Of a stretch of DNA of 64,000 nt, positions 1-64,000 are shown in pieces. Positions within the stretch are counted from its first letter, which is position 1, and each line of letters begins with the position of its first letter. Source of the stretch: Rhodobacter sp. (lineage in GTDB: Bacteria > Pseudomonadota > Alphaproteobacteria > Rhodobacterales > Rhodobacteraceae). The notes under the pieces were generated by a model. The model did not search any database and was not told the origin of the DNA. It saw only the letters and a program-made list of their open reading frames with translations. The DNA is taken from the NCBI GenBank assembly GCA_020250125.1, contig JADCEL010000054.1, forward strand, positions 1 to 64,000, written 5' to 3'. The translations under genes and the position numbers were made by a program.

Positions 1-470
1 GCCCCTGCCACAGCACTGCGCTGGGATCAGGACCAGCCGGGGGCCACAGCCCCCGGCCAGCGCCCGACCCGCCACCGGCGGGCGCTTCCCGCCCGCCGGG
101 TCAGGCGCTGGCCTTTCGTGGTGCCTGGACCGACCGATCTACAGGGCACCGTGCCGCGCGGGCGGGGAAACGCGATGCGTTTCCTGGTCCCGCCCGGAGG
201 GGCGTTCTCCGGGATGCCCGCTCTCTCTGTCCGGGGCCATCGCCCCTGCCACATCGTTACGCGGGACTCAGGGCAGCAGGGGGGGCACAGCCCCCGGCGG
301 GTGCCTGGCCCCCGCCGGGCCGGGTGCCGGCCTTTCTTTGCGCTTGCAGGACGGGTCCTTATGCGCCCGCAACTGCCAGCCGCCTTTCCGGTGGATCAGC
401 GTGATTTTCCCGTCCGGCAGGCGTGCGACCTGCGTTTTCACCACCCCGCCAGGGGGCAAGCCTGCCTGCC
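1..470 (+). repeat. Hairpin-rich tandem repeat array, locus 1 (two units)
   Basis: Two head-to-tail units of about 241 bases fill this gap downstream of serB; GCCCCTGCCACA recurs at 1 and 242. Unit 1 carries successive stem-loops, including GGAAACGC-GAT-GCGTTTCC and CCCGGAG-N7-CTCCGGG. The array is homologous to 46917-47450 in the same order, and a shorter copy lies inverted near 17110-17290. The ORFs predicted here only mirror each other between repeat copies, and I see no conserved start or ribosome binding site. Bases 471-635 hold no gene that I can recognise. The window edge probably cuts the array. Confidence 0.8.
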
Positions 471-635
471 TCGCCGGTCGGAACCGCATCCGGTCCGCCC
501 TGCCGGTGCCCGCTGCGATGGACGCAAACAGACAGGGACCGATCCGGCCGGGCGCGCCCGGCTGCGGTCTGTTTCACATTCGCACCGCTGTTACAGGGGG
601 GATGCGGGGGGGGTGTGCAACCCCCGCTGCGACGG

Positions 636-1511
636 TCACGCCACAAACTCTGCCCGCGCGTAGCCCTGCAGGAACAGCAGTGCCGTCAGATCGCCGTGGT
701 TCACCCGCAGCGCAGATTCCGCCGCAACCGCAGGCTTTGCGTGCAGGGCCACCCCCGCGCCGGCGCGGGCCAGCATGCCGAGGTCATTGGCCCCGTCGCC
801 CACTGCCAGAACCTGATCTTCGCCAATCCCCAGCCGGGCCGCGACCTCTTCCAGCGCCTGCACCTTGGCGGCCCGGCCCAGGATCGGGTCCGCCACCGTA
901 CCGGTCAGCTTCCCGTCGCGGATATGCAGCACATTGGCCCGGCTTTCGTCAAACCCCAGCGCCGCCGCCACGGGTCCGGCAAAGGCCGTGAACCCGCCGG
1001 ACACAAGCACGGCATGACCGCCCTGCGCCTTCATCGTTGCCACCAGCGTCCGCCCGCCGGGCGTGAAGCTGATCCTTGTGTCCAGCACCTCGGCAATCGC
1101 CGATTCCGCAAGGCCGGCCAGCAGCCCCGCGCGCTCGCGCAGCGCCGCTTCGAAGTCCAGCTTGCCTTCCATCGCCCGCGCCGTGATCGCGGCGACCTGC
1201 GGCCCCACGCCTGCCACCGCTGCCAGCTCATCGATGCATTCCTGCCGGATCATGGTCGAATCCATGTCCGCCAGCAGCAGCCGCTTGCGGCGCCCCGCCG
1301 CCGGCTGCACCGCCAGGTCAATGCCCAGGGCCTGCAACCCTTCCCAGACATCCCACAGGTTTCCCGGCACGGCATCCAGCGGAAATTCCGCCGCAACGCC
1401 CGGGTCCAGCCAGCGCGCATCGCCGCCGCCCCAGGCATTGCGCAGCGCTTCGACCGTGGCGCGCTCAAGCGCGGGGGTGGCCGGGTCTGTCAGCAGGGTC
1501 GCGGTGAACAT
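636..1511 (-). CDS. serB: Phosphoserine phosphatase SerB
   Basis: This cytoplasmic HAD-superfamily phosphatase catalyses the last step of L-serine synthesis, phosphoserine to serine plus phosphate. The 291-residue protein has the HAD nucleophile motif DMDST near residue 82, followed by the SerB-typical [10 protein letters not shown]. It also has the VSGGF segment and the C-terminal metal-binding [10 protein letters not shown] near residue 233. Its length matches the family. The gene is divergent from serC-serA, so all three serine-pathway genes sit together and share a 151-base intergenic region. Its 3' end faces repeat array locus 1. Confidence 0.96.
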
Positions 1512-1564
1512 GGATGTTTCCGATCATGGAACGGGTCGGAGTCTTTTCTGTATGAAACGGCGCT

Positions 1565-1662
1565 TCAGGGCAAGAAACCCCCTTGTGCCGGAAGGGGGCG
1601 GCCCCTATTCCCGGCGGTGGGACACCCCTCCCCAACGGGGGGCATTTATCTGGAAGGATACC
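1565..1662 (+). ncRNA. Structured serC leader, candidate serC RNA motif
   Basis: The serC leader contains a hairpin with stem CCCCCTT (1578-1584) and AAGGGGG (1592-1598). A C-rich/G-rich pair at about 1625-1642 follows (CCCC-AAC-GGGG at its core), just before the GGAAGGA ribosome binding site. The C and G runs of the two hairpins could also pair with each other, giving mutually exclusive folds. A conserved serC RNA motif upstream of serC in Alphaproteobacteria is known from comparative genomics. Assignment to that family is inferred from position and hairpin layout only. Confidence 0.5.
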
Positions 1663-2820
1663 ATGTCTGATCTTCAGGCCCCGGCTGTGCGCCCGGCAAA
1701 TCCGCGCTTTTCCTCTGGCCCCTGTGCCAAGGTTCCCGGCTTTTCCCTTGATCTTCTGGCAGATGCGCCGCTTGGCCGGTCGCACCGGGCCGCTGTCGGC
1801 AAGGCGAAGCTGAAGCAGGCCATCGACCTGACCCGCAGCATCCTGGGCGTGCCTGCCGGTTACCGCATCGCCATCGTGCCCGCATCCGATACCGGGGCTG
1901 TGGAAATGGCGATGTGGTCGCTGCTGGGCGCGCGCCCGGTGGAAATGCTGGCCTGGGAAAGCTTCGGCGAAGGCTGGGTGACGGATGCGGTGAAGCAGCT
2001 GAAACTTGAGGCCACCGTGCGCAGGGCCCCCTACGGCGGGATCGTGGATTTCGGGTCCGTCGATTTCGGCCGCGACGTGGTCTTTACCTGGAACGGCACC
2101 ACCAGCGGCGTGCGCCTGCCGGATGGCAACGCCATTCCCGCTGGCCGCGCCGGCCTGACGATCTGCGATGCCACCAGTGCGGCCTTTGCAATGGACCTGC
2201 CCTGGGACAAGCTTGATGTCACCACCTTTTCCTGGCAGAAGGTGCTGGGCGGCGAAGGCGCGCATGGCATGCTGATCCTGTCGCCCCGCGCGGTGGAGCG
2301 GCTGGAAACCCATACCCCCGCCTGGCCGCTGCCCAAGCTGTTCCGCCTGACCAGGGGCGGCAAGATCACCGAAGGGCTGTTTGAAGGCGAGACGATCAAC
2401 ACCCCGTCAATGCTGGCGGTCGAGGATTACCTGGTTGCCCTGCGCTGGGCGCAGTCCATCGGCGGGCTGCCCGCGCTGATCAGCCGCGCCAGCGCGAATG
2501 CCGCGACCGTGGATGAATTCGTGGCGGCCCGGCCGTGGATCGAAAACCTTGCGGTTGACCCTGCAACAGCCTCTACCACCTCGGTCTGCCTGCGCTTCAC
2601 CGACCCGCGCATCCCCGATGGCGCGGCCTTTGCCAGGGCGGTGGCAAAGCGTCTGGAAAAGGCAGGGGCCGCCTTTGACCTCGGTGCCCACCGCGATGCC
2701 CCGCCGGGCCTGCGCATCTGGTGCGGCTCGACCGTGGAACAGTCTGACGTGGCGGCGCTGATGCCCTGGATCGACTGGGCCTTTCACACCGAGATTGCCG
2801 GGCTTGCCAAGGCGGCATGA
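1663..2820 (+). CDS. serC: Phosphoserine aminotransferase SerC
   Basis: This PLP enzyme converts 3-phosphohydroxypyruvate and glutamate to phosphoserine and 2-oxoglutarate. The ATG at 1663 is chosen over the upstream ORF extension because GGAAGGA lies seven bases before it and the protein then begins as the family does (MSDLQAP...NPRFSSGP). The product is 385 residues. The PLP-binding lysine is in [14 protein letters not shown] (Lys193). It belongs to the longer alphaproteobacterial/archaeal SerC type rather than the E. coli type. It is followed after 64 bases by serA, so the two are likely co-transcribed. Confidence 0.95.
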
Positions 2821-2884
2821 CACCAAAGCGGTGCCTGCCCCGCAGGCACCATCCCGGATACATCCCGAACACATGGAGCCCGAT

Positions 2885-4480
2885 ATGGCCCCCAAGGTCC
2901 TCGTTTCCGACGAACTTTCCGAAACTGCCGTACAGATATTCCGCGACCGCGGAATTGATGTGGATTACCTGCCGAAACTCGGCAAGGACAAGGATGCGCT
3001 TGCCGCCGCCATCGGGCGGTACGACGGCCTTGCGATCCGCTCTGCCACCAAGGTCACCGAAAAGCTGCTGGCACAGGCCACCCACCTGCGGGTTGTCGGC
3101 CGCGCCGGGATCGGCGTGGACAATGTCGATATCCCGGCAGCCTCGAAGCAGGGGGTGATCGTGATGAACACACCCTTCGGCAATTCGATCACCACCGCCG
3201 AACATGCCATTGCGATGATGTTCGCCGTTGCCCGCCAGATCCCCGAGGCGAACGCATCGACCCATGCCGGCAAATGGGAAAAGTCCCGCTTCATGGGGGT
3301 GGAGGTGTTCAACAAGACGCTGGGCGTCATCGGCGCGGGCAATATCGGCGGCATTGTCTGCGACCGCGCGCTGGGCCTGAAGATGAAGGTCCTGGCCTAT
3401 GATCCCTTCCTGGGCGAAGACCGCGCCAGGCAACTGGGCGTGACCAAGGTGGAGCTGGATGATCTGCTGGCGCGCGCCGATTTCATCACCCTGCATGTGC
3501 CGCTGACCGACAAGACCCGCAACATCCTGTCCGCCGGGGCGATTGCCCGCTGCAAGCCCGGGGTGCGCATCATCAACTGCGCCCGGGGCGGGCTGGTGGA
3601 TGAGGTGGCTCTGGCCGCCGCGCTGAGCTCTGGCCATGTTGCCGGGGCTGCCTTTGATGTCTTTGCCGAAGAACCCGCCACGGCCTCGCCGCTGTTCAAC
3701 CTGCCCAATGTGGTGGTCACGCCCCACCTTGGGGCCGCCACCACCGAGGCGCAGGAGAATGTGGCGCAGCAGGTGGCCGAACAGATGGCCGATTACCTGC
3801 TGACCGGGGCGGTGCAGAACGCGCTGAACATGCCGTCGGTTACGGCGGAAGAGGCCGCCGTCATGGGGCCCTGGGTCAAGCTGGCGGGGCATCTGGGGGC
3901 CTTTGTCGGCCAGATGACGGATGAACCGGTCAAGGCGATCAACGTGCTCTATGACGGCTCGGTGGGCACCATGAACCTGGCCGCGCTGAACTGCGCCACC
4001 ATCGCGGGCATCATGCAGGCCACCAATCCGGCGGTGAACATGGTGTCGGCCCCGGTGCTGGCCCGCGAGCGCGGCATCCAGATTTCCACCACCCGGCAGG
4101 AAAAGACCGGGGTTTTTGATGCCTATATCAAGCTGACGGTCGTGACCGACAAACGCGAACGATCCGTCGCGGGTACCTGCTTTTCCGATGGCAAGCCGCG
4201 CTTCATCCAGATCAAGGGCATCAACATCGACGCCGAGGTCGGCCGCCATATGCTGTATACCACCAACAATGACGTGCCGGGTATCATCGGCACGCTCGGC
4301 ACGACCATGGGCCAGAACGGGGTGAACATCGCCAACTTCACCCTTGGCCGGTCGGGTGTGGGTAAGGATGCCATCGCGATCCTGTATCTGGACCAGCCGC
4401 TGGACCGGAAGGTGGTGGACACGCTGGAGGCGACGGGCCTGTTCCAGCAGGTCAAACCGCTGGAGTTTGATGTGGCGTAA
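2885..4480 (+). CDS. serA: D-3-phosphoglycerate dehydrogenase SerA
   Basis: The enzyme oxidises 3-phosphoglycerate with NAD+ in the first committed step of serine synthesis. The 531-residue product is the long form. It has an N-terminal substrate domain, the nucleotide-binding motif GVIGAGNIGG near residue 146 and the catalytic region VVTPHLGAATTEAQ. An intervening ASB domain follows, and then a C-terminal ACT domain (NNDVPGIIGTLG...GVNIANFTLGR) that usually binds serine for feedback control. The ATG at 2885 follows GGAGCCCGAT and matches the family start MAPKVLVSDELS; the ORF-track start is too early. It completes the serB/serC/serA pathway. Confidence 0.95.
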   Translation: MAPKVLVSDELSETAVQIFRDRGIDVDYLPKLGKDKDALAAAIGRYDGLAIRSATKVTEKLLAQATHLRVVGRAGIGVDNVDIPAASKQGVIVMNTPFGNSITTAEHAIAMMFAVARQIPEANASTHAGKWEKSRFMGVEVFNKTLGVIGAGNIGGIVCDRALGLKMKVLAYDPFLGEDRARQLGVTKVELDDLLARADFITLHVPLTDKTRNILSAGAIARCKPGVRIINCARGGLVDEVALAAALSSGHVAGAAFDVFAEEPATASPLFNLPNVVVTPHLGAATTEAQENVAQQVAEQMADYLLTGAVQNALNMPSVTAEEAAVMGPWVKLAGHLGAFVGQMTDEPVKAINVLYDGSVGTMNLAALNCATIAGIMQATNPAVNMVSAPVLARERGIQISTTRQEKTGVFDAYIKLTVVTDKRERSVAGTCFSDGKPRFIQIKGINIDAEVGRHMLYTTNNDVPGIIGTLGTTMGQNGVNIANFTLGRSGVGKDAIAILYLDQPLDRKVVDTLEATGLFQQVKPLEFDVA

Positions 4481-4487
4481 GGGAAGG

Positions 4488-4512
4488 GGGACGGCGCCCG
4501 CGGCGCCGTCCC
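4488..4512 (+). terminator. serA terminator hairpin
   Basis: A perfect 11-bp stem (GGGACGGCGCC, loop CGC, GGCGCCGTCCC) begins eight bases after the serA stop. No T-tract follows, so it may be a rho-independent-like or 3'-end stabilising hairpin. Confidence 0.7.
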
Positions 4513-4697
4513 ATGAGAGCCAACTTCTTTCCCGCACCCTGGCCGCTGACGCTGGGCCAGAATGCGGTGCCGCCCCAGGCCGTCAGGCGATGGGCACCTT
4601 CTGCACGGGCGGGCAATCGGCGTGCGGGGTGCCCGCGCCGCCCCCTGTCACCTTGCCGCGCCGCCCGGTAAACAGGCCGCATCAGGGGAATGGACAC

Positions 4698-5432
4698 ATG
4701 CGCACCTATGCCATCGGCGATATCCACGGCCAACTTGCGCTGTTGCAGCAGGCGCATGACCGGATTGCGCGCGACCGCATCGCAACGGGCGATACAGTCG
4801 CACCCGTCGTCCATGTCGGTGATCTGGTGGATCGCGGGCCGGACAGCCGGGGCGTGGTGGAATACTTGCGGTCGGGCATCGCACAGGGTCGGCCCTGGGT
4901 CGCGCTGAAGGGCAACCATGACCGGATGTTCGCAGGCTACCTCAGCGCCATCGACTGGCACGATCCCGGCCTGCGGCTGGACCTGAGTTACCTGAACCCC
5001 CGCATCGGCGGGGCGGCGACGCTGGCCTCTTACGGCGTGCGCGCCCCTGCAGACCGCCCGCTGGCCCCGGTCTGGGCCGAGGCGGTGGCGGCCGTGCCCG
5101 CCCTGCACCGCAGCTTTCTGGAAGGGCTGCCGGGCAGTCATCACCGGGGCGAGGTGCTGTTCGTTCACGCGGGCATCCGCCCCGGCGTCGGTCTGGCAGA
5201 GCAGACCGAAACCGATCTTGTGTGGATCAGAAAGGATTTCCTTGATGACCCGCGCGATCATGGTGCCTTGGTGGTGCATGGGCATACCGCACTGGACGCG
5301 CCAAGACACTATGGCAACCGGGTGAACATTGACAGCAGCGCAGGCTATGGTGGCCCGCTGACCGCCATCGTCATTGAAGGCCGCGATGTCTGGGTGCTGG
5401 GGGATCAGGGCCGCACGCCGCTGCGGCCCTGA
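4698..5432 (+). CDS. Metallophosphoesterase, PPP-type serine/threonine phosphatase fold
   Basis: The 244-residue protein carries the complete PPP/calcineurin metal-binding signature: GDIHGQ at residues 6-11, GDLVDRGPDS, KGNHD and a C-terminal HGHT. This is a dinuclear-metal phosphoesterase of the bacterial PrpA/ApaH-like group. Whether it acts on proteins or on nucleotides such as diadenosine tetraphosphate cannot be told from the sequence. The ATG at 4698 is chosen because the conserved domain begins immediately after it. It is a monocistronic-looking gene after the serA terminator. Confidence 0.88.
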   Translation: MRTYAIGDIHGQLALLQQAHDRIARDRIATGDTVAPVVHVGDLVDRGPDSRGVVEYLRSGIAQGRPWVALKGNHDRMFAGYLSAIDWHDPGLRLDLSYLNPRIGGAATLASYGVRAPADRPLAPVWAEAVAAVPALHRSFLEGLPGSHHRGEVLFVHAGIRPGVGLAEQTETDLVWIRKDFLDDPRDHGALVVHGHTALDAPRHYGNRVNIDSSAGYGGPLTAIVIEGRDVWVLGDQGRTPLRP

Positions 5433-5536
5433 CCGGTTTGCGCACAGCCGCCCGCCGCCCGCGCACAGTGCCGGATGTTGCGGCGGCACCCCTGCGGCAT
5501 TACCTTTGCCCCGATCCCCGATGATGAGGCACCGAA

Positions 5537-6574
5537 ATGACGCTTTCCCTTGGCCTTGATACCTTTGGCGATGTGACCCTTGGCGAAGACGGCAGGCTTC
5601 TGCCCCACGATCAGGTGCTGCGCGATCTGGTCGATCAGGGCACGCTGGCCGACAGTCTGGGCATTGATTTTCTGGGGGTCGGCGAACATCACCGCGATGA
5701 TTTCGCCGTCTCTGCGCCAGAGGTGGTTCTGGCCGCCATCGCCGCCCGGACCGGCCGCATCCGCCTTGGCTCTGCGGTCACCGTGCTGTCTTCGGACGAT
5801 CCGGTGCGGGTGTTCCAGCGGTTCTCGACCCTGAACGCCATTTCCGGTGGCCGGGCCGAAGTCATCCTCGGGCGCGGGTCCTTTACCGAAAGCTTCCCGC
5901 TGTTCGGGTTCGAGCTGAAGGATTACGAACGTCTGTTCGAAGAAAAGCTGGACCTGTTCACGCACCTCGTCCGCGATCCCGTCGTGACATGGTCCGGGCA
6001 AACCCGTGCGCCGCTGGTCAATCAGCGTGTGTTTCCCACGCTTGCACCCGAAGGGATGGCTGTTTCCATCGGGGTCGGCGGCAGCCCGGACTCGGTGGTG
6101 CGCGCGGTGCAGCATGACCTGCCGATGATGCTGGCGATCATCGGCGGCGATCCGCGCCGCTTCCTTCCTTATGTGGACCTGTATCAGCGCGCGGCGCGGC
6201 AGATGGAACGGCCCGTCCGCCCCCTGGGGGTGCATTCCCCCGGCCACATCGCCGCCACGGATGAGCTGGCGCAGAACCAGCTCTGGCCGCATTACCGCAA
6301 GATGCATGACCGCATCGGCGGCGAACGCGGCTGGCCGCCCACCACGCGCGAGGCCTTCCGGCGCGAGGTTGCGCAAGGCTCGCTTTATGTGGGATCACCC
6401 GAAACGGTGGCGCGCAAGGTTGCGGCCACCGTCAGCGCGCTGGGTCTGGGCCGCTTTGATCTGAAATACTCCAACGGGGCCATGCCGCAGGCGCAGATGA
6501 TGGAAAGCATCCGCCTGTACGGAAGCCGGGTCATCCCGATGGTGCGCGAGATTCTGGCGGCCAAGGCCGCCTGA
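5537..6574 (+). CDS. LLM-class flavin-dependent oxidoreductase
   Basis: The 345-residue protein has the luciferase-like monooxygenase barrel. It shows an N-terminal segment DSLGIDFLGVGEHHR, then RIRLGSAVTVLSSDDPVRVFQ and GGRAEVILGRGSFTES. The family uses reduced FMN or F420 to oxidise small organics; the substrate here is unknown. Its stop codon directly abuts the stop of a tiny minus-strand ORF at 6575. Confidence 0.88.
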   Translation: MTLSLGLDTFGDVTLGEDGRLLPHDQVLRDLVDQGTLADSLGIDFLGVGEHHRDDFAVSAPEVVLAAIAARTGRIRLGSAVTVLSSDDPVRVFQRFSTLNAISGGRAEVILGRGSFTESFPLFGFELKDYERLFEEKLDLFTHLVRDPVVTWSGQTRAPLVNQRVFPTLAPEGMAVSIGVGGSPDSVVRAVQHDLPMMLAIIGGDPRRFLPYVDLYQRAARQMERPVRPLGVHSPGHIAATDELAQNQLWPHYRKMHDRIGGERGWPPTTREAFRREVAQGSLYVGSPETVARKVAATVSALGLGRFDLKYSNGAMPQAQMMESIRLYGSRVIPMVREILAAKAA

Positions 6575-6649
6575 TCAGCCGACCAGCGGCAGCGCCATGA
6601 CCAGGGCCAGGATCACGCCGATGGCGATCTTCAGTTTCGGGCTTGTCAT
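6575..6649 (-). CDS. Candidate 24-residue single-span membrane peptide
   Basis: Read on the minus strand, an ATG is preceded by GGAGACCCGCC, giving a GGAGA Shine-Dalgarno at good spacing. It opens a 24-codon frame starting MTSPKLKIAIGVILALVM and ending in TGA. The charged N-terminus followed by about 16 hydrophobic residues is typical of small inner-membrane peptides. It is too short for the ORF track. It lies tail-to-tail with the oxidoreductase gene, with adjacent stops. I do not recognise a family. Support rests on the ribosome binding site and the membrane-segment composition. Confidence 0.5.
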   Translation of the reverse strand: MTSPKLKIAIGVILALVMALPLVG

Positions 6650-6763
6650 GGCGGGTCTCCATCCTTGGGCAATGTGTTGCACATGGGGCGCAGTTGCCTT
6701 TTGTTCAAGGCAGCGGCTAACCCGGAAAGGCGCGCAAAAGCGGCTTGCGGTGATTGAGGGGTC

Positions 6764-6982
6764 GGTCGAACCAGGGTTCGGCCATCGAATACCGCGCCCG
6801 GACCGATAAGGTCACGCTCCTGTGGAGCGTGGCCCGGTCCGTTGCCCGAAGGCGCAAGCCGCAGGGCAAGGGGGGTCGGTCCTGGAATACGGCTGATAAA
6901 TCAGGCCGCGCCTGCCTGGGCGGGCGCGAACGCGCCTGCCGGGGGCAGGCAGGCGCGGCCTGATTTGACGCGTGTCAAATCA
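6764..6982. other. Cluster of four inverted repeats between zapE and the 24-codon ORF
   Basis: The 437-base gap 6650-7086 has no larger gene but holds dense dyad symmetry. GGTCGAACC (6764-6772) pairs with GGTTCGGCC (6775-6783). CACGCTCC-TGT-GGAGCGTG sits inside flanking CGGACCG/CGGTCCG (6799-6841). A perfect 21-bp arm pair spans 6898-6918 and 6946-6966. TGATTTGAC-GCGT-GTCAAATCA occupies 6961-6982. The last two share TGATTT, so only one can form at a time. The hairpins could end zapE transcription or fold in the 5' leader of the small ORF. Confidence 0.75.
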
Positions 6983-7086
6983 GGCAAGACGGCGCGAGCG
7001 TCATCCGCGAGCGGAATGAAGACTCCTCTTCCCCTTCATCCAGGATGCGTCCCTGCGTACCCCGCGCGTCACCCTGCTTGACAGCT

Positions 7087-8175
7087 TTACGGGCTTATCC
7101 CCCAATCCGCCGCCTGCATCTCGCGCAGGCGGCTGGCGGTGCGGGCGAATTCGAACGACCCCGCCCCTTCGATATACAGCCGCTCGGGCAGCTCTGCCGC
7201 CGAACAGATCAGCCGCACCTTCGCCTCGTAAAGCGCGTCGATCAGCGTGACAAAGCGTTTCGCCTCGTTGTAATTGGCGGATGACAGCTGCGGCACGTCT
7301 TCCAGGATCAGCACCCTGACCGCCCCCGCAATCGCCAGAAAGTCCGCCGGGCCCAGCGGGCGCGCGCACAGGTCCCAGAAGCTGGCCCGCCCGACGCCGT
7401 TTGCAAAACCCGGAACCTCCACCTTGCGCCCGTTGACCGGCAGCAGCAGCGGCACGGGCTGCGCGCCGCCGGTCAGATCGTTCCAGATGGCCGCGATGGC
7501 CGCCGCCGACTTGTGCCCTGCCGGGGTGAAATAGACCTGCGCCCCTTCCAGCCGGTGCTGGCGGTAATCCGTCGGGCTGATCAGTTCGCGCACCTCCATC
7601 CGGTCGTGCAGCAGCGCGATGAAGGGCAGGAAGGACGCGCGGTTCAGCCCGTCCTTGTACAGGTCTTCGGGCGGGCGGTTCGATGTGGTGACAATCACCA
7701 CCCCGTCCGCCGTCAGCATCCCGAACAGCCGCCCCACGATCATCGCATCGGTGATGTCGGTGATCTGCATTTCGTCCAGGGCCAGCAGCCGCACCCCGGC
7801 CGCCACAGCCTCGGCCAGGGGGGCAAGGGCATCGTCGACATGGCGCTTGCGCGCCTCGTGCATGCCGTGGTGAATCTCCTGCATGAAGGCGTGAAAATGC
7901 ACGCGCCGTTTTGCCCCGGTGTCCACCGCGCCAAAGAACAGGTCCATCAGCATGGATTTGCCGCGCCCGACACCGCCCCACAGATACAGACCCTTCGGCG
8001 GTGCGGGCGGCTTTCTGAACAGGCCGCGCAACCCGCCCTTTGGCCGGCCTGCCTGATCTTCCAGCCAAAGGCGGATCTCCTCCAGCCCCGGCAACACGGC
8101 ATGCTGGGCCGGATCGGCCCGCAGGGTGCCGCCGGCGACGCGGGCTTCGTAGATCTCGGTCAAGGTGGCACGCAT
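7087..8175 (-). CDS. zapE: Cell division ATPase ZapE (AFG1 family)
   Basis: The 362-residue AAA-type ATPase has Walker A GGVGRGKSMLMD near residue 63, Walker B LLALDEMQITD, and the AFG1-specific FHAFMQEIHHGMHEAR stretch between them. In Gammaproteobacteria ZapE binds FtsZ rings and modulates constriction. Mitochondrial AFG1 relatives act in inner-membrane protein quality control. The start at 8175 (MRATLTEIYEARV) matches the family; the upstream extension in the ORF track does not. Confidence 0.93.
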   Translation of the reverse strand: MRATLTEIYEARVAGGTLRADPAQHAVLPGLEEIRLWLEDQAGRPKGGLRGLFRKPPAPPKGLYLWGGVGRGKSMLMDLFFGAVDTGAKRRVHFHAFMQEIHHGMHEARKRHVDDALAPLAEAVAAGVRLLALDEMQITDITDAMIVGRLFGMLTADGVVIVTTSNRPPEDLYKDGLNRASFLPFIALLHDRMEVRELISPTDYRQHRLEGAQVYFTPAGHKSAAAIAAIWNDLTGGAQPVPLLLPVNGRKVEVPGFANGVGRASFWDLCARPLGPADFLAIAGAVRVLILEDVPQLSSANYNEAKRFVTLIDALYEAKVRLICSAAELPERLYIEGAGSFEFARTASRLREMQAADWGISP

Positions 8176-8338
8176 CCTGTGTTCCTGCTTAGCCTGCGAT
8201 ACCCGGCAGGGAAAGCCCGCCGCGCCCCGACCTGCGGTCACCGGTGGCGCGGGCCTGCATCGCCATCCTGTCTTGACGGCCCGCCCCGACCGCAGCAGGG
8301 TCCGTGCCCCGGCACCTGCCAAACCCAAGGACGCCTGC

Positions 8339-9574
8339 ATGACAAAAGCCCCCCTGATGACGCCCATCCTGATCGGCGGCTGCTGCATTCTGATGCTGTC
8401 CTTTGCCATCCGCGCCAGCTTCGGGATGTTCCAGATCCCGATTGCCGCCGAATTCGGCTGGCCGCGCGCCGATTTTTCCATGGCGATTGCGATTCAGAAC
8501 CTGGCCTGGGGCATCGGCCAGCCGGTGTTCGGCGCGCTGGCCGAACGCTTTGGCGACCGTCGCACCATCATCCTGGGCGCGCTGTTCTATGCAACGGGCC
8601 TTGTGCTGTCCAGCCTTGCGGTCACGCCCGGCGCGCATCAGGTTCTGAACATCCTGATCGGCTTCGGCATTGCCGGAACCGGCTTTGGCGTCATTCTGGC
8701 GGTGGTGGGCCGCGCCGCATCACCCGAGAACCGCTCGGTGGCGCTGGGTGTTGCGACGGCGGCCGGATCGGCCGGGCAGGTCATCGGGGCACCGGCGGCG
8801 GAACTTCTGATGCAGGTCTACCCCTGGCAGACGGTTTTCGTGATCTTTGCGGCCGTGATCCTTTCGGCGATGCTGTTCCTTCCGCTGCTGAGCGCGCCCG
8901 GGCGCGCCACAAGGCATGAGCTGGAGGACAGCCTTGGCACGGTGCTGCGCCGCGCGTTCCGCGACCCGTCCTACACGCTGATCTTTGTCGGCTTCTTTTC
9001 CTGCGGCTATCAGCTTGGCTTCATCACCGCGCATTTTCCGGCCTTCGTCACCGAAGTCTGCGGTGCCATCAGCCCGACCGGCCCGCTGGCGGCGCTTGGC
9101 ATCACCACCACCTCGGCGCTGGGGGCCATTGCGATTTCCTTGATCGGGCTTGCCAATATCTTCGGGTCGCTGGCCTCGGGCTGGCTGGGAAAGCGCTATA
9201 CCAGGAAATACCTGCTGGCGGGCATCTATGCCGGGCGGACGCTTGCGGCGACGCTGTTCATCCTGCTGCCGATGACCCCTGCCAGCGTGATTGTCTTTTC
9301 GCTGGTCATGGGTGTGCTGTGGCTGGCCACCGTGCCGCTGACCAGCGGTCTGGTCGCCCATATCTACGGGGTGCGCCATATGGGCACGCTTTATGGCTTT
9401 GTGTTCTTCAGCCATCAGGTGGGGGCCTTTCTGGGTGTCTGGCTGGGCGGGCGCATGTATGACATCACCGGCAATTACAATCTGGTCTGGTGGGTGGGCA
9501 TCGGGGTTGGCCTGTTTTCGGCCATCGTCCACCTGCCGATCCGCGAACGCCAGATGGTGCCCTCTGCCGCATAG
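8339..9574 (+). CDS. MFS transporter, monocarboxylate/oxalate (OFA) type
   Basis: This 411-residue membrane protein has about twelve hydrophobic segments. The MFS signature GALAERFGDRRTIILGA lies between helices 2 and 3, and a long central loop follows helix 6. Overall it resembles the OFA/MCT-like subgroup that moves monocarboxylates or oxalate. The ATG at 8339 follows AAGGACGCCTGC and gives the expected short cytoplasmic N-terminus before helix 1. The substrate cannot be assigned. A second, unrelated MFS gene follows. Confidence 0.85.
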   Translation: MTKAPLMTPILIGGCCILMLSFAIRASFGMFQIPIAAEFGWPRADFSMAIAIQNLAWGIGQPVFGALAERFGDRRTIILGALFYATGLVLSSLAVTPGAHQVLNILIGFGIAGTGFGVILAVVGRAASPENRSVALGVATAAGSAGQVIGAPAAELLMQVYPWQTVFVIFAAVILSAMLFLPLLSAPGRATRHELEDSLGTVLRRAFRDPSYTLIFVGFFSCGYQLGFITAHFPAFVTEVCGAISPTGPLAALGITTTSALGAIAISLIGLANIFGSLASGWLGKRYTRKYLLAGIYAGRTLAATLFILLPMTPASVIVFSLVMGVLWLATVPLTSGLVAHIYGVRHMGTLYGFVFFSHQVGAFLGVWLGGRMYDITGNYNLVWWVGIGVGLFSAIVHLPIRERQMVPSAA

Positions 9575-9638
9575 GCGTCGCAAACGGACGCGCCGGTCCC
9601 GCCCGCCCGCCTTAGCCTGCACAGCCGGAAGGAACAAC

Positions 9639-9710
9639 ATGACCTCTGACACACATCAGATACGGCGGCGCGGCCGGCGCGGTGCATGGCGCACAGGCCC
9701 GGCGGACTGA
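9639..9710 (+). CDS. Possible 23-codon leader ORF before the second MFS gene
   Basis: An ATG preceded by the strong GGAAGGA site opens a 23-codon frame, very rich in arginine (QIRRRGRRGAWR). It stops six bases before the ATG of the next MFS gene, which has no good ribosome binding site of its own. Translational coupling is therefore plausible. It could equally be the relic of a frameshifted N-terminus or a chance frame. No family is recognised. Confidence 0.3.
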   Translation: MTSDTHQIRRRGRRGAWRTGPAD

Positions 9711-9716
9711 GCAGCC

Positions 9717-10883
9717 ATGCGCGCCGCCCTTGTCTGTCTGGTCTTCGCCTATGTGCTCAGCCAGTTCTACCGGGCCTTCCTGGCCGTCCTGTCGCCGCTG
9801 CTGACCGCCGATATCGGGGCCACGCCGGAAGACCTGGCGGCGGCCTCGGGCCTGTGGTTCCTGGCGTTTTCACTGATGCAGATTCCGGTGGGCAGCGCGC
9901 TGGACCGGGCGGGGCCGCGCCTGACCACCGCCCTGCTGCTGGCCGTCGGCGCGGCGGGGGCCGGTCTGTTCGCGGCCGCCACGGGGCCGGGGACGGTAAA
10001 GCTGGCGATGGTGCTGATCGGCATCGGCTGCTCTCCGGTGCTGATGGCCGGGTATTTCATTCTTGCCCGGACCTACCCGCCCGCGCTTTTTGGCACGCTG
10101 GCCGGTGCCATGATCGGCTTCGGCAGCTTCGGCAACATCGCCTCGGCCCTGCCGCTGGCCTGGGCGGCGGACAGTTTCGGCTGGCGGGGCACCGTGGGCG
10201 CGATTGCCGTCCTCACCCTGGCCACCGCGCTGGCCTGCCTTGTGCTGGTCCGCGACCCGCCGCGTCTGCCTGCCATCAGGGGATCGCTGCTGGATCTGCT
10301 GCGGCTGCGCGCGCTGTGGCCGATCCTGATCATGATGGCGGTCTGTTATGCCCCCGCCGCCGGGATCAGGGGGCTGTGGGTGGGGCCGTGGTACCGCGAT
10401 GTCTTCGGGGCCGATACCGCGCGCATCGGTCAGGTCACGCTGCTGATGGGGCTGGCGATGGTGGCGGGCAACTTCGCCTATGGCCCGCTGGACCGGCTTT
10501 TTGGCACCCGCAAGGGCGTGGTCCTGGGCGGCAACCTTGCCGCCGCCGCCTGCCTGTTGGGTATGGCACTGCTGCCGCTGTCCGGCGGCTGGGGCAGTGT
10601 CGCGCTGCTGGCGGGGCTTGGCTTTTTCGGCGCGTCCTTTCCCATGGTCATCGCCCATGGCCGCGCCTTCCTGCCGCCGCATCTGATGGGGCGGGGGGTG
10701 ACGCTGTTGAACCTGTTCGGGGTTGGCGCGGTGGGGGTAATGCAGATGGCCACCGGCGCGCTTTACGCTGCCGTTCCCGCCTCTACCCCGGATGCCCCCT
10801 ATGACGCGCTGTTCCTGGCCTTTGCCGGGGTCCTGCTGGCCGGCACGCTGATCTATGCCTTCAGCCGCGACCGCCTGGACTGA
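9717..10883 (+). CDS. MFS transporter
   Basis: The 388-residue protein has twelve predicted membrane segments. It has the MFS loop motif GSALDRAGPRLTTA after helix 2 and the equivalent YGPLDRLFGTRKGVVLGG in the second half. It opens with a helix containing YVLSQFYRAFLAVL, seen in MFS proteins of the uncharacterised YNFM-like group. The ATG has only a weak ribosome binding site, so translation may depend on the small upstream ORF. The substrate is unknown. Confidence 0.85.
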   Translation: MRAALVCLVFAYVLSQFYRAFLAVLSPLLTADIGATPEDLAAASGLWFLAFSLMQIPVGSALDRAGPRLTTALLLAVGAAGAGLFAAATGPGTVKLAMVLIGIGCSPVLMAGYFILARTYPPALFGTLAGAMIGFGSFGNIASALPLAWAADSFGWRGTVGAIAVLTLATALACLVLVRDPPRLPAIRGSLLDLLRLRALWPILIMMAVCYAPAAGIRGLWVGPWYRDVFGADTARIGQVTLLMGLAMVAGNFAYGPLDRLFGTRKGVVLGGNLAAAACLLGMALLPLSGGWGSVALLAGLGFFGASFPMVIAHGRAFLPPHLMGRGVTLLNLFGVGAVGVMQMATGALYAAVPASTPDAPYDALFLAFAGVLLAGTLIYAFSRDRLD

Positions 10884-10919
10884 CGCCGGCCCCTGCGGCG
10901 TTTGCACTTTCCCCGCGCC

Positions 10920-10938
10920 GCCCCTTGCGCTAAGGGGC
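10920..10938 (+). promoter_or_regulatory. Hairpin in the asd leader
   Basis: GCCCCTT and AAGGGGC form a 7-bp stem around GCGCT, 26 bases upstream of the asd ATG. It could be the end of the MFS transcript or a leader element. No T-tract follows. Confidence 0.45.
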
Positions 10939-10964
10939 GCTGTCCGAAGTCAAGGAGTATCCCG

Positions 10965-11987
10965 ATGGGCTACAGGGTCGTCGTCGCGGGCGCCACGGGC
11001 AACGTGGGCCGCGAAATGCTGAACATCCTCGCCGAGCGCGAGTTTCCGGTGGATGAAATCGCGCCGCTTGCCTCGCGCAAGTCGCTGGGCACCGAGATCA
11101 GCTTTGGCGACAAGACCGTCAAGACCAAGGACCTGGACACTTTCGATTTCACCGGCTGGGACATTGCGCTGTTTGCCGTCGGGTCCGAGGCGACCAAGAT
11201 CTACGCGCCCCGCGCCGCTGCGGCGGGCTGCGTGGTGATCGATAACTCGTCGCTTTACCGTTATGACCCCGCGATCCCGCTGATCGTGCCGGAAGTGAAC
11301 GCGGACGCGATCCATGGCTACAAGAACAAGATGATCATCGCCAACCCCAACTGCTCCACCGCGCAGATGGTGGTGGCGCTCAAGCCCCTGCATGACCGCG
11401 CCCGGATCAGGCGGGTGGTGGTGACCACCCTCCAGTCGGTGTCGGGTGCGGGCAAAGAGGGCATTGACGAGCTGTGGGACCAGACCAAGGGTATCTATGT
11501 CCACGGTCAGGAGGTGGCCCCGAAGAAATTCCAGCGCCAGATCGCCTTCAACGTGATCCCGCAGATCGGCAGCTTCCTTGACGATGGCTCGACCCAGGAA
11601 GAATGGAAGATGGTGGCCGAGACCAAGAAGATTCTCGACAAGTCCATCAAGGTCACCGCCACCTGTGTGCGCGTGCCGGTCTTCGTCGGCCACTCGGAAT
11701 CGATCAACATCGAGTTCGAGGACTTTCTGGACGAACACGAGGCGCGCGATATCCTGCGCGAGGCACCCGGCGTGCTGGTGGTCGACAAGCGCGAACCCGG
11801 CGGCTACATCACGCCCATCGAATGCGTCGGCGAATACGCAACTTACGTCAGCCGCATCCGCCAGGACAGCACCATCGACAACGGCATCTCGCTGTGGTGC
11901 GTCTCCGACAACCTGCGCAAGGGTGCAGCGCTGAACGCGGTACAGATCGCCGAAGTGCTGGGCAACCGGTGTTTGAAGAAGGCCTGA
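10965..11987 (+). CDS. asd: Aspartate-semialdehyde dehydrogenase
   Basis: The enzyme reduces aspartyl phosphate to aspartate semialdehyde, the branch point to lysine, threonine, methionine and diaminopimelate. The 340-residue protein shows the NADP-binding GATGNVGREML at 10-20, the catalytic cysteine in NPNCSTAQ (Cys130), and SVSGAGKEG. The ATG at 10965 follows AAGGAGTATCCCG, an excellent ribosome binding site, and gives the family N-terminus MGYRVVVAGATGN. The ORF-track start is upstream of this. Confidence 0.96.
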   Translation: MGYRVVVAGATGNVGREMLNILAEREFPVDEIAPLASRKSLGTEISFGDKTVKTKDLDTFDFTGWDIALFAVGSEATKIYAPRAAAAGCVVIDNSSLYRYDPAIPLIVPEVNADAIHGYKNKMIIANPNCSTAQMVVALKPLHDRARIRRVVVTTLQSVSGAGKEGIDELWDQTKGIYVHGQEVAPKKFQRQIAFNVIPQIGSFLDDGSTQEEWKMVAETKKILDKSIKVTATCVRVPVFVGHSESINIEFEDFLDEHEARDILREAPGVLVVDKREPGGYITPIECVGEYATYVSRIRQDSTIDNGISLWCVSDNLRKGAALNAVQIAEVLGNRCLKKA

Positions 11988-12032
11988 CACACGGGGCCCG
12001 CACCGCCGCCCGGTGAGGGCGGCAAGGGCGGG

Positions 12033-12062
12033 GGCGGCACAGGGACCACAGCCTGTGCCGCC
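12033..12062 (+). terminator. asd terminator
   Basis: An 11-bp stem (GGCGGCACAGG / CCTGTGCCGCC) with an 8-base loop is followed by TCTTATGCTTT, 45 bases after the asd stop. This looks like an intrinsic terminator with a weak T-tract. Confidence 0.7.
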
Positions 12063-12144
12063 TCTTATGCTTTCGTCGGTCTTCCGGCACCTCGCCCCAT
12101 TTGCCATCGTCGCGCGGATGATGCCCTTGGAAGGTACCCGCGCC

Positions 12145-12905
12145 ATGACCCCGACCCTGCGCCTTGCCGCCGCTGCCTGCCTCTTCGCCCTGCCGGCCTT
12201 TGCGCAGACGCTGACGGCGGACGCAAAGATCACGAGTGTTACGGTTTACGGCAACGGGGCCATGGTGACGCGAAAGGTCGATCTGACCCTGCCGCCCGGG
12301 GTTTCGGAGGTGATCATCCCTGATCTTCCGACGCAATCGGGGTTTTTCGACGCCGAATCCTTTTTTGCGTCTTTGCGGATTAACGCCCCGGACGGCGTTG
12401 CCATCGTGGCGATCAGCGCCGCGCAGGATCTGCCTGCATCCCTGGAGCGACAGCCCGGCGCCGCCGTTCAGGCAGCACAGGCAGAGGTGGACCGGCTGGA
12501 CGCGGCCGTGCGCGAAAGTGCAGCGGCAGCGGAAGCGATCCGGCTGAAGGCAAAGGCGGCACAGGAACAGATTGCCGCCCTGCGCGGCATCGCCCAAACG
12601 CCGCATGGCGACCAAACCATCGACGATCTTCGCGCCCTGTCAGCAACCAGTCCAATGAACTGGTGCAGATCGACCTGAACAACCTGACAGGGCGCGACTG
12701 GCCGGTGCGGCTGCAGGACCGGGTGCCATTTTCGGAACAGGATGATCTGAAGATCAGCTTCACCGCCACGCCCCCCGCCACGACCGAAAACCTCAACCGG
12801 CAGCGTGGCGTGCTGGAATGGCGGTTCGATCTGCCCGCCGGGCAAACCAGACAGGTCACGCTGGAAACCCGGATGCAATGGCCAGAGGGCAAGGAACTGG
12901 AGTGA
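12145..12905 (+). pseudogene. Internally deleted DUF4139/DUF4140 (MuiA-like) gene
   Basis: The first part (12145-about 12650) encodes a signal peptide (AAACLFALPAFAQ) and the DUF4140 N-domain (ITSVTVYGNGAMVTRKVDLTLP), followed by a coiled-coil ending DDLRALS. The frame then closes at 12678. A second frame (12663-12905) encodes what looks like the C-terminal end of DUF4139 (VQIDLNNLTGRDWPVRLQD ... TLETRMQWPEGKELE). Full-length members are about 500-550 residues, so roughly 250-300 central residues and the reading frame have been lost at about 12640-12665. Such proteins are periplasmic and poorly understood. The locus is most likely dead. Confidence 0.75.
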
Positions 12906-13711
12906 GGGCCGGATACAGCCGGTCGCAGCCTGCGCCCACGCCGAGTCGTTCTGTCGCCGGATGCCGCGCTGTGTCGCCCTGTCATCGTTGGGATTGAGTC
13001 TCGTCGGCTCCTGTCGGCGCGGTCGCGAACCGCGTACGTTTCCGGACGTGCCCCAACCCGGTGAAAGGCGAATGATCGGTCTGACGGGACTTCGCCATGG
13101 CTGGCGCAGGCACGGTTTTCGCGTTCACACCGATCAGGCCGCCGGGGGACCGGGCATCGGGCTTCGCACATGTCTGCGCCGGAAAAGCCTGCGTGACAGA
13201 ATGCCATGCAACCCCGGCACTTTGCCGGCGGCAAAGCGCAGGCAGAAGGGCTTGAAGCATGTCCTCGCCCTGCGCCCGGACGGCATCGTCATCCCGGACA
13301 TTCGCGGCTTCCGCAGGGCACCAGCCAGCCATCAGGCAATCCGGGCCGCAGGTGCTTTTCCTGCCCGCGTACCCTTCTCACCTCAGGCCCGGCGAGCGGG
13401 TCTTTGCCAGGTTCCAACGCCCGCTGCGAAAGGCAACAGCCTGACGGCGATGCGACCGATCCCCGCTGCGCCCCTGTCCGGGTCAGTGAAGGCCGGTGCC
13501 CCGAACCGGGCATCGGCCAACAGCCGCCCGGCCTGCGCGCGCGCCGCCCGGCCGGCGGGCTGAACCGGACCGTGTCCTTCCGCCAACGGTCTTCTCCGCC
13601 CCCAAACCTGTGCCAGGGTCTTGCGGCGCGCAACCGCAACCCTGCACCGACGCAACCCTGCATCTTCTGTTCGGAAGTATCCTCGGGGGGTGAATTGGCC
13701 GCAGGCCAAGA
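12906..13711. other. Gap of about 0.8 kb with no recognisable gene
   Basis: Several ORFs cross this stretch in different frames, but none resembles a protein family, has a convincing start, or shows the domain-like composition of neighbouring genes. It lies between the broken DUF4139 gene and the truA terminator and may be decayed coding sequence. Confidence 0.5.
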
Positions 13712-13730
13712 GGGGGGCAGACAGCCCCCC
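13712..13730 (-). terminator. truA terminator hairpin
   Basis: GGGGGGC (13712-13718) and GCCCCCC (13724-13730) form a 7-bp stem with a 5-base loop. It lies eight bases beyond the truA stop on the minus strand and is followed by CTCTT. Confidence 0.6.
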
Positions 13731-13738
13731 TGCTGCGG

Positions 13739-14512
13739 TCAGGCCCCCGGAAACGGGTCTTCAGGATAGCTTACCCCCACCAGATACAGCCCCTGCGGCG
13801 GGCAGACCGGGCCGCAGGCGGCGCGGTCGCGCGCGGCCAGGGCGCGGGCGACATCCCCCGGGCTCCAGGCGCCGGCCCCGACCCGTTCCAGCGTGCCCAC
13901 GATGGAGCGGACCTGATTGTGCAGAAAGCTGCGGGCGCGCAGGTGAAAGCGGAATTCCCACCCTCCGGGAACGGCCGCCATCTCGATCCGCACCTCGTCC
14001 AGCGTCTTCACCGCCGAGGCCGCCTGGCAGCAGGCCGACCGGAAGGTGGTGAAATCCTGCTTGCCCGGCAGATGCGCCGCACCGGCGCGCATCGCACCGA
14101 TATCCAGCGGGTTAAGCACCTGCCAGACCCGCCCCCGGTCCTGCGTCAGCGGCGCGCGGCGCTGGACCAGGCGGTACAGATAGCGCCGCTCCATCGCCGA
14201 AAAGCGCGCGTGAAAGTCATCCGCAACCCGTGCTGCGGCCAGAATGGCAATCGGGGCCGGGCGCAGATGGGCGTTCAGCGCCTCGGCCAGGCGGAACGGG
14301 TCCCAGTCGCGCGCAAGGTCCGCATGGGCGACGTGGCCCGTGGCATGCACACCTGCATCGGTGCGCCCGGCCCCGGTGATCTGCGGTGCGGCGGGGTCCA
14401 GACGGGCCAGCGCCGCCTCGATGGCCGATTGCACCGATGGCGCATTCGCCTGCCTCTGCCAGCCCGAAAACGGGCCGCCATCATAATCGATCTTCAGCGC
14501 GAATCTGGGCAT
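13739..14512 (-). CDS. truA: tRNA pseudouridine synthase A
   Basis: TruA makes pseudouridine at positions 38-40 of the tRNA anticodon arm. The 257-residue protein begins with [16 protein letters not shown], has the catalytic aspartate in [11 protein letters not shown] (Asp52), and later [13 protein letters not shown] and [13 protein letters not shown]. Length and motifs are standard. It is divergent from the ycjX homologue. Confidence 0.96.
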
Positions 14513-14616
14513 CCTGCCGGGGTAGCCGATGCCCCGCGCGCTGGCAACCGGGGCTTGCCCCTGTCCTTTGCCCCCGTCCCTGCCTATGTTCCCCGGCAGG
14601 CAACAGGGGGCAGGAT

Positions 14617-16029
14617 GTGCTGGGATCGATCACGGACGGGCTGACGCGCGGCGTCGAAGGGGCCTTCGCCAGCCTGTCGGGTGCCTTCTTCGAACCTGTG
14701 ATCCGGCTTGGGGTCACGGGTCTGTCGCGGTCAGGCAAGACCGTGTTCATCACCGGGCTGGTGGCCAACCTGATGGACCGGGGCCGGATGCCACAGCTTG
14801 CCGCCGCCGCCGAGGGGCGGATTTCGGCGGTCTGGATGCAGCCGCAGCCGCATGACACCGTCGCGCGCTTTGATGTGGAGTCGCATCTGGCGGCGCTGGG
14901 CGGCGATGCCCCGCGCTGGCCCGCCTCAACCCGCAGCGTGGCGGAACTGCGCCTGTCGTTCCGGGTGCAGCCTGTCGGCCTTTTTGCCAGCCTGGGCGGG
15001 CCGCGCACCGTGCATCTGGACATCGTCGATTACCCCGGCGAATGGCTGATGGACCTGGCGCTGATGGAGAAATCCTATGCCGACTGGTCCGACGACACGC
15101 TGTCGCGCATTGCCAGACGCCCACAGGCTGCGGCCTATATGGCCCAGGCCAGGGCCGAGGATGGCAGCCTGACGCTGGACGAGGGGCGCGCGCAATCGCT
15201 GGCGGCCGCCTTCACCGCCTATCTTCAGGCGGCGCGCGAGGCGGGCTTTTCCGATTGCACGCCGGGCCGCTTCCTGATGCCGGGCGATCTGGCCGGGTCC
15301 CCCGCCCTGACCTTCGCGCCTTTGCCGATGCCTGCGGCATCGCCGCGCGGCTCGCTCTGGCGCGAGATGGACCGCCGCTATGATGCCTACCGGCGCGGGG
15401 TGGTTCGCCCCTTTTTCCGCGATCATTTCTCGCGCATCGACCGCCAGGTGGTGCTGGTCGATGCGCTCAGCGCCATTCACGCCGGTCCCCAGGCGGTGGA
15501 GGACCTGCGCCGCACGATGGCCGAGGTTCTGCTGGCCTTCAAACCGGGCCGGAGCGCGTTCCTGACCTCGATCTTCACCGGGCAAAGGGTGGAAAAGGTG
15601 CTGTTTGCCGCCACCAAGGCCGATCATCTGCACCACACCCAGCATCCGCGCCTGACCGCGATCATCGACGCCATGCTGCGCGATGCCCGCGACCGTGCCG
15701 ATTTCGCCGGGGCGCAAACCGCCGGCATGGCCATCGCCTCGATCCGGGCCACCGTCGAGGAAGAGGTGATCCGCAACGGCCGGACGGTTCCCGCCGTGCG
15801 CGGGCGGCTGCAAAGCACCGGCAAGATGGCCACGATGTATGCGGGCGAATTGCCCGCCGACCCCGCCCGCCTGATGGCCCCGGCGCGCGAAGGGGCCGAA
15901 CGCTGGCTGGATGCCGATTATCAGGTGATGTCCTTCGCCCCCGCCCGCATGACGCTTGCCCCCGGCGACGGGCCGCCCCACATCCGGCTGGACCGCGCTG
16001 CGGAATTCCTGATCGGAGACCGGCTGTGA
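14617..16029 (+). CDS. ycjX: YcjX-family P-loop protein
   Basis: This GTPase-like protein family pairs with YcjF and is linked to envelope stress in Enterobacteria; its exact role is unknown. The protein has a Walker A motif GLSRSGKT near residue 32 and a G3-like IVDYPGEW. The distinctive [23 protein letters not shown] region lies between them. The GTG at 14617 ([17 protein letters not shown]) is preferred: GGGGGCAGG precedes it, and the 470-residue product matches the family, whereas the ORF-track extension runs into the truA promoter region. The next gene starts inside its stop codon. Confidence 0.9.
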
Positions 16030-17021
16030 CCGATGCCCCGCCGCTGAAGCCCCTGCTGATCGAACGTGACGAGGATCCGGACGCGCCCACCCCTGCCAGC
16101 GTCCCCCCTGTCCCCGATCCGGACCGCCCCGAGGTGCCGGCCCGTCTGCCCCCGCCGCCCGGATCGGCACTGACGCGGGCCGCGCTGTGGGTGTTCGGGG
16201 CGCTGTTTTCCTTTGTGCTGTCGGTCGCGGCCTGGGATTTTGTGACCGGTCTGCTGACGCGCGACAGCCTGCTGGGCACGGTGGCCCTTGTGCTGGTGGG
16301 TCTGGCGGTGGTGATGGTGCTGGCGCTGGCGCTGCGCGAACTGGCGGGGTTTGCCCGCATGGCGCGCATCGATACGCTGCGCCTGCGCGCCGTCGAGGCC
16401 GCATCAACGGCGGATATCCAAGAGGCGCGCAGCGTGGTCGCAGGGCTGGTGTCGCTCTACAGCGGCCGCCCCGAATTCGCCCCGGCGCGGGCGCGGCTGA
16501 CGGCGCGCGGCGCCGAGGTGTTCGATGCCGATGGTCTTCTGTCGCTGGCCGAGGCGGAACTGATGGCCCCGCTGGATCAATCCGCCCGGCGCGAGGTGGA
16601 AGCGGCCGCACGGCAGGTGGCCACCGTCACCGCCCTGGTGCCCCTGGCACTGGCCGATGTGGCCACAGCCCTTTACGCCAATCTGCGGATGATCCGGCGG
16701 ATTGCCGCGATCTATGGCGGGCGTTCGGGCACGCTGGGGTCACTGCGGCTGATGCGCGGCGTCTTCACCCATCTGGCGGCCACAGGCGCGCTGGCGGTGG
16801 GCGATGACATGATCCATTCGGTCGCGGGCGGTGGCATCCTGTCGCGCATTTCGCGCCGCTTTGGCGAAGGCGTGGTCAATGGTGCGCTGACCGCCCGCGT
16901 CGGCGTGGCGGCCATGGATGTGTGCCGCCCCTTGCCCTTCCGCGCCCTGCCCCGCCCCACGACGACCAACCTTGTCTCCCGCGGGCTGGCCGGGCTGTTT
17001 GCCGAGACCAGGGAAAGCTGA
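16026..17021 (+). CDS. YcjF-like TIGR01620 family membrane protein
   Basis: The 331-residue protein has a proline/aspartate-rich N-terminal tail, two close hydrophobic helices (about residues 58-80 and 90-112) and a soluble C-terminal domain (DUF697-like, with LRMIRRIAAIYGGRSGTLG). It starts with GTG in a GTGA overlap with ycjX, so the pair is translationally coupled. YcjX/YcjF pairs co-occur widely in Proteobacteria. Function remains undefined. Confidence 0.88.
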   Translation: MTDAPPLKPLLIERDEDPDAPTPASVPPVPDPDRPEVPARLPPPPGSALTRAALWVFGALFSFVLSVAAWDFVTGLLTRDSLLGTVALVLVGLAVVMVLALALRELAGFARMARIDTLRLRAVEAASTADIQEARSVVAGLVSLYSGRPEFAPARARLTARGAEVFDADGLLSLAEAELMAPLDQSARREVEAAARQVATVTALVPLALADVATALYANLRMIRRIAAIYGGRSGTLGSLRLMRGVFTHLAATGALAVGDDMIHSVAGGGILSRISRRFGEGVVNGALTARVGVAAMDVCRPLPFRALPRPTTTNLVSRGLAGLFAETRES

Positions 17022-17109
17022 CGTCAGGGCGCAGGGACTGCGGGTTCGGGCTGGCAGGGCGACGGTTGCGGCGGGTCCTGCCTTCGGCGGGGCGAACCGG
17101 TTGCGGCGG

Positions 17110-17290
17110 TGATCCTTGGCACATGCGGGGGACTGTTGGTCTTGCGCCTGGCCCTGTGCCCCCGAGGCGGGCCAGGAAACGCACGGCGCTTCCCCCGCCC
17201 GCGCGGGACGGTGCCCCGCAGACCGCCAGGTCCAGGCACAACGGCAGGCCAGCGCCGGCCGGGGGCGTGGCGCGGGCGGACGCGCCGCAC
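17110..17290 (-). repeat. Hairpin-array repeat, locus 3 (single degenerate unit, inverted)
   Basis: The reverse strand here aligns with part of the 241-base unit of loci 1 and 2, notably GGCGCTGGCCT, GTGCCTGGACC and GGTCTGCGGGGCACCGTCCC in the same order. It lies in the convergent gap between the ycjF homologue and the oxidoreductase gene. The remaining bases of the 17022-17367 gap hold no gene. Boundaries are approximate because the copy is degenerate. Confidence 0.6.
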
Positions 17291-17367
17291 GCGCACCGCA
17301 GGGCTTGGGCGATGGCCCCGGCCGCAACACGCGGGGCACGCAGGCGGAAAGGTTGCCCGCCTTCCGT

Positions 17368-18396
17368 TCAGGCCGCCCATGCGGCCGGCACGTTGTCTGC
17401 ACCCGCCTGAGCGACCCGCAGCACGATCTTCCCGATATGGCCGGAGCTTTCCATGCGGCGGTGCGCCTCTGCCGCGTCTTCCAGAACGTATTCCGAATCC
17501 AGCACCACCCGCAGCTTGCCGTCCGCGATCATCGGCCAGACGTGCTGTTCCAGTTCGGCGGCATAGCCCGCTTTTGCCAGATCAGACTGCGGGCGCAGGG
17601 TGCTGCCGGTGATGGTCAGCCGCCGCATCATCACCTCGGCAAAGTTCAGTTCCACCTTCGCCCCGCTCAGAAAGGCGATCTGCACCAGCCGCCCGTCATC
17701 GGCCAGCGCCTTGACATTGCGCGGCAGGTAAGTCCCGCCGACCATGTCCAGGATCAGGTTCGCGCCCCCTTCGGCGCGCAGGGTGTCGACGAAATCCTGG
17801 GTCCGGTAGTTGATTGCGCGCTCTGCCCCCAGCGCCAGACAGGCTGCGCATTTGTCATCCGACCCGGCGGTGGCAAAGACCCGCGCGCCCAGGGCGGCGG
17901 CAATCTGGATTGCGGTGGTGCCGATGCCGGAGGATCCGCCATGCACCAGAAACCGCTCGCCCGCCCGCAGCCCGCCGCGCAGCACCATGTTCGACCAGAC
18001 GGTGAAGCAGGTTTCGGGCAGGCAGGCCGCCGCCTTCAGGTCCATCCCCGCAGGAACAGGCAGGGCATGGGCGGCATTCGTGACCGCATATTCGGCATAG
18101 CCGCCGCCCGGCAGCAGCGCGCAGACCCTGTCGCCGATCTGCCAGCGCGCAACGCCCGGCCCCACCTCCACCACCACGCCCGCCGCCTCCAGCCCCGGCA
18201 GGGGCGAGGCATTGGCAGGCGGCGCATAGGCCCCGGCCCGCTGCAGCGCATCCGGGCGGTTGACGCCCGCATAGGCCACGCGGATCACGATCTGGCCGTG
18301 GCCGGGAACCGGCACGGGCAGGATCACCGGCGTCAGGACCTCCGGCCCGCCGGGTTCGGAAATTGCCACGGCGCGCATCGTATGGGACAGGGCCAT
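17368..18396 (-). CDS. NAD(P)H-quinone oxidoreductase (zinc-free MDR, PIG3-like)
   Basis: The 342-residue medium-chain dehydrogenase/reductase lacks the zinc ligands. It has the GroES-like N-domain (GVNRPDALQRAGAY, PLPGLEAAGVVVEVG) and the cofactor-binding GGSSGIGTTAIQIAAALGA. Its C-terminal MMRRLTITGSTLRPQ is typical of the PIG3/quinone oxidoreductase subgroup that reduces quinones with NADPH. The start with a short MALSHTMRAVAI is accepted; MRAVAI itself is an alternative six codons in. It follows coq9 on the same strand after eight bases, so the two probably share a transcript. Confidence 0.9.
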   Translation of the reverse strand: MALSHTMRAVAISEPGGPEVLTPVILPVPVPGHGQIVIRVAYAGVNRPDALQRAGAYAPPANASPLPGLEAAGVVVEVGPGVARWQIGDRVCALLPGGGYAEYAVTNAAHALPVPAGMDLKAAACLPETCFTVWSNMVLRGGLRAGERFLVHGGSSGIGTTAIQIAAALGARVFATAGSDDKCAACLALGAERAINYRTQDFVDTLRAEGGANLILDMVGGTYLPRNVKALADDGRLVQIAFLSGAKVELNFAEVMMRRLTITGSTLRPQSDLAKAGYAAELEQHVWPMIADGKLRVVLDSEYVLEDAAEAHRRMESSGHIGKIVLRVAQAGADNVPAAWAA

Positions 18397-18404
18397 GGAA
18401 CCTC

Positions 18405-19100
18405 TCAGAACCGGAACTTGCCGGGAAGGTCATCCGGCACGGTGGGGGCCTTGACCGCTTCCATCAGTTTCAGCGGCCCCGCCAGCAGCGCCTTCGACAG
18501 CGGGTTGTTGCGCAGGCCAGCCTTCGCCTTTTCGATCCGCATGACATCGTCAATCCGCCTGTCCAGAAACTCCCAGGTGGCCTGATGCCCGATGCTGTCA
18601 TCGCCCAGCCAGAACAGCACGGTTGCGGCATAGACCGCAGACAGGGTGGCCCGCTTGGTATACCAGTTCACATCGCGTGATGTGTCCCCCAGCGCGTCCC
18701 AGATCGCGTCTGCCGTGCCCCAGATCGCCTTGGCCCCGTCCGCCGCATGGGTGGGCAGCGCGAACAGCGTGGCACCGCGCCGCACCACTTCCTTGTCAGT
18801 CACCGACTCCAGCCGAAGGCGGATCGCAGCCGCCACCCGGTCACGGTAGCGCATGGCCACAAGGTCTGTCGCCTTCAGCTTTGCCACCATCGCGTCATCG
18901 CCGCGCCGGTGAAAGGCCAGCGCCAGATCAACCGCTCCGCGCGGGAACAGCGCCCGTGCCAGGCCGGGTTCTACCCCCGATGCCGCAATCGCGGCCCGCA
19001 GGGTGGTGTCCGACCACCCATCGAACGGCACATGCGCCAGGGCTGCGTCCAGCACGGCGGTCTTTGCGGCCAGTACGGTGTCGTCCGTTTCGGTGGTCAT
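18405..19100 (-). CDS. COQ9 family ubiquinone biosynthesis protein
   Basis: The 231-residue protein has the COQ9 layout: an N-terminal TetR-like helical segment (AALAHVPFDGWSDTTLRAAIAASG) and the C-terminal COQ9 domain (TKRATLSAVYAATVLFWLGDDSIGHQATWEFLDRRIDDV). COQ9 binds lipids and helps the COQ7 hydroxylase in ubiquinone synthesis; it is restricted to Alphaproteobacteria and mitochondria. The ATG at 19100 (MTTETDD) is chosen because it follows GGAGTGCAGGAC; the ORF-track start is not conserved-looking. Co-location with a quinone oxidoreductase fits quinone metabolism. Confidence 0.92.
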   Translation of the reverse strand: MTTETDDTVLAAKTAVLDAALAHVPFDGWSDTTLRAAIAASGVEPGLARALFPRGAVDLALAFHRRGDDAMVAKLKATDLVAMRYRDRVAAAIRLRLESVTDKEVVRRGATLFALPTHAADGAKAIWGTADAIWDALGDTSRDVNWYTKRATLSAVYAATVLFWLGDDSIGHQATWEFLDRRIDDVMRIEKAKAGLRNNPLSKALLAGPLKLMEAVKAPTVPDDLPGKFRF

Positions 19101-19249
19101 GTCCTGCACTCCTGTGTCGTCGTCAGAAGTATAGCGTTTGCACGCCAGAGGCAAACCGGCAGCGGTGGACAAGCCCCCCCGCTTTTGCTATCGCTCGGTC
19201 CGCCTGCACAATTCGTGCAACTCTAACTTAGGAAGGTGGTGACAACCAC

Positions 19250-19456
19250 ATGCAGGTCAGCGTTCGCGACAACAATGTCGATCAGGCCCTTCGGGCCCTG
19301 AAGAAAAAGCTCCAGCGCGAGGGTGTGTTTCGGGAAATGAAGCTCAAGCAGCATTTCGAGAAACCCTCGGTCAAGAAAGCCCGCGAGAAAGCCGAAGCCG
19401 TGCGCCGTGCGCGCAAGCTCGCGCGCAAGAAATTGCAGCGGGAAGGCGGCCTCTGA
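19250..19456 (+). CDS. rpsU: 30S ribosomal protein S21
   Basis: This 68-residue, lysine/arginine-rich S21 sits on the small-subunit platform and supports initiation. The start [20 protein letters not shown] and the C-terminal [17 protein letters not shown] are canonical for Alphaproteobacteria. GGAAGGTGG precedes the ATG. Its last codons and terminator are duplicated 2.4 kb downstream (see the repeat entries). Confidence 0.97.
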
Positions 19457-19570
19457 GCCTTTTCTGAACTCTGTCGCCGCAAGGCGAAGGGCGGGGCAAC
19501 CCGCCATCCGATCAACCCCCGTGCCTTGGCCCGGGGGTTTTTCGTTGCCCTGTCTGAAGGCACATTGTGC
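19429..19570 (+). repeat. rpsU 3'-end repeat, copy 1
   Basis: This segment covers the last codons of rpsU, the terminator and 28 bases beyond. It matches 21844-21985 over 142 bases with six mismatches, at a constant offset of 2415. The pair brackets the hydrolase and AraC-type regulator genes. This arrangement is what integration into a gene's 3' end with target duplication leaves behind. Confidence 0.9.
19514..19542 (+). terminator. rpsU intrinsic terminator
   Basis: AACCCCC and GGGGGTT pair around a GC-rich loop, followed by TTT. It is a textbook rho-independent terminator 57 bases after the rpsU stop. Confidence 0.88.
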
Positions 19571-19588
19571 GCCGCCGGAATTGTGCCG

Positions 19589-20623
19589 TCAGTTGGCCTG
19601 GAAAAAGTCCGTCACTTCGGCGATGATCTGCCGGTGTTCCGCCCTGCGGTCTTCCCGACCGTCTTCGCAGACATAGACGTCATCGGGTTCTTCCTGTTGC
19701 AGGATTTCAATGGCCCGTTCGGTGCAGACGCCCAGAAAATCGAAGTGGGCCATCGTCGCCGGTTCATGATAGATGGCCAAAGACGCGGGCAATGCCGCAA
19801 CCAGGGCGCGGGACTCCACGTCCAGATCGAGGCCCTCGATAGCGACTGGCGCGCCATAGACCAGCACGGGGCGGGCGATTGCGCCCAGACTTTCCAGAGA
19901 AAGGCTTTGCGTGCCGCCAAGGTCGAAAACAGCAAAGGCACGGATGCGGGGGTCGGACAGATCGCCGGACATTGCCACCCGATCCTCTGGGGTTTTGGCA
20001 ACGCCCCAGTCATTGAAGATGGTACAGACACGGTCATCCGGATGGCTTGTGCAGAAGGCATCGGTCCGCCCCGGATCAAACCGCGCCCCGGCCAGCAGCA
20101 TGGCCGTAAACCCGCCCAGGGAATGGCCTGCCATATAGATGCGGCTTGCATCAACAGAAGGGCCGATTCCCGGGTCATCCAGAACGGTGTCAATCACGCG
20201 GCTGACATCGCGCGGCCGTTCCCACAGTTCCCGCCGCTGATCCTGGTCGCGCTGAAAGGTCGAGGTGCCCGGATGATCGGTGGCGGCAACGATAAAGCCT
20301 GCGGCAACCAGCCCTTCGGCCAGCCACGCCTGATTGCGGGCATTTCCGAACATACCGTGCGACAGGACGACAAGCGGGTATGAACCGGGAACCGGATCTG
20401 CGTCAGGTGCCACGCGGATCGGTTCCCAGACCGCGTTTCCAAGGGCAAGAACCGTGTCCGCCGGATCCGCTGCCGGATACCAGACAAAGCCGGTGGTTGC
20501 GCGCCCACCCGTCGGGTCGGGCAGCGACAACTCCATCAGGCCGGTCTGATCGGCCATGGCGCCCAAGGGCACTAAGGAAAGGATGAGCGAAGACAAGGTT
20601 GTCCGGGTACGTGCGACGGTCAT
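19589..20623 (-). CDS. Secreted alpha/beta hydrolase
   Basis: The 344-residue protein has a signal peptide (SSLILSLVPLGAMA followed by DQTG). Its alpha/beta-hydrolase core shows the oxyanion segment LVVLSHGMFGNARNQ, the nucleophile elbow AGHSLGGFT, and a C-terminal acid/histidine region ending HFDF. It resembles the dienelactone hydrolase/PAF-acetylhydrolase-like esterases, so it probably hydrolyses esters or lipids in the periplasm. The ATG at 20623 follows GGAGTAACGCA. It is divergent from the AraC-type regulator, whose operator-like repeats lie between them. It sits inside the segment bracketed by the rpsU repeats. Confidence 0.85.
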   Translation of the reverse strand: MTVARTRTTLSSLILSLVPLGAMADQTGLMELSLPDPTGGRATTGFVWYPAADPADTVLALGNAVWEPIRVAPDADPVPGSYPLVVLSHGMFGNARNQAWLAEGLVAAGFIVAATDHPGTSTFQRDQDQRRELWERPRDVSRVIDTVLDDPGIGPSVDASRIYMAGHSLGGFTAMLLAGARFDPGRTDAFCTSHPDDRVCTIFNDWGVAKTPEDRVAMSGDLSDPRIRAFAVFDLGGTQSLSLESLGAIARPVLVYGAPVAIEGLDLDVESRALVAALPASLAIYHEPATMAHFDFLGVCTERAIEILQQEEPDDVYVCEDGREDRRAEHRQIIAEVTDFFQAN

Positions 20624-20685
20624 TGCGTTACTCCATTTGCAAGGTTTCGTGCCTTGACCTTGCGCCCGGACGCACAGCAGGCAAC

Positions 20686-20745
20686 TGTCCGGGACAGGCA
20701 ATCCTGTCCCGGATCGTGATATGGGACAGCAGAAACGCGATACAG
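20686..20745. promoter_or_regulatory. Operator-like repeats in the hydrolase/regulator intergenic region
   Basis: CCGGGACAGG-CAAT-CCTGTCCCGG (20689-20712) is a perfect 10-bp dyad. It overlaps TGTCC-G-GGACA (20686-20696). Further half-sites GGGACAG (about 20723) and AGGACAC (about 20743) continue toward the regulator ATG. Repeated TGTCC/GGACA half-sites in a divergent promoter suggest binding by the adjacent AraC-type regulator. This is inferred from position. Confidence 0.65.
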
Positions 20746-20751
20746 GACACC

Positions 20752-21801
20752 ATGGCATCACAAGTCGTCGCCTTTCCCATGCCCTTGATGACCTCGGTTC
20801 TGGGTTTCATTGCCGCCTTCCTTTGCCTGCGGCTTAATCTTGGCACCTCTCCCGCGCGATTCTTTTTCGCGGCCTTCTTTGCGATGGTTGCGGCAGGAAG
20901 CCTTCTTGTGGGCTTGCGCTTCGGTTATGGGATCGACTGGCTGAAAGCGGTGCAGCGCAGTCTTCCCCTGTTCATCGGCCCCCTGCTCTGGCTTGGTTTT
21001 GCAAGCCTCTCTGCGGTGTCCGATAACCTGTTGCGAATCGCATCGGCCCATATCGGGTCCGCCATTGGCCTTGCCCTGCTGACCTTTCTTCCCTTTGGGG
21101 CGCGTCTTCTGCCGGATTTGCTGATCGCAGCCAGCTATGCCGCATATGCCTTCCTGCTTTTGCGGATGTGGAGAAGCGGTCCAAACGCCATGGTCCGCGC
21201 ACCGCTGGAAAACGTGGGCAATATCGCCTTATGGCCGGGTGCCGCCGCCGGATTTCTGGTGCTGGCGCTTATCTTCGACACAATCATTGCCGTGTTCTTT
21301 GCGCGCCGGCAGAATGATGACGCCACAACCCTGATCTCGGCCGGGGCGATCCTGATGATCGTGCTGCTGGCCGGAGTGATCTATGCGTTTTCCCTGCGCC
21401 CGTCGCCGCCACGGGCGCAGTCTTTTCCCAGGGCATCATCCGGGCGTGACCCGGCCCTGATCCTGGCCGCTGCCGAAGACCTGATGATGCGCGACGAGCT
21501 TTTCACAGATACGGGCCTGACCGCAGACCGGCTGGCAAAGCGGTTGCACGTGCCAACGCGTGCGCTGTCGGAAGCGATCAACCAGAACAGGGGGAAAAGC
21601 ATTTCGCAGTTTGTGAACGGCTTCCGGCTGCGTCGGGCCGCTGAGCTTCTTGCCACAACCGACCTCGAGATACCTGACATCATGGCGCGATCCGGGTTCC
21701 TGACCCGCTCCAACTTCTATCGTGGTTTCCAGCTTGAATATGGGGATGGTCCGATTGCATATCGTGCAAAGCATCAAGGGAAAGAGCAGCTTGTGCGGTA
21801 G
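20752..21801 (+). CDS. Membrane-anchored AraC-family transcriptional regulator
   Basis: The 349-residue protein has about seven hydrophobic helices in its first 230 residues and then a C-terminal AraC-type double HTH. The HTH region reads TADRLAKRLHVPTRALSEAINQ, followed by SISQFVNGFRLRRAAELL and IPDIMARSGFLTRSNFYRGFQ. This design suggests that a membrane sensor controls DNA binding at the inner membrane. It is divergent from the secreted hydrolase, which is the likely target. Base composition is less GC-rich than in neighbouring housekeeping genes. The start (MASQVVAFPMPLM) gives the first helix directly. Confidence 0.85.
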   Translation: MASQVVAFPMPLMTSVLGFIAAFLCLRLNLGTSPARFFFAAFFAMVAAGSLLVGLRFGYGIDWLKAVQRSLPLFIGPLLWLGFASLSAVSDNLLRIASAHIGSAIGLALLTFLPFGARLLPDLLIAASYAAYAFLLLRMWRSGPNAMVRAPLENVGNIALWPGAAAGFLVLALIFDTIIAVFFARRQNDDATTLISAGAILMIVLLAGVIYAFSLRPSPPRAQSFPRASSGRDPALILAAAEDLMMRDELFTDTGLTADRLAKRLHVPTRALSEAINQNRGKSISQFVNGFRLRRAAELLATTDLEIPDIMARSGFLTRSNFYRGFQLEYGDGPIAYRAKHQGKEQLVR

Positions 21802-21843
21802 CAACCCACGGAAGGGGCGATCTGAAGATACATGGTGCTGCGC

Positions 21844-21985
21844 GAAACCGCAGCGGGAAGGCGGCCTCTGAGCCATTTCTGAACTCTGTCGCCGCAAGGC
21901 GAAGGGCGGGGCAACCCGCCATCCGATCAACCCCCGTGCCCCGGCCCAGGGGTTTTTCGTTGCCCTGTCTGAAGGCACATTGTGC
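21844..21985 (+). repeat. rpsU 3'-end repeat, copy 2
   Basis: This is the near-identical second copy of 19429-19570. It still encodes the QREGGL-stop end of S21 out of context and carries a full terminator with four changes in or near the hairpin. It begins 42 bases after the AraC regulator stop, so it may now terminate that gene. The following bases 21986-22275 hold no gene that I recognise. Confidence 0.9.
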
Positions 21986-22275
21986 AAATCAGGGTGCGGA
22001 AGGATCGTCGGGGAAATGGCCATGGGTCCCGGCGCGGCGGTCCATCGCGCCCCGGCCGGAAAATGGCTGTGCCAGCCCGGCCCAATCCAGGGAAGAACCC
22101 TGCCCGCCGACGAAATCCTGCGGACCGGGGTGACAACGCGGCGCTGGGCCCGTGTCGAACCCCGCCCGCCCGACATCACCGACCTGCCGCAAAGGCCGGT
22201 TGTCACCGCCGAGGCCGGTTTCATGACCAGCGCCGTCAGCACCGCGCGCCGGGTGCGCCAAGGCCCGCGCGGCCG

Positions 22276-22674
22276 TCACGCCCCCGGAGTGTCGCCGATT
22301 GCCACGTGCCACCACCGGGGGCGGCGGCTTGCGTAAGAATGGCCGGCAGGCGCAAGCGCCTTGCGGTTCGGCGCATCGAAGCTGCCGATGACCAGGGCGA
22401 CGACCCCGCTGTCATCAAGGGCACCCAGCGTGCTGCCGCAGGTCGGGCAGAAGGCGCGGCTTGACCCCTTGGAAGAGCGCCATGTTGCTGGCGGGCCGCC
22501 GGGGCCGGTCCAGTCCACGTGTCCGGGCGGGAATTCTGCCCAGCACAGGGTCAGCGCCCCCGAATGCCGCTGGCACATCCGGCAGGAACAGGTATGGGGC
22601 GATCCCGCCGGGCCCATGGCCCGGAACCGGATGTGCCCGCACAGGCATCCGCCCTCATATCCGGTGACCGCCAT
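22276..22674 (-). CDS. GFA-fold (glutathione-dependent formaldehyde-activating) family protein
   Basis: The 132-residue protein has the zinc-binding GFA/CENP-V pattern: GGCLCGHIRF, CSCRMCQRHSG and FCPTCGSTLG, giving the seven conserved cysteines. Family members bind structural zinc and in some cases condense formaldehyde with glutathione. Most are uncharacterised, so catalytic function should not be assumed. The ATG at 22674 (MAVTGYEGGCLCG) is chosen because the domain starts immediately after it. Confidence 0.88.
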   Translation of the reverse strand: MAVTGYEGGCLCGHIRFRAMGPAGSPHTCSCRMCQRHSGALTLCWAEFPPGHVDWTGPGGPPATWRSSKGSSRAFCPTCGSTLGALDDSGVVALVIGSFDAPNRKALAPAGHSYASRRPRWWHVAIGDTPGA

Positions 22675-22885
22675 CCGACATCCGCCCTTCCAGTGCCTTC
22701 CAAAACGGCACCTATGCGCGGACATATGCCGTTCAAGTGCGCTTCGCCCGATTTCGTAACCTGCAGGCCGGAAAAATTCTTGCCGTCCCTGTTTGCAGAA
22801 CGCAAAGTCTTCGCGCGCTGGAGCAGGATCGGCCTTTCGGGGCGTTCCGGTTCCTTGCGCCGACGCCGGCAGCAGGCAGAGAGCG

Positions 22886-23083
22886 ATGCGCCACGACTGG
22901 ATCTTTGACGTTCTGACCGATCTGCGCAGCTATGCCGTGCAGAACGGACTGCGTGATCTTGCAGAACAGGTCGACATCACCCTGAGCGCGGCGCGGCGGG
23001 ACGTGGCCGCCGCCGACCGGCCCAAGGGCGGTGCGGAGGCCATGCTGCAAGATGAAACACCGGCGCCGCGCCGCAGGCATTGA
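22886..23083 (+). CDS. Small conserved hypothetical protein
   Basis: A 65-residue protein begins MRHDWIFDVLTDLRSYAV and has an amphipathic helical N-terminal half, then a basic tail. I recognise the opening as typical of small uncharacterised Rhodobacteraceae proteins. GCAGAGAGCG precedes the ATG. The helicase gene starts 48 bases downstream on the same strand, so they may be co-transcribed. No function can be assigned. Confidence 0.7.
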   Translation: MRHDWIFDVLTDLRSYAVQNGLRDLAEQVDITLSAARRDVAAADRPKGGAEAMLQDETPAPRRRH

Positions 23084-23131
23084 GGCGCGAAAGCGGTTCC
23101 ACCGCCTGTCCGAACTGCGTAAGGTCGCGCC

Positions 23132-24655
23132 ATGTCCGTGACCCTTCCCATCCTGTCCGAAGATCAGGCCCAAGCCTGGGATCGCCTGTCGCACCAGTTG
23201 CAGGGCATGGGCGTGGACCTGACCGCAGGCACGATCACCCCGCAGGCCGAGGGCAAGGCTTCGGTGCTGGCGGTGGTGGGCAAGGCCGGGTCGGGCAAGA
23301 CGATGCTGCTGGCCAGCCTGTACAAATCCCTGGCTGCTGCGGGTGTCGATATCATTTCCGGCGACTATGAAGGGCGCAGGCGCAAGGACCGCCGGACACT
23401 GGCCATCCTGGCCCCCACGAACAAGGCGGCCTCGGTGCTGCGGCTGCGCGGCGTGCCTGCGACCACGATCCACCGCATCCTTTACACCCCGGTCTACGAC
23501 CCGCAGTACGAACGCATTGCCGAATGGCTGACAGGCAACGGCCCGCGCCCTGCGGTCGAGGGGCTGACCGATCTCGCCCTCGACCGCGCCAAAGCCTTCC
23601 ATGACCAGGTCCCGTCGATTCCGGGTGCCCTGGCCTCGGCGGGCCTGCGCGGATCGGATTTCATCAAGGGCTGGAAGCGCCGGGACGAGCCGCTGGACAT
23701 CGGGCTGGTCGATGAAAGCTCGATGCTGGACGAACGCCAGTTCGACGATCTGCGCGAGATCTTCCCGACGCTGATCCTGTTCGGCGATCCGGCGCAGCTG
23801 GCCCCCGTGGGCCTGTCGGGAGAGATGGTGTTCGACCGCCTGGGGGCCACACGCAAGCTGGCGCTGAAGCGCATCCACCGCCAGGCGGCAGACAACCCGA
23901 TTCTGGATCTGGCCCATGCGCTGGGCAATCCGGAACTTGGCTTTGAGGCCTTCGAACGGATGGTCGAAGAAACCGCAGCCCGTGATCCGCGCGTCATCAT
24001 GGCGCAGCGCGTGAATGCCGATCTGATGGCCCGCTCGCCGGTCCTCGTTTGGCGCAATGTCACCCGCATCCGGCTGATCACCGCCTTTCGCACGGCGCAG
24101 GGCGCGCCGGAGGATCAGCTGATCCCGGGCGAGCCGCTGATCTGCGACGGGATCGAACTGCCCCTGAAACACCGCAAGAAGCGCATCGATCTGGAGGCGC
24201 GCGGCCTGATCAAAGGCGCGCAGGTGATCTACCTTGGCCCCGGCACGCGGGACGGCTTTGCAAAGCTGCATGTGGTGGGCGCGGAAGAACCGCAGGTGTC
24301 CGCCGCATCGATCATCAAGATCGAAAAACCGGATGAAGGTGAGCCTTTCATCCCCTCGGCGGCGCGCATGGGGGCGGTGTTCCTGCACGGGGCTGCGGTG
24401 ACCATCCACAAAGCCCAGGGCAGCCAATGGGAAGATGTGCAGGTCTTTGCCCCCGATCTGTTCGCCGCCGCCCAGGCCGGCCGGGTCGAGGCCGGCGTGC
24501 CCCTGTGGAAACGCCTCGCCTATGTCGCCATCACCCGCGCCGAACAGCGCCTGCACTGGGTGGTGCGCAACCGCCTGGCCCTGCCGGTGGTCCCGCTGGG
24601 GGTGGGCGATTTGCCGCAGAAACCGTCGGCGCTGGCGCTGGCGGCAGGGGATTGA
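23132..24655 (+). CDS. RecD/TraA-like superfamily 1 ATP-dependent helicase
   Basis: The 507-residue protein has the SF1B helicase motifs in order. They are Walker A VVGKAGSGKTML near residue 46, motif Ia APTNKAASVLRLRG, Walker B GLVDESSMLD, motif III LFGDPAQLAPVG, then HKAQGSQWEDVQVF and motif VI AYVAITRAEQRLHWVV. It resembles the short RecD2-like/exodeoxyribonuclease alpha-type helicases often found alone in Alphaproteobacteria. A role in DNA repair or recombination is likely, but the partner is unknown. The long antisense ORF on the other strand is an artefact. Confidence 0.88.
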   Translation: MSVTLPILSEDQAQAWDRLSHQLQGMGVDLTAGTITPQAEGKASVLAVVGKAGSGKTMLLASLYKSLAAAGVDIISGDYEGRRRKDRRTLAILAPTNKAASVLRLRGVPATTIHRILYTPVYDPQYERIAEWLTGNGPRPAVEGLTDLALDRAKAFHDQVPSIPGALASAGLRGSDFIKGWKRRDEPLDIGLVDESSMLDERQFDDLREIFPTLILFGDPAQLAPVGLSGEMVFDRLGATRKLALKRIHRQAADNPILDLAHALGNPELGFEAFERMVEETAARDPRVIMAQRVNADLMARSPVLVWRNVTRIRLITAFRTAQGAPEDQLIPGEPLICDGIELPLKHRKKRIDLEARGLIKGAQVIYLGPGTRDGFAKLHVVGAEEPQVSAASIIKIEKPDEGEPFIPSAARMGAVFLHGAAVTIHKAQGSQWEDVQVFAPDLFAAAQAGRVEAGVPLWKRLAYVAITRAEQRLHWVVRNRLALPVVPLGVGDLPQKPSALALAAGD

Positions 24656-24682
24656 ACCGGGGGAAGCGCCTGACGCGTGTTG

Positions 24683-24829
24683 TGGCTCCCCAGACTCGCC
24701 GTCGCGCAGGATCAGCAGGCCAGCGGCAGGCACGCGCTCGGGCAGCCCGTCACCGCGCAGGGCGGTGACGGGCAACGCCGAAAACCGCGCATGCAGCGCG
24801 GCGAGGATGGTTTCGCGGGGGGTGGGCAT
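24683..24829 (-). pseudogene. N-terminal fragment of a prophage structural-region gene
   Basis: The minus-strand frame starting MPTPRETILAALHARFSALP and reaching LLILRDGESGEP looks like the first 49 residues of a small protein. I associate it with Rhodobacteraceae prophage head-tail regions, where it is often mislabelled acyl-CoA transferase. After that the frame runs into antisense helicase sequence, so the gene is truncated. Its ATG lies seven bases beyond the SLOG gene stop, and its GAGGGA ribosome binding site overlaps that stop. Family assignment is from memory and needs a search. Confidence 0.5.
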
Positions 24830-24836
24830 CTGTCCC

Positions 24837-25751
24837 TCAAATTCTTAATGCAACCAATTGGCTGTCGGAGTCGGCCTTCTGAGCCTTGACCTCTAGTCGC
24901 AAGCCAATCGATGAAAGCACCTTCAGTACCGTTGTGAATTCTGGATTGCCCTTGGGGTCCAGTGATCGGTAGAGGCTCTCGCGAGCCAGTCCGGTTTCGC
25001 GCGCGACCTGACTCATGCCGTGATCGCGCGCGATCCGGCCTAGCGTTTCTTTCACCGCGGGCGCATCCGAGTGGGCGAGCGCCTCGTTGAGTGCCATGAC
25101 AAGATCGTCGAGCGTCGAAAACTGGGCCGGCGAGGAAGTGTCAGTGTCGTTTGTGCCATCCTTCGCTCTCGGAACGGCGCGCGCATTCTCTATCGTCGAA
25201 AGGAAGTTGGGCTGATCGCTCAGCTCGACCAACTGCCATTCATCTGGCGTCGCGCGTTCCTTTACATCGCGGCGAACCTCGTCGCTGCAATGCGCAATGA
25301 AGGTCCTCCACGCATCCACCGACTTGATGTTAGTGACGTCCTTGGTCGGAACATTGAACAGCACTGCGATCTTTCCGGCAACGGCGAGGCGCAGCACGTT
25401 TAGCACTGTGCCCGGACTCTTTCCGTCCCAGATCATCAGGCCGAAGTCTGCCTCACGCGCCATCTCTCGGTCTTTAGCCGCGTAGAATTGAAACCCCTTC
25501 GCGTGCTTGGGCGCGTCAACGCGACGGGTAAGCCAAGTACCAACATTGTTGCGCGGTGATGCGCCCGAGCAGAAGACAGTGACCCTATCATACTGTTTTT
25601 CGTGAAAGTGTTTCTGGACGGCCTTGTCGGCGCCATTGGCGTCACCGACAATGACGCAATGGCCGCTCGCAACGACATTGTCGAGCCGCTTTTTTACCTC
25701 AAGAGGAAGTTGGGAAACGTGTCGCGAGCCGCCTATGAAAATCGTGTTCAA
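24837..25751 (-). CDS. SLOG (DUF2493/YspA-like) domain fused to HigA-type antitoxin HTH
   Basis: The 304-residue protein has two parts. Residues 1-135 form a Rossmann-like SLOG domain: IFIGGSR at 4-10, GDANGADKAVQ at 36-46, and AREADFGLMIWDGKSPGT at 98-115. This is the pattern of DUF2493/YspA-like nucleotide-binding proteins. After a linker, residues 214-288 (LDDLVMALNEAL ... MSQVARETGLARESLYRSL ... GLRLEV) match the HTH antidote of HigBA-2-type toxin-antitoxin modules. The start is TTG, overlapping the upstream stop in TTGA and preceded by AAGGAG. No HigB toxin is nearby. By analogy the HTH probably represses its own operon, and the SLOG domain may sense or process a nucleotide. The lower GC content suggests transfer. 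Confidence 0.8.
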   Translation of the reverse strand: MNTIFIGGSRHVSQLPLEVKKRLDNVVASGHCVIVGDANGADKAVQKHFHEKQYDRVTVFCSGASPRNNVGTWLTRRVDAPKHAKGFQFYAAKDREMAREADFGLMIWDGKSPGTVLNVLRLAVAGKIAVLFNVPTKDVTNIKSVDAWRTFIAHCSDEVRRDVKERATPDEWQLVELSDQPNFLSTIENARAVPRAKDGTNDTDTSSPAQFSTLDDLVMALNEALAHSDAPAVKETLGRIARDHGMSQVARETGLARESLYRSLDPKGNPEFTTVLKVLSSIGLRLEVKAQKADSDSQLVALRI

Positions 25752-26341
25752 TGGTTGCTCCTTGTCTTCGTAATTGTGACGGCTCGGACGATTAATGCTT
25801 GGCCTGGGCCGAGTAGCTGATCTGTGATGGCGTTCATTGTGGTCCCCGACCTAAAGAGATCGTCGAAAAGCAGAATACTGCGTCCCTTTGTCTGCGTCGC
25901 ATCGATCTGATAAAGGCCGTCCACTTGCTTCCTCCGCTCATCCGGATCGGTCACATTCTTGAGTTGCGTCGTCGGGCGAGTCGTAGTGATGCAAGACAGC
26001 ACCGGAACACCAAGAGCAATTCCAATCCCCACGGCCAAGACAATGACGGGCTGCAATGTGCGCTCGTGCGAAGGCGGTACCGGAACGATACTATCGAACT
26101 TGTCCCGACGTGCAGCGAGATAGTTGGCAACTGTTTCGATGATCGGCCCAGCTGCGTCCTTGTCGGCGCGATTCTTCAGCCGATAGAGAAGCTCGGCGAT
26201 CTCCGGTCGCACGGTGTCGAACTGCATACGTCCAAATTCGTTGTATCCTATCGGCGTGCTGCTGGTCGTGTGAAGATCAAGGGCAACGCCTGACTTCCAG
26301 CGGCCCTCAATTTTGATGGGATTGATCTTTACTATTGCCAT
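25748..26341 (-). CDS. ComF-like phosphoribosyltransferase
   Basis: The 197-residue protein has the type I phosphoribosyltransferase PRPP loop ILLFDDLFRSGTT at 157-169 and the ComF-like early motif IVPVPPSHERTLQP at 85-98. It has no zinc-finger N-terminus as in true ComF. A base-exchange or nucleotide-modifying activity on PRPP or a nucleotide is expected. It is the first gene of a two-gene operon, overlapping the SLOG-HTH gene by four bases. GGAGG precedes the ATG and a consensus-like promoter lies 22 bases upstream of it. Association with a SLOG protein and an antitoxin-type HTH points to a conflict or stress system rather than competence. Confidence 0.82.
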   Translation of the reverse strand: MAIVKINPIKIEGRWKSGVALDLHTTSSTPIGYNEFGRMQFDTVRPEIAELLYRLKNRADKDAAGPIIETVANYLAARRDKFDSIVPVPPSHERTLQPVIVLAVGIGIALGVPVLSCITTTRPTTQLKNVTDPDERRKQVDGLYQIDATQTKGRSILLFDDLFRSGTTMNAITDQLLGPGQALIVRAVTITKTRSNH

Positions 26342-26362
26342 TCGACCTCCGTAGCCAACGTC

Positions 26363-26391
26363 AACTGTAGCCTACAGGCTACAGATTGACA
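26363..26391 (-). promoter_or_regulatory. Promoter with embedded palindromic operator for the PRTase-SLOG operon
   Basis: On the minus strand TTGTCA, a 17-base spacer and TACAGT form a sigma70-type promoter, giving an mRNA start about 15 bases before the PRTase ATG. The spacer and -10 box are covered by the dyad CTGTAGCC-N4-GGCTACAG (26365-26384). A repressor bound there would block polymerase. The HTH domain encoded by the second gene is the obvious candidate. Confidence 0.7.
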
Positions 26392-26468
26392 AGGCCCGGT
26401 CGCGGCCCAACCCTACGGAGGGTCGAGAGGAGAGCCCGGCCAGTTGTCACGCGGTATCATACCCGTCC

Positions 26469-26921
26469 CTACACCCACCTCGCCACGATCAGACGCAGCA
26501 CACCGTCCACTGCCCGCTCTGCATCCCGCGCCAGATCCAGCCGCTTCGACAGCTTGACCTGCGGCACCAGCAGGAAGATCGACGCGGTAACGACGCCATG
26601 CCCGGTCTTCGACCGCGACGCCACCGCCCGGCCCTTGGTGTTCAACCGCCCCTCGGTGACCAGCAGGCTTGGCCCCCTTCGGCGATAGATGAACCGCAGG
26701 CGCAACCCGGTCCGGCGTTCCCATTCGCCGGGGGTGGTCGAGGCACTGCCTCGACGGCCGCCAAGGGTGGGCTTCCCCGCCGCTGGCGTGGAGATCGCGA
26801 GCCAGAACCCGTTCTTCGAACAGATCAGCGGGCCGGTGTCATGCGCGCCGATGATCACCGGGTCGTTCGACCAGACCAGCGCCGCCGCGTTCAGTCTTTC
26901 GCCGGATTTCGGGAAGCTGGC
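26469..26921 (-). pseudogene. C-terminal fragment of a DUF6441-like prophage protein
   Basis: About 150 codons are readable, from PKSGERLNAAALVWSNDP through GEWERRTGLRLRFIYRRRGP and GRAVASRSKTGHGVV to a natural stop after LIVARWV. This resembles the end of DUF6441, a protein of about 200 residues from Rhodobacteraceae prophage morphogenesis regions. The N-terminus is missing and is replaced upstream by unrelated sequence. It points the same way as the other phage fragment at 24683. Family naming is from memory. Confidence 0.55.
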
Positions 26922-27018
26922 TGGACCTGCACCGGTTTCGTTCCGGTCTTTTGAGGGCGATACTCGCTACCAAGGGTCGGGCCATGCGTCCGGCGGATAA
27001 TGGGCGTTTCTTTAAGGC

Positions 27019-27091
27019 TTCGACCAGCGGGAAAGGCAATTGTCATGACAATGTTGCCGTCGAAAGCGTCTTCAAGTCGCTGAGGGCCGAA
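27019..27091 (+). mobile_element. IS3-family transposase fragment
   Basis: About 24 codons read STSGKGNCHDNVAVESVF then KSLRAE. This is the conserved C-terminal part of the IS3 OrfB integrase core, where the last glutamate of the DDE triad lies in the NAVxESFF context. No further transposase sequence or terminal inverted repeats are visible. It is a relic inside the prophage debris. The rest of 26922-27564 holds nothing I can assign. Confidence 0.65.
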
Positions 27092-27564
27092 CCAGGGCAA
27101 TCGCCAGAAGCGTGTTGCGGGGTCCGGCCCGCGATTTGCGCGATTCATCGGCGCGCGCAATGCCCAACCGTTCCGGCATGTTCCGCGCACCGTTTCCCGG
27201 CCCCTTTCCTGCCCCTGATGATCCGCGCCATCAGGCCGGGGGCCGGATTGGCGGGTGCGACGGCGGGGGTCGGGCGGGGATCAGAGTATGAACGAAAAGT
27301 AAAGGCGCGCCGCCAACCCCTTGATTCCAAACGCCCCGGAGTCTGTCCCACAGTGGGCAGCGTGTTTATCCCTCACCCCGATCCCCCCGGCCAAAGCCTC
27401 CCCGCCTGCCGAAAAGCCGCTGCAAGGGGCAACGGCTCCCTTGGACCACTCCTCACAAGAGTCACCGGACATCTTTCAGGCGATTACCTTGGGGATTGAC
27501 GCCACCCTTGGCATGGCGCCCGTGCCGCCCTATTCTGCCGCCAGTCTGCCGAAAGGAAGCCCCG

Positions 27565-27801
27565 ATGCGCTGCGTCTTTGTCCAGTTCCGCTGCACCCCC
27601 GGCAAGACATATGAGGTGGCGACCGCGATCTATGACCGCGAAGTGGTGTCCGAGCTGTATTCGACATCGGGGGAATATGACCTGATCGCCAAGGTCTATA
27701 TCCCGGAGGATCAGGATGTGGGCCATTTCCTGTCCGCCCGCCTGTTCGACATTCCCGGTATCGTGCGCACCCTGACGACCATGACCTTCAAGGCATTCTG
27801 A
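27565..27801 (+). CDS. Stand-alone Lrp/AsnC ligand-binding (RAM) domain protein
   Basis: The 78-residue protein is a lone AsnC_trans_reg domain (MRCVFVQFRCTPGKTYEVATAIYD ... SGEYDLIAKVYIPEDQDVGHFL ... VRTLTTMTFKAF) with no HTH. Such proteins bind amino acids and form octameric rings, and may modulate full-length Lrp proteins. GAAAGGAAG precedes the ATG. It is the last gene before the flagellar cluster and is convergent with fliI. Confidence 0.88.
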   Translation: MRCVFVQFRCTPGKTYEVATAIYDREVVSELYSTSGEYDLIAKVYIPEDQDVGHFLSARLFDIPGIVRTLTTMTFKAF

Positions 27802-27825
27802 CAGGGTGCCGAAAAGGCAGTCCCG

Positions 27826-29133
27826 CTAACGGCCAAGGCAGGTGGCCAGGCGGCGGAAGCTGCCTTCAATTCCGTCCCGGGCATCCTCTGCCAGAAAACC
27901 GTCCAGCGCGGGCCAGACCTTGATCGCCCGGTCGATCAGCGGGTCCGATCCGGCAACGTAAAGCCCGGCCTGGATCATCAGTTCCGCCCTGTCATAGGCC
28001 CCCAGCAGCTTGCGCGCCTCGGCGATCAGCTGGTTTTCGGCTTCTGACGCCGCCGCAGGCAGGCTGCGCGAGACCGAGCGCAGCAGGTCAACCGCCGGGT
28101 AGCGCCCGCGTTCCGCAATCCTGCGGTCCAGAACGACATGCCCGTCCAGCGCGCCGCGCAGGATGTCGGCCACGGGTTCTTCCATGTCAGAGCCGGGCAC
28201 CAGAACGGAAAACACGCCCGTGATGTCACCGCTGCCTTGCGGACCCGGCCCGGCCCGTTCGGCAAGCGACATGATCAAATGCGCAACCGACGGCGGATAG
28301 CCGCGCAGGCTGGCCTCTTCGCCGGCGGCAAGGGCCACTTCGCGATGGGCTTCGGCAAACCGCGTGACCGAATCCGCCAGGAACAGCACATGCAGGCCCT
28401 GATCGCGAAAGTGTTCGGCCACCGCCATGGCCGCCCAGGCGCAGCGCCGCCGGATCAGCGGCGACTGATCCGAGGTTGCCGCCACGATGACCGACCGCTT
28501 CATGCCCGCGGTCCCCAGCACGGTTTCGGTGAAATCGCGCAGTTCCCGGCCGCGCTCGCCGATCAGGGCAATCACCACCACATCGGCAGCAACGCCCCGC
28601 GCGAATTTGGCAAGAAGCGATGATTTTCCAACACCGGAGCCTGCGAAAAGACCGATGCGCTGGCCCTGCACCAGCGGAAGAAGGGTGTCGAAGGCCGCAA
28701 CCCCGGTGGACAGCCGCGCGCCCAGTCTGCCGCGTGACGCCGCCGGCGGGGCCGCGCCCCGCAGCCCGCGGGGCCGCGACCCGCGCAGCAAAGGGCGGCC
28801 GTCCAGCGGTGCGCCGAAGGGATCAATGATCCGGCCGATCCAATGGTCATCCGGCGCCAGGTCTGCCCGGCCCAGCAGTTCGACCGCGTCACCGATGGCC
28901 AGACCTTCGATCGCGCCATCGGACAGGACAGTGACCTGATCGCGCGCCAGATTAAGAACCTCGCCCCCCACGGGGCCGGTTCTTGCCAGAATCATCACCC
29001 GGTCGCCCAGCGCGGCCACGTCCGACAAACCGCTGACCGACAGGGTTCCACGACCGATCCCGACAACCTGCCCGACACGATAAACCTTTGAAACATAAAT
29101 TATTTCTGCGCGAAGTGGGCTGAATACATCCAT
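27826..29133 (-). CDS. fliI: Flagellum-specific export ATPase FliI
   Basis: FliI energises delivery of flagellar export substrates. The 435-residue protein has Walker A FAGSGVGKSSLL, Walker B VLFLADSVTRFAEAHR, and the conserved LRGYPPSV and QGSGDITGVFSVLVPGSD segments of the F1-like family. MDVFSPLRAEI is taken as the start because the domain follows directly; the ORF-track extension crosses the promoter region. It is divergent from flgB. Confidence 0.95.
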   Translation of the reverse strand: MDVFSPLRAEIIYVSKVYRVGQVVGIGRGTLSVSGLSDVAALGDRVMILARTGPVGGEVLNLARDQVTVLSDGAIEGLAIGDAVELLGRADLAPDDHWIGRIIDPFGAPLDGRPLLRGSRPRGLRGAAPPAASRGRLGARLSTGVAAFDTLLPLVQGQRIGLFAGSGVGKSSLLAKFARGVAADVVVIALIGERGRELRDFTETVLGTAGMKRSVIVAATSDQSPLIRRRCAWAAMAVAEHFRDQGLHVLFLADSVTRFAEAHREVALAAGEEASLRGYPPSVAHLIMSLAERAGPGPQGSGDITGVFSVLVPGSDMEEPVADILRGALDGHVVLDRRIAERGRYPAVDLLRSVSRSLPAAASEAENQLIAEARKLLGAYDRAELMIQAGLYVAGSDPLIDRAIKVWPALDGFLAEDARDGIEGSFRRLATCLGR

Positions 29134-29216
29134 GCCGGGCCATTCCTGAGGGCGATTACCGTTTCTAAAGGAATCACTCTTAAGTCTTGGTGAAGCAGAT
29201 CGAGGGAGAAGCCCCG

Positions 29217-29603
29217 ATGTTCGGAAAGCTAGAAGTGACCAGAATGGCACAGGCGTTGGCCGCCCATGCCGGAGCCCGGCAGGGGGTGATTGCGCAGAAC
29301 ATCGCGCATGCCGACACGCCGGGCTATCGCGCGCGGGACCTGACGCCCTTTGAAGACACGTATCGGGCCGGGAACCGGCCCGATGCGCTGATCGCCACCC
29401 GCCCCGGCCATATCCGTGCCGAAGCCTTGGCCGCAGAGGCCGTGGTGCGCCCGGTGCCGGGGGCGGCTTCGCCCAACGGCAACAGCGTGTCGCTGGAAAC
29501 AGAGATGGTGAAAGCCGTCGATGTGAAACAGCAGCATGACATGGCGCTGTCGATCTATCGCAGCGTGTCCGAAATCATCCGCGCCTCGCTTGGCCGGCGG
29601 TAG
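29217..29603 (+). CDS. flgB: Flagellar proximal rod protein FlgB
   Basis: The 128-residue rod component has the rod/hook N-terminal signature QGVIAQNIAHADTPGYRARDL and the C-terminal helix KAVDVKQQHDMALSIYRSVSEIIRASL. GAGGGAGAAG precedes the ATG at 29217. It leads the operon flgB-flgC-fliE-fliQ-flgF-flgG-flgA-flgH-fliL. Confidence 0.95.
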   Translation: MFGKLEVTRMAQALAAHAGARQGVIAQNIAHADTPGYRARDLTPFEDTYRAGNRPDALIATRPGHIRAEALAAEAVVRPVPGAASPNGNSVSLETEMVKAVDVKQQHDMALSIYRSVSEIIRASLGRR

Positions 29604-29614
29604 GGGGCGCGCCG

Positions 29615-29992
29615 ATGTCTGATCTGATCCGCACCCTTTCGCTGTCGGCCTCTGGCATGCAGGCCCAGGCGATGCGCCTGCGCCATGTGTCCGAGAATAT
29701 CGCCAATGCCGATACGCCCGGCTATCACCGCAAGACCATCGCCTTTCGCGAACTGGCCGAAGGTCTGGTTGCCCCCGGGCCGGTGCATCTGGACCGCAGT
29801 GAACTGCGGGACATCTACGATCCTGGCCACCCCCTGGCCGATGAAGCCGGCCATTATCCGGGATCGAACGTCGATCTTGTGATCGAGATCGCCGACGCGC
29901 GCGAAGCCCAGCGCAGCTATGAAGCAAACCTGCGGATGTTCGACCAGGCCCGCCAGATGGCGCAAAGCCTTTTTGAACTTCTGCGCCGATAA
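29615..29992 (+). CDS. flgC: Flagellar proximal rod protein FlgC
   Basis: The 125-residue protein has the rod signature HVSENIANADTPGYHRKTI and the C-terminal EAQRSYEANLRMFDQARQMAQSLFELL. It is slightly shorter than the enterobacterial FlgC. It starts 11 bases after flgB, and its stop overlaps the fliE ribosome binding site. Confidence 0.94.
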   Translation: MSDLIRTLSLSASGMQAQAMRLRHVSENIANADTPGYHRKTIAFRELAEGLVAPGPVHLDRSELRDIYDPGHPLADEAGHYPGSNVDLVIEIADAREAQRSYEANLRMFDQARQMAQSLFELLRR

Positions 29993-30004
29993 GGAGTGTC
30001 CGGC

Positions 30005-30295
30005 ATGGATATCACCTCTGCGTTCGCCGCCCAGACCTATGCAAAAGCCCGCCCGGCCACCGCGCCGCTGCCGGGCGAGGCGGGCAGTTCCAACAGCTTT
30101 GGCCAGCTTGTCGGCAACTTTGCCGACACGCTGGCCAGGGGCGACCAGACCGCCCGCGCCGCGATGACCGGACAGGCCAATCCCCATGCCCTGGTCGAAG
30201 CGCTTGCGGCCAGCTCCCTTGCTGTCGAAACCGCCGTCACCGTGCGCGACAAGGTCGTGGAAGCCTATCAGGAAATCCTGCGGATGCCGGTCTGA
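30005..30295 (+). CDS. fliE: Flagellar hook-basal body complex protein FliE
   Basis: FliE joins the MS ring to the rod. The 96-residue product shows the FliE C-terminal motif LVEALAASSLAVETAVTVRDKVVEAYQEILRMPV. The ATG at 30005 is chosen because AAGGAG at 29991-29996 is eight bases upstream; the GTG at 29996 overlaps that site. Confidence 0.92.
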   Translation: MDITSAFAAQTYAKARPATAPLPGEAGSSNSFGQLVGNFADTLARGDQTARAAMTGQANPHALVEALAASSLAVETAVTVRDKVVEAYQEILRMPV

Positions 30296-30299
30296 TCCG

Positions 30300-30566
30300 A
30301 TGTCCGAAGCGATGATCTATGATGTCCTGCGGCAGGCGCTTTGGGTGTCGGTGAAAATCTCGGCCCCGATGCTGGCCATTGCCCTTGCCGCCGGTATCGC
30401 CATCGGCCTGCTGCAGGCGCTGACCTCGGTGCAGGAAATGACCATTACCTTCGTGCCCAAGGTCGGGGCGATGCTGGCGGTATTCTGGATTTCAATGAGC
30501 TTCATGACGGCGACACTGGTCAGCTTCTTCGTTGACACCGTGGTGCCGATGATTGCGGGGGGCTGA
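30300..30566 (+). CDS. fliQ: Flagellar export gate protein FliQ
   Basis: The 88-residue, two-helix membrane protein of the FliPQR export channel has the conserved GIAIGLLQALTSVQEMTITFVPK loop. It starts four bases after the fliE stop and is followed after two bases by flgF. fliP and fliR lie elsewhere in the cluster. Confidence 0.94.
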   Translation: MSEAMIYDVLRQALWVSVKISAPMLAIALAAGIAIGLLQALTSVQEMTITFVPKVGAMLAVFWISMSFMTATLVSFFVDTVVPMIAGG

Positions 30567-30568
30567 CC

Positions 30569-31282
30569 ATGGATGCCAGCGGATATACGGCCCTGACGCG
30601 GCAGGCCGGGCTGATGCGCGAGATGCAGCTTGTCGCGAACAACATCGCCAACGCCTCGACTTCCGGCTTCCGGCGCGAAGGCATGGTGTTTTCCGAACAT
30701 GTCAAGCGCCTGCAGGAGGGGCCGTCGCTGTCGATGGCCAATGGCAATGCGCGTCACATCGATCTGACCCAGGCCGATCTGTCGCAAACCGGCGGCACCT
30801 TCGACTTTGCCATCCAGGGTGACGGGTTCTTTCAGATCGAAACCCCGAACGGGCTGCGGCTGACCCGGGCCGGCAGCTTTACCCCCAATGCTGACGGGGA
30901 ATTGGTTACACCCGACGGCTTTCGCGTGATGGATGAAGGCGGTGGCGCGGTGTTCATCCCGCCGGACGCGGCACAGATCAGCCTGGCGCAGGATGGAACC
31001 CTGTCCGCCGATGGCGAGCCTTTGACGCGGATCGGGCTGTGGCAGCCTGTGGACCGGCAGCAGCTGACCCACGAGGGCGGCACGCTGTTCGCCTCGCCCG
31101 GCGGGCTGGAACCGGCCGGGGGCGGCGTTCTGCTGCAGGGCTTTGTCGAAGGATCGAACGTCAACCCGATTGCCGAGGTGTCGCGGATGATCGAGGTGCA
31201 GCGCGCCTATGAAATGGGGCAGGGCCTGCTGGACCGCGAAGATGACCGCGTCCGCAACGTGATCCGGACCCTGGGCCGATAG
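30569..31282 (+). CDS. flgF: Flagellar distal rod protein FlgF
   Basis: The 237-residue rod protein has the N-terminal VANNIANASTSGFRREGM, the central GDGFFQIETPNGLRLTRAGSF and the C-terminal MIEVQRAYEMGQGLLDREDDRVRNVI. This is the FlgF layout, shorter than FlgG. It sits between fliQ and flgG. Confidence 0.93.
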   Translation: MDASGYTALTRQAGLMREMQLVANNIANASTSGFRREGMVFSEHVKRLQEGPSLSMANGNARHIDLTQADLSQTGGTFDFAIQGDGFFQIETPNGLRLTRAGSFTPNADGELVTPDGFRVMDEGGGAVFIPPDAAQISLAQDGTLSADGEPLTRIGLWQPVDRQQLTHEGGTLFASPGGLEPAGGGVLLQGFVEGSNVNPIAEVSRMIEVQRAYEMGQGLLDREDDRVRNVIRTLGR

Positions 31283-31294
31283 GAGAATACCGTC

Positions 31295-32080
31295 ATGAAA
31301 GCCTTGCAGATTGCCGCCAGCGGCATGAGCGCGCAGCAGATGCGCGTCGATGTGGTGTCCAACAACCTGGCGAACATGTCGACCAGCGGTTACAACGCCC
31401 GCCGGGCCGAATTCGCCGACCTGCATTACCAGCAGGTCACCCGGCCGGGGACGGTCAACGCACAGGATGGCACCGTGCTTCCGACCGGTGTCCAGATAGG
31501 TCTGGGCGTGCGCCCTGCGGCGGTTTCGGTGATCGTGCAGCAGGGATCGCTTCTGCAGACGGGGGGCGAGCTTGATCTGGCCGTGGAAGGCAAGGGGTAT
31601 ATCGAGGTCACCCTGCCGTCCGGGATTTCGGCCTACACCAGAGACGGCGGGCTGAAACGGTCTGCCGACGGGCTGATCGTGACCTCGGACGGCTACGAGG
31701 TGGCTGCGGGCATCACCATACCCACCGATGCGCGCAGCCTTTCGATCAACGCCGCAGGAGAGGTTTTTGCCTACTTCAACGATCAGGTCGCCCCGCAGCA
31801 GCTGGGCCAGATCACCCTTGCCACCTTTGCCAATGAAAAGGGGCTCGAGGCGATGGGGTCCAACCTGTACCTTGAAACGGCGGCATCCGGGGCAGCCGCG
31901 GTTGCCGTGCCGGGCGAAGACGGCCTTGGCACCCTGCGACAGGGCTATCTTGAGGAAAGCTCGGTCGATCCGGTGCGCGAGGTGACAGAGCTGATCAAGG
32001 CGCAGCGCGGATACGAGCTGAACGCCAAGGTCATCACGGCGGCGGACGAAATGCTTGCCGCCACCACCCAGGTGCGCTGA
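31295..32080 (+). CDS. flgG: Flagellar distal rod protein FlgG
   Basis: The 261-residue protein begins MKALQIAASGMSAQQMRVDVVSNNLANMSTSGY and ends with LIKAQRGYELNAKVITAADEML, the canonical FlgG termini. Its length matches the family. Its TGA overlaps the flgA start. Confidence 0.95.
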   Translation: MKALQIAASGMSAQQMRVDVVSNNLANMSTSGYNARRAEFADLHYQQVTRPGTVNAQDGTVLPTGVQIGLGVRPAAVSVIVQQGSLLQTGGELDLAVEGKGYIEVTLPSGISAYTRDGGLKRSADGLIVTSDGYEVAAGITIPTDARSLSINAAGEVFAYFNDQVAPQQLGQITLATFANEKGLEAMGSNLYLETAASGAAAVAVPGEDGLGTLRQGYLEESSVDPVREVTELIKAQRGYELNAKVITAADEMLAATTQVR

Positions 32081-32508
32081 TGCTGCGCCCTGCCCTTGCC
32101 CTTGCCCTGCTGATCCTGCCCGGCGCGGCGCTTGCCGAAAGCCTTGTGGCGGCCCGCACCATCCGCGCCGAAACCGTGATCGGCCCCGACGATCTGACCA
32201 TGGCCGATACCCCGTTTCCCGGTGCGCTGACCCACCCGTCGGACGCCCTTGGTCTTGAGGCCCGGGTGACGATCTACGCCGGCCGGCCGGTGCGGGCGGG
32301 TGATCTTGGACTGCCCGCCGTGGTGGAACGCAACCAGATCGTGCCGATCAGTTTCCTGTCCGGCGGGCTGGCGATCAAGGCCGAGGGACGCGCGCTTGCC
32401 CGTGGCGGCGTGGGCGATGTGATCCGCGTGATGAATCTTCAATCGCGCACCACCGTTTCCGGGCGCATCGCCCCTGACGGCCAGGTGCTTGTGGGGCTGA
32501 CACCATGA
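32080..32508 (+). CDS. flgA: P-ring assembly chaperone FlgA
   Basis: The 142-residue protein has a signal peptide (LALALLILPGAALA) and a SAF-like domain (RTIRAETVIGPDDLTMADTPF ... GDVIRVMNLQSRTTVSGRIAPDGQVLV). It is the short FlgA form. It acts in the periplasm in P-ring assembly; the P-ring gene flgI is not in the window. It overlaps flgG and flgH. Confidence 0.92.
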   Translation: MLRPALALALLILPGAALAESLVAARTIRAETVIGPDDLTMADTPFPGALTHPSDALGLEARVTIYAGRPVRAGDLGLPAVVERNQIVPISFLSGGLAIKAEGRALARGGVGDVIRVMNLQSRTTVSGRIAPDGQVLVGLTP

Positions 32509-33242
32509 CCAAACAAAGGATGCGCCTTGCCTGCCTGCTGGCCCTTGTGCCGGTCGCCGCCTGCGGAAAACTGGCCGATGTCGGCCGCGCGCCGGATTTC
32601 TCGCCGCTGGAAGACACCTACCAGTATCACGCGATGTATTCGAACCCGCTGCCGGACGTCGGGGAATCGGGCGAGCCTTCGGATGCCTCCTCGCTGTGGA
32701 CGGCATCACGGTCATCGCTGCTGGGCGACCGTCGGGCAGGCCAGCGCGGCGATATCCTGACCGTGGTCATCGAGATCGACGAAAGCGCCGAGATCTCGAA
32801 CAAGACGGCGCGGGCACGGACCGCCGACCAGGAGATGAAAATCCCCGATTTCGTGGGCCTGCCGCAAAGCATCGACGCGGGCCTGCCGGAAGGGGCATCG
32901 ATGGCCGATGCGGTTCAGACCTCGTCCGATTCGTCTTTCGAAGGCGATGGATCGGTGCGGCGCAACGAACAGCTGACCTTGCGCATCGCGGTCACGGTAG
33001 TGGAAGAGCTGCCCAATGGCGTTCTGCGCCTGGAGGGCAAGCAGGAGGTCCGCGTGAACAACGAACTGCGCGAATTGCTGGTCACGGGCTATGTGCGGGC
33101 TGCGGACATTTCGCGGCAGAACGAGATCACCTATGACAAGATGGCAGGTGCCCAGATTTCCTATGGCGGGCGCGGCCAGATCACCGATGTGCAGCAGCCG
33201 CGCTACGGCCAGCAGGTCACCGACATCATCCTTCCGTTCTGA
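32505..33242 (+). CDS. flgH: L-ring lipoprotein FlgH
   Basis: The 245-residue protein has a lipoprotein signal with lipobox LVPVAAC (Cys near residue 20). The FlgH domain includes GDILTVVIEIDESAEISNKT, LPNGVLRLEGKQEVRVNNELR and the C-terminal MAGAQISYGGRGQITDVQQPR. It forms the outer-membrane L ring. It overlaps the flgA stop by four bases. Confidence 0.95.
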   Translation: MTKQRMRLACLLALVPVAACGKLADVGRAPDFSPLEDTYQYHAMYSNPLPDVGESGEPSDASSLWTASRSSLLGDRRAGQRGDILTVVIEIDESAEISNKTARARTADQEMKIPDFVGLPQSIDAGLPEGASMADAVQTSSDSSFEGDGSVRRNEQLTLRIAVTVVEELPNGVLRLEGKQEVRVNNELRELLVTGYVRAADISRQNEITYDKMAGAQISYGGRGQITDVQQPRYGQQVTDIILPF

Positions 33243-33248
33243 GGCATC

Positions 33249-33731
33249 ATGCTGCGCAAGCTTCTTCCGGTTCTTCTTGTTCTTGTCGGATGCGGCGCCG
33301 GTGCTGCGGCCGGTGTCTTCCTGCGGCCCTCTGACCCCCCTGCCGAAGACGCCGCCACCGACGCGCCGGAGGACGCCGAGGCGCATGCCAAAGAGGGTGC
33401 CGGGCCGCTGCATGAATATGTGAAGCTGAACAATCAGTTCGTCGTGCCGGTGATGGCCGAGGGCAGGGTTTCGTCGCTGGTGGTCATGTCGCTGAGCCTG
33501 GAGGTGACGCCGGGTCAGGTCGAGCGTGTCTACGAGATGGAGCCGAAGCTGCGCGATGCGATGCTGCAAGTGCTGTTTGACCACGCCAACAGCGGCGGCT
33601 TCAACGGGTCGTTCACCGACGGGGCCAATCTGGTGCTTCTGCGCGCGGCCCTTCTTGAAACGGCCCTGCGCATCTTCGGCAAGGACGTGACCGATGTGCT
33701 GATCGTCGACATCGTCCGGCAGGACAACTAG
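33249..33731 (+). CDS. fliL: FliL-family basal body-associated protein (first copy)
   Basis: The 160-residue protein has one N-terminal membrane anchor, an acidic/alanine linker and a FliL-like periplasmic domain (HEYVKLNNQFVVPVM ... LLETALRIFGKDVTDVLIVDIVRQD). FliL supports stator function at the basal body. A second, different FliL gene lies at 42918. The gene ends the plus operon and overlaps the convergent gene by four bases. Confidence 0.85.
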   Translation: MLRKLLPVLLVLVGCGAGAAAGVFLRPSDPPAEDAATDAPEDAEAHAKEGAGPLHEYVKLNNQFVVPVMAEGRVSSLVVMSLSLEVTPGQVERVYEMEPKLRDAMLQVLFDHANSGGFNGSFTDGANLVLLRAALLETALRIFGKDVTDVLIVDIVRQDN

Positions 33732-34054
33732 CCCCGGTCAGACAGCCGCCGCAGCGCATCCGCCCGGCCGAACGCCCGCTGCGCCTCATCCCGCGCCTCA
33801 ATCCATTCGGCCGTCTGGCGCGCAAGGGTCAGGTTGATCTCGGCCCGGCGCGCTTCGGCCCAGCGTTCGTACAGCAGGCCGGCCTGCGCCGCAACGGCCA
33901 GCGGAAGGTCGGTTGTGCCCGGAGGCTGCGAAAGCCCCGCCAGGCGCGCCTTGCTTTCCTCGCGCGCGGCCGCAACCCGCGTCAGCGCGGCAAGCCTGTG
34001 ATCCAGCATCAGCCGGCTGATCTCCACCAGCGGGCGCAGGGTCCGGGGGCTCAC
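33728..34054 (-). CDS. Small helical flagellar-cluster protein, possibly FliJ-like
   Basis: The 108-residue, arginine/alanine-rich protein is predicted almost entirely helical and coiled-coil (LEISRLMLDHRLAALTRVAAAREESKARL). Size, position after flhB and composition suggest the export chaperone FliJ. FliJ is poorly conserved, and I see no diagnostic motif. Its ATG overlaps the flhB stop, so it is the last gene of the long minus-strand operon. Confidence 0.6.
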   Translation of the reverse strand: MSPRTLRPLVEISRLMLDHRLAALTRVAAAREESKARLAGLSQPPGTTDLPLAVAAQAGLLYERWAEARRAEINLTLARQTAEWIEARDEAQRAFGRADALRRLSDRG

Positions 34055-35133
34055 CGCGGCACCTTCGCTTTCTTCCGCATGGCCTCGGCAAAGCGGATGG
34101 CGGCGGCGACGGCGCGGTAATGCTCGGGGCGGATTTCCTGACCGATGTCCACGGTGGCGAACAGCGCGCGGGCCGTTGGCGGATCGCGGTGAACGGGAAT
34201 TCCCGCCTCTGCCGCCTTTTCCCTGATCCGGGCGGCGACCGCATCAACCCCCTTGGCCACACAGACCGGGGCGGCCCCTGCGGCGCGGTCCCAGCGCAGG
34301 GCAACGGCATAGTGCTGCGGGTTGACGACGATCACATCGGATCGCGGCACGTCCAGCAGCATCCGGTTCGCCGCAATCTCTTCGCCGCGCTGGCGCCGCT
34401 GCGCCTTCATGTGCGGGTCGCCTTCGGATTGCTTGAATTCATCGATCAGGTCCTGGTGCGACATGCGGTTGCGGTGCATGAATTGCGCGCGCTGCCACAG
34501 CAGGTCGATCACCCCGGTCACGGCCGCAATCAGCAGCACGAGGCACAGGAAGGAAACGGACAGGTCCATCAGTTGCGTGGTGGACAGCGCAGGCGAAAGA
34601 TCTGCCGCATGCACAATCTCTGGCAGGCGTGATGTCAGGAACATGCCAAGCACCACCGACACGATGGTCAGCTTGACCGTGCTCTTGGCGAATTCAAACA
34701 GCCCCTCCCGCCCGAACTTGTGGCCCAGGGTCGCCAGCGGGTTCAGCCGTGACAGCTTCGGCTCCAGTTTCTGCGGGGCAAAGGTCAGCGCGTTCTGCGC
34801 CAGCACCGCAAGCACGGCCGCGCCGCCCGGCAGCAGAACGAAGGGTGCCATTGCCCGGGCGGTGTCGGCGATCAGGGCGGCCAGCGGGGCCGCGCCGTTC
34901 CGGGTCATCGCGGTGCTCAGCCGGTCAGCCTCGCCCAGAACCGAAGCACCGATCTGCGCCACCTCCTTCACCGCATCAGGCCCTGCCGAAAGACAGGCAA
35001 GCAGGAAGCCCCCGTAGGTCGCCGCTGTGATCATGTCCTGTGACTGCGGCACCTCGCCGCGCTCGCGCGCGTCCGACAGCCGCTTTGGCGTGGGGTCGTG
35101 GATTTTCTCGCCACTGTCCTCGTCCTCTGACAT
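34051..35133 (-). CDS. flhB: Flagellar export switch protein FlhB
   Basis: The 360-residue inner-membrane protein has four membrane segments and a cytoplasmic domain that controls substrate-class switching. The N-terminus GEKIHDPTPKRLSDARERGEVPQSQD is canonical. The autocleavage site reads NPQH rather than the usual NPTH (VVNPQHYAVALRWD). The NP pair, where cleavage occurs, is intact. It overlaps fliR by one base and the downstream fliJ-like gene by four. Confidence 0.94.
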   Translation of the reverse strand: MSEDEDSGEKIHDPTPKRLSDARERGEVPQSQDMITAATYGGFLLACLSAGPDAVKEVAQIGASVLGEADRLSTAMTRNGAAPLAALIADTARAMAPFVLLPGGAAVLAVLAQNALTFAPQKLEPKLSRLNPLATLGHKFGREGLFEFAKSTVKLTIVSVVLGMFLTSRLPEIVHAADLSPALSTTQLMDLSVSFLCLVLLIAAVTGVIDLLWQRAQFMHRNRMSHQDLIDEFKQSEGDPHMKAQRRQRGEEIAANRMLLDVPRSDVIVVNPQHYAVALRWDRAAGAAPVCVAKGVDAVAARIREKAAEAGIPVHRDPPTARALFATVDIGQEIRPEHYRAVAAAIRFAEAMRKKAKVPR

Positions 35134-35909
35134 CAGGGCACCGCGAAAGGTGCGGCAAAAAACCCGTTCAGCGCGGCCAGCCAGACAGCCAGCGCCAGCG
35201 GCGCGCTCAGCGCCAGCAGCACCAGCCCCCCCGCCGTCAGCGCCGGTGCCCCGACAAAGGCCACCATCAGCTGCGGCATGGCCCGGTTGATGACGCCAAG
35301 CGCCAGGTTGTACAGGAAGGACGCAATCACGAAAGGTGCGGCCAGCGAAAAGCCTGTCGCAAATGCGCGGGTGACCTGCGCAAGGCCCCAGTCCGCCATG
35401 TCAGCGGCGTCGGGCAGCCTGCCCACCGGCAGGATGTCATAGCTCAGGATGAAGTATTCGGCACAGCTGACATGCAGATCGGCAGCCATGGCAAGGGCCA
35501 GCCCCGAAATGGTCAGCAGATGGCCGATGGCCGGCTGCGGCTCGGCCCCGGCACCGGCCAGAAGCTGGGCCAGCGACGTGGCCTGGGCCGCGATGGCCCC
35601 GGCAATCTGCAAGGCATGGACAAAAAGGCGCAAGGCCGCGCCCAGCGCCAGCCCTGTGGCCGTTTCTGTCAGGAACACCGCCCAGAACCCCTGATCCATC
35701 GGCGGAATGTCAGCAGCGACAGCGGGAAAGATGACGGCGGTAAAGGCCAGCGCCAGCACCAGCCGGATGCGCTGGGGTACCACAAGCTCTCCGAACGCGG
35801 GCAAAAGCGCCATGGCGGCCCCGACGCGCAGCAGCACGACAAAGCCCGTCCACAGCAGGGTTTCCCCGATGCCCGCAAGCTGGGCAAGCGTTCCGATCAT
35901 CTCTGTCAT
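35133..35909 (-). CDS. fliR: Flagellar export gate protein FliR
   Basis: The 258-residue protein has about six membrane helices and the conserved LLRVGAAMALLPAFGE, LVPQRIRLVLALAFT and GLALGAALRLFVHALQIAGA regions. The start at 35909 (MTEMIGTLAQLAG) lies in an ATGA overlap with flhA; the longer ORF-track form reads flhA in another frame. It works with FliP and FliQ in the export channel. Confidence 0.93.
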   Translation of the reverse strand: MTEMIGTLAQLAGIGETLLWTGFVVLLRVGAAMALLPAFGELVVPQRIRLVLALAFTAVIFPAVAADIPPMDQGFWAVFLTETATGLALGAALRLFVHALQIAGAIAAQATSLAQLLAGAGAEPQPAIGHLLTISGLALAMAADLHVSCAEYFILSYDILPVGRLPDAADMADWGLAQVTRAFATGFSLAAPFVIASFLYNLALGVINRAMPQLMVAFVGAPALTAGGLVLLALSAPLALAVWLAALNGFFAAPFAVP

Positions 35910-37984
35910 GGCGCGACCAGACCGACCATGGCGGGCCGCGCCTCCATCCCGATTTCCTCGTAAGACAGGACCGGGGCGGTCAGCCCCTTGGCCAGCAACA
36001 CGGTGCGCAGGAAGCGCCGCCGCAGGGTCGATGTGACAAAGGCGGGCTGAACCCCCATTTCCGTGGCGCGGGCCAGTTTTTCGGACAGGGCATTGGCCAG
36101 CCGGTTGAACTGATCGGGGGGCAGGGCCACGTCCCGCAGGCCGCGTTCGCCTTCGATCTGGTATTGCCCGAAGGTGCGTTCCCATTCCGGTGCAAGCTGG
36201 ATCAGCGGAATGGTGCCATCCGCCCGCTTCAGCTCGGCCACCATCTGAAAGCCAAGCCGGTGGCGGACATGTTCGCAGACGGCTTCCGGTGTGGCCAGGG
36301 CCCTTGCCTCGGCCACCGCTTCCAGGATCAGGGGCAGGTTGCGGATCGACACGCGTTCGTCCAGCAACAGCCGCATCACCGCCAGCAGAAGATCAACCGG
36401 CACCTTTTCCGGCACCAGTTCGTCCAGCAGCCGCCGGTTTGCCTCGGCGCGGGCCGTGTCGGACAGGTTGACGAATTCATCCAGCAGCCGGCGCAATCCG
36501 CGCAGGGAAAGCAGGCGGGCCATGTTGGCCTTCAGCACTTCCAGAAGATGGGTTGCCAGAACCTCGGCCGGGGTCACCACGGTCAGGCCGGAGATTGCCG
36601 CATCTTCCTGCCGGTCGGGCGGAATCCATCGCGCCGGCGCGCCATAGACCGGCTCGCGCACGTCCTGGCCTTCGGGGGCGTCCACACCTTCGGACAGAAG
36701 CACCAGCACGCGGTCAGGGACCAGCAGGTCGCGCACCCGTTCGACGCCCTGCAGCCGGATGCGGTAGCAGCCCGGCGGCAGCATCGGATCATCCGTCAGC
36801 CGGATTTCGGGCAGGATCAGACCGAAGGCGGTCGCGACATGCGTGCGCATGTTGGTGATGCGCGCATCGAGGCCCGTTGCCGGGTCCAGCACCATCGCGA
36901 CCAGGGTGGGCGAGAATTCCACGTGGATCTCGTCGAAATCCAGCACATCGCCCAGGGGCCTGCGCCGGGGCGGGGTCTCTGCCGGCATGTCTTCCGGCGG
37001 CGGGGCGGCACCGCGCATATGGGCCAGTACCGCCAGCGCGCCCAGGGCGGCCGCACCCAGCATGAAGGGGATGAAGGGCATTCCCGGCACAAGGGCAAAC
37101 AGCGCCATAAGCACCGCAACCGTGCCCAGCGCCCCCGGATACCGGCCCAGCTGGCGGAAGAAGGCAAGATCGGCCGCCCCTTTCGCCCCGCCGCGCGTCA
37201 GCAGAAGGGCGGTCGCCACGGAAATGATCACGGCGGGTATCTGGCTGACCAGCCCGTCGCCCACGGTCAGGATCGCATAGGTTTCAAAGGCCGTGCCTGT
37301 GGGCATGTCATGCACGAAGATGCCCATGATCAGGCCCATCACGATGTTCAGCGCGGTGATCAGCAGGCCCGCAACCGCATCGCCCTTGACGAATTTCGAC
37401 GCCCCGTCGAGCGAGCCGAAAAAGTTCGTCTCAGCCAGTTCCTGTTCGCGCCGCGCCTTGGCCTCGGCATGATTGATCGCGCCTGCGGACATGTCGCTGT
37501 CGATGGCAAGCTGGCGGCCCGGCATGCCGTCCAGTGCAAAGCGCGCGCCGACCTCGGCCATGCGGCCTGCGCCCTTGGTGATGACGATGAAGTTCACGAT
37601 CATCAGCACGCAGAAAATCACCACGCCCAGCAGCAGGCTGCCGTCCATGATGAAGTTGGCGAAGCCTTCGATCACATGCCCGGCGGCATCGGTGCCGGTA
37701 TGGCCCTGCCCGATGATCAGCTTGGTTGACGAGACGTTCAGCGAAAGGCGCAGCAGCAGGCTGGCCAGCAGAATGGTCGGAAAGGCCGAAAAATCCAGCG
37801 GCCGTTCAATGAACAGCGCCACCGTCAGCATCAGGATCGCCAGCGCAAAGGACAGGGCAAGCCCGATGTCCAGCATCCAGGCCGGCACCGGCAGCACCAT
37901 CATGGCGATCACCGCCATCAGCGCCAGCGCCAGCAGGATGGTGGGCTGGAACACCTCGCGCATGGTCACGGCAGGAAAGATCAC
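35906..37984 (-). CDS. flhA: Flagellar export apparatus protein FlhA
   Basis: The 692-residue protein has eight N-terminal membrane helices, the FHIPEP signature region (LLLRLSLNVSSTKLIIGQGHTG) and a large cytoplasmic domain that docks chaperone-substrate complexes (LQGVERVRDLLVPDRV, RWIPPDRQEDAAISG). The GTG at 37984 overlaps the upstream stop in GTGA; an ATG seven codons in (MREVFQPTILLA) is an alternative start. Length matches the family. Confidence 0.94.
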   Translation of the reverse strand: MIFPAVTMREVFQPTILLALALMAVIAMMVLPVPAWMLDIGLALSFALAILMLTVALFIERPLDFSAFPTILLASLLLRLSLNVSSTKLIIGQGHTGTDAAGHVIEGFANFIMDGSLLLGVVIFCVLMIVNFIVITKGAGRMAEVGARFALDGMPGRQLAIDSDMSAGAINHAEAKARREQELAETNFFGSLDGASKFVKGDAVAGLLITALNIVMGLIMGIFVHDMPTGTAFETYAILTVGDGLVSQIPAVIISVATALLLTRGGAKGAADLAFFRQLGRYPGALGTVAVLMALFALVPGMPFIPFMLGAAALGALAVLAHMRGAAPPPEDMPAETPPRRRPLGDVLDFDEIHVEFSPTLVAMVLDPATGLDARITNMRTHVATAFGLILPEIRLTDDPMLPPGCYRIRLQGVERVRDLLVPDRVLVLLSEGVDAPEGQDVREPVYGAPARWIPPDRQEDAAISGLTVVTPAEVLATHLLEVLKANMARLLSLRGLRRLLDEFVNLSDTARAEANRRLLDELVPEKVPVDLLLAVMRLLLDERVSIRNLPLILEAVAEARALATPEAVCEHVRHRLGFQMVAELKRADGTIPLIQLAPEWERTFGQYQIEGERGLRDVALPPDQFNRLANALSEKLARATEMGVQPAFVTSTLRRRFLRTVLLAKGLTAPVLSYEEIGMEARPAMVGLVAP

Positions 37985-38673
37985 GGCGCGGCTCCGATCA
38001 GGGCGAACCCGCCTTCGACCTGTGGCACCAGTGACCCAAGGCTGCCCGTGGCACCGGCCTGCAACAGCGGAAAGCGGTTTTCGCGCGTCGCACCGGCCAG
38101 CAGCGGCATCTGCCCCCCTGTGTCCAGCCCGTCATGCAGCTGATTGAAGCGGGCACGGTAGCGGTCGGCATTTTCCGGCGTGCGCGAATGATAGGCTGCG
38201 GCGGCATCCGGCCAGCTTCCGGTTTCGGCGAACAGGCCCAGCAGGAATTGCGCCGCGTAACGTGCATTCGCCGTGGGGTCGAACATCGCGGCCACGTCGG
38301 GAAAGGCCCCGGCGTGCCAGCGGTGGTTGATCTGAAAACAGCCGATGTCGAAATTCGTGCCGCCCTCTGCCTGATACGCGGCCACGGCGCGCCTGGCTTC
38401 GCTGCTGCTGTCGTACCAGGCGCCGTCGCCGCCGAAATTCACCGTCCACGGCCAGGGGCGCTGATGCCCCCCCCGGTTGCGGCCACTTTCCGCCAGGGCG
38501 ATTGCCTGCAGAACGGACAGCGGCACGCCTGTCTCTTCGGCGGCCAGCACCGTGGCGCGTTCGCACAGGGCTGCCGGGTCGGTCGCGCCCTGCGCCATTG
38601 CGCCGCAAAGACCGCAGGCGGCGGCCAGGGCGCCTGCAATCCGCAAACGGTGCCAGAAATGCGCGTGACTCAT
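37981..38673 (-). CDS. Flagellar-cluster lytic transglycosylase (SltF-like)
   Basis: The 230-residue protein has a signal peptide (AGALAAACGLCGAMAQG) and an SLT-type domain with the catalytic glutamate in AIALAESGRN, the core IGCFQINHRWH, and AAAYHSRTPENADRY. Rhodobacter sphaeroides uses SltF to open peptidoglycan for the rod, since its FlgJ lacks the muramidase domain. Position next to flhA fits the same role. The ATG at 38673 is preferred; a GTG three codons upstream is possible. Confidence 0.87.
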   Translation of the reverse strand: MSHAHFWHRLRIAGALAAACGLCGAMAQGATDPAALCERATVLAAEETGVPLSVLQAIALAESGRNRGGHQRPWPWTVNFGGDGAWYDSSSEARRAVAAYQAEGGTNFDIGCFQINHRWHAGAFPDVAAMFDPTANARYAAQFLLGLFAETGSWPDAAAAYHSRTPENADRYRARFNQLHDGLDTGGQMPLLAGATRENRFPLLQAGATGSLGSLVPQVEGGFALIGAAP

Positions 38674-38750
38674 GGGTTTCACCCTGTTCGGCCCTGAAGG
38701 CGTTCGGCGTGGCCAAGCTGGCGGAAATGTCTTTCGATTCGGTAAGCCGG

Positions 38751-41057
38751 TCAGGGTTGCGGCTGCTCGGGCGCAGGGGTTGCCTCCAGCAGCGACAGGA
38801 TGGCGTCGCGGGTCTTGGCGCTGTCTTCCAGCAGGGCGCGTCCCTGGGCCAGGGGGGCGTTCCCGTCCGGCGGCAGGACCGGTCGATCAGGGGACAGCTG
38901 TTGCAGCGCCGCGCGCACGGCGTCGCTGCCCAGGTCGGCGCTGGCCGCCCAGTCCTGCGCGCGCCACAGGGCTGCGGCCTCTGCCGCCGGATCGCCCGCT
39001 TCGGCAAAGGCGCGCGCCGCTGCGGCTTGGTCGCCCAGTTTCTCCAGCGCTTCTGCCCGCAGCCGGCTGATTTCCGGGCCATCAAGGCCCGCTATGCCGC
39101 GCAGCGCCGTTCGGGCGTCGCCGCGCCGCAGTTCGGCCCGTGCCAGGCTTTCCGCAGTTGACGCATCGGTGGCATCGGGCAGCCAGCGCAGGGCCTCATC
39201 GGCGAAGCCAAGGCCAAGCAGCCGGTCGGCGATGCTTTTGCGCAGGGCGTTGTCCAGCGGGGGCACCGGGCTGTCCTGGGGCAGAACCGCATGGGTCAGA
39301 AGCGCGGAATCCTGCCCCTTTCCGGCCAGCATCGCCCAAAGCCCTTCCACATCGGCTGCGTCGGCCCGGGGACTCCGGCTGAAGGCCGCGTCAAAATCGC
39401 CGGTCGAGGCCAGGGCCAGCATTTCGGCCCGGATGAGCGGCGCTTGCAGTTCCGTGCCCTGGCTTTCATGCAGGTGCGCGCCCAGTTCCACGATGGTCGC
39501 CTCGTCCACGGACTGCCCCAACTCAAGCTGCGTGTCCACAAGGTCAAGCAGGGCAAGGCGGGCGCCCGGGCCACCTGACTCGCGCAAGGTGCCCAGTCTT
39601 TCCGCCGCATCCTGCAGGTTGCCGCGTTCGCGGTCGAGCTGGGCCTGCAGGATTTCGGCGGCGGGGCCCGCCGCACCGGGCGCGCGCCAGATGGCATCGC
39701 GAATCATCTGCGCCGTCGAGATATCGCCGATAGAGAGCATCTTTTCGGCCAAAGGTGCCCCGAGATGCCGGCGCAGGTGCAAGGGAAGCGACGAAAAGGC
39801 CAGGGCCACGCTTTTGGCATCGGGGCCTTGACCCGGTTTCAGGAGAGGCTCGGCCAGTGTTGCCCACAGCGCGACAGAACCGGTGCAGTCAATCTGACCC
39901 GCAAAGGGGCTTCCCGAAGGGGCCGCCTGATCATCCAGAATATGCGCCATTGCCGTCCACAGGGGTGCCTCGGGAAAGTCGGTGCCAAAGCCGGCCAGAA
40001 CATTGCGCGCTTCCGCTCCGAAGCCGAAAAACAGGTTCAGCCGGACAAGACGCGCCAGCGCCTCGGGGTCCGGCCGGTCGAATTCGCCGACAAGGGTGTT
40101 CCGCGCCTCGGTCATCTGCACCACAAAGGGGCGGTCATCGCCCCAGGCCGCTATGTCGAGGTCAGAATCCGGCAGGCACGCGCCGCCGTCCGGTGTCAGG
40201 GCGGGGTCCCCGGTGTTGACAGGGGCGGCCTCTATCCCCGGAATGCCTTCGATGGCCATATGTGCCGTGGCTTCGGTGTCGGGCCCGATCATCCGCGATC
40301 CGGGCCGGTTCGCAGGAAACGACGGATCATCCACATCGATCACACCGGCGGTCGCCGCGCGCCCCAGTTCCTGCAAAAGCCCAAGGCGCAGGCCCTGCAC
40401 GCCGGGGGGCGGTGTTTCTTCCCGGCTCAGACCGAAGGGCACGGCAGGCGCCGAATTCTGCACCTGCGGCACCATCCCCGGCGGGAACGGGGCCGGGGCC
40501 ATGCCCGCTTCGGCGGTTGCGCCGTCGTCCGGCGTCGCCTGCCGGGGGGTGGGGCGGATGGTGGCGGGCAGGATTGCACCATCGCCCGGCGGGTCCGGGC
40601 GATCAGGTGCCGGGCGCGGGCGCAGGGGCGGAACGACCCGGGCGGTCAGCATGGGCTGGGGGCGCCCGTCCAGACCAAGCTCGAACGGCGGGTCGCCCTC
40701 GGGCGGGCCATCGCGCAGATCGATCACGATGATGTCCGGCCGGAAGGCAAAGGGAACGGCATGACAGGCACAGGCGACGCCGATCTGCAGGTTGCCCGTC
40801 TCGGGATCGGCCCAGACCGATGAAAGCCGGTCCTTGGTGATGACGCGGAAGACCTTTGTCAGATCATAGGGCACCGCCCCCCCCGCCAGCCGAAGCTCGT
40901 ATCCGCCCGGTGTGCGGCCAAGCTGCCAGTCGGCCCTGTCGGGAAGATCGACAACCAGCCGGGTAAATCCGGGGTGATCCCCCGCCTTCACGCGTGCCGT
41001 CTGCGCAGACGCAAAGCCGGGGATGACAAGGGCTGCAAGGATCAGCAAGGCCTTCAT
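38751..41057 (-). CDS. Large periplasmic AMIN-like and TPR-rich flagellar-cluster protein
   Basis: The 768-residue protein has a signal peptide (LLILAALVIPGFASA). It then has a beta-rich N-domain resembling AMIN (HPGFTRLVVDLPDRADWQLG ... DIIVIDLRDG), which binds peptidoglycan in other proteins. A proline-rich linker of about 120 residues follows, then a long alanine-rich helical region with TPR-like repeats (LARAELRRGDARTALRGIAG ... AAAARAFAEAGDPAAEAAAL). It overlaps motA by four bases, so it is expressed with the stator gene. The family is unnamed to my knowledge. A periplasmic scaffold linking stator or rod to the cell wall is plausible but unproven. Confidence 0.75.
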   Translation of the reverse strand: MKALLILAALVIPGFASAQTARVKAGDHPGFTRLVVDLPDRADWQLGRTPGGYELRLAGGAVPYDLTKVFRVITKDRLSSVWADPETGNLQIGVACACHAVPFAFRPDIIVIDLRDGPPEGDPPFELGLDGRPQPMLTARVVPPLRPRPAPDRPDPPGDGAILPATIRPTPRQATPDDGATAEAGMAPAPFPPGMVPQVQNSAPAVPFGLSREETPPPGVQGLRLGLLQELGRAATAGVIDVDDPSFPANRPGSRMIGPDTEATAHMAIEGIPGIEAAPVNTGDPALTPDGGACLPDSDLDIAAWGDDRPFVVQMTEARNTLVGEFDRPDPEALARLVRLNLFFGFGAEARNVLAGFGTDFPEAPLWTAMAHILDDQAAPSGSPFAGQIDCTGSVALWATLAEPLLKPGQGPDAKSVALAFSSLPLHLRRHLGAPLAEKMLSIGDISTAQMIRDAIWRAPGAAGPAAEILQAQLDRERGNLQDAAERLGTLRESGGPGARLALLDLVDTQLELGQSVDEATIVELGAHLHESQGTELQAPLIRAEMLALASTGDFDAAFSRSPRADAADVEGLWAMLAGKGQDSALLTHAVLPQDSPVPPLDNALRKSIADRLLGLGFADEALRWLPDATDASTAESLARAELRRGDARTALRGIAGLDGPEISRLRAEALEKLGDQAAAARAFAEAGDPAAEAAALWRAQDWAASADLGSDAVRAALQQLSPDRPVLPPDGNAPLAQGRALLEDSAKTRDAILSLLEATPAPEQPQP

Positions 41058-41923
41058 GCGGCTTCTTTCTTCAGGGCGCGCAGGGCCTCTTCCAGATCGC
41101 CGAAACTGGGGCGGACATCATGGGGCGTGTTCTGACGCCCGACCTCGATGCAGATATTGGCGGGGTGGTTGTGCAGGTTGGCCACCAGAACCTCACGGAT
41201 CAGCTGGTAGAAATGCGCATCCGCCTCGACCACGCTTTTCACCCGCACCGAGAAGGGTCCGACCAGGCCATAGGCCAGGAAGACGCCCAGAAAGGTGCCG
41301 ACAAGCGCCCCCCCGATCATCTTTCCCAGAATCTCGGGGGGCTGGTCGATCGATCCCATGGTCTTGATCACGCCCAGAACGGCGGCCACGATGCCGAGGG
41401 CGGGCAAGCCGTCTGCAACGGTCTGAAGCGCGTGGCTGGAATGCAGGGCGTGATGCATCTGCGTTTCCATGCGCTTGTCCAGAACCTCTTCCACCTGATG
41501 CGGATCGTCATAGTTCATCGAGGCGGCGCGCAGCGTGTCGCAGATCAGATCGACGGCGTCATGATCGGCCTGGATGCGCGGGTAGCGTCCGAAGACCGAA
41601 GAGCTTCCGGGTTGCTCGATATGTTCTTCCAGCGCCACGGGGTTGGACTTTGCGATCCGGATCAGTTCGAAAAGAAGGCACAGCAGATCGCGGTAGTCGG
41701 ACGTCTGCCAGCGCGGTCCCTTGAAGACCTTGCCCAGGTCGCGCAGCGTTCCCTTGATCGAGGCCGTGTCATTGGACAGAAGAAAGGCCCCAACAGCGGC
41801 ACCGCCGATCATGATCATCTCGAAGGGCAGGGCTTTGAGGATGATGCCCATCTTGCCCCCGGCCAGCATGTAGCCGCCGAAGACCATGATGAAGATCACC
41901 AGGATTCCGATTGCGCCGATCAT
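41054..41923 (-). CDS. motA: Flagellar stator protein MotA
   Basis: The 289-residue protein is the proton-channel subunit with four membrane helices. It has the conserved PALGIVAAVLGVIKTMGSID and MIGGALVGTFLGVFLAYGLVGP regions, which include the functional prolines, and the charged cytoplasmic loop (ALEEHIEQPGSSSVFGRYP). MotB is not adjacent or elsewhere in the window, which is unusual for enteric-type loci. Confidence 0.94.
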   Translation of the reverse strand: MIGAIGILVIFIMVFGGYMLAGGKMGIILKALPFEMIMIGGAAVGAFLLSNDTASIKGTLRDLGKVFKGPRWQTSDYRDLLCLLFELIRIAKSNPVALEEHIEQPGSSSVFGRYPRIQADHDAVDLICDTLRAASMNYDDPHQVEEVLDKRMETQMHHALHSSHALQTVADGLPALGIVAAVLGVIKTMGSIDQPPEILGKMIGGALVGTFLGVFLAYGLVGPFSVRVKSVVEADAHFYQLIREVLVANLHNHPANICIEVGRQNTPHDVRPSFGDLEEALRALKKEAA

Positions 41924-41981
41924 GCCCCACTCCCGCTGCGTGCCGGCACGCTGCCAGACCCCGGTTAAGAAACCGTCTCAC

Positions 41982-42539
41982 TCACTCTGTCGGGGCACCG
42001 GCGTTGCGGCTGGCCAGCAGGATGGTCACGGCATAGGCCTTGTTCGCGGTCATCCCGCCCAGGATGGCCGCCGCCGCATCGGGTTTCATCCGGCCGAGGA
42101 AACCGGCCGCAAATTCCGGGGCCATCTGCTCGAACAGGGGGGCCGCATCCTTTGGCTTCATCGCCTCGTAGACGGTGGTCAGTCTGGCCAGATCCGATTC
42201 GGCGGCTCCGTCGGCCATGGTCAGGGTCGCGGACAGCTTTGCTTCGGTTTCGGTCAGCGCGACGAGCCGCGCCTCGATGGCCTGCCCGGCCAGGGCAAGG
42301 GCGGAAAGCCGGTCATTCAGGGCGTTTTCCTGCGCTGCCACGCGCTGCTCGCGCCTGGTCAGGGCTTCTGCCAGGGCCACGGGGGGCTGCGGACAGACCA
42401 GAGGCTCGGATGATGTTGCAGGCGCATTGGCAACCGCCTCGTTCACGCCCAGCCCAAGACGGATCGCGCCAGAGGCCACAAGGGTCAGCATCAGAAGACC
42501 CAGAATGCCCCGGCCCGGCTGCCTGCGTGTCCGCTTCAT
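41982..42539 (-). CDS. MotE-like flagellar protein
   Basis: The 185-residue protein has one N-terminal membrane segment, a central coiled coil (EALTRREQRVAAQENALNDRLSALALAGQAIEARL) and a C-terminal MgtE_N-like helical domain (VYEAMKPKDAAPLFEQM ... FLGRMKPDAAAAILGGM). This is the MotE/FliK-associated architecture; MotE chaperones periplasmic MotC in Rhizobium. It overlaps the upstream membrane protein gene by four bases. Confidence 0.82.
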   Translation of the reverse strand: MKRTRRQPGRGILGLLMLTLVASGAIRLGLGVNEAVANAPATSSEPLVCPQPPVALAEALTRREQRVAAQENALNDRLSALALAGQAIEARLVALTETEAKLSATLTMADGAAESDLARLTTVYEAMKPKDAAPLFEQMAPEFAAGFLGRMKPDAAAAILGGMTANKAYAVTILLASRNAGAPTE

Positions 42540-42904
42540 TCCGCAGCCTCGACCGAACGTTCCGTGCGCCTGCGGACGAAGCGAAGCCGTTCGTCACGCT
42601 CGACCCGATGGGGTTTCGGATCCGGCAGGTCGTGCATTGACGCCATCAGCAGTTCCATCCGGGCCGCGGCCTGTTCGGCCCGGGCCGTCAGCGCTTCCAG
42701 AGAGGTGGCCGAGGCCGAGGCCGACCCCCGTGCCTTGTCCAGCGCGCGCGTCATGTCATCGACCTGCGCGGACAGGACGGCAATCGCCCCGCCCATTCCG
42801 TTTTCCAGCGTGGTGAACCGCTTCAGCCGCCCGGCAAGGATGTAACAGTAGGCCGCCGCCCCGAATGCACCGACGGCAAGCAGGATATCCGCAATCAAGG
42901 TCAT
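42536..42904 (-). CDS. Conserved flagellar-cluster membrane/coiled-coil protein
   Basis: The 122-residue protein has one N-terminal membrane helix (LIADILLAVGAFGAAAYCYILAG) followed by a coiled coil and a basic tail (ERDERLRFVRRRTERS). I recognise no named family. It lies between fliL and the motE-like gene with a four-base overlap, so it is likely a basal-body or stator accessory factor. Confidence 0.65.
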   Translation of the reverse strand: MTLIADILLAVGAFGAAAYCYILAGRLKRFTTLENGMGGAIAVLSAQVDDMTRALDKARGSASASATSLEALTARAEQAAARMELLMASMHDLPDPKPHRVERDERLRFVRRRTERSVEAAE

Positions 42905-42917
42905 TTCGCCTCTTCCC

Positions 42918-43400
42918 TCAGTTCATGACGAATTCTGTCACCAGCAGATCGCGCACGCGGCCTTCGCCGGTCACGATCTGGATGCGGCGGAGCATTTGCG
43001 CGCGCAGGCGCACCAGCGCTGCGGGGTCTTCCAGTTCTGCCGGGTCAACCGCACGCAGATATCCGTTCAGCACATCAAGGATGCGCGGCTTCAGCATCGC
43101 CACCTCTCCGGCATGGGCCGAAGGCACCTCCACCTGGGCGGTGAACCGAAGGTACCGCCCTTCGGCCGCAGACCCCAGTGACAGCACCATCTGTTCGATC
43201 GGCACAAAGGCGATGTCGGGCAGGGCCCCCGCTTCGGCTTTTTCCGCGTCATGCGTCGCGCCGCCGCCAAGCAGCAGACCGGAATAGGTCGCATAGAATG
43301 CACCACCCCCCAGAAGAAGGGCGGCAACGGCCCCGAAGATCAGCGGCTTCTTCGACCGCGTCTTCGGTTCCTGGTCCAGCGTCACGTTGGCATCGGCCAT
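42918..43400 (-). CDS. fliL: Flagellar basal body-associated protein FliL (second copy)
   Basis: The 160-residue protein has a short cytoplasmic tail, one membrane helix (PLIFGAVAALLLGGGAFYATYSG) and the FliL domain (DIAFVPIEQMVLSLGSAAEGRYLRFTAQVEV ... RIQIVTGEGRVRDLLVTEFVMN). It fits the FliL family better than the 33249 copy. The ATG at 43400 follows GAGAGCCCGA. It begins the long minus-strand operon and is divergent from fliF. Confidence 0.92.
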   Translation of the reverse strand: MADANVTLDQEPKTRSKKPLIFGAVAALLLGGGAFYATYSGLLLGGGATHDAEKAEAGALPDIAFVPIEQMVLSLGSAAEGRYLRFTAQVEVPSAHAGEVAMLKPRILDVLNGYLRAVDPAELEDPAALVRLRAQMLRRIQIVTGEGRVRDLLVTEFVMN

Positions 43401-43443
43401 TCGGGCTCTCCTGCGTTGTGCGACCCGATATAGGCAAAAGGTC

Positions 43444-43458
43444 ATAACCGATTCTTAA
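43444..43458. promoter_or_regulatory. CtrA-like site in the fliL/fliF divergent promoter
   Basis: ATAA-CCGATTC-TTAA fits the CtrA full-site spacing TTAA-N7-TTAA with one mismatch. CTTAAG also occurs in the fliI/flgB promoter (29179-29184), and a TTAA element lies upstream of motA (41965-41968). CtrA controls the fla2 flagellar genes of Rhodobacter sphaeroides. The assignment here is inferred from motif and position. Confidence 0.45.
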
Positions 43459-43515
43459 GTCCGATCCGCCAAAGGTGGGCCGCACCGGGCAGAAGCCCCC
43501 TGGTTGGAGAATCCT

Positions 43516-45114
43516 GTGCAGAACCTCGTGTCGGTCTGGTCCACGCTTGATCTTCGCCGCCGTGTCGTGATCGTTCTGGCCACTGTGGCCATGTTCGCGG
43601 CAGTGATCGGCGTATCCCGCATGGCGACGGCACCGCAGATGTCCTTGCTGTATTCGGGCCTTGATCCCGCTGCGGCGGGCGAGGTTGTGGCGGCCCTGGA
43701 ACAGCGCGGCGCCCCCTATGAGGTGCGCGGCGGCGCGATCTATGTCGACGGCGGGTTGCGCGATGAGCTGCGCCTGACCCTGGCTTCGGAAGGCCTGCCT
43801 GCGGCAGGGGCCGCAGGGTACGAGCTGCTTGATTCGCTGTCCGGCTTCGGCACCACATCGCAGATGTTCGATGCCGCCTACTGGCGCGCCAAGGAAGGCG
43901 AACTGGCCCGCACGATCCTGGCCCTGCCACAGATCAAGGCGGCGCGCGTACATATCTCGCGCAGTGACGCGCAGCCCTTCCGCCAGCCTGAACGCCAGAC
44001 GGCCAGCGTCACCGTCACGACCGCGGCGGGCACCCTTCCGGTGGCGCAGGCCAAGGCGCTGAAACACCTTGTTGCGTCCGCCGTGGCCGGAATGTCCCCC
44101 GACGACGTCTCGGTCATCGACAGTGCCGGGGGGCTGATCGATGACGCGTCCGGCGACGATCCTGCCATCGCCGGTCACGACCGCGCGGCAGAGATGAAGC
44201 GGAATGTCGAACGCCTGCTGGAAGCCCGCGTCGGGCCGGGCAATGCGGTTGTCGAAGTGGCCGTCGATGTTGTGACCGAGCGCGAATCGATCACCGAACG
44301 GCGGATCGATCCGGAAGGCCGCGTTGCCATCTCGACCGACACCGAAGAGAAATCGGAAAACTCCACAACGCCGGGCGGTGATGTGACGGTTGCCTCCAAC
44401 CTTCCCGAAGGCGATGTCGGCAACGGCGCAAACGGCCAGAGCAGCGCCGCTGAAACGCGCGAGCGGGTGAACTTCGAGGTTTCGGAAACCCAGAGAGAGG
44501 TTCTGCGCAGCCCCGGGGCCCTGCGCAAGCTGAGCGTGGCCGTGCTTGTCAACACCCTGACCGTTACGGCCGATGACGGCACCACAACCTCGGAACCGCG
44601 CCCGCAGGAAGAACTTGATGTCTTGCGCGATCTTGTTGCCTCGGCCGTCGGCCTTGACGAGGCGCGGGGCGATACGCTGACGCTGCGGTCGCTTGCCTTC
44701 GAGCCGCTGCCCCAGGACGGCACACTTGTTGAAGCGGGCATGCTGGACGGACTTGACCTGATGTCACTGATCCGGCTTGCGGTGCTTGCGCTGGTCGCGC
44801 TGGTGATCGGATTGTTCGTTCTGCGCCCGATGCTGACGGCCAAACGCGGCGCGGCAGACCTTCCGCCGGCGGCCCCGCCGCTGTCGCTGCCGGATATGAA
44901 CGGGCTGGAACCCCTGCCGGATCTGCCGCGCTTCCTCGATGGGGAAATCGACATGGGCGGCGATCTGCCGTCGATGCAGGTGATCTCGCACGCAGAGTCC
45001 GACGCCCTGCAGGCGGACCCGGTGGCGCGGCTGCGCCAGCTGATCGAAGCCCGGCAGGCCGAATCCGTTGAAATCCTGCGCGGCTGGATGGACGAGCGCG
45101 AGGAAAAGGTCTGA
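43516..45114 (+). CDS. fliF: Flagellar MS-ring protein FliF
   Basis: The 532-residue protein has an N-terminal membrane helix (RRRVVIVLATVAMFAAVIGVSRM) and the ring-building domains (MSLLYSGLDPAAAGEVVAALEQRGAPYEVRGGAIYVD, GEGELARTILALPQIKAARVHIS-type region). A C-terminal membrane helix near residue 420 precedes a cytoplasmic tail that would bind FliG. The GTG at 43516 is preferred because GGAGA lies five bases upstream; the TTG at 43504 is the ORF-track choice. It leads fliF-fliH-fliN-fliP. Confidence 0.93.
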   Translation: MQNLVSVWSTLDLRRRVVIVLATVAMFAAVIGVSRMATAPQMSLLYSGLDPAAAGEVVAALEQRGAPYEVRGGAIYVDGGLRDELRLTLASEGLPAAGAAGYELLDSLSGFGTTSQMFDAAYWRAKEGELARTILALPQIKAARVHISRSDAQPFRQPERQTASVTVTTAAGTLPVAQAKALKHLVASAVAGMSPDDVSVIDSAGGLIDDASGDDPAIAGHDRAAEMKRNVERLLEARVGPGNAVVEVAVDVVTERESITERRIDPEGRVAISTDTEEKSENSTTPGGDVTVASNLPEGDVGNGANGQSSAAETRERVNFEVSETQREVLRSPGALRKLSVAVLVNTLTVTADDGTTTSEPRPQEELDVLRDLVASAVGLDEARGDTLTLRSLAFEPLPQDGTLVEAGMLDGLDLMSLIRLAVLALVALVIGLFVLRPMLTAKRGAADLPPAAPPLSLPDMNGLEPLPDLPRFLDGEIDMGGDLPSMQVISHAESDALQADPVARLRQLIEARQAESVEILRGWMDEREEKV

Positions 45115-45707
45115 TGCCGCCGCTGAAGCTGGAAGTGTTCACGCTTGACCATCCCGGCGGGGCCACCGAATCGGCCGAGGCCGCCGCCCGGGAAGAGATG
45201 CGTCTTGCCGCCTATGATCAGGGCTATGGTGCCGGCTGGGATGATTCCACGGCCGCACAGGATGACGAGCAGCGCCGTCTGCAGGCAGAACTGGCCCGCA
45301 ACCTTCAGGCGCTGTCCTTTACCTATCACGAGGCGCGCGGCCATCTGATCCGCGCCATTGCCCCCCTGCTGGAAGAGATATGCACCCGCCTTCTGCCGGA
45401 CCTTGCCCGCGAGGCCATAGCACCGGTGGTTCTTGACGCCCTGATGCCGCTGACCGAAGAACTGGCCGACGCGCCCGTCTGCATTGTCATCAACCCTGCG
45501 GCGCGCCAGGCCGCCGAAATGCTGCTGGGCAAGGCCACCGGTCTGCCGGTGACGCTGCTGGACGAACCGACGCTTGGCGAAGGTCAGGCCTATCTCCGGC
45601 TGGGTGAAACCGAAACGCGCGTGGACCTTGACCGGGCCATTGCACAGATCGTCGCCGCCGTGCGCGGTTTCTTCGACCTCACTGAAAAGGACCGCAAATA
45701 TGGATGA
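45114..45707 (+). CDS. fliH: FliH-like flagellar export regulator
   Basis: The 197-residue protein has a variable N-terminus with AYDQGYGAGWDD, a central helical region (QRRLQAELARNLQALSFTYHEARGHL) and a C-terminal domain (LPDLAREAIAPVVLDALMPL ... TETRVDLDRAIAQIVAAVRGF) like FliH/HrpE. FliH binds FliI and anchors it to the C ring. Sequence identity in this family is low, and the call relies on architecture and position between fliF and fliN. It overlaps both neighbours. Confidence 0.75.
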   Translation: MPPLKLEVFTLDHPGGATESAEAAAREEMRLAAYDQGYGAGWDDSTAAQDDEQRRLQAELARNLQALSFTYHEARGHLIRAIAPLLEEICTRLLPDLAREAIAPVVLDALMPLTEELADAPVCIVINPAARQAAEMLLGKATGLPVTLLDEPTLGEGQAYLRLGETETRVDLDRAIAQIVAAVRGFFDLTEKDRKYG

Positions 45708-45969
45708 CCCCATCGAACCCACCCCTTTCGCGCAGGTCCCCATCGAGATCATGATCTCGGTCGGCAAGGCGCGACCGCAGATCCGCGATCTGCTGCGCCT
45801 GCAACGGGACGCCGTTCTGGCGCTGGACCGCCGTGTCGATGATCCGGTCGAGCTTTACGTCGGCGACCGTCTGATTGCCCGTGGCGAACTGCAGGAACTG
45901 GACGGCGACCAGGCCGGCCAGCTTGCCGTCCGCCTGACCGAAGTGGCCAACCTGCGCGGCGGGCTTTGA
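45700..45969 (+). CDS. fliN: Flagellar switch protein FliN
   Basis: The 89-residue protein is a single SpoA/SPOA domain (VPIEIMISVGKARPQIRDLLRLQRDAVLALDRRVDDPVELYVGDRLIARGEL), the minimal FliN. It forms the lower C ring. It overlaps the fliH-like gene by eight bases, and its stop codon shares a base with the fliP ATG. Confidence 0.93.
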   Translation: MDDPIEPTPFAQVPIEIMISVGKARPQIRDLLRLQRDAVLALDRRVDDPVELYVGDRLIARGELQELDGDQAGQLAVRLTEVANLRGGL

Positions 45970-46688
45970 TGCGCGCAATTGCGCTTGCCCTGCTGGTGGC
46001 CGTGCTTGCCGGCCCGGTGGCGGCACAGGATATTGCGGTGAATTTCGGTGGCGATGCCAATCTGGCGACGCGCAGCATTCAGCTGATCGCACTGATCACC
46101 CTGCTCAGCCTGGTTCCGGGGCTGGCGGTCATGGTCACCTGTTTTCCCTTCATCGTCACCGTGCTGTCCATTCTGCGTCAGGCGATCGGGTTGCAGCAGG
46201 CCCCCCCGAACATGCTGATCGTCACTCTGGCCCTGTTTCTGACCTGGTATGTCATGGACCCGGTGTTTACCGAGGCCTGGGTCAACGGGCTGGAACCGTT
46301 CACAACCGGCCAGAGCGATCTGGAGGCGGCCCTGCCTGCCACCGTCGCCCCGTTCCGGGTCTTCATGGCGGCCCGGCTGGACCCCGAAACCTTCGCCGCG
46401 CTGCAGGCGCTGCGTCCGGGTCCGGCACCCGGCGCGATGGTGGATGCGCCGCTGTCGGTTCTGGTGCCGTCCTTTCTGCTCAGCGAGATACAGCGGGCGT
46501 TCGAGATCGGCTTCCTGATTTTCCTGCCCTTTCTCATCATCGATCTGGTCGTCGCTGCCGTGCTGATGTCGATGGGCATGATGATGGTGCCGCCGGCCAT
46601 CGTCTCGATGCCGTTCAAGCTTGCCTTCTTCGTTGTGGCAGATGGCTGGAGCCTGATCTCCGGGGCACTTGTCAGAAGCTATCTCTGA
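45969..46688 (+). CDS. fliP: Flagellar export gate protein FliP
   Basis: The 239-residue protein has a cleavable signal (LALLVAVLAGPVAAQ) and the FliP signatures FPFIVTVLSILRQAIGLQQAPPN and LVPSFLLSEIQRAFEIGFLIFLPFLIIDLVVAAVLMSMGMMM. The ATG at 45969 is in a TGATG overlap with fliN. It is the last flagellar gene of the window; a repeat array and sugar genes follow. Confidence 0.95.
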   Translation: MRAIALALLVAVLAGPVAAQDIAVNFGGDANLATRSIQLIALITLLSLVPGLAVMVTCFPFIVTVLSILRQAIGLQQAPPNMLIVTLALFLTWYVMDPVFTEAWVNGLEPFTTGQSDLEAALPATVAPFRVFMAARLDPETFAALQALRPGPAPGAMVDAPLSVLVPSFLLSEIQRAFEIGFLIFLPFLIIDLVVAAVLMSMGMMMVPPAIVSMPFKLAFFVVADGWSLISGALVRSYL

Positions 46689-46781
46689 CAAGGTTCCGGA
46701 AAGGCGCCAGCCGCATGGACCGCCGGCCGGAAAACAGGAAACGCTTCCGCCTGCGCACCTTGCGCGCGCCCGCCGCGGTCT

Positions 46782-47450
46782 GGCCGGGGCGATCGCCCCG
46801 GCCCTGCGCGGCGCGTGCAGCACGCCCGCCGGGGGCCTAAACCCCAGGCCAAGCGCCGACCCCGCCCCCGGCGGGCGCTGCGCCCGCGCTGACGAAAGCA
46901 CCTTCACCGCTTCAATGGCAGGGGCCATCGCCCCTGCCACAGCGCCACGCCGGGATCAGGACCAGCCGGGGGCCAAAGCCCCCGGCCAGCGCCCGACCCG
47001 CCCCCGGCGGGCGCTTCCCGCCCGCCGGGTCGGGCGCTGGCCTTTCGTGGTGCCTGGACCCACCGGTCTGCAGGGCACCGTCGCGCACATGCGGGGGAAA
47101 CGCGGGTCGCGTTTCCTTTTCCCGCCCGGAGGGGCGTTCTCCGGGACCCGGTCTCTCTGGCAGGGGCCATCGCCCCTGCCACAGCGCCACGCTGCCCCTT
47201 GCCCGCCGGGGACCAAAGCCCCCGGCCAGCGCCCGGCCAGCCCTTGGCGGGCGCTGGCCTGCGTTGCGCTTGGGGGAACGGTCCTCATGCGACCGTGGTC
47301 TGTCACCGGGCGGGGAAACGCGGTGCGTTTCCTGATCCGCCCGCAACGGCAAGCCGCTTTTCCGGCAGATCAGGAAATTCTTCCCGTCCGGAAAGCGGCG
47401 GGGAGGCTTTCTCAACACCCTGCCGGGGTCTTGACGCCGTGCTGCCCCGG
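46782..47450 (+). repeat. Hairpin-rich tandem repeat array, locus 2 (three units)
   Basis: A degenerate unit (from 46782, with a perfect 22-base palindrome starting GGCCGGGGCGATC) precedes two units starting at 46917 and 47159, which are 242 bases apart. Unit 46917 shows stems GGCAGGGGC/GCCCCTGCC, GCCGGGGGC/GCCCCCGGC, CAGCGCCCGACCC/GGGTCGGGCGCTG, GGAAACGC/GCGTTTCC and CCCGGAG/CTCCGGG. The array matches locus 1 in order and orientation. The gap from fliP (46688) to the ABC ATPase gene (47474) contains no gene. Confidence 0.8.
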
Positions 47451-47473
47451 CGGCGGTGCAGGATGGCAAAGGA

Positions 47474-48532
47474 TCAGCGCAGGCGCAGGCCGCTGTCGGA
47501 AAAGAACAAGGCGTCCTTCGGATCAAACCGGATTCCGGTCATGCCGCCCATCTTCACATCGGGGTTGCTGTGCGATTCCACCACCAGCTTTTCGCCGGTC
47601 GGCGCCGTCAGATGGATATAGGACACCCCGCCCAGCGCCTCGGTCATTTCCACCCGGTGTGTCTTGCCGGTTGCGTCCAGTGCAAGATGCTGCGGGCGCA
47701 GGCCAAGCGAGACCTTGGCCCCGCTGCCGGGCAAGGCGACAGTGACGGGCACAGAACCCGACGCAAGCCCGGGTGCGCTGACCGCCCCCTTTTCAGTCAC
47801 CGCCGCCACGAAATTCATCGACGGCGAGCCGATGAACCCGGCGACGAACCTGTTGTCGGGGTCATGGTACAGTTCCAGCGGGCGGCCCACCTGCTCTACC
47901 CGGCCCGCGCGCAGCACCACGATCTTGTCGGCCAGCGTCATCGCCTCGACCTGATCATGGGTGACATAGATCATCGTGGCCCCGATTTCGCGGTGCAGGC
48001 GCGCAATCTCGACGCGCATTTCCACGCGCAACTCGGCGTCCAGGTTGGACAGGGGTTCATCGAACAGGAACACCTCCGGCCCGCGCACGATGGCACGCCC
48101 GATCGCCACGCGCTGGCGCTGGCCCCCGGACAGCGCCTTGGGCTTGCGCGTCAGGTAATCGTCCAGCTTCAGGATGCGGCTGGCCTCCCTGACTTTGCGG
48201 GCGATCTGATCCTTCGGATGGCCGGTCATCTTCAGGCCGAATCCCATGTTTTCGGCGACCGTCATGTGCGGATAAAGCGCGTAGGTCTGAAACACCATCG
48301 CAACGCCGCGTTCCGACGGATCAGCACGGGTCACGTCGCGCGTGCCGATGCGGATCGTGCCTTCGCTGGTTTCTTCCAGCCCGGCGACCATCCGCAGCAG
48401 GGTCGATTTTCCGCAGCCGGACGGGCCGACGAAAACGCAGAACTCGCCGTCCCCGACCGTCAGATCAACGCCATGGATCACCTGCGCATCGCCGAAGCGC
48501 TTGATCACGCGCTGCAAAGTCACTTCCGACAT
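47474..48532 (-). CDS. Sugar ABC transporter ATP-binding protein (UgpC/MsmX type)
   Basis: The 352-residue CUT1-family ATPase has Walker [12 protein letters not shown], the Q-loop [17 protein letters not shown], signature [14 protein letters not shown], Walker [13 protein letters not shown] and H-loop [12 protein letters not shown]-terminal TOBE/OB regulatory domain ([13 protein letters not shown]) follows. It most likely energises the permeases at 50842 and 51961. It is encoded on the opposite strand downstream of the iclR gene. The ATG at 48532 ([14 protein letters not shown]) is the family start. Confidence 0.93.
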
Positions 48533-48554
48533 GATCCCCCCTTGCCGGCCCGGT

Positions 48555-49349
48555 TCAGGCCCTGTTCTGTTCCGGAAAGCACCAGCTTTCCGCTTCGGCG
48601 GCAATCAGCGCCGCCGTTTCGCCGATTCTGGGCGCAAGTGCCGCCAGCGCGTCAAGCGTGCTGCGCGCCGTGGTTGACGTGACCGACAGTGCGCCCATCA
48701 CCCGGCCGCCACGGGTCAGGATCGGCAAGGCGATGCAGATGATTCCCGGCTCGTGTTCTTCGCTGTCAAAGGCGAAGCCCCGGTCGCGAATCGCCTGCAG
48801 ATCGGCCAGCAGCCTGGCCGGCGTGTCAAGCGTGCGGTCGGTAAAGCGGTGGAACGACTGGCGGTCCAGGGCGCGCGTCAGCTCGTCTTGCGACAGAAAG
48901 GCCAGCATCGCCTTGCCGACGCCGGTGCAATAGGCCGGGCCAACCTTGCCGGCCTGGCTGAACATTTCGACCGGCCTGCGGGCGTTGCGCTTGTCCACAT
49001 ACAGCACCTGGCCAAGGTCAAGCTGGGCCAGGTGTATGGTCTCGCCCACGTCGGCGGAAAGCCTGTCAATAAAGGGCCTTGCCAGCGGCGCGATGGAACT
49101 TTGCGCCCAGGCGGCATGGGCCAGCCGCACCAGCCGCACACCCAGGCCATAGGTCTGCCGGTCCGCATCATAGACCAGCATGCCCTGATGCGTCAGGGTC
49201 TGCAGAAAGCGATAAAGCGTGGCCTTGGGATAGGCACCGTCCGACAGAAGATCGGAAAAGCGCACCGGGCGGCCCGCCTGGGCCACCCTGTCCAGCACGT
49301 CAAGCGCCTTGCCCACTGTCCCGTCGCCGCCACCGTCCACGCCCGTCAT
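48555..49349 (-). CDS. IclR-family transcriptional regulator
   Basis: The 264-residue protein has an N-terminal winged HTH ([45 protein letters not shown]) and the C-terminal IclR effector domain ([17 protein letters not shown] ... [20 protein letters not shown]). It is divergent from the sugar-binding protein gene and adjacent to the ATPase gene, so it probably controls both in response to a galactose-derived sugar or acid. The start at 49349 ([16 protein letters not shown]) is chosen over the longer ORF. Confidence 0.9.
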
Positions 49350-49415
49350 CCCGTTCTGCCGTCCCTGTTGACAGCTTAGACGACACGCCGCATAGTTTTC
49401 AATATTCAAGACTGA

Positions 49416-49432
49416 GTTTCAAATAATGGAAC
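49416..49432. promoter_or_regulatory. Candidate IclR operator
   Basis: GTTTCA-AATAA-TGGAAC is an imperfect dyad (five of six positions match) in a clearly AT-rich stretch between iclR and the binding-protein gene. It lies 17 bases before the latter's start. IclR-family sites are often palindromes of this kind. Confidence 0.45.
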
Positions 49433-49448
49433 CAAAAGGGAGGAAACC

Positions 49449-50696
49449 ATGGTCCATTCAAAGACAGGCGCGCTTGCCGTCGTGGCGGCGCTGCTCATGT
49501 CCACCACTGCAATGGCACAAGACCAGCGCGTGCTGAAGTACAACGCCGATTATGACCCGATCCCGCTTGCCGCGATGGAGGCCCTGATCGCCGATTTCGA
49601 GGCGGCGAACCCCGATGTCGACGTGCAGCTGAACAACTTTGACCACGAAGGCTACAAGACCGCGATCCGCAACTTCCTGACCGCGGATTCGCCTGACCTT
49701 GCAAACTGGTACGCGGGCAACCGGATGGCGCCCTTCGTCAAGGCGGGCCAGTTCATGGATGTGTCCGACGTGTGGGAGGCGAACGGCCTGGGCGAAAGCC
49801 TTGCTTCGGCCAAAGCTTCGATGACCATTGATGGCAAGCAGTGGGGTGTTCCCTATACCTATTACCAGTGGGGCATCTACTATAACCGCGACGCCTACAA
49901 GGCGGCCGGTGTCGATCTGCCGGGACCGGACGGCATCACCTGGGATCAGTTCATCCAGAACTGTGAAAAGTTCAAGGCGGCCGGAATTGACTGCATGACC
50001 ACGGGCAGCAAGGCGCTTTGGCCTGTGGCCGGCATCTTCGATTATCTGTCGCTGCGCACCAACGGCTACGAATGGCACATGGACCTGACTGCGGGCAAGG
50101 TGGAATGGACCGACCCCAAGGTCAGGGATGTATTCGCCCAGTTCGCCCGGCTTCAGCCCTATGTCACCGCGAACCATGCCGCCATCGACTGGCAGGATGC
50201 GGCGGCGCTGATGGTGCAGGGCAAGGCCGCAAACTATGTGATGGGCAACTTTGCCGTCGGCGTCTTCAGGGAAGGCGGCATGACGAACGACACGCTGGGC
50301 TTCATGGTGTTCCCCGAAATCACGCCCGGCATCCCGCGCGCCGAAGATGCGCCGACGGATACCATCCACATTCCCACCGGTGCGCAGAACGTCGCGGACG
50401 CGAAGAAATTCCTGGCCTTCGTCGCCTCGCCCGATGCGCAGACCAAGTGGAACGCGGCTGTCGGCCAACTGCCCACCAACAAGAACTCGACCGTCCCGCA
50501 GGACGATCCGTTCCTGGTTGCCGGGTTCGAGATGCTGTCAACGGCCCATGCCCTGGCGCAGTTCTTCGACCGGGATGCCCCGGCGGAAATGGCCAAGGCC
50601 GGGATGGAAGGGTTCCAGCAGTTCCTGGTGCAGCCCGACCAGCTTGACAACATCCTGGCCCGGCTGGAGCAGGTGCGTCAGCAGGTCTACAAGTGA
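49449..50696 (+). CDS. Sugar ABC transporter substrate-binding protein
   Basis: The 415-residue family 1 extracellular binding protein has a signal peptide (VVAALLMSTTAMAQ) and a typical maltose/multiple-sugar fold (LIADFEAANPDVDVQLNNFDHEGYKTAIRNFL, QWGVPYTYYQWGIYYNRDAYKAAG, NYVMGNFAVGVF). GGGAGG precedes the ATG. The glycosidases in the same operon suggest a galactoside as ligand. A strong hairpin follows its stop. Confidence 0.93.
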   Translation: MVHSKTGALAVVAALLMSTTAMAQDQRVLKYNADYDPIPLAAMEALIADFEAANPDVDVQLNNFDHEGYKTAIRNFLTADSPDLANWYAGNRMAPFVKAGQFMDVSDVWEANGLGESLASAKASMTIDGKQWGVPYTYYQWGIYYNRDAYKAAGVDLPGPDGITWDQFIQNCEKFKAAGIDCMTTGSKALWPVAGIFDYLSLRTNGYEWHMDLTAGKVEWTDPKVRDVFAQFARLQPYVTANHAAIDWQDAAALMVQGKAANYVMGNFAVGVFREGGMTNDTLGFMVFPEITPGIPRAEDAPTDTIHIPTGAQNVADAKKFLAFVASPDAQTKWNAAVGQLPTNKNSTVPQDDPFLVAGFEMLSTAHALAQFFDRDAPAEMAKAGMEGFQQFLVQPDQLDNILARLEQVRQQVYK

Positions 50697-50700
50697 CCCC

Positions 50701-50736
50701 CGGTCAGGAGAGGCGGCACCCCGCCTCTCCTGACCG
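50701..50736 (+). promoter_or_regulatory. 16-bp stem-loop after the binding-protein gene
   Basis: CGGTCAGGAGAGGCGG and CCGCCTCTCCTGACCG form a perfect 16-bp stem with loop CACC, five bases after the stop and 105 bases before the permease. There is no T-tract. Such hairpins protect the binding-protein mRNA or partly terminate, giving more binding protein than permease. Confidence 0.75.
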
Positions 50737-50841
50737 CATTGCCCGGTTGGCCAAAGGGCGCTGACACTGCGGCATGCCCCCTGGAGAACCCCGAAGATTT
50801 CCGCGTGACACAGGGCAACCGGAAGAAGGAAAGTGACCTCG

Positions 50842-51957
50842 ATGCCCCACTTTCTAGGCAGGCCCCTTGCGCGCGTGCTGTTTCCCCTGGTGCTGGCTGC
50901 GCTTGTGGTCTGGATTGCCCGGTGGGTCCTGACCGCTGACCTTGCCCGGTCCGTGACCACAGGCGCAGTGGCGGGCGGATTTCTTTTCTGCGGGTGGGCG
51001 GTGCTTTCAGCGGCCTGGCGCAGGGTGTCAAACCAGCCCGGCCATCCCCTGTACCCGGCGGTCTGTGCCATCAGGGCATACTGGAAAGCAAACCAGCGGC
51101 GGCTGGCCCCCTGGCTTTTCCTTGCGCCCGGGTGTCTGATGTTTGCGGTCTATGTGATCATCCCGATCTTCCAAAGCATCTGGATCAGTTTTTATGACTG
51201 GGACGGTCTGGGCGAGGCGCAATGGATCGGCACCGCCAACTATGCGGAAATGGCCACCGACCCCAATATGGTCACATCCTTTCGCAACAATATCCTGTGG
51301 CTTGTGCTTTACATGCTGGCCCTGCCTGCGGGGCTGTTGATCGCCATTTTCCTGAACCAGACGATCCGGGGCATCCGGCTTTACAAATCACTGTTCTTTT
51401 TTCCCTTCGTCATCAGCCAGGTCGTGGTCGGCCTGATCTTTTCGTGGTTCTACGCCCCCGGCTTTGGCCTGCTTTACAAGGTGATCGAAGGCATCACGGG
51501 GCAAGGCATCGCGATTCTTGCGGACCCCGATCTTGTCACCTTCGGCATTATTGCGGCGGGTCTGTGGCCGCAGATCGCCTATGTCATGATCCTGTATCTG
51601 ACCGGTTTGAACAACGTCGCCCCCGACCAGGTCGAGGCGGCGCGTCTGGACGGCGCAAAGGGCTGGCGGATGCTGTGGTACGTGATTCTGCCGCAGCTGC
51701 GCCCCGCCACCTTCATCGCGGTGGTCGTGACCGTCATCGGCGCGCTGCGCAGTTTCGATCTTGTGTCGATCATGACCTCGGGCGGGCCCTTTGGCTCGTC
51801 CCGGGTGCTGTCCTATTACATGTATGAACAGGCGCTGTCCGAATACGGATACCGCATGGGCTATGGCGCGGCCATCGCCGTGGTGCTGTTCGCCATCATG
51901 ATGATCTTCATTTCGGGCTTCATCTGGAAGATGTGGCGCGACGAGACGGAGCGATAG
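50842..51957 (+). CDS. Sugar ABC transporter permease 1 with N-terminal extension
   Basis: The 371-residue CUT1 permease has the conserved EAA loop (PDQVEAARLDGAKGWRMLWYVILPQLRP) and a membrane core from about residue 85 (PWLFLAPGCLMFAVYVIIPIFQSIWISFYDWDG). The first 80 residues form an extra domain with two hydrophobic helices (VLFPLVLAALVVWIARWVL, TTGAVAGGFLFCGWAVLSAAW) absent from standard family members of about 290 residues. The ATG at 50842 is chosen over the GTG at 50833, which is too close to the AAGGA site. Confidence 0.9.
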   Translation: MPHFLGRPLARVLFPLVLAALVVWIARWVLTADLARSVTTGAVAGGFLFCGWAVLSAAWRRVSNQPGHPLYPAVCAIRAYWKANQRRLAPWLFLAPGCLMFAVYVIIPIFQSIWISFYDWDGLGEAQWIGTANYAEMATDPNMVTSFRNNILWLVLYMLALPAGLLIAIFLNQTIRGIRLYKSLFFFPFVISQVVVGLIFSWFYAPGFGLLYKVIEGITGQGIAILADPDLVTFGIIAAGLWPQIAYVMILYLTGLNNVAPDQVEAARLDGAKGWRMLWYVILPQLRPATFIAVVVTVIGALRSFDLVSIMTSGGPFGSSRVLSYYMYEQALSEYGYRMGYGAAIAVVLFAIMMIFISGFIWKMWRDETER

Positions 51958-51960
51958 GTC

Positions 51961-52806
51961 ATGTTCCCCAGACCGATCCAGCAGGCATCGCCCGGCCTTC
52001 AATGGCTGTACCGCATAGCGCTGCCCATTGCGCTGCTTGTCTGGCTGTTCCCGCTGCTTGGGGTTGCCGTCACCTCGGTTCGGCCCGCCTCGGATCTGGC
52101 GCAGGGCAATTACTTTGGCATCCCGTCCTACCTTGCGTTCGAGAATTATGGCGATGTGTTCCGCAATACGCCGATGGGGCGCTACATCCTGAATTCCTTT
52201 GTCGTGACGATCCCCACCGTCATCGGTGCCGTCGCCCTTTCGCTGATGACAGGCTTTGCGCTGGCGATCTATCGATTCCGGTCGAACCTGTTCCTGTTCT
52301 TCCTGTTCGTCGCGGGCAATTTCGTGCCCTTCCAGATTCTGATGGTTCCGGTGCGCGACCTGACGCTGTCGTTCGGAATGTACAACACCTACTGGGGACT
52401 GATCCTGTTTCACATCGCCTTCCAGACCGGGTTCTGCACGCTGTTCATGCGCAACTTCATCAAGGCGCTTCCCTTCGAGCTGATCGAGGCCGCGCGGGTG
52501 GAAGGGGTCAGCGAAATGCGCATCTTCTGGTACATCGTTCTGCCGCTGATGCGCCCTGCCATTGCCGCCCTGTCGGTCCTGATCTTCACCTTCATCTGGA
52601 ACGACTTCTTCTGGGCCACGGTCCTGACCACCAGCCCGCAAACACAACCGATCACCGCAGGGCTGTCTTCGCTGAACGGCCAATGGGTGGCGGCCTGGCA
52701 TCTTGTTTCGGCCGGGTCGATCCTGGCAGCCCTGCCGCCGGTGGCGATGTTCTTCCTGATGCAGAAACACTTCATCGCGGGCCTGACGCTGGGAGCTGTG
52801 AAATGA
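51961..52806 (+). CDS. Sugar ABC transporter permease 2
   Basis: The 281-residue CUT1 inner-membrane permease has six membrane helices and the EAA loop IEAARVEGVSEMRIFWYIVLPLMRP. It begins three bases after permease 1 and overlaps the GH4 gene by four. It pairs with permease 1 to form the channel. Confidence 0.92.
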   Translation: MFPRPIQQASPGLQWLYRIALPIALLVWLFPLLGVAVTSVRPASDLAQGNYFGIPSYLAFENYGDVFRNTPMGRYILNSFVVTIPTVIGAVALSLMTGFALAIYRFRSNLFLFFLFVAGNFVPFQILMVPVRDLTLSFGMYNTYWGLILFHIAFQTGFCTLFMRNFIKALPFELIEAARVEGVSEMRIFWYIVLPLMRPAIAALSVLIFTFIWNDFFWATVLTTSPQTQPITAGLSSLNGQWVAAWHLVSAGSILAALPPVAMFFLMQKHFIAGLTLGAVK

Positions 52807-54158
52807 CGAAAATCGCCTTCATCGGCGCGGGATCGACCGTGTTCATGAAGAACATCGTGGGCGATGCGCTGCACCGGCCCGCCCTTTCCGGGGCGACCAT
52901 CGCCCTGATGGACATTGACGCAAAGCGGCTGGAGGAAAGCGCGCTGGTGGCGCGAAAGATGGTCGCCTCGCTGGGGGCATCGGCCAGGGTGGAAACCTGC
53001 ACCAGCCAGCGCGCGGCGCTGGACGGGGCGGATTTCGTGATCGCCGCCTTCCAGATCGGCGGGTACAGGCCCTGCACCGTCACCGATTTCGAGGTGCCAA
53101 AGGCCTACGGCCTGCGCCAGACCATTGCCGACACATTGGGGGTGGGGGGCATCATGCGCGGCCTGCGCACCGTGCCGCATCTGTGGAAAATCGCCGAAGA
53201 CATGGCGGCGGTCTGCCCCGATGCGCTGCTGCTGCAATATGTCAACCCGATGGCGATCAACACCTGGGCGCTGTCGGCGCGCTACCCCGCCCTGAAACAG
53301 GTGGGCCTGTGCCATTCGGTCCAGGGCACCGCCGCCGAACTGGCCCGCGATCTGGACATTCCCGAAGGCGACCTGCGCTACCGCGCCGCCGGGATCAACC
53401 ACATGGCGTTCTACCTGAATTTCGAGGCGCGCAATCCCGACGGCACCTTCCGCGACCTGTATCCGGCCCTGCGCGAGGGCTATCGCGCCGGGCGCATCCC
53501 GCTGGAGTCGTCGTGGAACCCGCGCTGCCCCAACCTGGTGCGGTATGAGGCGATGATGCACCTGGGCTGTTTCGTCACCGAAAGCTCCGAGCATTTCGCC
53601 GAATATGTGCCGTGGTTCATAAAAAAAGGCCGCCCCGATCTGATCGAACAGTTCCGCATCCCGCTGGATGAATACCCCAGGCGCTGCGAAGAACAGATCG
53701 CCCGCTGGGCCGCGCAGGCCGAAAGCTACCGCACGGCAGAGCGGATCGAGGTGGCGCAAAGCCACGAATATGCCGCCACGATCATGAATGCGGTCGTCAC
53801 CGGCGAACCGGCGGTGATCTATGGCAATGTGGCCAACCGGGGCTTCATCCCCCAGCTTCCCGAAGGCGCGGCGGTCGAGGTGCCCTGCCTGGTCGACGCG
53901 AATGGCATCCAGCCCACGGTTGTCACCGGCATCCCGCCCCAGCTTGTGGCGCTGATGCGCACCAACCTGAATGTGCAGGAACTGACCGTGGCCGCGCTGA
54001 TGGAAGAAAACCGCGAGCATGTCTATCACGCCGCCATGCTTGATCCGCATACGGCGGCAGAGCTTGACCTGCGCCAGATCCGCGCCCTTGTGGACGACCT
54101 GATTGCAGCGCATGACCAATGGTTGCCGGATTGGCTGCGCGCCCGCAAAGCCGCCTGA
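52803..54158 (+). CDS. GH4 family alpha-galactosidase/6-phospho-glycosidase (MelA-like)
   Basis: The 451-residue GH4 enzyme uses NAD+ and a divalent metal for redox-assisted glycoside cleavage. It has the N-terminal dinucleotide motif IAFIGAGSTVF, the metal-binding cysteine in LCHSVQGTA, and GINHMAFYL with the conserved histidine. It looks like the MelA/AglA group that acts on unphosphorylated alpha-galactosides or alpha-glucosides, which fits an ABC rather than a PTS importer. ATGA overlap with the permease gene. Confidence 0.9.
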   Translation: MTKIAFIGAGSTVFMKNIVGDALHRPALSGATIALMDIDAKRLEESALVARKMVASLGASARVETCTSQRAALDGADFVIAAFQIGGYRPCTVTDFEVPKAYGLRQTIADTLGVGGIMRGLRTVPHLWKIAEDMAAVCPDALLLQYVNPMAINTWALSARYPALKQVGLCHSVQGTAAELARDLDIPEGDLRYRAAGINHMAFYLNFEARNPDGTFRDLYPALREGYRAGRIPLESSWNPRCPNLVRYEAMMHLGCFVTESSEHFAEYVPWFIKKGRPDLIEQFRIPLDEYPRRCEEQIARWAAQAESYRTAERIEVAQSHEYAATIMNAVVTGEPAVIYGNVANRGFIPQLPEGAAVEVPCLVDANGIQPTVVTGIPPQLVALMRTNLNVQELTVAALMEENREHVYHAAMLDPHTAAELDLRQIRALVDDLIAAHDQWLPDWLRARKAA

Positions 54159-54228
54159 CCGTCACATTTCCTGTTCACAAATATCCCCGCTGGAGGCGCC
54201 GACGCTTCCACCACACCGAAGGCCCGAC

Positions 54229-54999
54229 ATGACAGACCAAGCCATCTTCCCCGATCTGAAAGGCAAATCCGTGTTCATCACCGGCGGGGGATCGGGGATT
54301 GGCGCGGCACTGACCGAAGGTTTTCTGCGCCAGGGGGCGAATGTGGCCTTCGTACAGCGCTCTGACGCGCGCCCCTTTTGTGACGCGATGGAACAGCGCA
54401 CCGGCAAGCGCCCGCTGTTTCTTGCCTGCGATGTCACGGATGTCGGGGCGATCCGCACTGCGGTCGCCGAAGCGGCGGCAGCGCAGGGGCCGATCACCGT
54501 CCTGGTCAACAACGCCGCCAACGACAAGCGGCATGACACCCTGGCGGTCACGGAAGAGTTCTGGGACTGGTCGATGGCCATCAACCTGAAAAGCTATTTC
54601 TTCACCGCACAGGCCGTTATCCCCGGCATGCAGGCCGCCGGCGGCGGGTCGATCATCAATTTCACCTCGATCAGCTACATGATGGGCAACGGCGGCTATC
54701 CCGCCTATACCTCGGCCAATTCCGGCATCAATGGTCTGACCCGCAGCCTGGCCCGCGATTTCGGGCCGGACCGCATCCGCGTCAATGCCATCGCCCCGGG
54801 ATGGGTGCTGACGCAAAAGCAGAAGGACCTTTGGGTCACGCCGGAAGGCCTGCAGGCGCATCTCGACCGGCAGTGCCTGAAGGATACCCTGGAACCCGAA
54901 GACATTGTCGGCGGTGTGCTGTTTCTTGCCTCCGCTGCCTCGCGCATGATGACCGGGCAATCGCTGGTGATCGACGGCGGCGTGGTGGTGACGGGATGA
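54229..54999 (+). CDS. Short-chain dehydrogenase/reductase
   Basis: The 256-residue SDR has the cofactor motif FITGGGSGIGAALTEGF, LVNNAANDK, catalytic serine region INFTSISYMMGNGGYPAYTSANSG (here the usual YxxxK reads YTSANSG, with N where K is expected), and INAIAPGWVLT. The catalytic lysine seems replaced. Place in the operon suggests oxidation of galactose or a galactose-derived lactone or acid, but the atypical active site makes the reaction uncertain. The ATG at 54229 is the family start. Confidence 0.82.
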   Translation: MTDQAIFPDLKGKSVFITGGGSGIGAALTEGFLRQGANVAFVQRSDARPFCDAMEQRTGKRPLFLACDVTDVGAIRTAVAEAAAAQGPITVLVNNAANDKRHDTLAVTEEFWDWSMAINLKSYFFTAQAVIPGMQAAGGGSIINFTSISYMMGNGGYPAYTSANSGINGLTRSLARDFGPDRIRVNAIAPGWVLTQKQKDLWVTPEGLQAHLDRQCLKDTLEPEDIVGGVLFLASAASRMMTGQSLVIDGGVVVTG

Positions 55000-55904
55000 T
55001 CCCGGCCGGGTGGATCGCCGTCGACTGGGGCACCACGCATCTGCGCGCCTATGCGATGGGTCCGGGCGGCATCTGCGCCGAGGCGTCGTCGGACGACGGC
55101 ATGGCAACACTGACGCGCGACGGCTATGAACCGGCACTGCTGCGGCTGGCCGGGGCATGGCTGGCACCGGGCCGGACCCTGCCGGTCTTTGCCTGCGGCA
55201 TGGTCGGCAGCCGCCAGGGCTGGCAGGAAGCGCCCTATCGCACCGTGCCCTGCCCGCCGCTGGATGCCGCCCGGCTGGTCGCGGTTCCGACGCGGGACAG
55301 CCGGATTGCCGTCCGGCTGGTGCCGGGGCTGAAACAGGCGCAGCCCGCCGATGTCATGCGCGGCGAGGAAACCCAGATCGCGGGGGCGCTGGCGCTGATG
55401 CCCGGATTCGACGGAGTGCTCTGCCTGCCCGGCACCCATTCCAAATGGGTGCAGGTCAGCGCGGGCGAGGTGGTCAGCTTTCAGACCTTCATGACGGGAG
55501 AGTTGTTTGCGCTGCTTTCGGCCCAGTCGGTTCTGCGCCATGGCATGGCGGCCGAGGGCTGGGACGACGCCGCCTTCGCCGCCGGGCTGTCCGAGACGCT
55601 GTCGCGCCCCGAACGCATCGGGGCCGGGCTGTTTGCGCTGCGGGCCGAAGGCCTGATCGCGGGGCTGAGTGCGCCTGCGGCCAGGGCGCGCCTGTCAGGA
55701 CTTCTCATCGGTCTGGAACTGGCCGGATCGCGGGCTTACTGGCTGGGCCAGCCGGTTGCCATCATCGGGGCAGACCGCTTGTCTGCCCTTTACGCACAGG
55801 CCCTGACGGCGCAGGGGGCATCGCCGCGCCTGCTGCCGGCACGCGATGCCGTCATCGCCGGGCTGACCGCCGTGCGGCGCGGTGCCATGGAGAACACCCG
55901 ATGA
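54996..55904 (+). CDS. dgoK: 2-dehydro-3-deoxygalactonokinase DgoK
   Basis: The enzyme phosphorylates 2-dehydro-3-deoxy-galactonate with ATP. The 302-residue protein has the DgoK N-terminus [29 protein letters not shown], the [11 protein letters not shown] segment and [13 protein letters not shown] overlaps the SDR stop and its own stop overlaps the aldolase ATG, so these three are tightly coupled. Confidence 0.93.
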
Positions 55905-56506
55905 GCCGCAACCTGATCGCCATCCTGCGCGGGATCACCCCGGATGACGCCGAAGCCGTGACAGCCGCGCTGATCGATGCCGGGATCACCCGCATCGAGG
56001 TGCCGCTGAATTCCCCCGACCCCTGCCGCAGCATCGGCCTGATGGCCCGCAGCTTCGGGGCGCAGGCGACCATCGGCGCAGGCACGGTGCTGACGCCCCG
56101 CCAGGTGGCCGAGGTAAAGGCGGCAGGCGGGACGCTGATCGTCTCGCCGAACTGCGATCCGCAGGTGATCGCCGCCACGAAGACGGCGGCGATGCACAGC
56201 TATCCCGGCGTCCTGACACCGACGGAATGCTTTGCGGCCCTGGCCGCCGGTGCCGACGGGCTGAAGATATTCCCCGCCTTTCTGATGGGGTTCGATGGAT
56301 TGAAGGCGATCCGCGCGGTGTTGCCTGCCGGAACACGGGTCTTTGCCGTGGGCGGGGTGGGTGCTGCCAATTTTGCGGATTGGCGCAAGGCGGGCGCAGA
56401 CGGCTTTGGCATTGGAACCGCGCTGTACACGCCCGGACTGTCGGCAACGGACGTGTCCCATCGGGCCCGCGATCTTGTCGCGGCCTATGACGGGGCCTTT
56501 GGATGA
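55901..56506 (+). CDS. dgoA: 2-dehydro-3-deoxy-6-phosphogalactonate aldolase DgoA
   Basis: The 201-residue class I aldolase cleaves KDPGal to pyruvate and glyceraldehyde 3-phosphate. It has [13 protein letters not shown], the glutamate in [20 protein letters not shown], and the Schiff-base lysine in [11 protein letters not shown]. The sequence resembles KDPGal aldolases more than Eda. With dgoK it gives the lower half of the De Ley-Doudoroff galactose pathway. Galactonate dehydratase is not in the window. Confidence 0.92.
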
Positions 56507-56825
56507 CATCCGTTCCCGATGACCGCTGCCGCAAAGCGGCCGGGGGGCTGCCGTGGCGTTCGCGCCGCAACCGGCCCTTGCGGCCCAAAACGCCGGGCAA
56601 GGGTCTGCTGACGCGCTTCGACAGCGGCGCGCGGGTGCGGCATGTGCCGGGTGCCGCCGTCCGATCCTTCTGCCCTGTCGTTGGCAGGACTGGTCCTGCC
56701 ACCCTGATTGCAGCCATCGCCCCGCAGGGCAGGGCCGCCGCCGCCCGGCGGGCCGCACCCCGCGCCGGCATTGCCTTTGTCATTTCCGGCGTGGCACCGG
56801 GCCAGGCTGAACATCGGGGGATCCT
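56507..56825. other. Gap of 319 bases between dgoA and the GH42 gene
   Basis: An ORF (56503-56829) overlaps the dgoA stop but is arginine/alanine-rich in a way typical of chance frames, and I recognise no domain. I see no strong terminator. It may separate two transcription units or be eroded sequence. Confidence 0.4.
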
Positions 56826-58733
56826 GTGACATTCAAACGAACCCTTGGCGTCTGCTACTATCCCGAACACTGGGACGAGGCACAATGGGCCGGTGACGCC
56901 GCCCGCATGGCGGCCGTGGGCCTGACCTGGGTGCGCATCGGCGAATTCGCCTGGAGCCGGATGGAACCCGAGCCGGGCCGGCTGGACCTGGGCTGGCTGG
57001 ACCGGGCTATTGACACGCTGGGCAAGGCCGGGCTGAAGGTGGTGCTGGGCACGCCCACCGCGACGCCGCCGCGCTGGATGCTGGCGAAACACCCCGACAT
57101 GCTGGCGCTGGACCGCGATGGCAGGCCGCGTGGCTTTGGCTCTCGCAGGCATTACTGCTTCAGCCATCGCGGCTACCGGGCGGACTGTGCGCGGATCGTC
57201 ACGGTGCTGGCCGAACGCTATGGCCAAAATCCCCATATCGCCGCCTGGCAGACCGATAATGAATACGGCTGCCACGATACCGTGCTCAGCTTTTCCGCCG
57301 CCGCCCGCGATGCCTTCCGCGATTGGCTGGCGCAGAAGTATCAAAGCCCGCAGGCGCTGAACCGGGCCTGGGGCAACGTCTTCTGGTCGATGGAATATGC
57401 CGCTTTCGACGACATCGACCTGCCGAACCTGACCGTGACGGAACCGAACCCGGCCCATGTCATGGCTTACCGTCAGTTCGCCTCTGATGAGGTGGCCGCG
57501 TTCAACCGCCTGCAGACCGGGATCATCCGGCGGCACTCGCCCAGCCCCATCGCACACAACTACATGGGCAACGTGACCGAATTCGATCACTTCGCGGTCG
57601 GGGCCGATCTGGATATCGCCAGCTGGGACAGCTATCCGCTGGGGTTCCTGTCGGACCGTCTGGCGGTATCGCCCGAAGAAAAGCTGCGCCACCTGCGCCA
57701 GGGCGACCCCGACATGCAGGCGTTTCACCATGATCTGTACCGGGCCGTCGGCCGGGGCCGCTGGTGGATCATGGAACAGCAGCCCGGCCCGGTGAACTGG
57801 GCCCCCTGGAACGCCGATCCGCTTGCCGGCATGGCCCGGCTTTGGGCGTGGGAGGCCTTTGCCCACGGGGCAGAGGCGGTGTGCTATTTCCGCTGGCGCC
57901 AAGCCCCCTTTGCGCAGGAACAGATGCATGCGGGTCTGCTGCGCCCGGATTCCGTCGCGGCCCCCGCCCATGACGAAGCCGCACAGGTGGCCCGCGAACT
58001 GGCGGCCCTGCCCGATGTCGCCACCGGGCCTGCCCCGGTTGCCCTGGTGTTCGATTACAAAAGCGCCTGGGCCTGGGACACGCAGCCCCAGGGGCGCGAC
58101 TTCAGCTATTTCCGTCTGATGCTGGAGATGTACAAGGGCCTGCGCCGCCTTGGCCTGTCCATCGATATCCTGCCGCCGGACACGGCGGATCTTTCGCCCT
58201 ATGGGCTGGTCCTGGTTCCGGGCATGATGACCCTGCCCGACAGCCTGCTGGCAGCCTTGGCCCGGCATAGGGGCGTGGCGATGGTCGGCCCGCGCAGCAA
58301 TTCGCGCACGCCGGATTTTGCCATTCCGGTGCCCCTGCCCCCCAACCTGCCGGGGCTGGACTGCACGGTTGCGCGGGTGGAAAGCCTGCCGCCCGACGCT
58401 TGCGTTCCTCTGCAGGGGGGTGGCGCGTTCCGCCACTGGCGCGAAAAGCTGGAAGGTACGGCCACGGTGCTGGACCGCGCCGAAGATGGCGTACCCGCCC
58501 TGATGGATGCGGGCGGTCTGCGCTATCTGGGCGGATGGCCCGATGCCGTGGCGCTGGACCGCTACCTGCGCGATGCCTGTGACCGGGCCGGGATTGCAAC
58601 CGAACCGATGCCCGGCAGCCTGCGCTGCCGCGACAGCGGCGGGCGGCGGTTCTACTTCAACTACGGGCCCGTGCCGGTGACGCACCGCGGCACAACGCTT
58701 GGCCCCGCAGGCGTTCACTGGACGGAACTGTAG
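56826..58733 (+). CDS. GH42 family beta-galactosidase
   Basis: The 635-residue enzyme has the GH42 layout. The TIM barrel begins LGVCYYPEHWDEAQW; the acid/base glutamate is in AAWQTDNEYGCHDT; the nucleophile region is WIMEQQPGPVNWAPWN. A trimerisation domain follows (PVALVFDYKSAWAWDTQPQG). It starts with GTG after GGGGGATCCT. It lacks a signal peptide, so it hydrolyses imported beta-galactosides in the cytoplasm and feeds galactose to the dgo branch. Confidence 0.93.
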   Translation: MTFKRTLGVCYYPEHWDEAQWAGDAARMAAVGLTWVRIGEFAWSRMEPEPGRLDLGWLDRAIDTLGKAGLKVVLGTPTATPPRWMLAKHPDMLALDRDGRPRGFGSRRHYCFSHRGYRADCARIVTVLAERYGQNPHIAAWQTDNEYGCHDTVLSFSAAARDAFRDWLAQKYQSPQALNRAWGNVFWSMEYAAFDDIDLPNLTVTEPNPAHVMAYRQFASDEVAAFNRLQTGIIRRHSPSPIAHNYMGNVTEFDHFAVGADLDIASWDSYPLGFLSDRLAVSPEEKLRHLRQGDPDMQAFHHDLYRAVGRGRWWIMEQQPGPVNWAPWNADPLAGMARLWAWEAFAHGAEAVCYFRWRQAPFAQEQMHAGLLRPDSVAAPAHDEAAQVARELAALPDVATGPAPVALVFDYKSAWAWDTQPQGRDFSYFRLMLEMYKGLRRLGLSIDILPPDTADLSPYGLVLVPGMMTLPDSLLAALARHRGVAMVGPRSNSRTPDFAIPVPLPPNLPGLDCTVARVESLPPDACVPLQGGGAFRHWREKLEGTATVLDRAEDGVPALMDAGGLRYLGGWPDAVALDRYLRDACDRAGIATEPMPGSLRCRDSGGRRFYFNYGPVPVTHRGTTLGPAGVHWTEL

Positions 58734-58822
58734 GTCAGGAAAGATTTATTGACCGGTTTCTGTCACCAAAGCCTTGTCAGGGCCTGATACCCTGATGCCT
58801 GCCGCTTTGGGGGATACATGCC

Positions 58823-60501
58823 ATGCCGTTTCTGTCCTTGCCCTTTCGCCTGCGCTATGTCCCGCTGACCCTGGCCCTTGCAGGTGTCCTGGGCTTTGGT
58901 GCCCTGTGCCTTGCCTTTCCGGGCTGGGGCCTGTTCTACGCGCTTTTGTCGCTGGCCTGCCTGTTTCTGGCGGGTGTGGGCGTGCATGACCTGGTCCAGA
59001 CGCAGCACGCGGTTCTGCGCAACTATCCCATCGCCGGGCATCTGCGCTTTCTGCTGGAAGGGGTGCGCCCGGAAATCCGCCAGTATTTCTTTGAAGGTGA
59101 CAAGGATGGTGCGCCCTTTTCGCGCGACAAGCGGGCGCTTGTCTATCAGCGGGCAAAGCGCGCCCTGGACAAGCGGCCCTTCGGCACGCAGTACGATGTT
59201 TACGGTGATCAGTATGAATGGCTGCACCATTCCATCGCGCCCCGCCCGGTCAGTCCCGACCCCCACCGCGTGATCATCGGGCACAGCGGCCCCTGCACAC
59301 AGCCCTATTCGGCATCGGTCCTGAACATATCCGCGATGAGCTATGGTGCCCTGTCGGCCAATGCGGTGCGCGCGCTGAACCGGGGGCAAAGCTGGGCGGT
59401 TTTGCCCATGACACCGGCGAGGGCGGTGTTTCCCCCTGTCACCGCGAGGCGGGGGGCGATCTGATCTGGGAAATCGGATCGGGCTATTTCGGCTGCCGCA
59501 GGCCCGACGGCAGCTTCGACCCCGATCAGTTCGCCAAAGCCGCGTCGGACCCCCAGATCAAGATGGTGGAGTTGAAGCTGAGCCAGGGCGCAAAACCGGG
59601 CCACGGCGGCGTCCTGCCGGCGGCCAAGGTCACGGCGGAAATCGCGGCGATCCGGGGGGTGCCGATGGGCGAAGACTGTATATCCCCCGCCGCGCATTCC
59701 GCCTTTTCGACCCCGGTCGAACTGATGCAGTTCATCGCCCTGATGCGCGGGCTTTCGGGCGGCAAACCCGCCGGGTTCAAGCTGTGCGTCGGCCACCCTT
59801 GGGAGGTGATGGCGCTGTGCAAGGCGATGCTGGACACAGGGATTACCCCCGATTTCATCGTGGTGGACGGCAAGGAAGGCGGCACTGGTGCCGCCCCGCT
59901 GGAATTCATGGATCACATGGGCATGCCGCTGCGCGATGGCCTGAGCTTTGTCCACAATGCTCTGGTGGGTTGCGGGCTGCGCAATCGCCTGCGGCTGGGC
60001 GCATCCGGCAAGATTGTCAGTGCCTTTGACATGGCGCGCGTCATGGCCCTTGGCGCAGACTGGTGCAACGCGGCCCGCGGGTTCATGTTCGCGGTGGGCT
60101 GCATCCAGGCGCAGACCTGCCACACCGGCCTGTGCCCCACCGGCGTCACCGCGCAGGACCCGTACCGGCAGCGGGCCATCGTGGTGCCCGACAAGGCGGA
60201 ACGCGTGTTCAACTTCCACCGCAACACGGTGCAGGCGCTGGCCGAACTGGTGGCGGCGGCGGGGCTTGACCATCCGGGCCAGCTTGGCCCGCAGCATTTT
60301 CTGCGCCGGGGCGCCGCAGACCGGGTGGTCAGCTACGCCCAACAGTACGAAACGCTGGAACCCGGCCAGCTTCTTGCCGATCCCGGCAGTGCCGGACGCT
60401 TTGGCCAGGCATGGTCCCTTGCCCGGTCCCACAGCTTCGCAAGAGGCGATGGCGATGCCGGCCTGCGGGCCGGTCGCGTGCAGCCTGTCAGGGAACGATA
60501 A
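58823..60501 (+). pseudogene. Frameshifted FMN-binding glutamate synthase family gene
   Basis: The first frame (58823-about 59386) encodes two membrane helices and the start of the GltB-like barrel (SVLNISAMSYGALSANAVRALNRG). From there the sequence continues in another frame as AKLGGFAHDTGEGGVS and runs to 60501. That frame carries GGTGAAPLEFMDHMG and the cluster-ligand cysteines CIQAQTCHTGLCPTGV. Adding one G to the GGGGG run at 59382-59386 restores a single ORF of about 560 codons. Either the gene is inactive, slips at the run, or the base call is wrong. The family transfers electrons via FMN and an iron-sulfur cluster. Confidence 0.85.
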
Positions 60502-60520
60502 CCGGGGGCCGCGCCTTGAT

Positions 60521-60541
60521 CCGCAGGGGGTGCCCCTGCGG
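60521..60541 (+). terminator. Hairpin after the glutamate synthase-like gene
   Basis: CCGCAGGGG-GTG-CCCCTGCGG forms a 9-bp perfect stem 20 bases after the stop. The rest of the gap to 60815 has no gene. Confidence 0.65.
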
Positions 60542-60786
60542 CCGGTCCCGGAAAGGGTCTGACCCTTCGGCATCCGGGGATTCCGGGCGATGCCGGGGTA
60601 AAGGCCCTTTCGGACCTTCAGACAGGACGAAAGCTTGTCTCGCAGGGGCGGACCTGATGTTTCAGGGTCAGACCGATCAGCCGTCCTGTGTTCTTTCGGG
60701 TGGCTGGCGTTTGCTTGCGGCACTTGACGGCCCCGGTCTTGTCGCCGAAGCAGACCGCGCCGCAGGACCATGGCCCGGCGATGCGC

Positions 60787-60809
60787 GGGGGCCGGGGACA
60801 CCGGCCCCC
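60787..60809 (-). terminator. modA terminator hairpin
   Basis: GGGGGCCGG and CCGGCCCCC form a 9-bp stem with a five-base loop, seven bases beyond the modA stop on the minus strand. Confidence 0.65.
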
Positions 60810-60815
60810 CGGGCG

Positions 60816-61568
60816 TCAGTTGAGCGTGCGAAAGCCGGATTCCCTGAACCGCGCGGCGGCATTGTCCGATGACAGGGCCTGGAAGAATGCCCGGTCGGCC
60901 GCGTCGGAGGCACCGCGCAGCAATGCGGCCGGGTAGATGATTGGCGCATGGCTGTCTTCGGGAAAGGTGCCCACCACGGTCACATTGTCATCTGCCGCCG
61001 CATCGGTCGCATAGACGATGCCGAAAGGGGCCTCGCCCGCCGACACCAGGGCCAGGGCCGCGCGGGTGTTTTCGGATTGCGCCACGGCCCCTTCGACCGT
61101 CTTCCATACACCCAGGGCTTCCAGCGCGGCCTTGCCGTACTGGCCGGCGGGAACGGCATCCACCATCGCCATGGAAAGCTTTCCATCCCCCAGCAGCCCC
61201 GCAAGGTCAAATCCCGGCGTGATCGCAACGGCAGGCGCATCCTTGCCGCTGGCGATCAGCACCAGACTGTTTCCCAGCAGATCGCGGCGCGCCAGAACCA
61301 ATCCGCCCTTTTCGACCTCGTCCATCCAGTTGACGGCAGCCGAGATAAAGACATCGGCCGGTGCCCCTTGCAGGATCTGCCTGGCAAGCGCGTTCGAGCC
61401 GGCATAGCTGACCGTCACCTGATGGCCGGTGTCCGCCTGAAAGTCGGCGGCAACCGCATCCAGCGCGTTCTTCAGCGACGCGGCGGCAAACACGACCACC
61501 TCTTCAGCGGCGGCAGGTCTGGTCACAAGCAGCGCAATCAGCGCCACCATGGCAATACGGCGGGACAT
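60816..61568 (-). CDS. modA: Molybdate ABC transporter substrate-binding protein ModA
   Basis: The 250-residue periplasmic protein has a signal peptide (MVALIALLVTRPAAA) and the ModA core (VVVFAAASLKNALDAVAADF, VSYAGSNALARQI, ADVFISAAVNWMD, VPAGQYGKAALEALGVW, GIVYATDA). The ATG at 61568 follows GGAG at good spacing. modB and modC are not adjacent, so this is an orphan binding protein or the cluster is split. Confidence 0.92.
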   Translation of the reverse strand: MSRRIAMVALIALLVTRPAAAEEVVVFAAASLKNALDAVAADFQADTGHQVTVSYAGSNALARQILQGAPADVFISAAVNWMDEVEKGGLVLARRDLLGNSLVLIASGKDAPAVAITPGFDLAGLLGDGKLSMAMVDAVPAGQYGKAALEALGVWKTVEGAVAQSENTRAALALVSAGEAPFGIVYATDAAADDNVTVVGTFPEDSHAPIIYPAALLRGASDAADRAFFQALSSDNAAARFRESGFRTLN

Positions 61569-61652
61569 GGACACTCCCTTGAATATGTTTCAGCCAGAAC
61601 TTTCGGGACAGGGCACGTTCCGGCAGGACCGTCTTCCGGGGTGCCCGGCACC

Positions 61653-61680
61653 GGACCTGACGGTTGATGCCGTCGGGTCC
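61653..61680 (-). terminator. Hairpin downstream of the LYS9-type saccharopine dehydrogenase gene
   Basis: GGACCTGACGG and CCGTCGGGTCC pair over 11 positions, including one G-T pair, with a six-base loop. It sits 12 bases past the stop on the minus strand. Confidence 0.55.
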
Positions 61681-61692
61681 GGACCCCATCCC

Positions 61693-62835
61693 TCAGGCCA
61701 GATGATCGACCCGCGCCATGTATTGCGCAAGGGTTTTCACCTGGCCCAGCCAGCGCGTCAGAAGTTCCGGGTCATGCGGTGCCGCGTGAACGCCCGGCGG
61801 AATTTCCCGCGCCATCACCGCCTCGACCGCCAGCGACACGGGCACGGACACCAGACGCCCCATCGCCGTGCCGCGCGCGTCGCCCCAGGCATCCATCGCC
61901 CAGGTCTGGTGGAACACCGCGCGCCCGTCCCGTTCCGCCTTTAACGAGACGAACAGGATCACCCGGTCAGGTTCATCGGGGCCATAGGAATTGTCGCGCC
62001 AGAAGGCCGCCGCCATCTCTGCCAGCCGCGCATCGCCCGCCGGGCCTTGCAGCGTTTCAATCTCGGCAAAGACCGGGGCCCAGGCCTGCGACCAGCCGTT
62101 CAGGCGGATGGTGCCGCGCACGAAATCCTTCACCTTCCACGCCGGGTCAAAGCGGTAGTCGGCAAGAAAAGGCAGCGAATCGCGGTTCGGATAAACCTCG
62201 AAGCTTTCCGGCACCGGCAGCGGCGCGTCATAGGCGCTGATCGCATCCCAGGGCCGGTCCACCCGCAGTTCGGTGAAATCGCGCAGGCTGCGCGAGGGCG
62301 ACCGCAGCGCCTTCAGCACACCCAGCGGCGACCAGCTGAATTTGTAGCGGAACGGGTTGGCCACCTTCGGCACCCCGCCGCAATAGGAGGTGAAGGACAG
62401 CACATTCGCCGGGTCACAGGCCGCCGAAGCGCGGTAGCGCGCCACCAGATCATGCGCCATCAGATGGTCAATGCCGGGGTCCAGACCCACCTCGTTCACG
62501 CTGACCAGCCCCGCTGCCCTGAACGCCGTATCCAGGTCACGCATGTCCGGTGCGATGTAGCTGGACGACACGAAATGCGCGCCTTTCGCAAGGCAGGCCC
62601 TGGCGATGGCGACATGCTGATCGGCGGGCAGCATCGAAACGGCCAGGTCGCCCGGTTGCAGCGCGTCGGTCAGCGCCGCAAGCGAATAGGCGCGGATATC
62701 CTGCGTCAGGTCGCCCACCGCATCGCGGGCCTTGTCAACCGTGCGGTTCCACACCGTCACCGGTTTCCCTGCCCCGATCAGCCGCCGCAGACCCGGAACG
62801 GAAGACAGGCCCGTGCCGCACCAATGGATTGTCAT
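61693..62835 (-). CDS. Saccharopine dehydrogenase family protein (LYS9-like)
   Basis: The 380-residue protein opens with a Rossmann motif (IHWCGTGLSSVPGLRRLI), then LQPGDLAVSMLPADQHVAIARACLAKGAHFVSSSYI. It has the substrate region VNEVGLDPGIDHLMAHDL and FTSYCGGVPKVANPFRYKFSWSPLGVL, which are characteristic of glutamate-forming saccharopine reductase/dehydrogenase. With the next gene it can convert lysine via saccharopine to 2-aminoadipate semialdehyde. The first gene of the pair is 17 bases upstream. Confidence 0.9.
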   Translation of the reverse strand: MTIHWCGTGLSSVPGLRRLIGAGKPVTVWNRTVDKARDAVGDLTQDIRAYSLAALTDALQPGDLAVSMLPADQHVAIARACLAKGAHFVSSSYIAPDMRDLDTAFRAAGLVSVNEVGLDPGIDHLMAHDLVARYRASAACDPANVLSFTSYCGGVPKVANPFRYKFSWSPLGVLKALRSPSRSLRDFTELRVDRPWDAISAYDAPLPVPESFEVYPNRDSLPFLADYRFDPAWKVKDFVRGTIRLNGWSQAWAPVFAEIETLQGPAGDARLAEMAAAFWRDNSYGPDEPDRVILFVSLKAERDGRAVFHQTWAMDAWGDARGTAMGRLVSVPVSLAVEAVMAREIPPGVHAAPHDPELLTRWLGQVKTLAQYMARVDHLA

Positions 62836-62852
62836 GTTCGGTTACCCCCCCC

Positions 62853-63908
62853 TCAAAGACCTGTCGTGTGGCGCTGGAATTCATCCTTTGCCCGGCCCCA
62901 GACGCCGGTTTCCAGGCTGCCCAGCGTCAAGAGCGATGGCAAAAGCTGTGCCGCATAATCCTGGCTGCTTTCCACCGGCAGCAGCGACGGCAGATTGTCG
63001 ATCGCCGTCACATCGAGCGGCGGCGCATCATGCACGCGCAAGGCAGGCACATCCCAGTCCGTCGCCCGGTCATAGACCTTGACCGGCGAGAAATCCGACG
63101 TCGGATCACAGGCGATGTCGCCGATCACCGTCAGGGCGCGCGGGGCAGTCACCGCACCGGCGGGCACGAAGACCGGGCATCCGGGCCGGGCCAGAATGCA
63201 GTTCAGGAAAATCTCATGTTCCAGCACCTGCGGAAACGGCCCGCCACGGGCGGTTTCCGCCATGTCCCATTTCGTGACCGGCACGCCCGTTGCCGCGCAC
63301 AGGTCCGCCGCCCCGCTGCCCACCCGGCCCAGCGCGCCGATGATGATGGCGCGCGGGCGCTGCGGGCCGACGGCGGCCAGTTCGCGGCCCAGATCGGCCA
63401 GCAAGGCCGTCTTGCCGGGATATTTGCGGACCGGCCCGGCAATGGCGCCCCGCTGCTGCGCCGCCCAGCATTTCAGCGCCACCGCCGCCCCGGCATACCC
63501 CGCCCAATAGCCGAACGCGGCCACGCGCCGCCCGGTTTCATCCACCAGATATTCAAGATCATAAAGCGTGCCGCCCCCGGCCCTGAAGCGGTCCAGCAGA
63601 ACGCGCCCGGCAGGCTGCCCCTTATAGGCATGACCGAACATGATATGGCGATGCGTCAGGGGTGTTCCGTCTTCGGGCAGTTCCTTCAGCCCGAAGATGA
63701 TCGCATCTGCCGGGGCCTTGGGCCACAGGTTTTCCGCCACGATTGCGCAGCCTGCGGCACGGTACCCGTCGATGGGAATGGCGCGGACCTGGCTTTCCTC
63801 GACACTCACGCGGATGCCGGCAGCCACCAGGGCAGCCGCACCCTCGGGTGTCAGACCGACCCGTTCCTCATTCGGCCGCTGTTCCGCCCTGACCCAAAGA
63901 TGTGTCAT
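62853..63908 (-). CDS. Saccharopine dehydrogenase, lysine-forming type (LYS1-like)
   Basis: The 351-residue protein has the AlaDh/PNT-like fold of LYS1 and of the lysine-ketoglutarate reductase half of LKR/SDH. The motifs are WVRAEQRPNEERVGLTPEGA, IIFGLKELPEDGTPLTHRHIMFGHAYKGQ, a Rossmann motif IIIGALGRVGSGA, and CDPTSDFSPVKVYDRAT. It leads the two-gene operon on the minus strand. A catabolic role in lysine degradation is inferred because lysine synthesis in these bacteria runs through diaminopimelate (asd is present). Confidence 0.92.
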   Translation of the reverse strand: MTHLWVRAEQRPNEERVGLTPEGAAALVAAGIRVSVEESQVRAIPIDGYRAAGCAIVAENLWPKAPADAIIFGLKELPEDGTPLTHRHIMFGHAYKGQPAGRVLLDRFRAGGGTLYDLEYLVDETGRRVAAFGYWAGYAGAAVALKCWAAQQRGAIAGPVRKYPGKTALLADLGRELAAVGPQRPRAIIIGALGRVGSGAADLCAATGVPVTKWDMAETARGGPFPQVLEHEIFLNCILARPGCPVFVPAGAVTAPRALTVIGDIACDPTSDFSPVKVYDRATDWDVPALRVHDAPPLDVTAIDNLPSLLPVESSQDYAAQLLPSLLTLGSLETGVWGRAKDEFQRHTTGL

Positions 63909-64000
63909 GCCCCGTTCCCCCGCGTTGCGGCGCAGCGATAGCAGATTTCACGCCGGGCAACAGGGGCCGCGCTCACTCCCCGCCAAGGTGCTGTGGCAGG

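Follow-up and report, generated by a model that had tools for sequence, protein, structure and literature searches.

The gene overlapping motA in a Rhodobacter flagellar cluster is very probably an orthologue of the stator factor gene motK

Results and Discussion

We report that a gene overlapping motA in the flagellar cluster of a Rhodobacter sp. (contig JADCEL010000054.1, whose first 64,000 nucleotides were analysed and are hereafter called the window) is, with high confidence, a motK orthologue whose product takes part in stator function. MotK was described in 2024 in Cereibacter sphaeroides as a 652-aa protein of the Fla2 system (RSWS8N_12065), encoded after fliL2-pflI-motE-motA2, in which an AMIN-like N-domain precedes a TPR-like core (PMC10954123). 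The window gene is an ordinary member of this known family and not a novel type of motor part. The initial annotation had stated that it has no counterpart in model flagellar systems; this is correct for E. coli and Salmonella, but counterparts have been published, namely MotK of C. sphaeroides, FssB (CC_2058) of Caulobacter and, by structure, PflA of Campylobacter. The suggested scaffold around the stator or rod, acting with MotE, matches the role published for MotK (PMC10954123), but MotC, to which the protein was likened, is not its nearest relative: the direct orthologue is MotK.

The gene and its operon

The open reading frame runs on the minus strand from an ATG at 41057 to a TGA at 38751-38753 (768 codons), and its start codon overlaps the TGA of motA by 4 bp (junction GCCGCATGAAGG), which bears out that the gene is real and overlaps motA. 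The product begins with MKALLILAALVIPGFASAQ, a Sec-signal-like N-terminus as read by eye and from a helix at residues 2-15 of the structure model. On the same strand, the genes form an operon-like run in the order fliL-pflI-motE-motA-motK-SLT-flhA-fliR-flhB, with fliF divergent (Table 1); between fliL and fliF, a scripted search revealed no exact CtrA-type TTAA-N7-TTAA site. The presence of a MotE-like protein in the same operon was confirmed: it is 56% identical to the MotE of a Cereibacter genome and has a single cysteine, Cys49, as does Cereibacter MotE.

Three further features of this genome were recorded. The SLT gene that separates motK from flhA, whose lytic-transglycosylase-like product is secreted and which was also detected in 49 of the 79 motK loci of named genomes, is a candidate for the enzyme opening the cell wall for rod assembly. 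A second FliL-like gene (33249-33731, plus strand; PF03748, E 7e-6) directly follows flgH, and the MotB of this genome is encoded on another contig (G000:C52:23521-23679), immediately ahead of a hook-like flagellar gene of FlgE type.

The Cereibacter genome carries the same gene run, and its motE and motK products have the published lengths, 185 and 652 aa; it is almost certainly that of C. sphaeroides, judging, among other things, from these sizes and from a protein of the named species Cereibacter johrii that is 91% identical to the 652-aa MotK. The window protein aligned with the latter at 50% identity over residues 5-119 (N-domain) and at 40% over residues 218-630 (core), with E 9e-71. The two share the operon position, the AMIN-like N-domain, the TPR core, the C-terminal helix and all four conserved cysteines, but the window protein is longer (768 vs. 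652 aa), and its solenoid runs on to about residue 722 where C. sphaeroides MotK has a Pro-rich linker. Searches with the window protein alone gave no match above threshold in NCBIfam or among PDB sequences, and nothing above the curated cut-off in Pfam.

Table 1. Features of the stator operon and of the predicted motK product in the window.
Feature	Position	Strand	Description
motK orthologue (very probable)	38751..41057	-	768 aa; predicted secreted AMIN-plus-TPR stator-scaffold protein; PMC10954123
motA	41054..41923	-	TIGR03818 MotA1
motE	41982..42539	-	COG3334-type, MgtE_N-like; 185 aa
pflI homologue	42536..42904	-	DUF6468-like
fliL	42918..43445	-	first gene of the operon
SLT lytic-transglycosylase-like gene, secreted product	37981..38682	-	downstream neighbour of motK
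flhA	35906..37984	-	
AMIN-fold N-domain, residues 19-122	40692..41003	-	model, fold matches, alignment
Pro-rich low-confidence linker, residues ~141-283	40209..40637	-	one predicted helix, 218-236
TPR-like alpha-solenoid, residues ~297-722	38892..40169	-	model
Conserved C-terminal helix, residues 735-759	38781..38855	-	model; in C. sphaeroides MotK after the Pro-rich linker

Distribution of motK and its tie to flagellar genes

Among 61 relatives we found 26 homologues, the full-length ones being 89-93% identical within the genus and 28-45% identical in other genera, and motA lies directly upstream in all 26. When named genomes were scanned with a 6-row alignment as the query, motA was directly upstream at 77 of 79 loci, and at the two loci where no motA was visible the upstream sequence is cut off after at most a few hundred bases. 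The window and C. sphaeroides share the order fliL-pflI-motE-motA-motK, which also holds for nearly all of the 79 named loci. Thus, wherever this could be checked, the homologues sit within flagellar clusters, and the idea that they might occur mainly outside such clusters, which the initial annotation had named as evidence against a flagellar role, does not agree with what we found.

Moreover, a MotK match was present in 216 of 299 genomes of the family (approximately one genome per genus); together with the full-length homologues, this excludes a chance open frame. Counting MotA1 matches above the cut-off and tallying by hand from two tables covering the 299 genomes, we found MotK in 213 of the 227 genomes with MotA1 and in 3 of the 72 without it (Fisher p ~1.7e-49), two of these three matches being very weak. 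In one genome (G068) MotK is present with no MotA1 match; conversely, MotK was undetected in 14 genomes with MotA1 above the cut-off (G012, G029, G072, G127, G148, G149, G150, G173, G179, G216, G260, G293, G298 and G326).

Domain organisation and conserved residues

The whole protein was modelled with AlphaFold from 24 homologues (mean pLDDT 78). The model shows an eight-strand N-domain (residues 21-116), a low-confidence region (141-283), a solenoid (~297-722) and a long helix (735-759), so that, at the level of the model, a TPR-like helical core comes after an N-domain of AMIN fold, and the long helical repeat region of the initial annotation is recovered. The N-domain modelled in isolation reached a pLDDT of 94, and its best Foldseek matches were AMIN-type domains of PilQ and AmiC (TM 0.60-0.70, E 0.007-0.03). 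PilQ was also the best match of its sequence profile (E 0.015). The Pfam AMIN family (PF24837) matched the window protein below the cut-off (E 0.17; 12.4 bits, with the cut-off at 27 bits) and was matched by 8 of 24 homologues with a best E of 0.005. The N-domain is therefore AMIN-like by fold, as had been annotated, although by sequence it stays below the Pfam cut-off. The fold search with the whole protein returned mostly generic TPR/PPR proteins, which were taken as background because any solenoid yields such matches.

H28, R33, R77 and D113 of the N-domain and C294, E349, C391 and W398 of the core do not vary in the 24-row alignment or in any named homologue covering the positions, and most homologues have a CxC at 96/98 in the N-domain. 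C294, just before the solenoid, and C391, within it, occur in 80 of 80 homologues, and they may form a structural disulfide. The text describing C. sphaeroides MotK discusses a cysteine for MotE only (PMC10954123). In the papers cited here we found no mention of the invariant C294/C391 pair, of tandem AMIN-like domains or of sequence-level homology reaching the relatives in other families.

MotK-like genes in other alphaproteobacterial families

Of 20 loci fetched from outside the family, 19 cluster with motE and fliL; these loci were among the strongest matches and are, for this reason, not a random sample. The N-domain and solenoid profiles, run separately, both match most of the outside-family proteins, and eight of these give a tandem double match to the N-domain profile. 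Since no BLAST similarity to MotK was seen for the Caulobacter proteins (PMC10954123), we regard this profile link as a modest extension of the family.

Several of these loci differ in their partner genes. At 11 of the 19 motE-linked loci (L168, L171, L173 at 6307-7730, L174, L175, L176, L177, L179, L180, L181 and L183) the space between motE and the MotK-like gene holds two MotB-like genes in tandem, and motA was not found. The transmembrane Asp is present in one member of the pair, frequently together with an OmpA domain; the second member has neither the Asp nor an OmpA match. In at least six of the genomes with such pairs, a stronger MotB match lies elsewhere. A CheZ-like gene (PF04344, E ~1e-16) is placed between motE and the pair at two loci (L173:5620-6303 and L179:4857-5516), and genes resembling it by eye were seen in further loci.

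Possible role in the motor

In C. sphaeroides, motK mutant cells still assemble flagella, but these do not rotate; the protein is periplasmic and binds MotE and MotB2 (PMC10954123). Its polar focus requires MotA2 and MotB2 and only partly MotE, the pole being reached also without MotE, while MotE is unstable without MotK (PMC10954123); from this dependence of MotE stability, we infer that MotK and MotE form a complex. In Caulobacter crescentus, FssB was proposed as a distant MotK homologue (PMC10954123) and is, like MotK, a TPR protein of the motE cluster; it is Sec-exported, as is predicted for the window protein, and its deletion leaves cells paralysed, as does that of motB (PMC7885107); it differs in being undetectable by BLAST (PMC10954123), and the likeness is taken here from its published description. 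The loss of FssA, which works with FssB in one pathway of stator activity, is suppressed by MotB plug mutations (PMC7885107). For the window MotK, orthology, operon, architecture and co-occurrence are direct observations, and the same function as in C. sphaeroides and Caulobacter would be expected because of the published motK and fssB mutant phenotypes.

A structural parallel is offered by PflA of Campylobacter, in which a beta-sandwich resembling AMIN is followed by a linker and 16-17 TPRs, and which acts as a spoke; its AMIN-like domain and linker bind the protein PflB (PMC12222027, PMC11870540). A case has been made for treating MotK, MotC, CC_2058 (FssB) and PflA as counterparts of one another, with MotE as the protein of the E-ring (PMC13023049). 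In our fold search, chain K of the C. jejuni motor scaffold 9HMF, almost certainly PflA judging from chain length and the paper, ranked fourth (E 1.1e-4). The TM of MotK against this chain was ~0.16 over the full length, and many unrelated TPR proteins score alike; consequently, the link to PflA relies on shared domain order (AMIN-like beta-sandwich, flexible linker and TPR superhelix) and on the literature, which connects PflA to the E-ring and the stator scaffold. No PflA chain was among the PDB sequence matches of MotK, and PflA differs in that it requires its partner PflB.

On this basis, MotK would be exported to the periplasm and belong there to a scaffold that keeps the MotAB stator in place at the base of the flagellum. 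On the model of PflA, the TPR solenoid of MotK would point inward, toward the E-ring of MotE that surrounds the MS ring, and its AMIN-fold N-domain, on the disordered linker, outward to the stator, where it may contact MotB and/or peptidoglycan; binding to peptidoglycan is suggested for this domain by its fold. MotK might then recruit stators, or keep MotB open and ion-conducting, and in its absence the flagellum would be assembled but would not rotate. The assignment of domains to partners in this scheme is putative, and the detailed spoke geometry has, in our opinion, about an even chance of being right. A more specific version can be advanced only tentatively: MotK could be the alphaproteobacterial PflA, a disulfide-locked spoke between MotE ring and stator, whose AMIN domain binds a protein (MotB or an unknown rim protein) and not peptidoglycan, in a family that spans the Alphaproteobacteria with one or two AMIN-like domains and stands beside differing MotB-type partners.

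It is also possible, though somewhat doubtful, that MotK is a part of the stator and not a spoke, binding MotB and the cell wall, opening the MotB plug and travelling with the stator, while the ring of MotE would be no more than a helper. The position of motK directly downstream of motA, overlapping it, would agree with this, as would the rescue of FssA loss by MotB plug mutations (PMC7885107) and the localisation data (PMC10954123): since the pole is reached without MotE but not without MotA2/MotB2, MotK may ride on the stator and not arrive first as a spoke. By contrast, the dependence of MotE stability on MotK argues for a complex of the two (PMC10954123), and MotK shares its architecture with PflA, which forms a spoke in the Campylobacter motor as solved (PMC12222027).

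The other two readings concern the identity of the gene. That the protein is a MotC of rhizobial type is very unlikely: MotC of Sinorhizobium meliloti is, like MotK, a periplasmic and TPR-rich partner of MotE, but it is described without an AMIN domain and is believed to be missing from C. sphaeroides (PMC13023049), whereas the window protein carries a domain of AMIN fold and has MotK as its orthologue. It is set apart from MotC by the literature description, on which this comparison rests because no rhizobial MotC was found downstream of MotB in the sampled genomes. Even less credible is a general periplasmic TPR protein, such as the partner of a cell-wall enzyme, brought into the flagellar cluster by chance beside the SLT gene. 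The generic TPR/PPR proteins among the whole-protein fold matches and the adjacency of the SLT gene would fit it, but motA accompanies the gene at 26 of 26 and 77 of 79 loci, the SLT gene at only 49 of 79, and the co-occurrence with MotA1 and the paralysed mutants of two species (PMC10954123, PMC7885107) also speak against it. Homologues common in genomes without flagella were looked for among the 299 family genomes and were not seen.

The seemingly additional gene of this Rhodobacter stator operon therefore very probably encodes a known and essential rotation factor. What we add to existing knowledge is modest: MotK is linked at the sequence level to motE-adjacent MotK-like genes in many other alphaproteobacterial families, it has an invariant pair of cysteines, and it strongly co-occurs with MotA1. 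Taken together, these findings allow the E-ring and spoke scaffold that has been proposed for alphaproteobacterial motors to be tested directly in species amenable to genetics.
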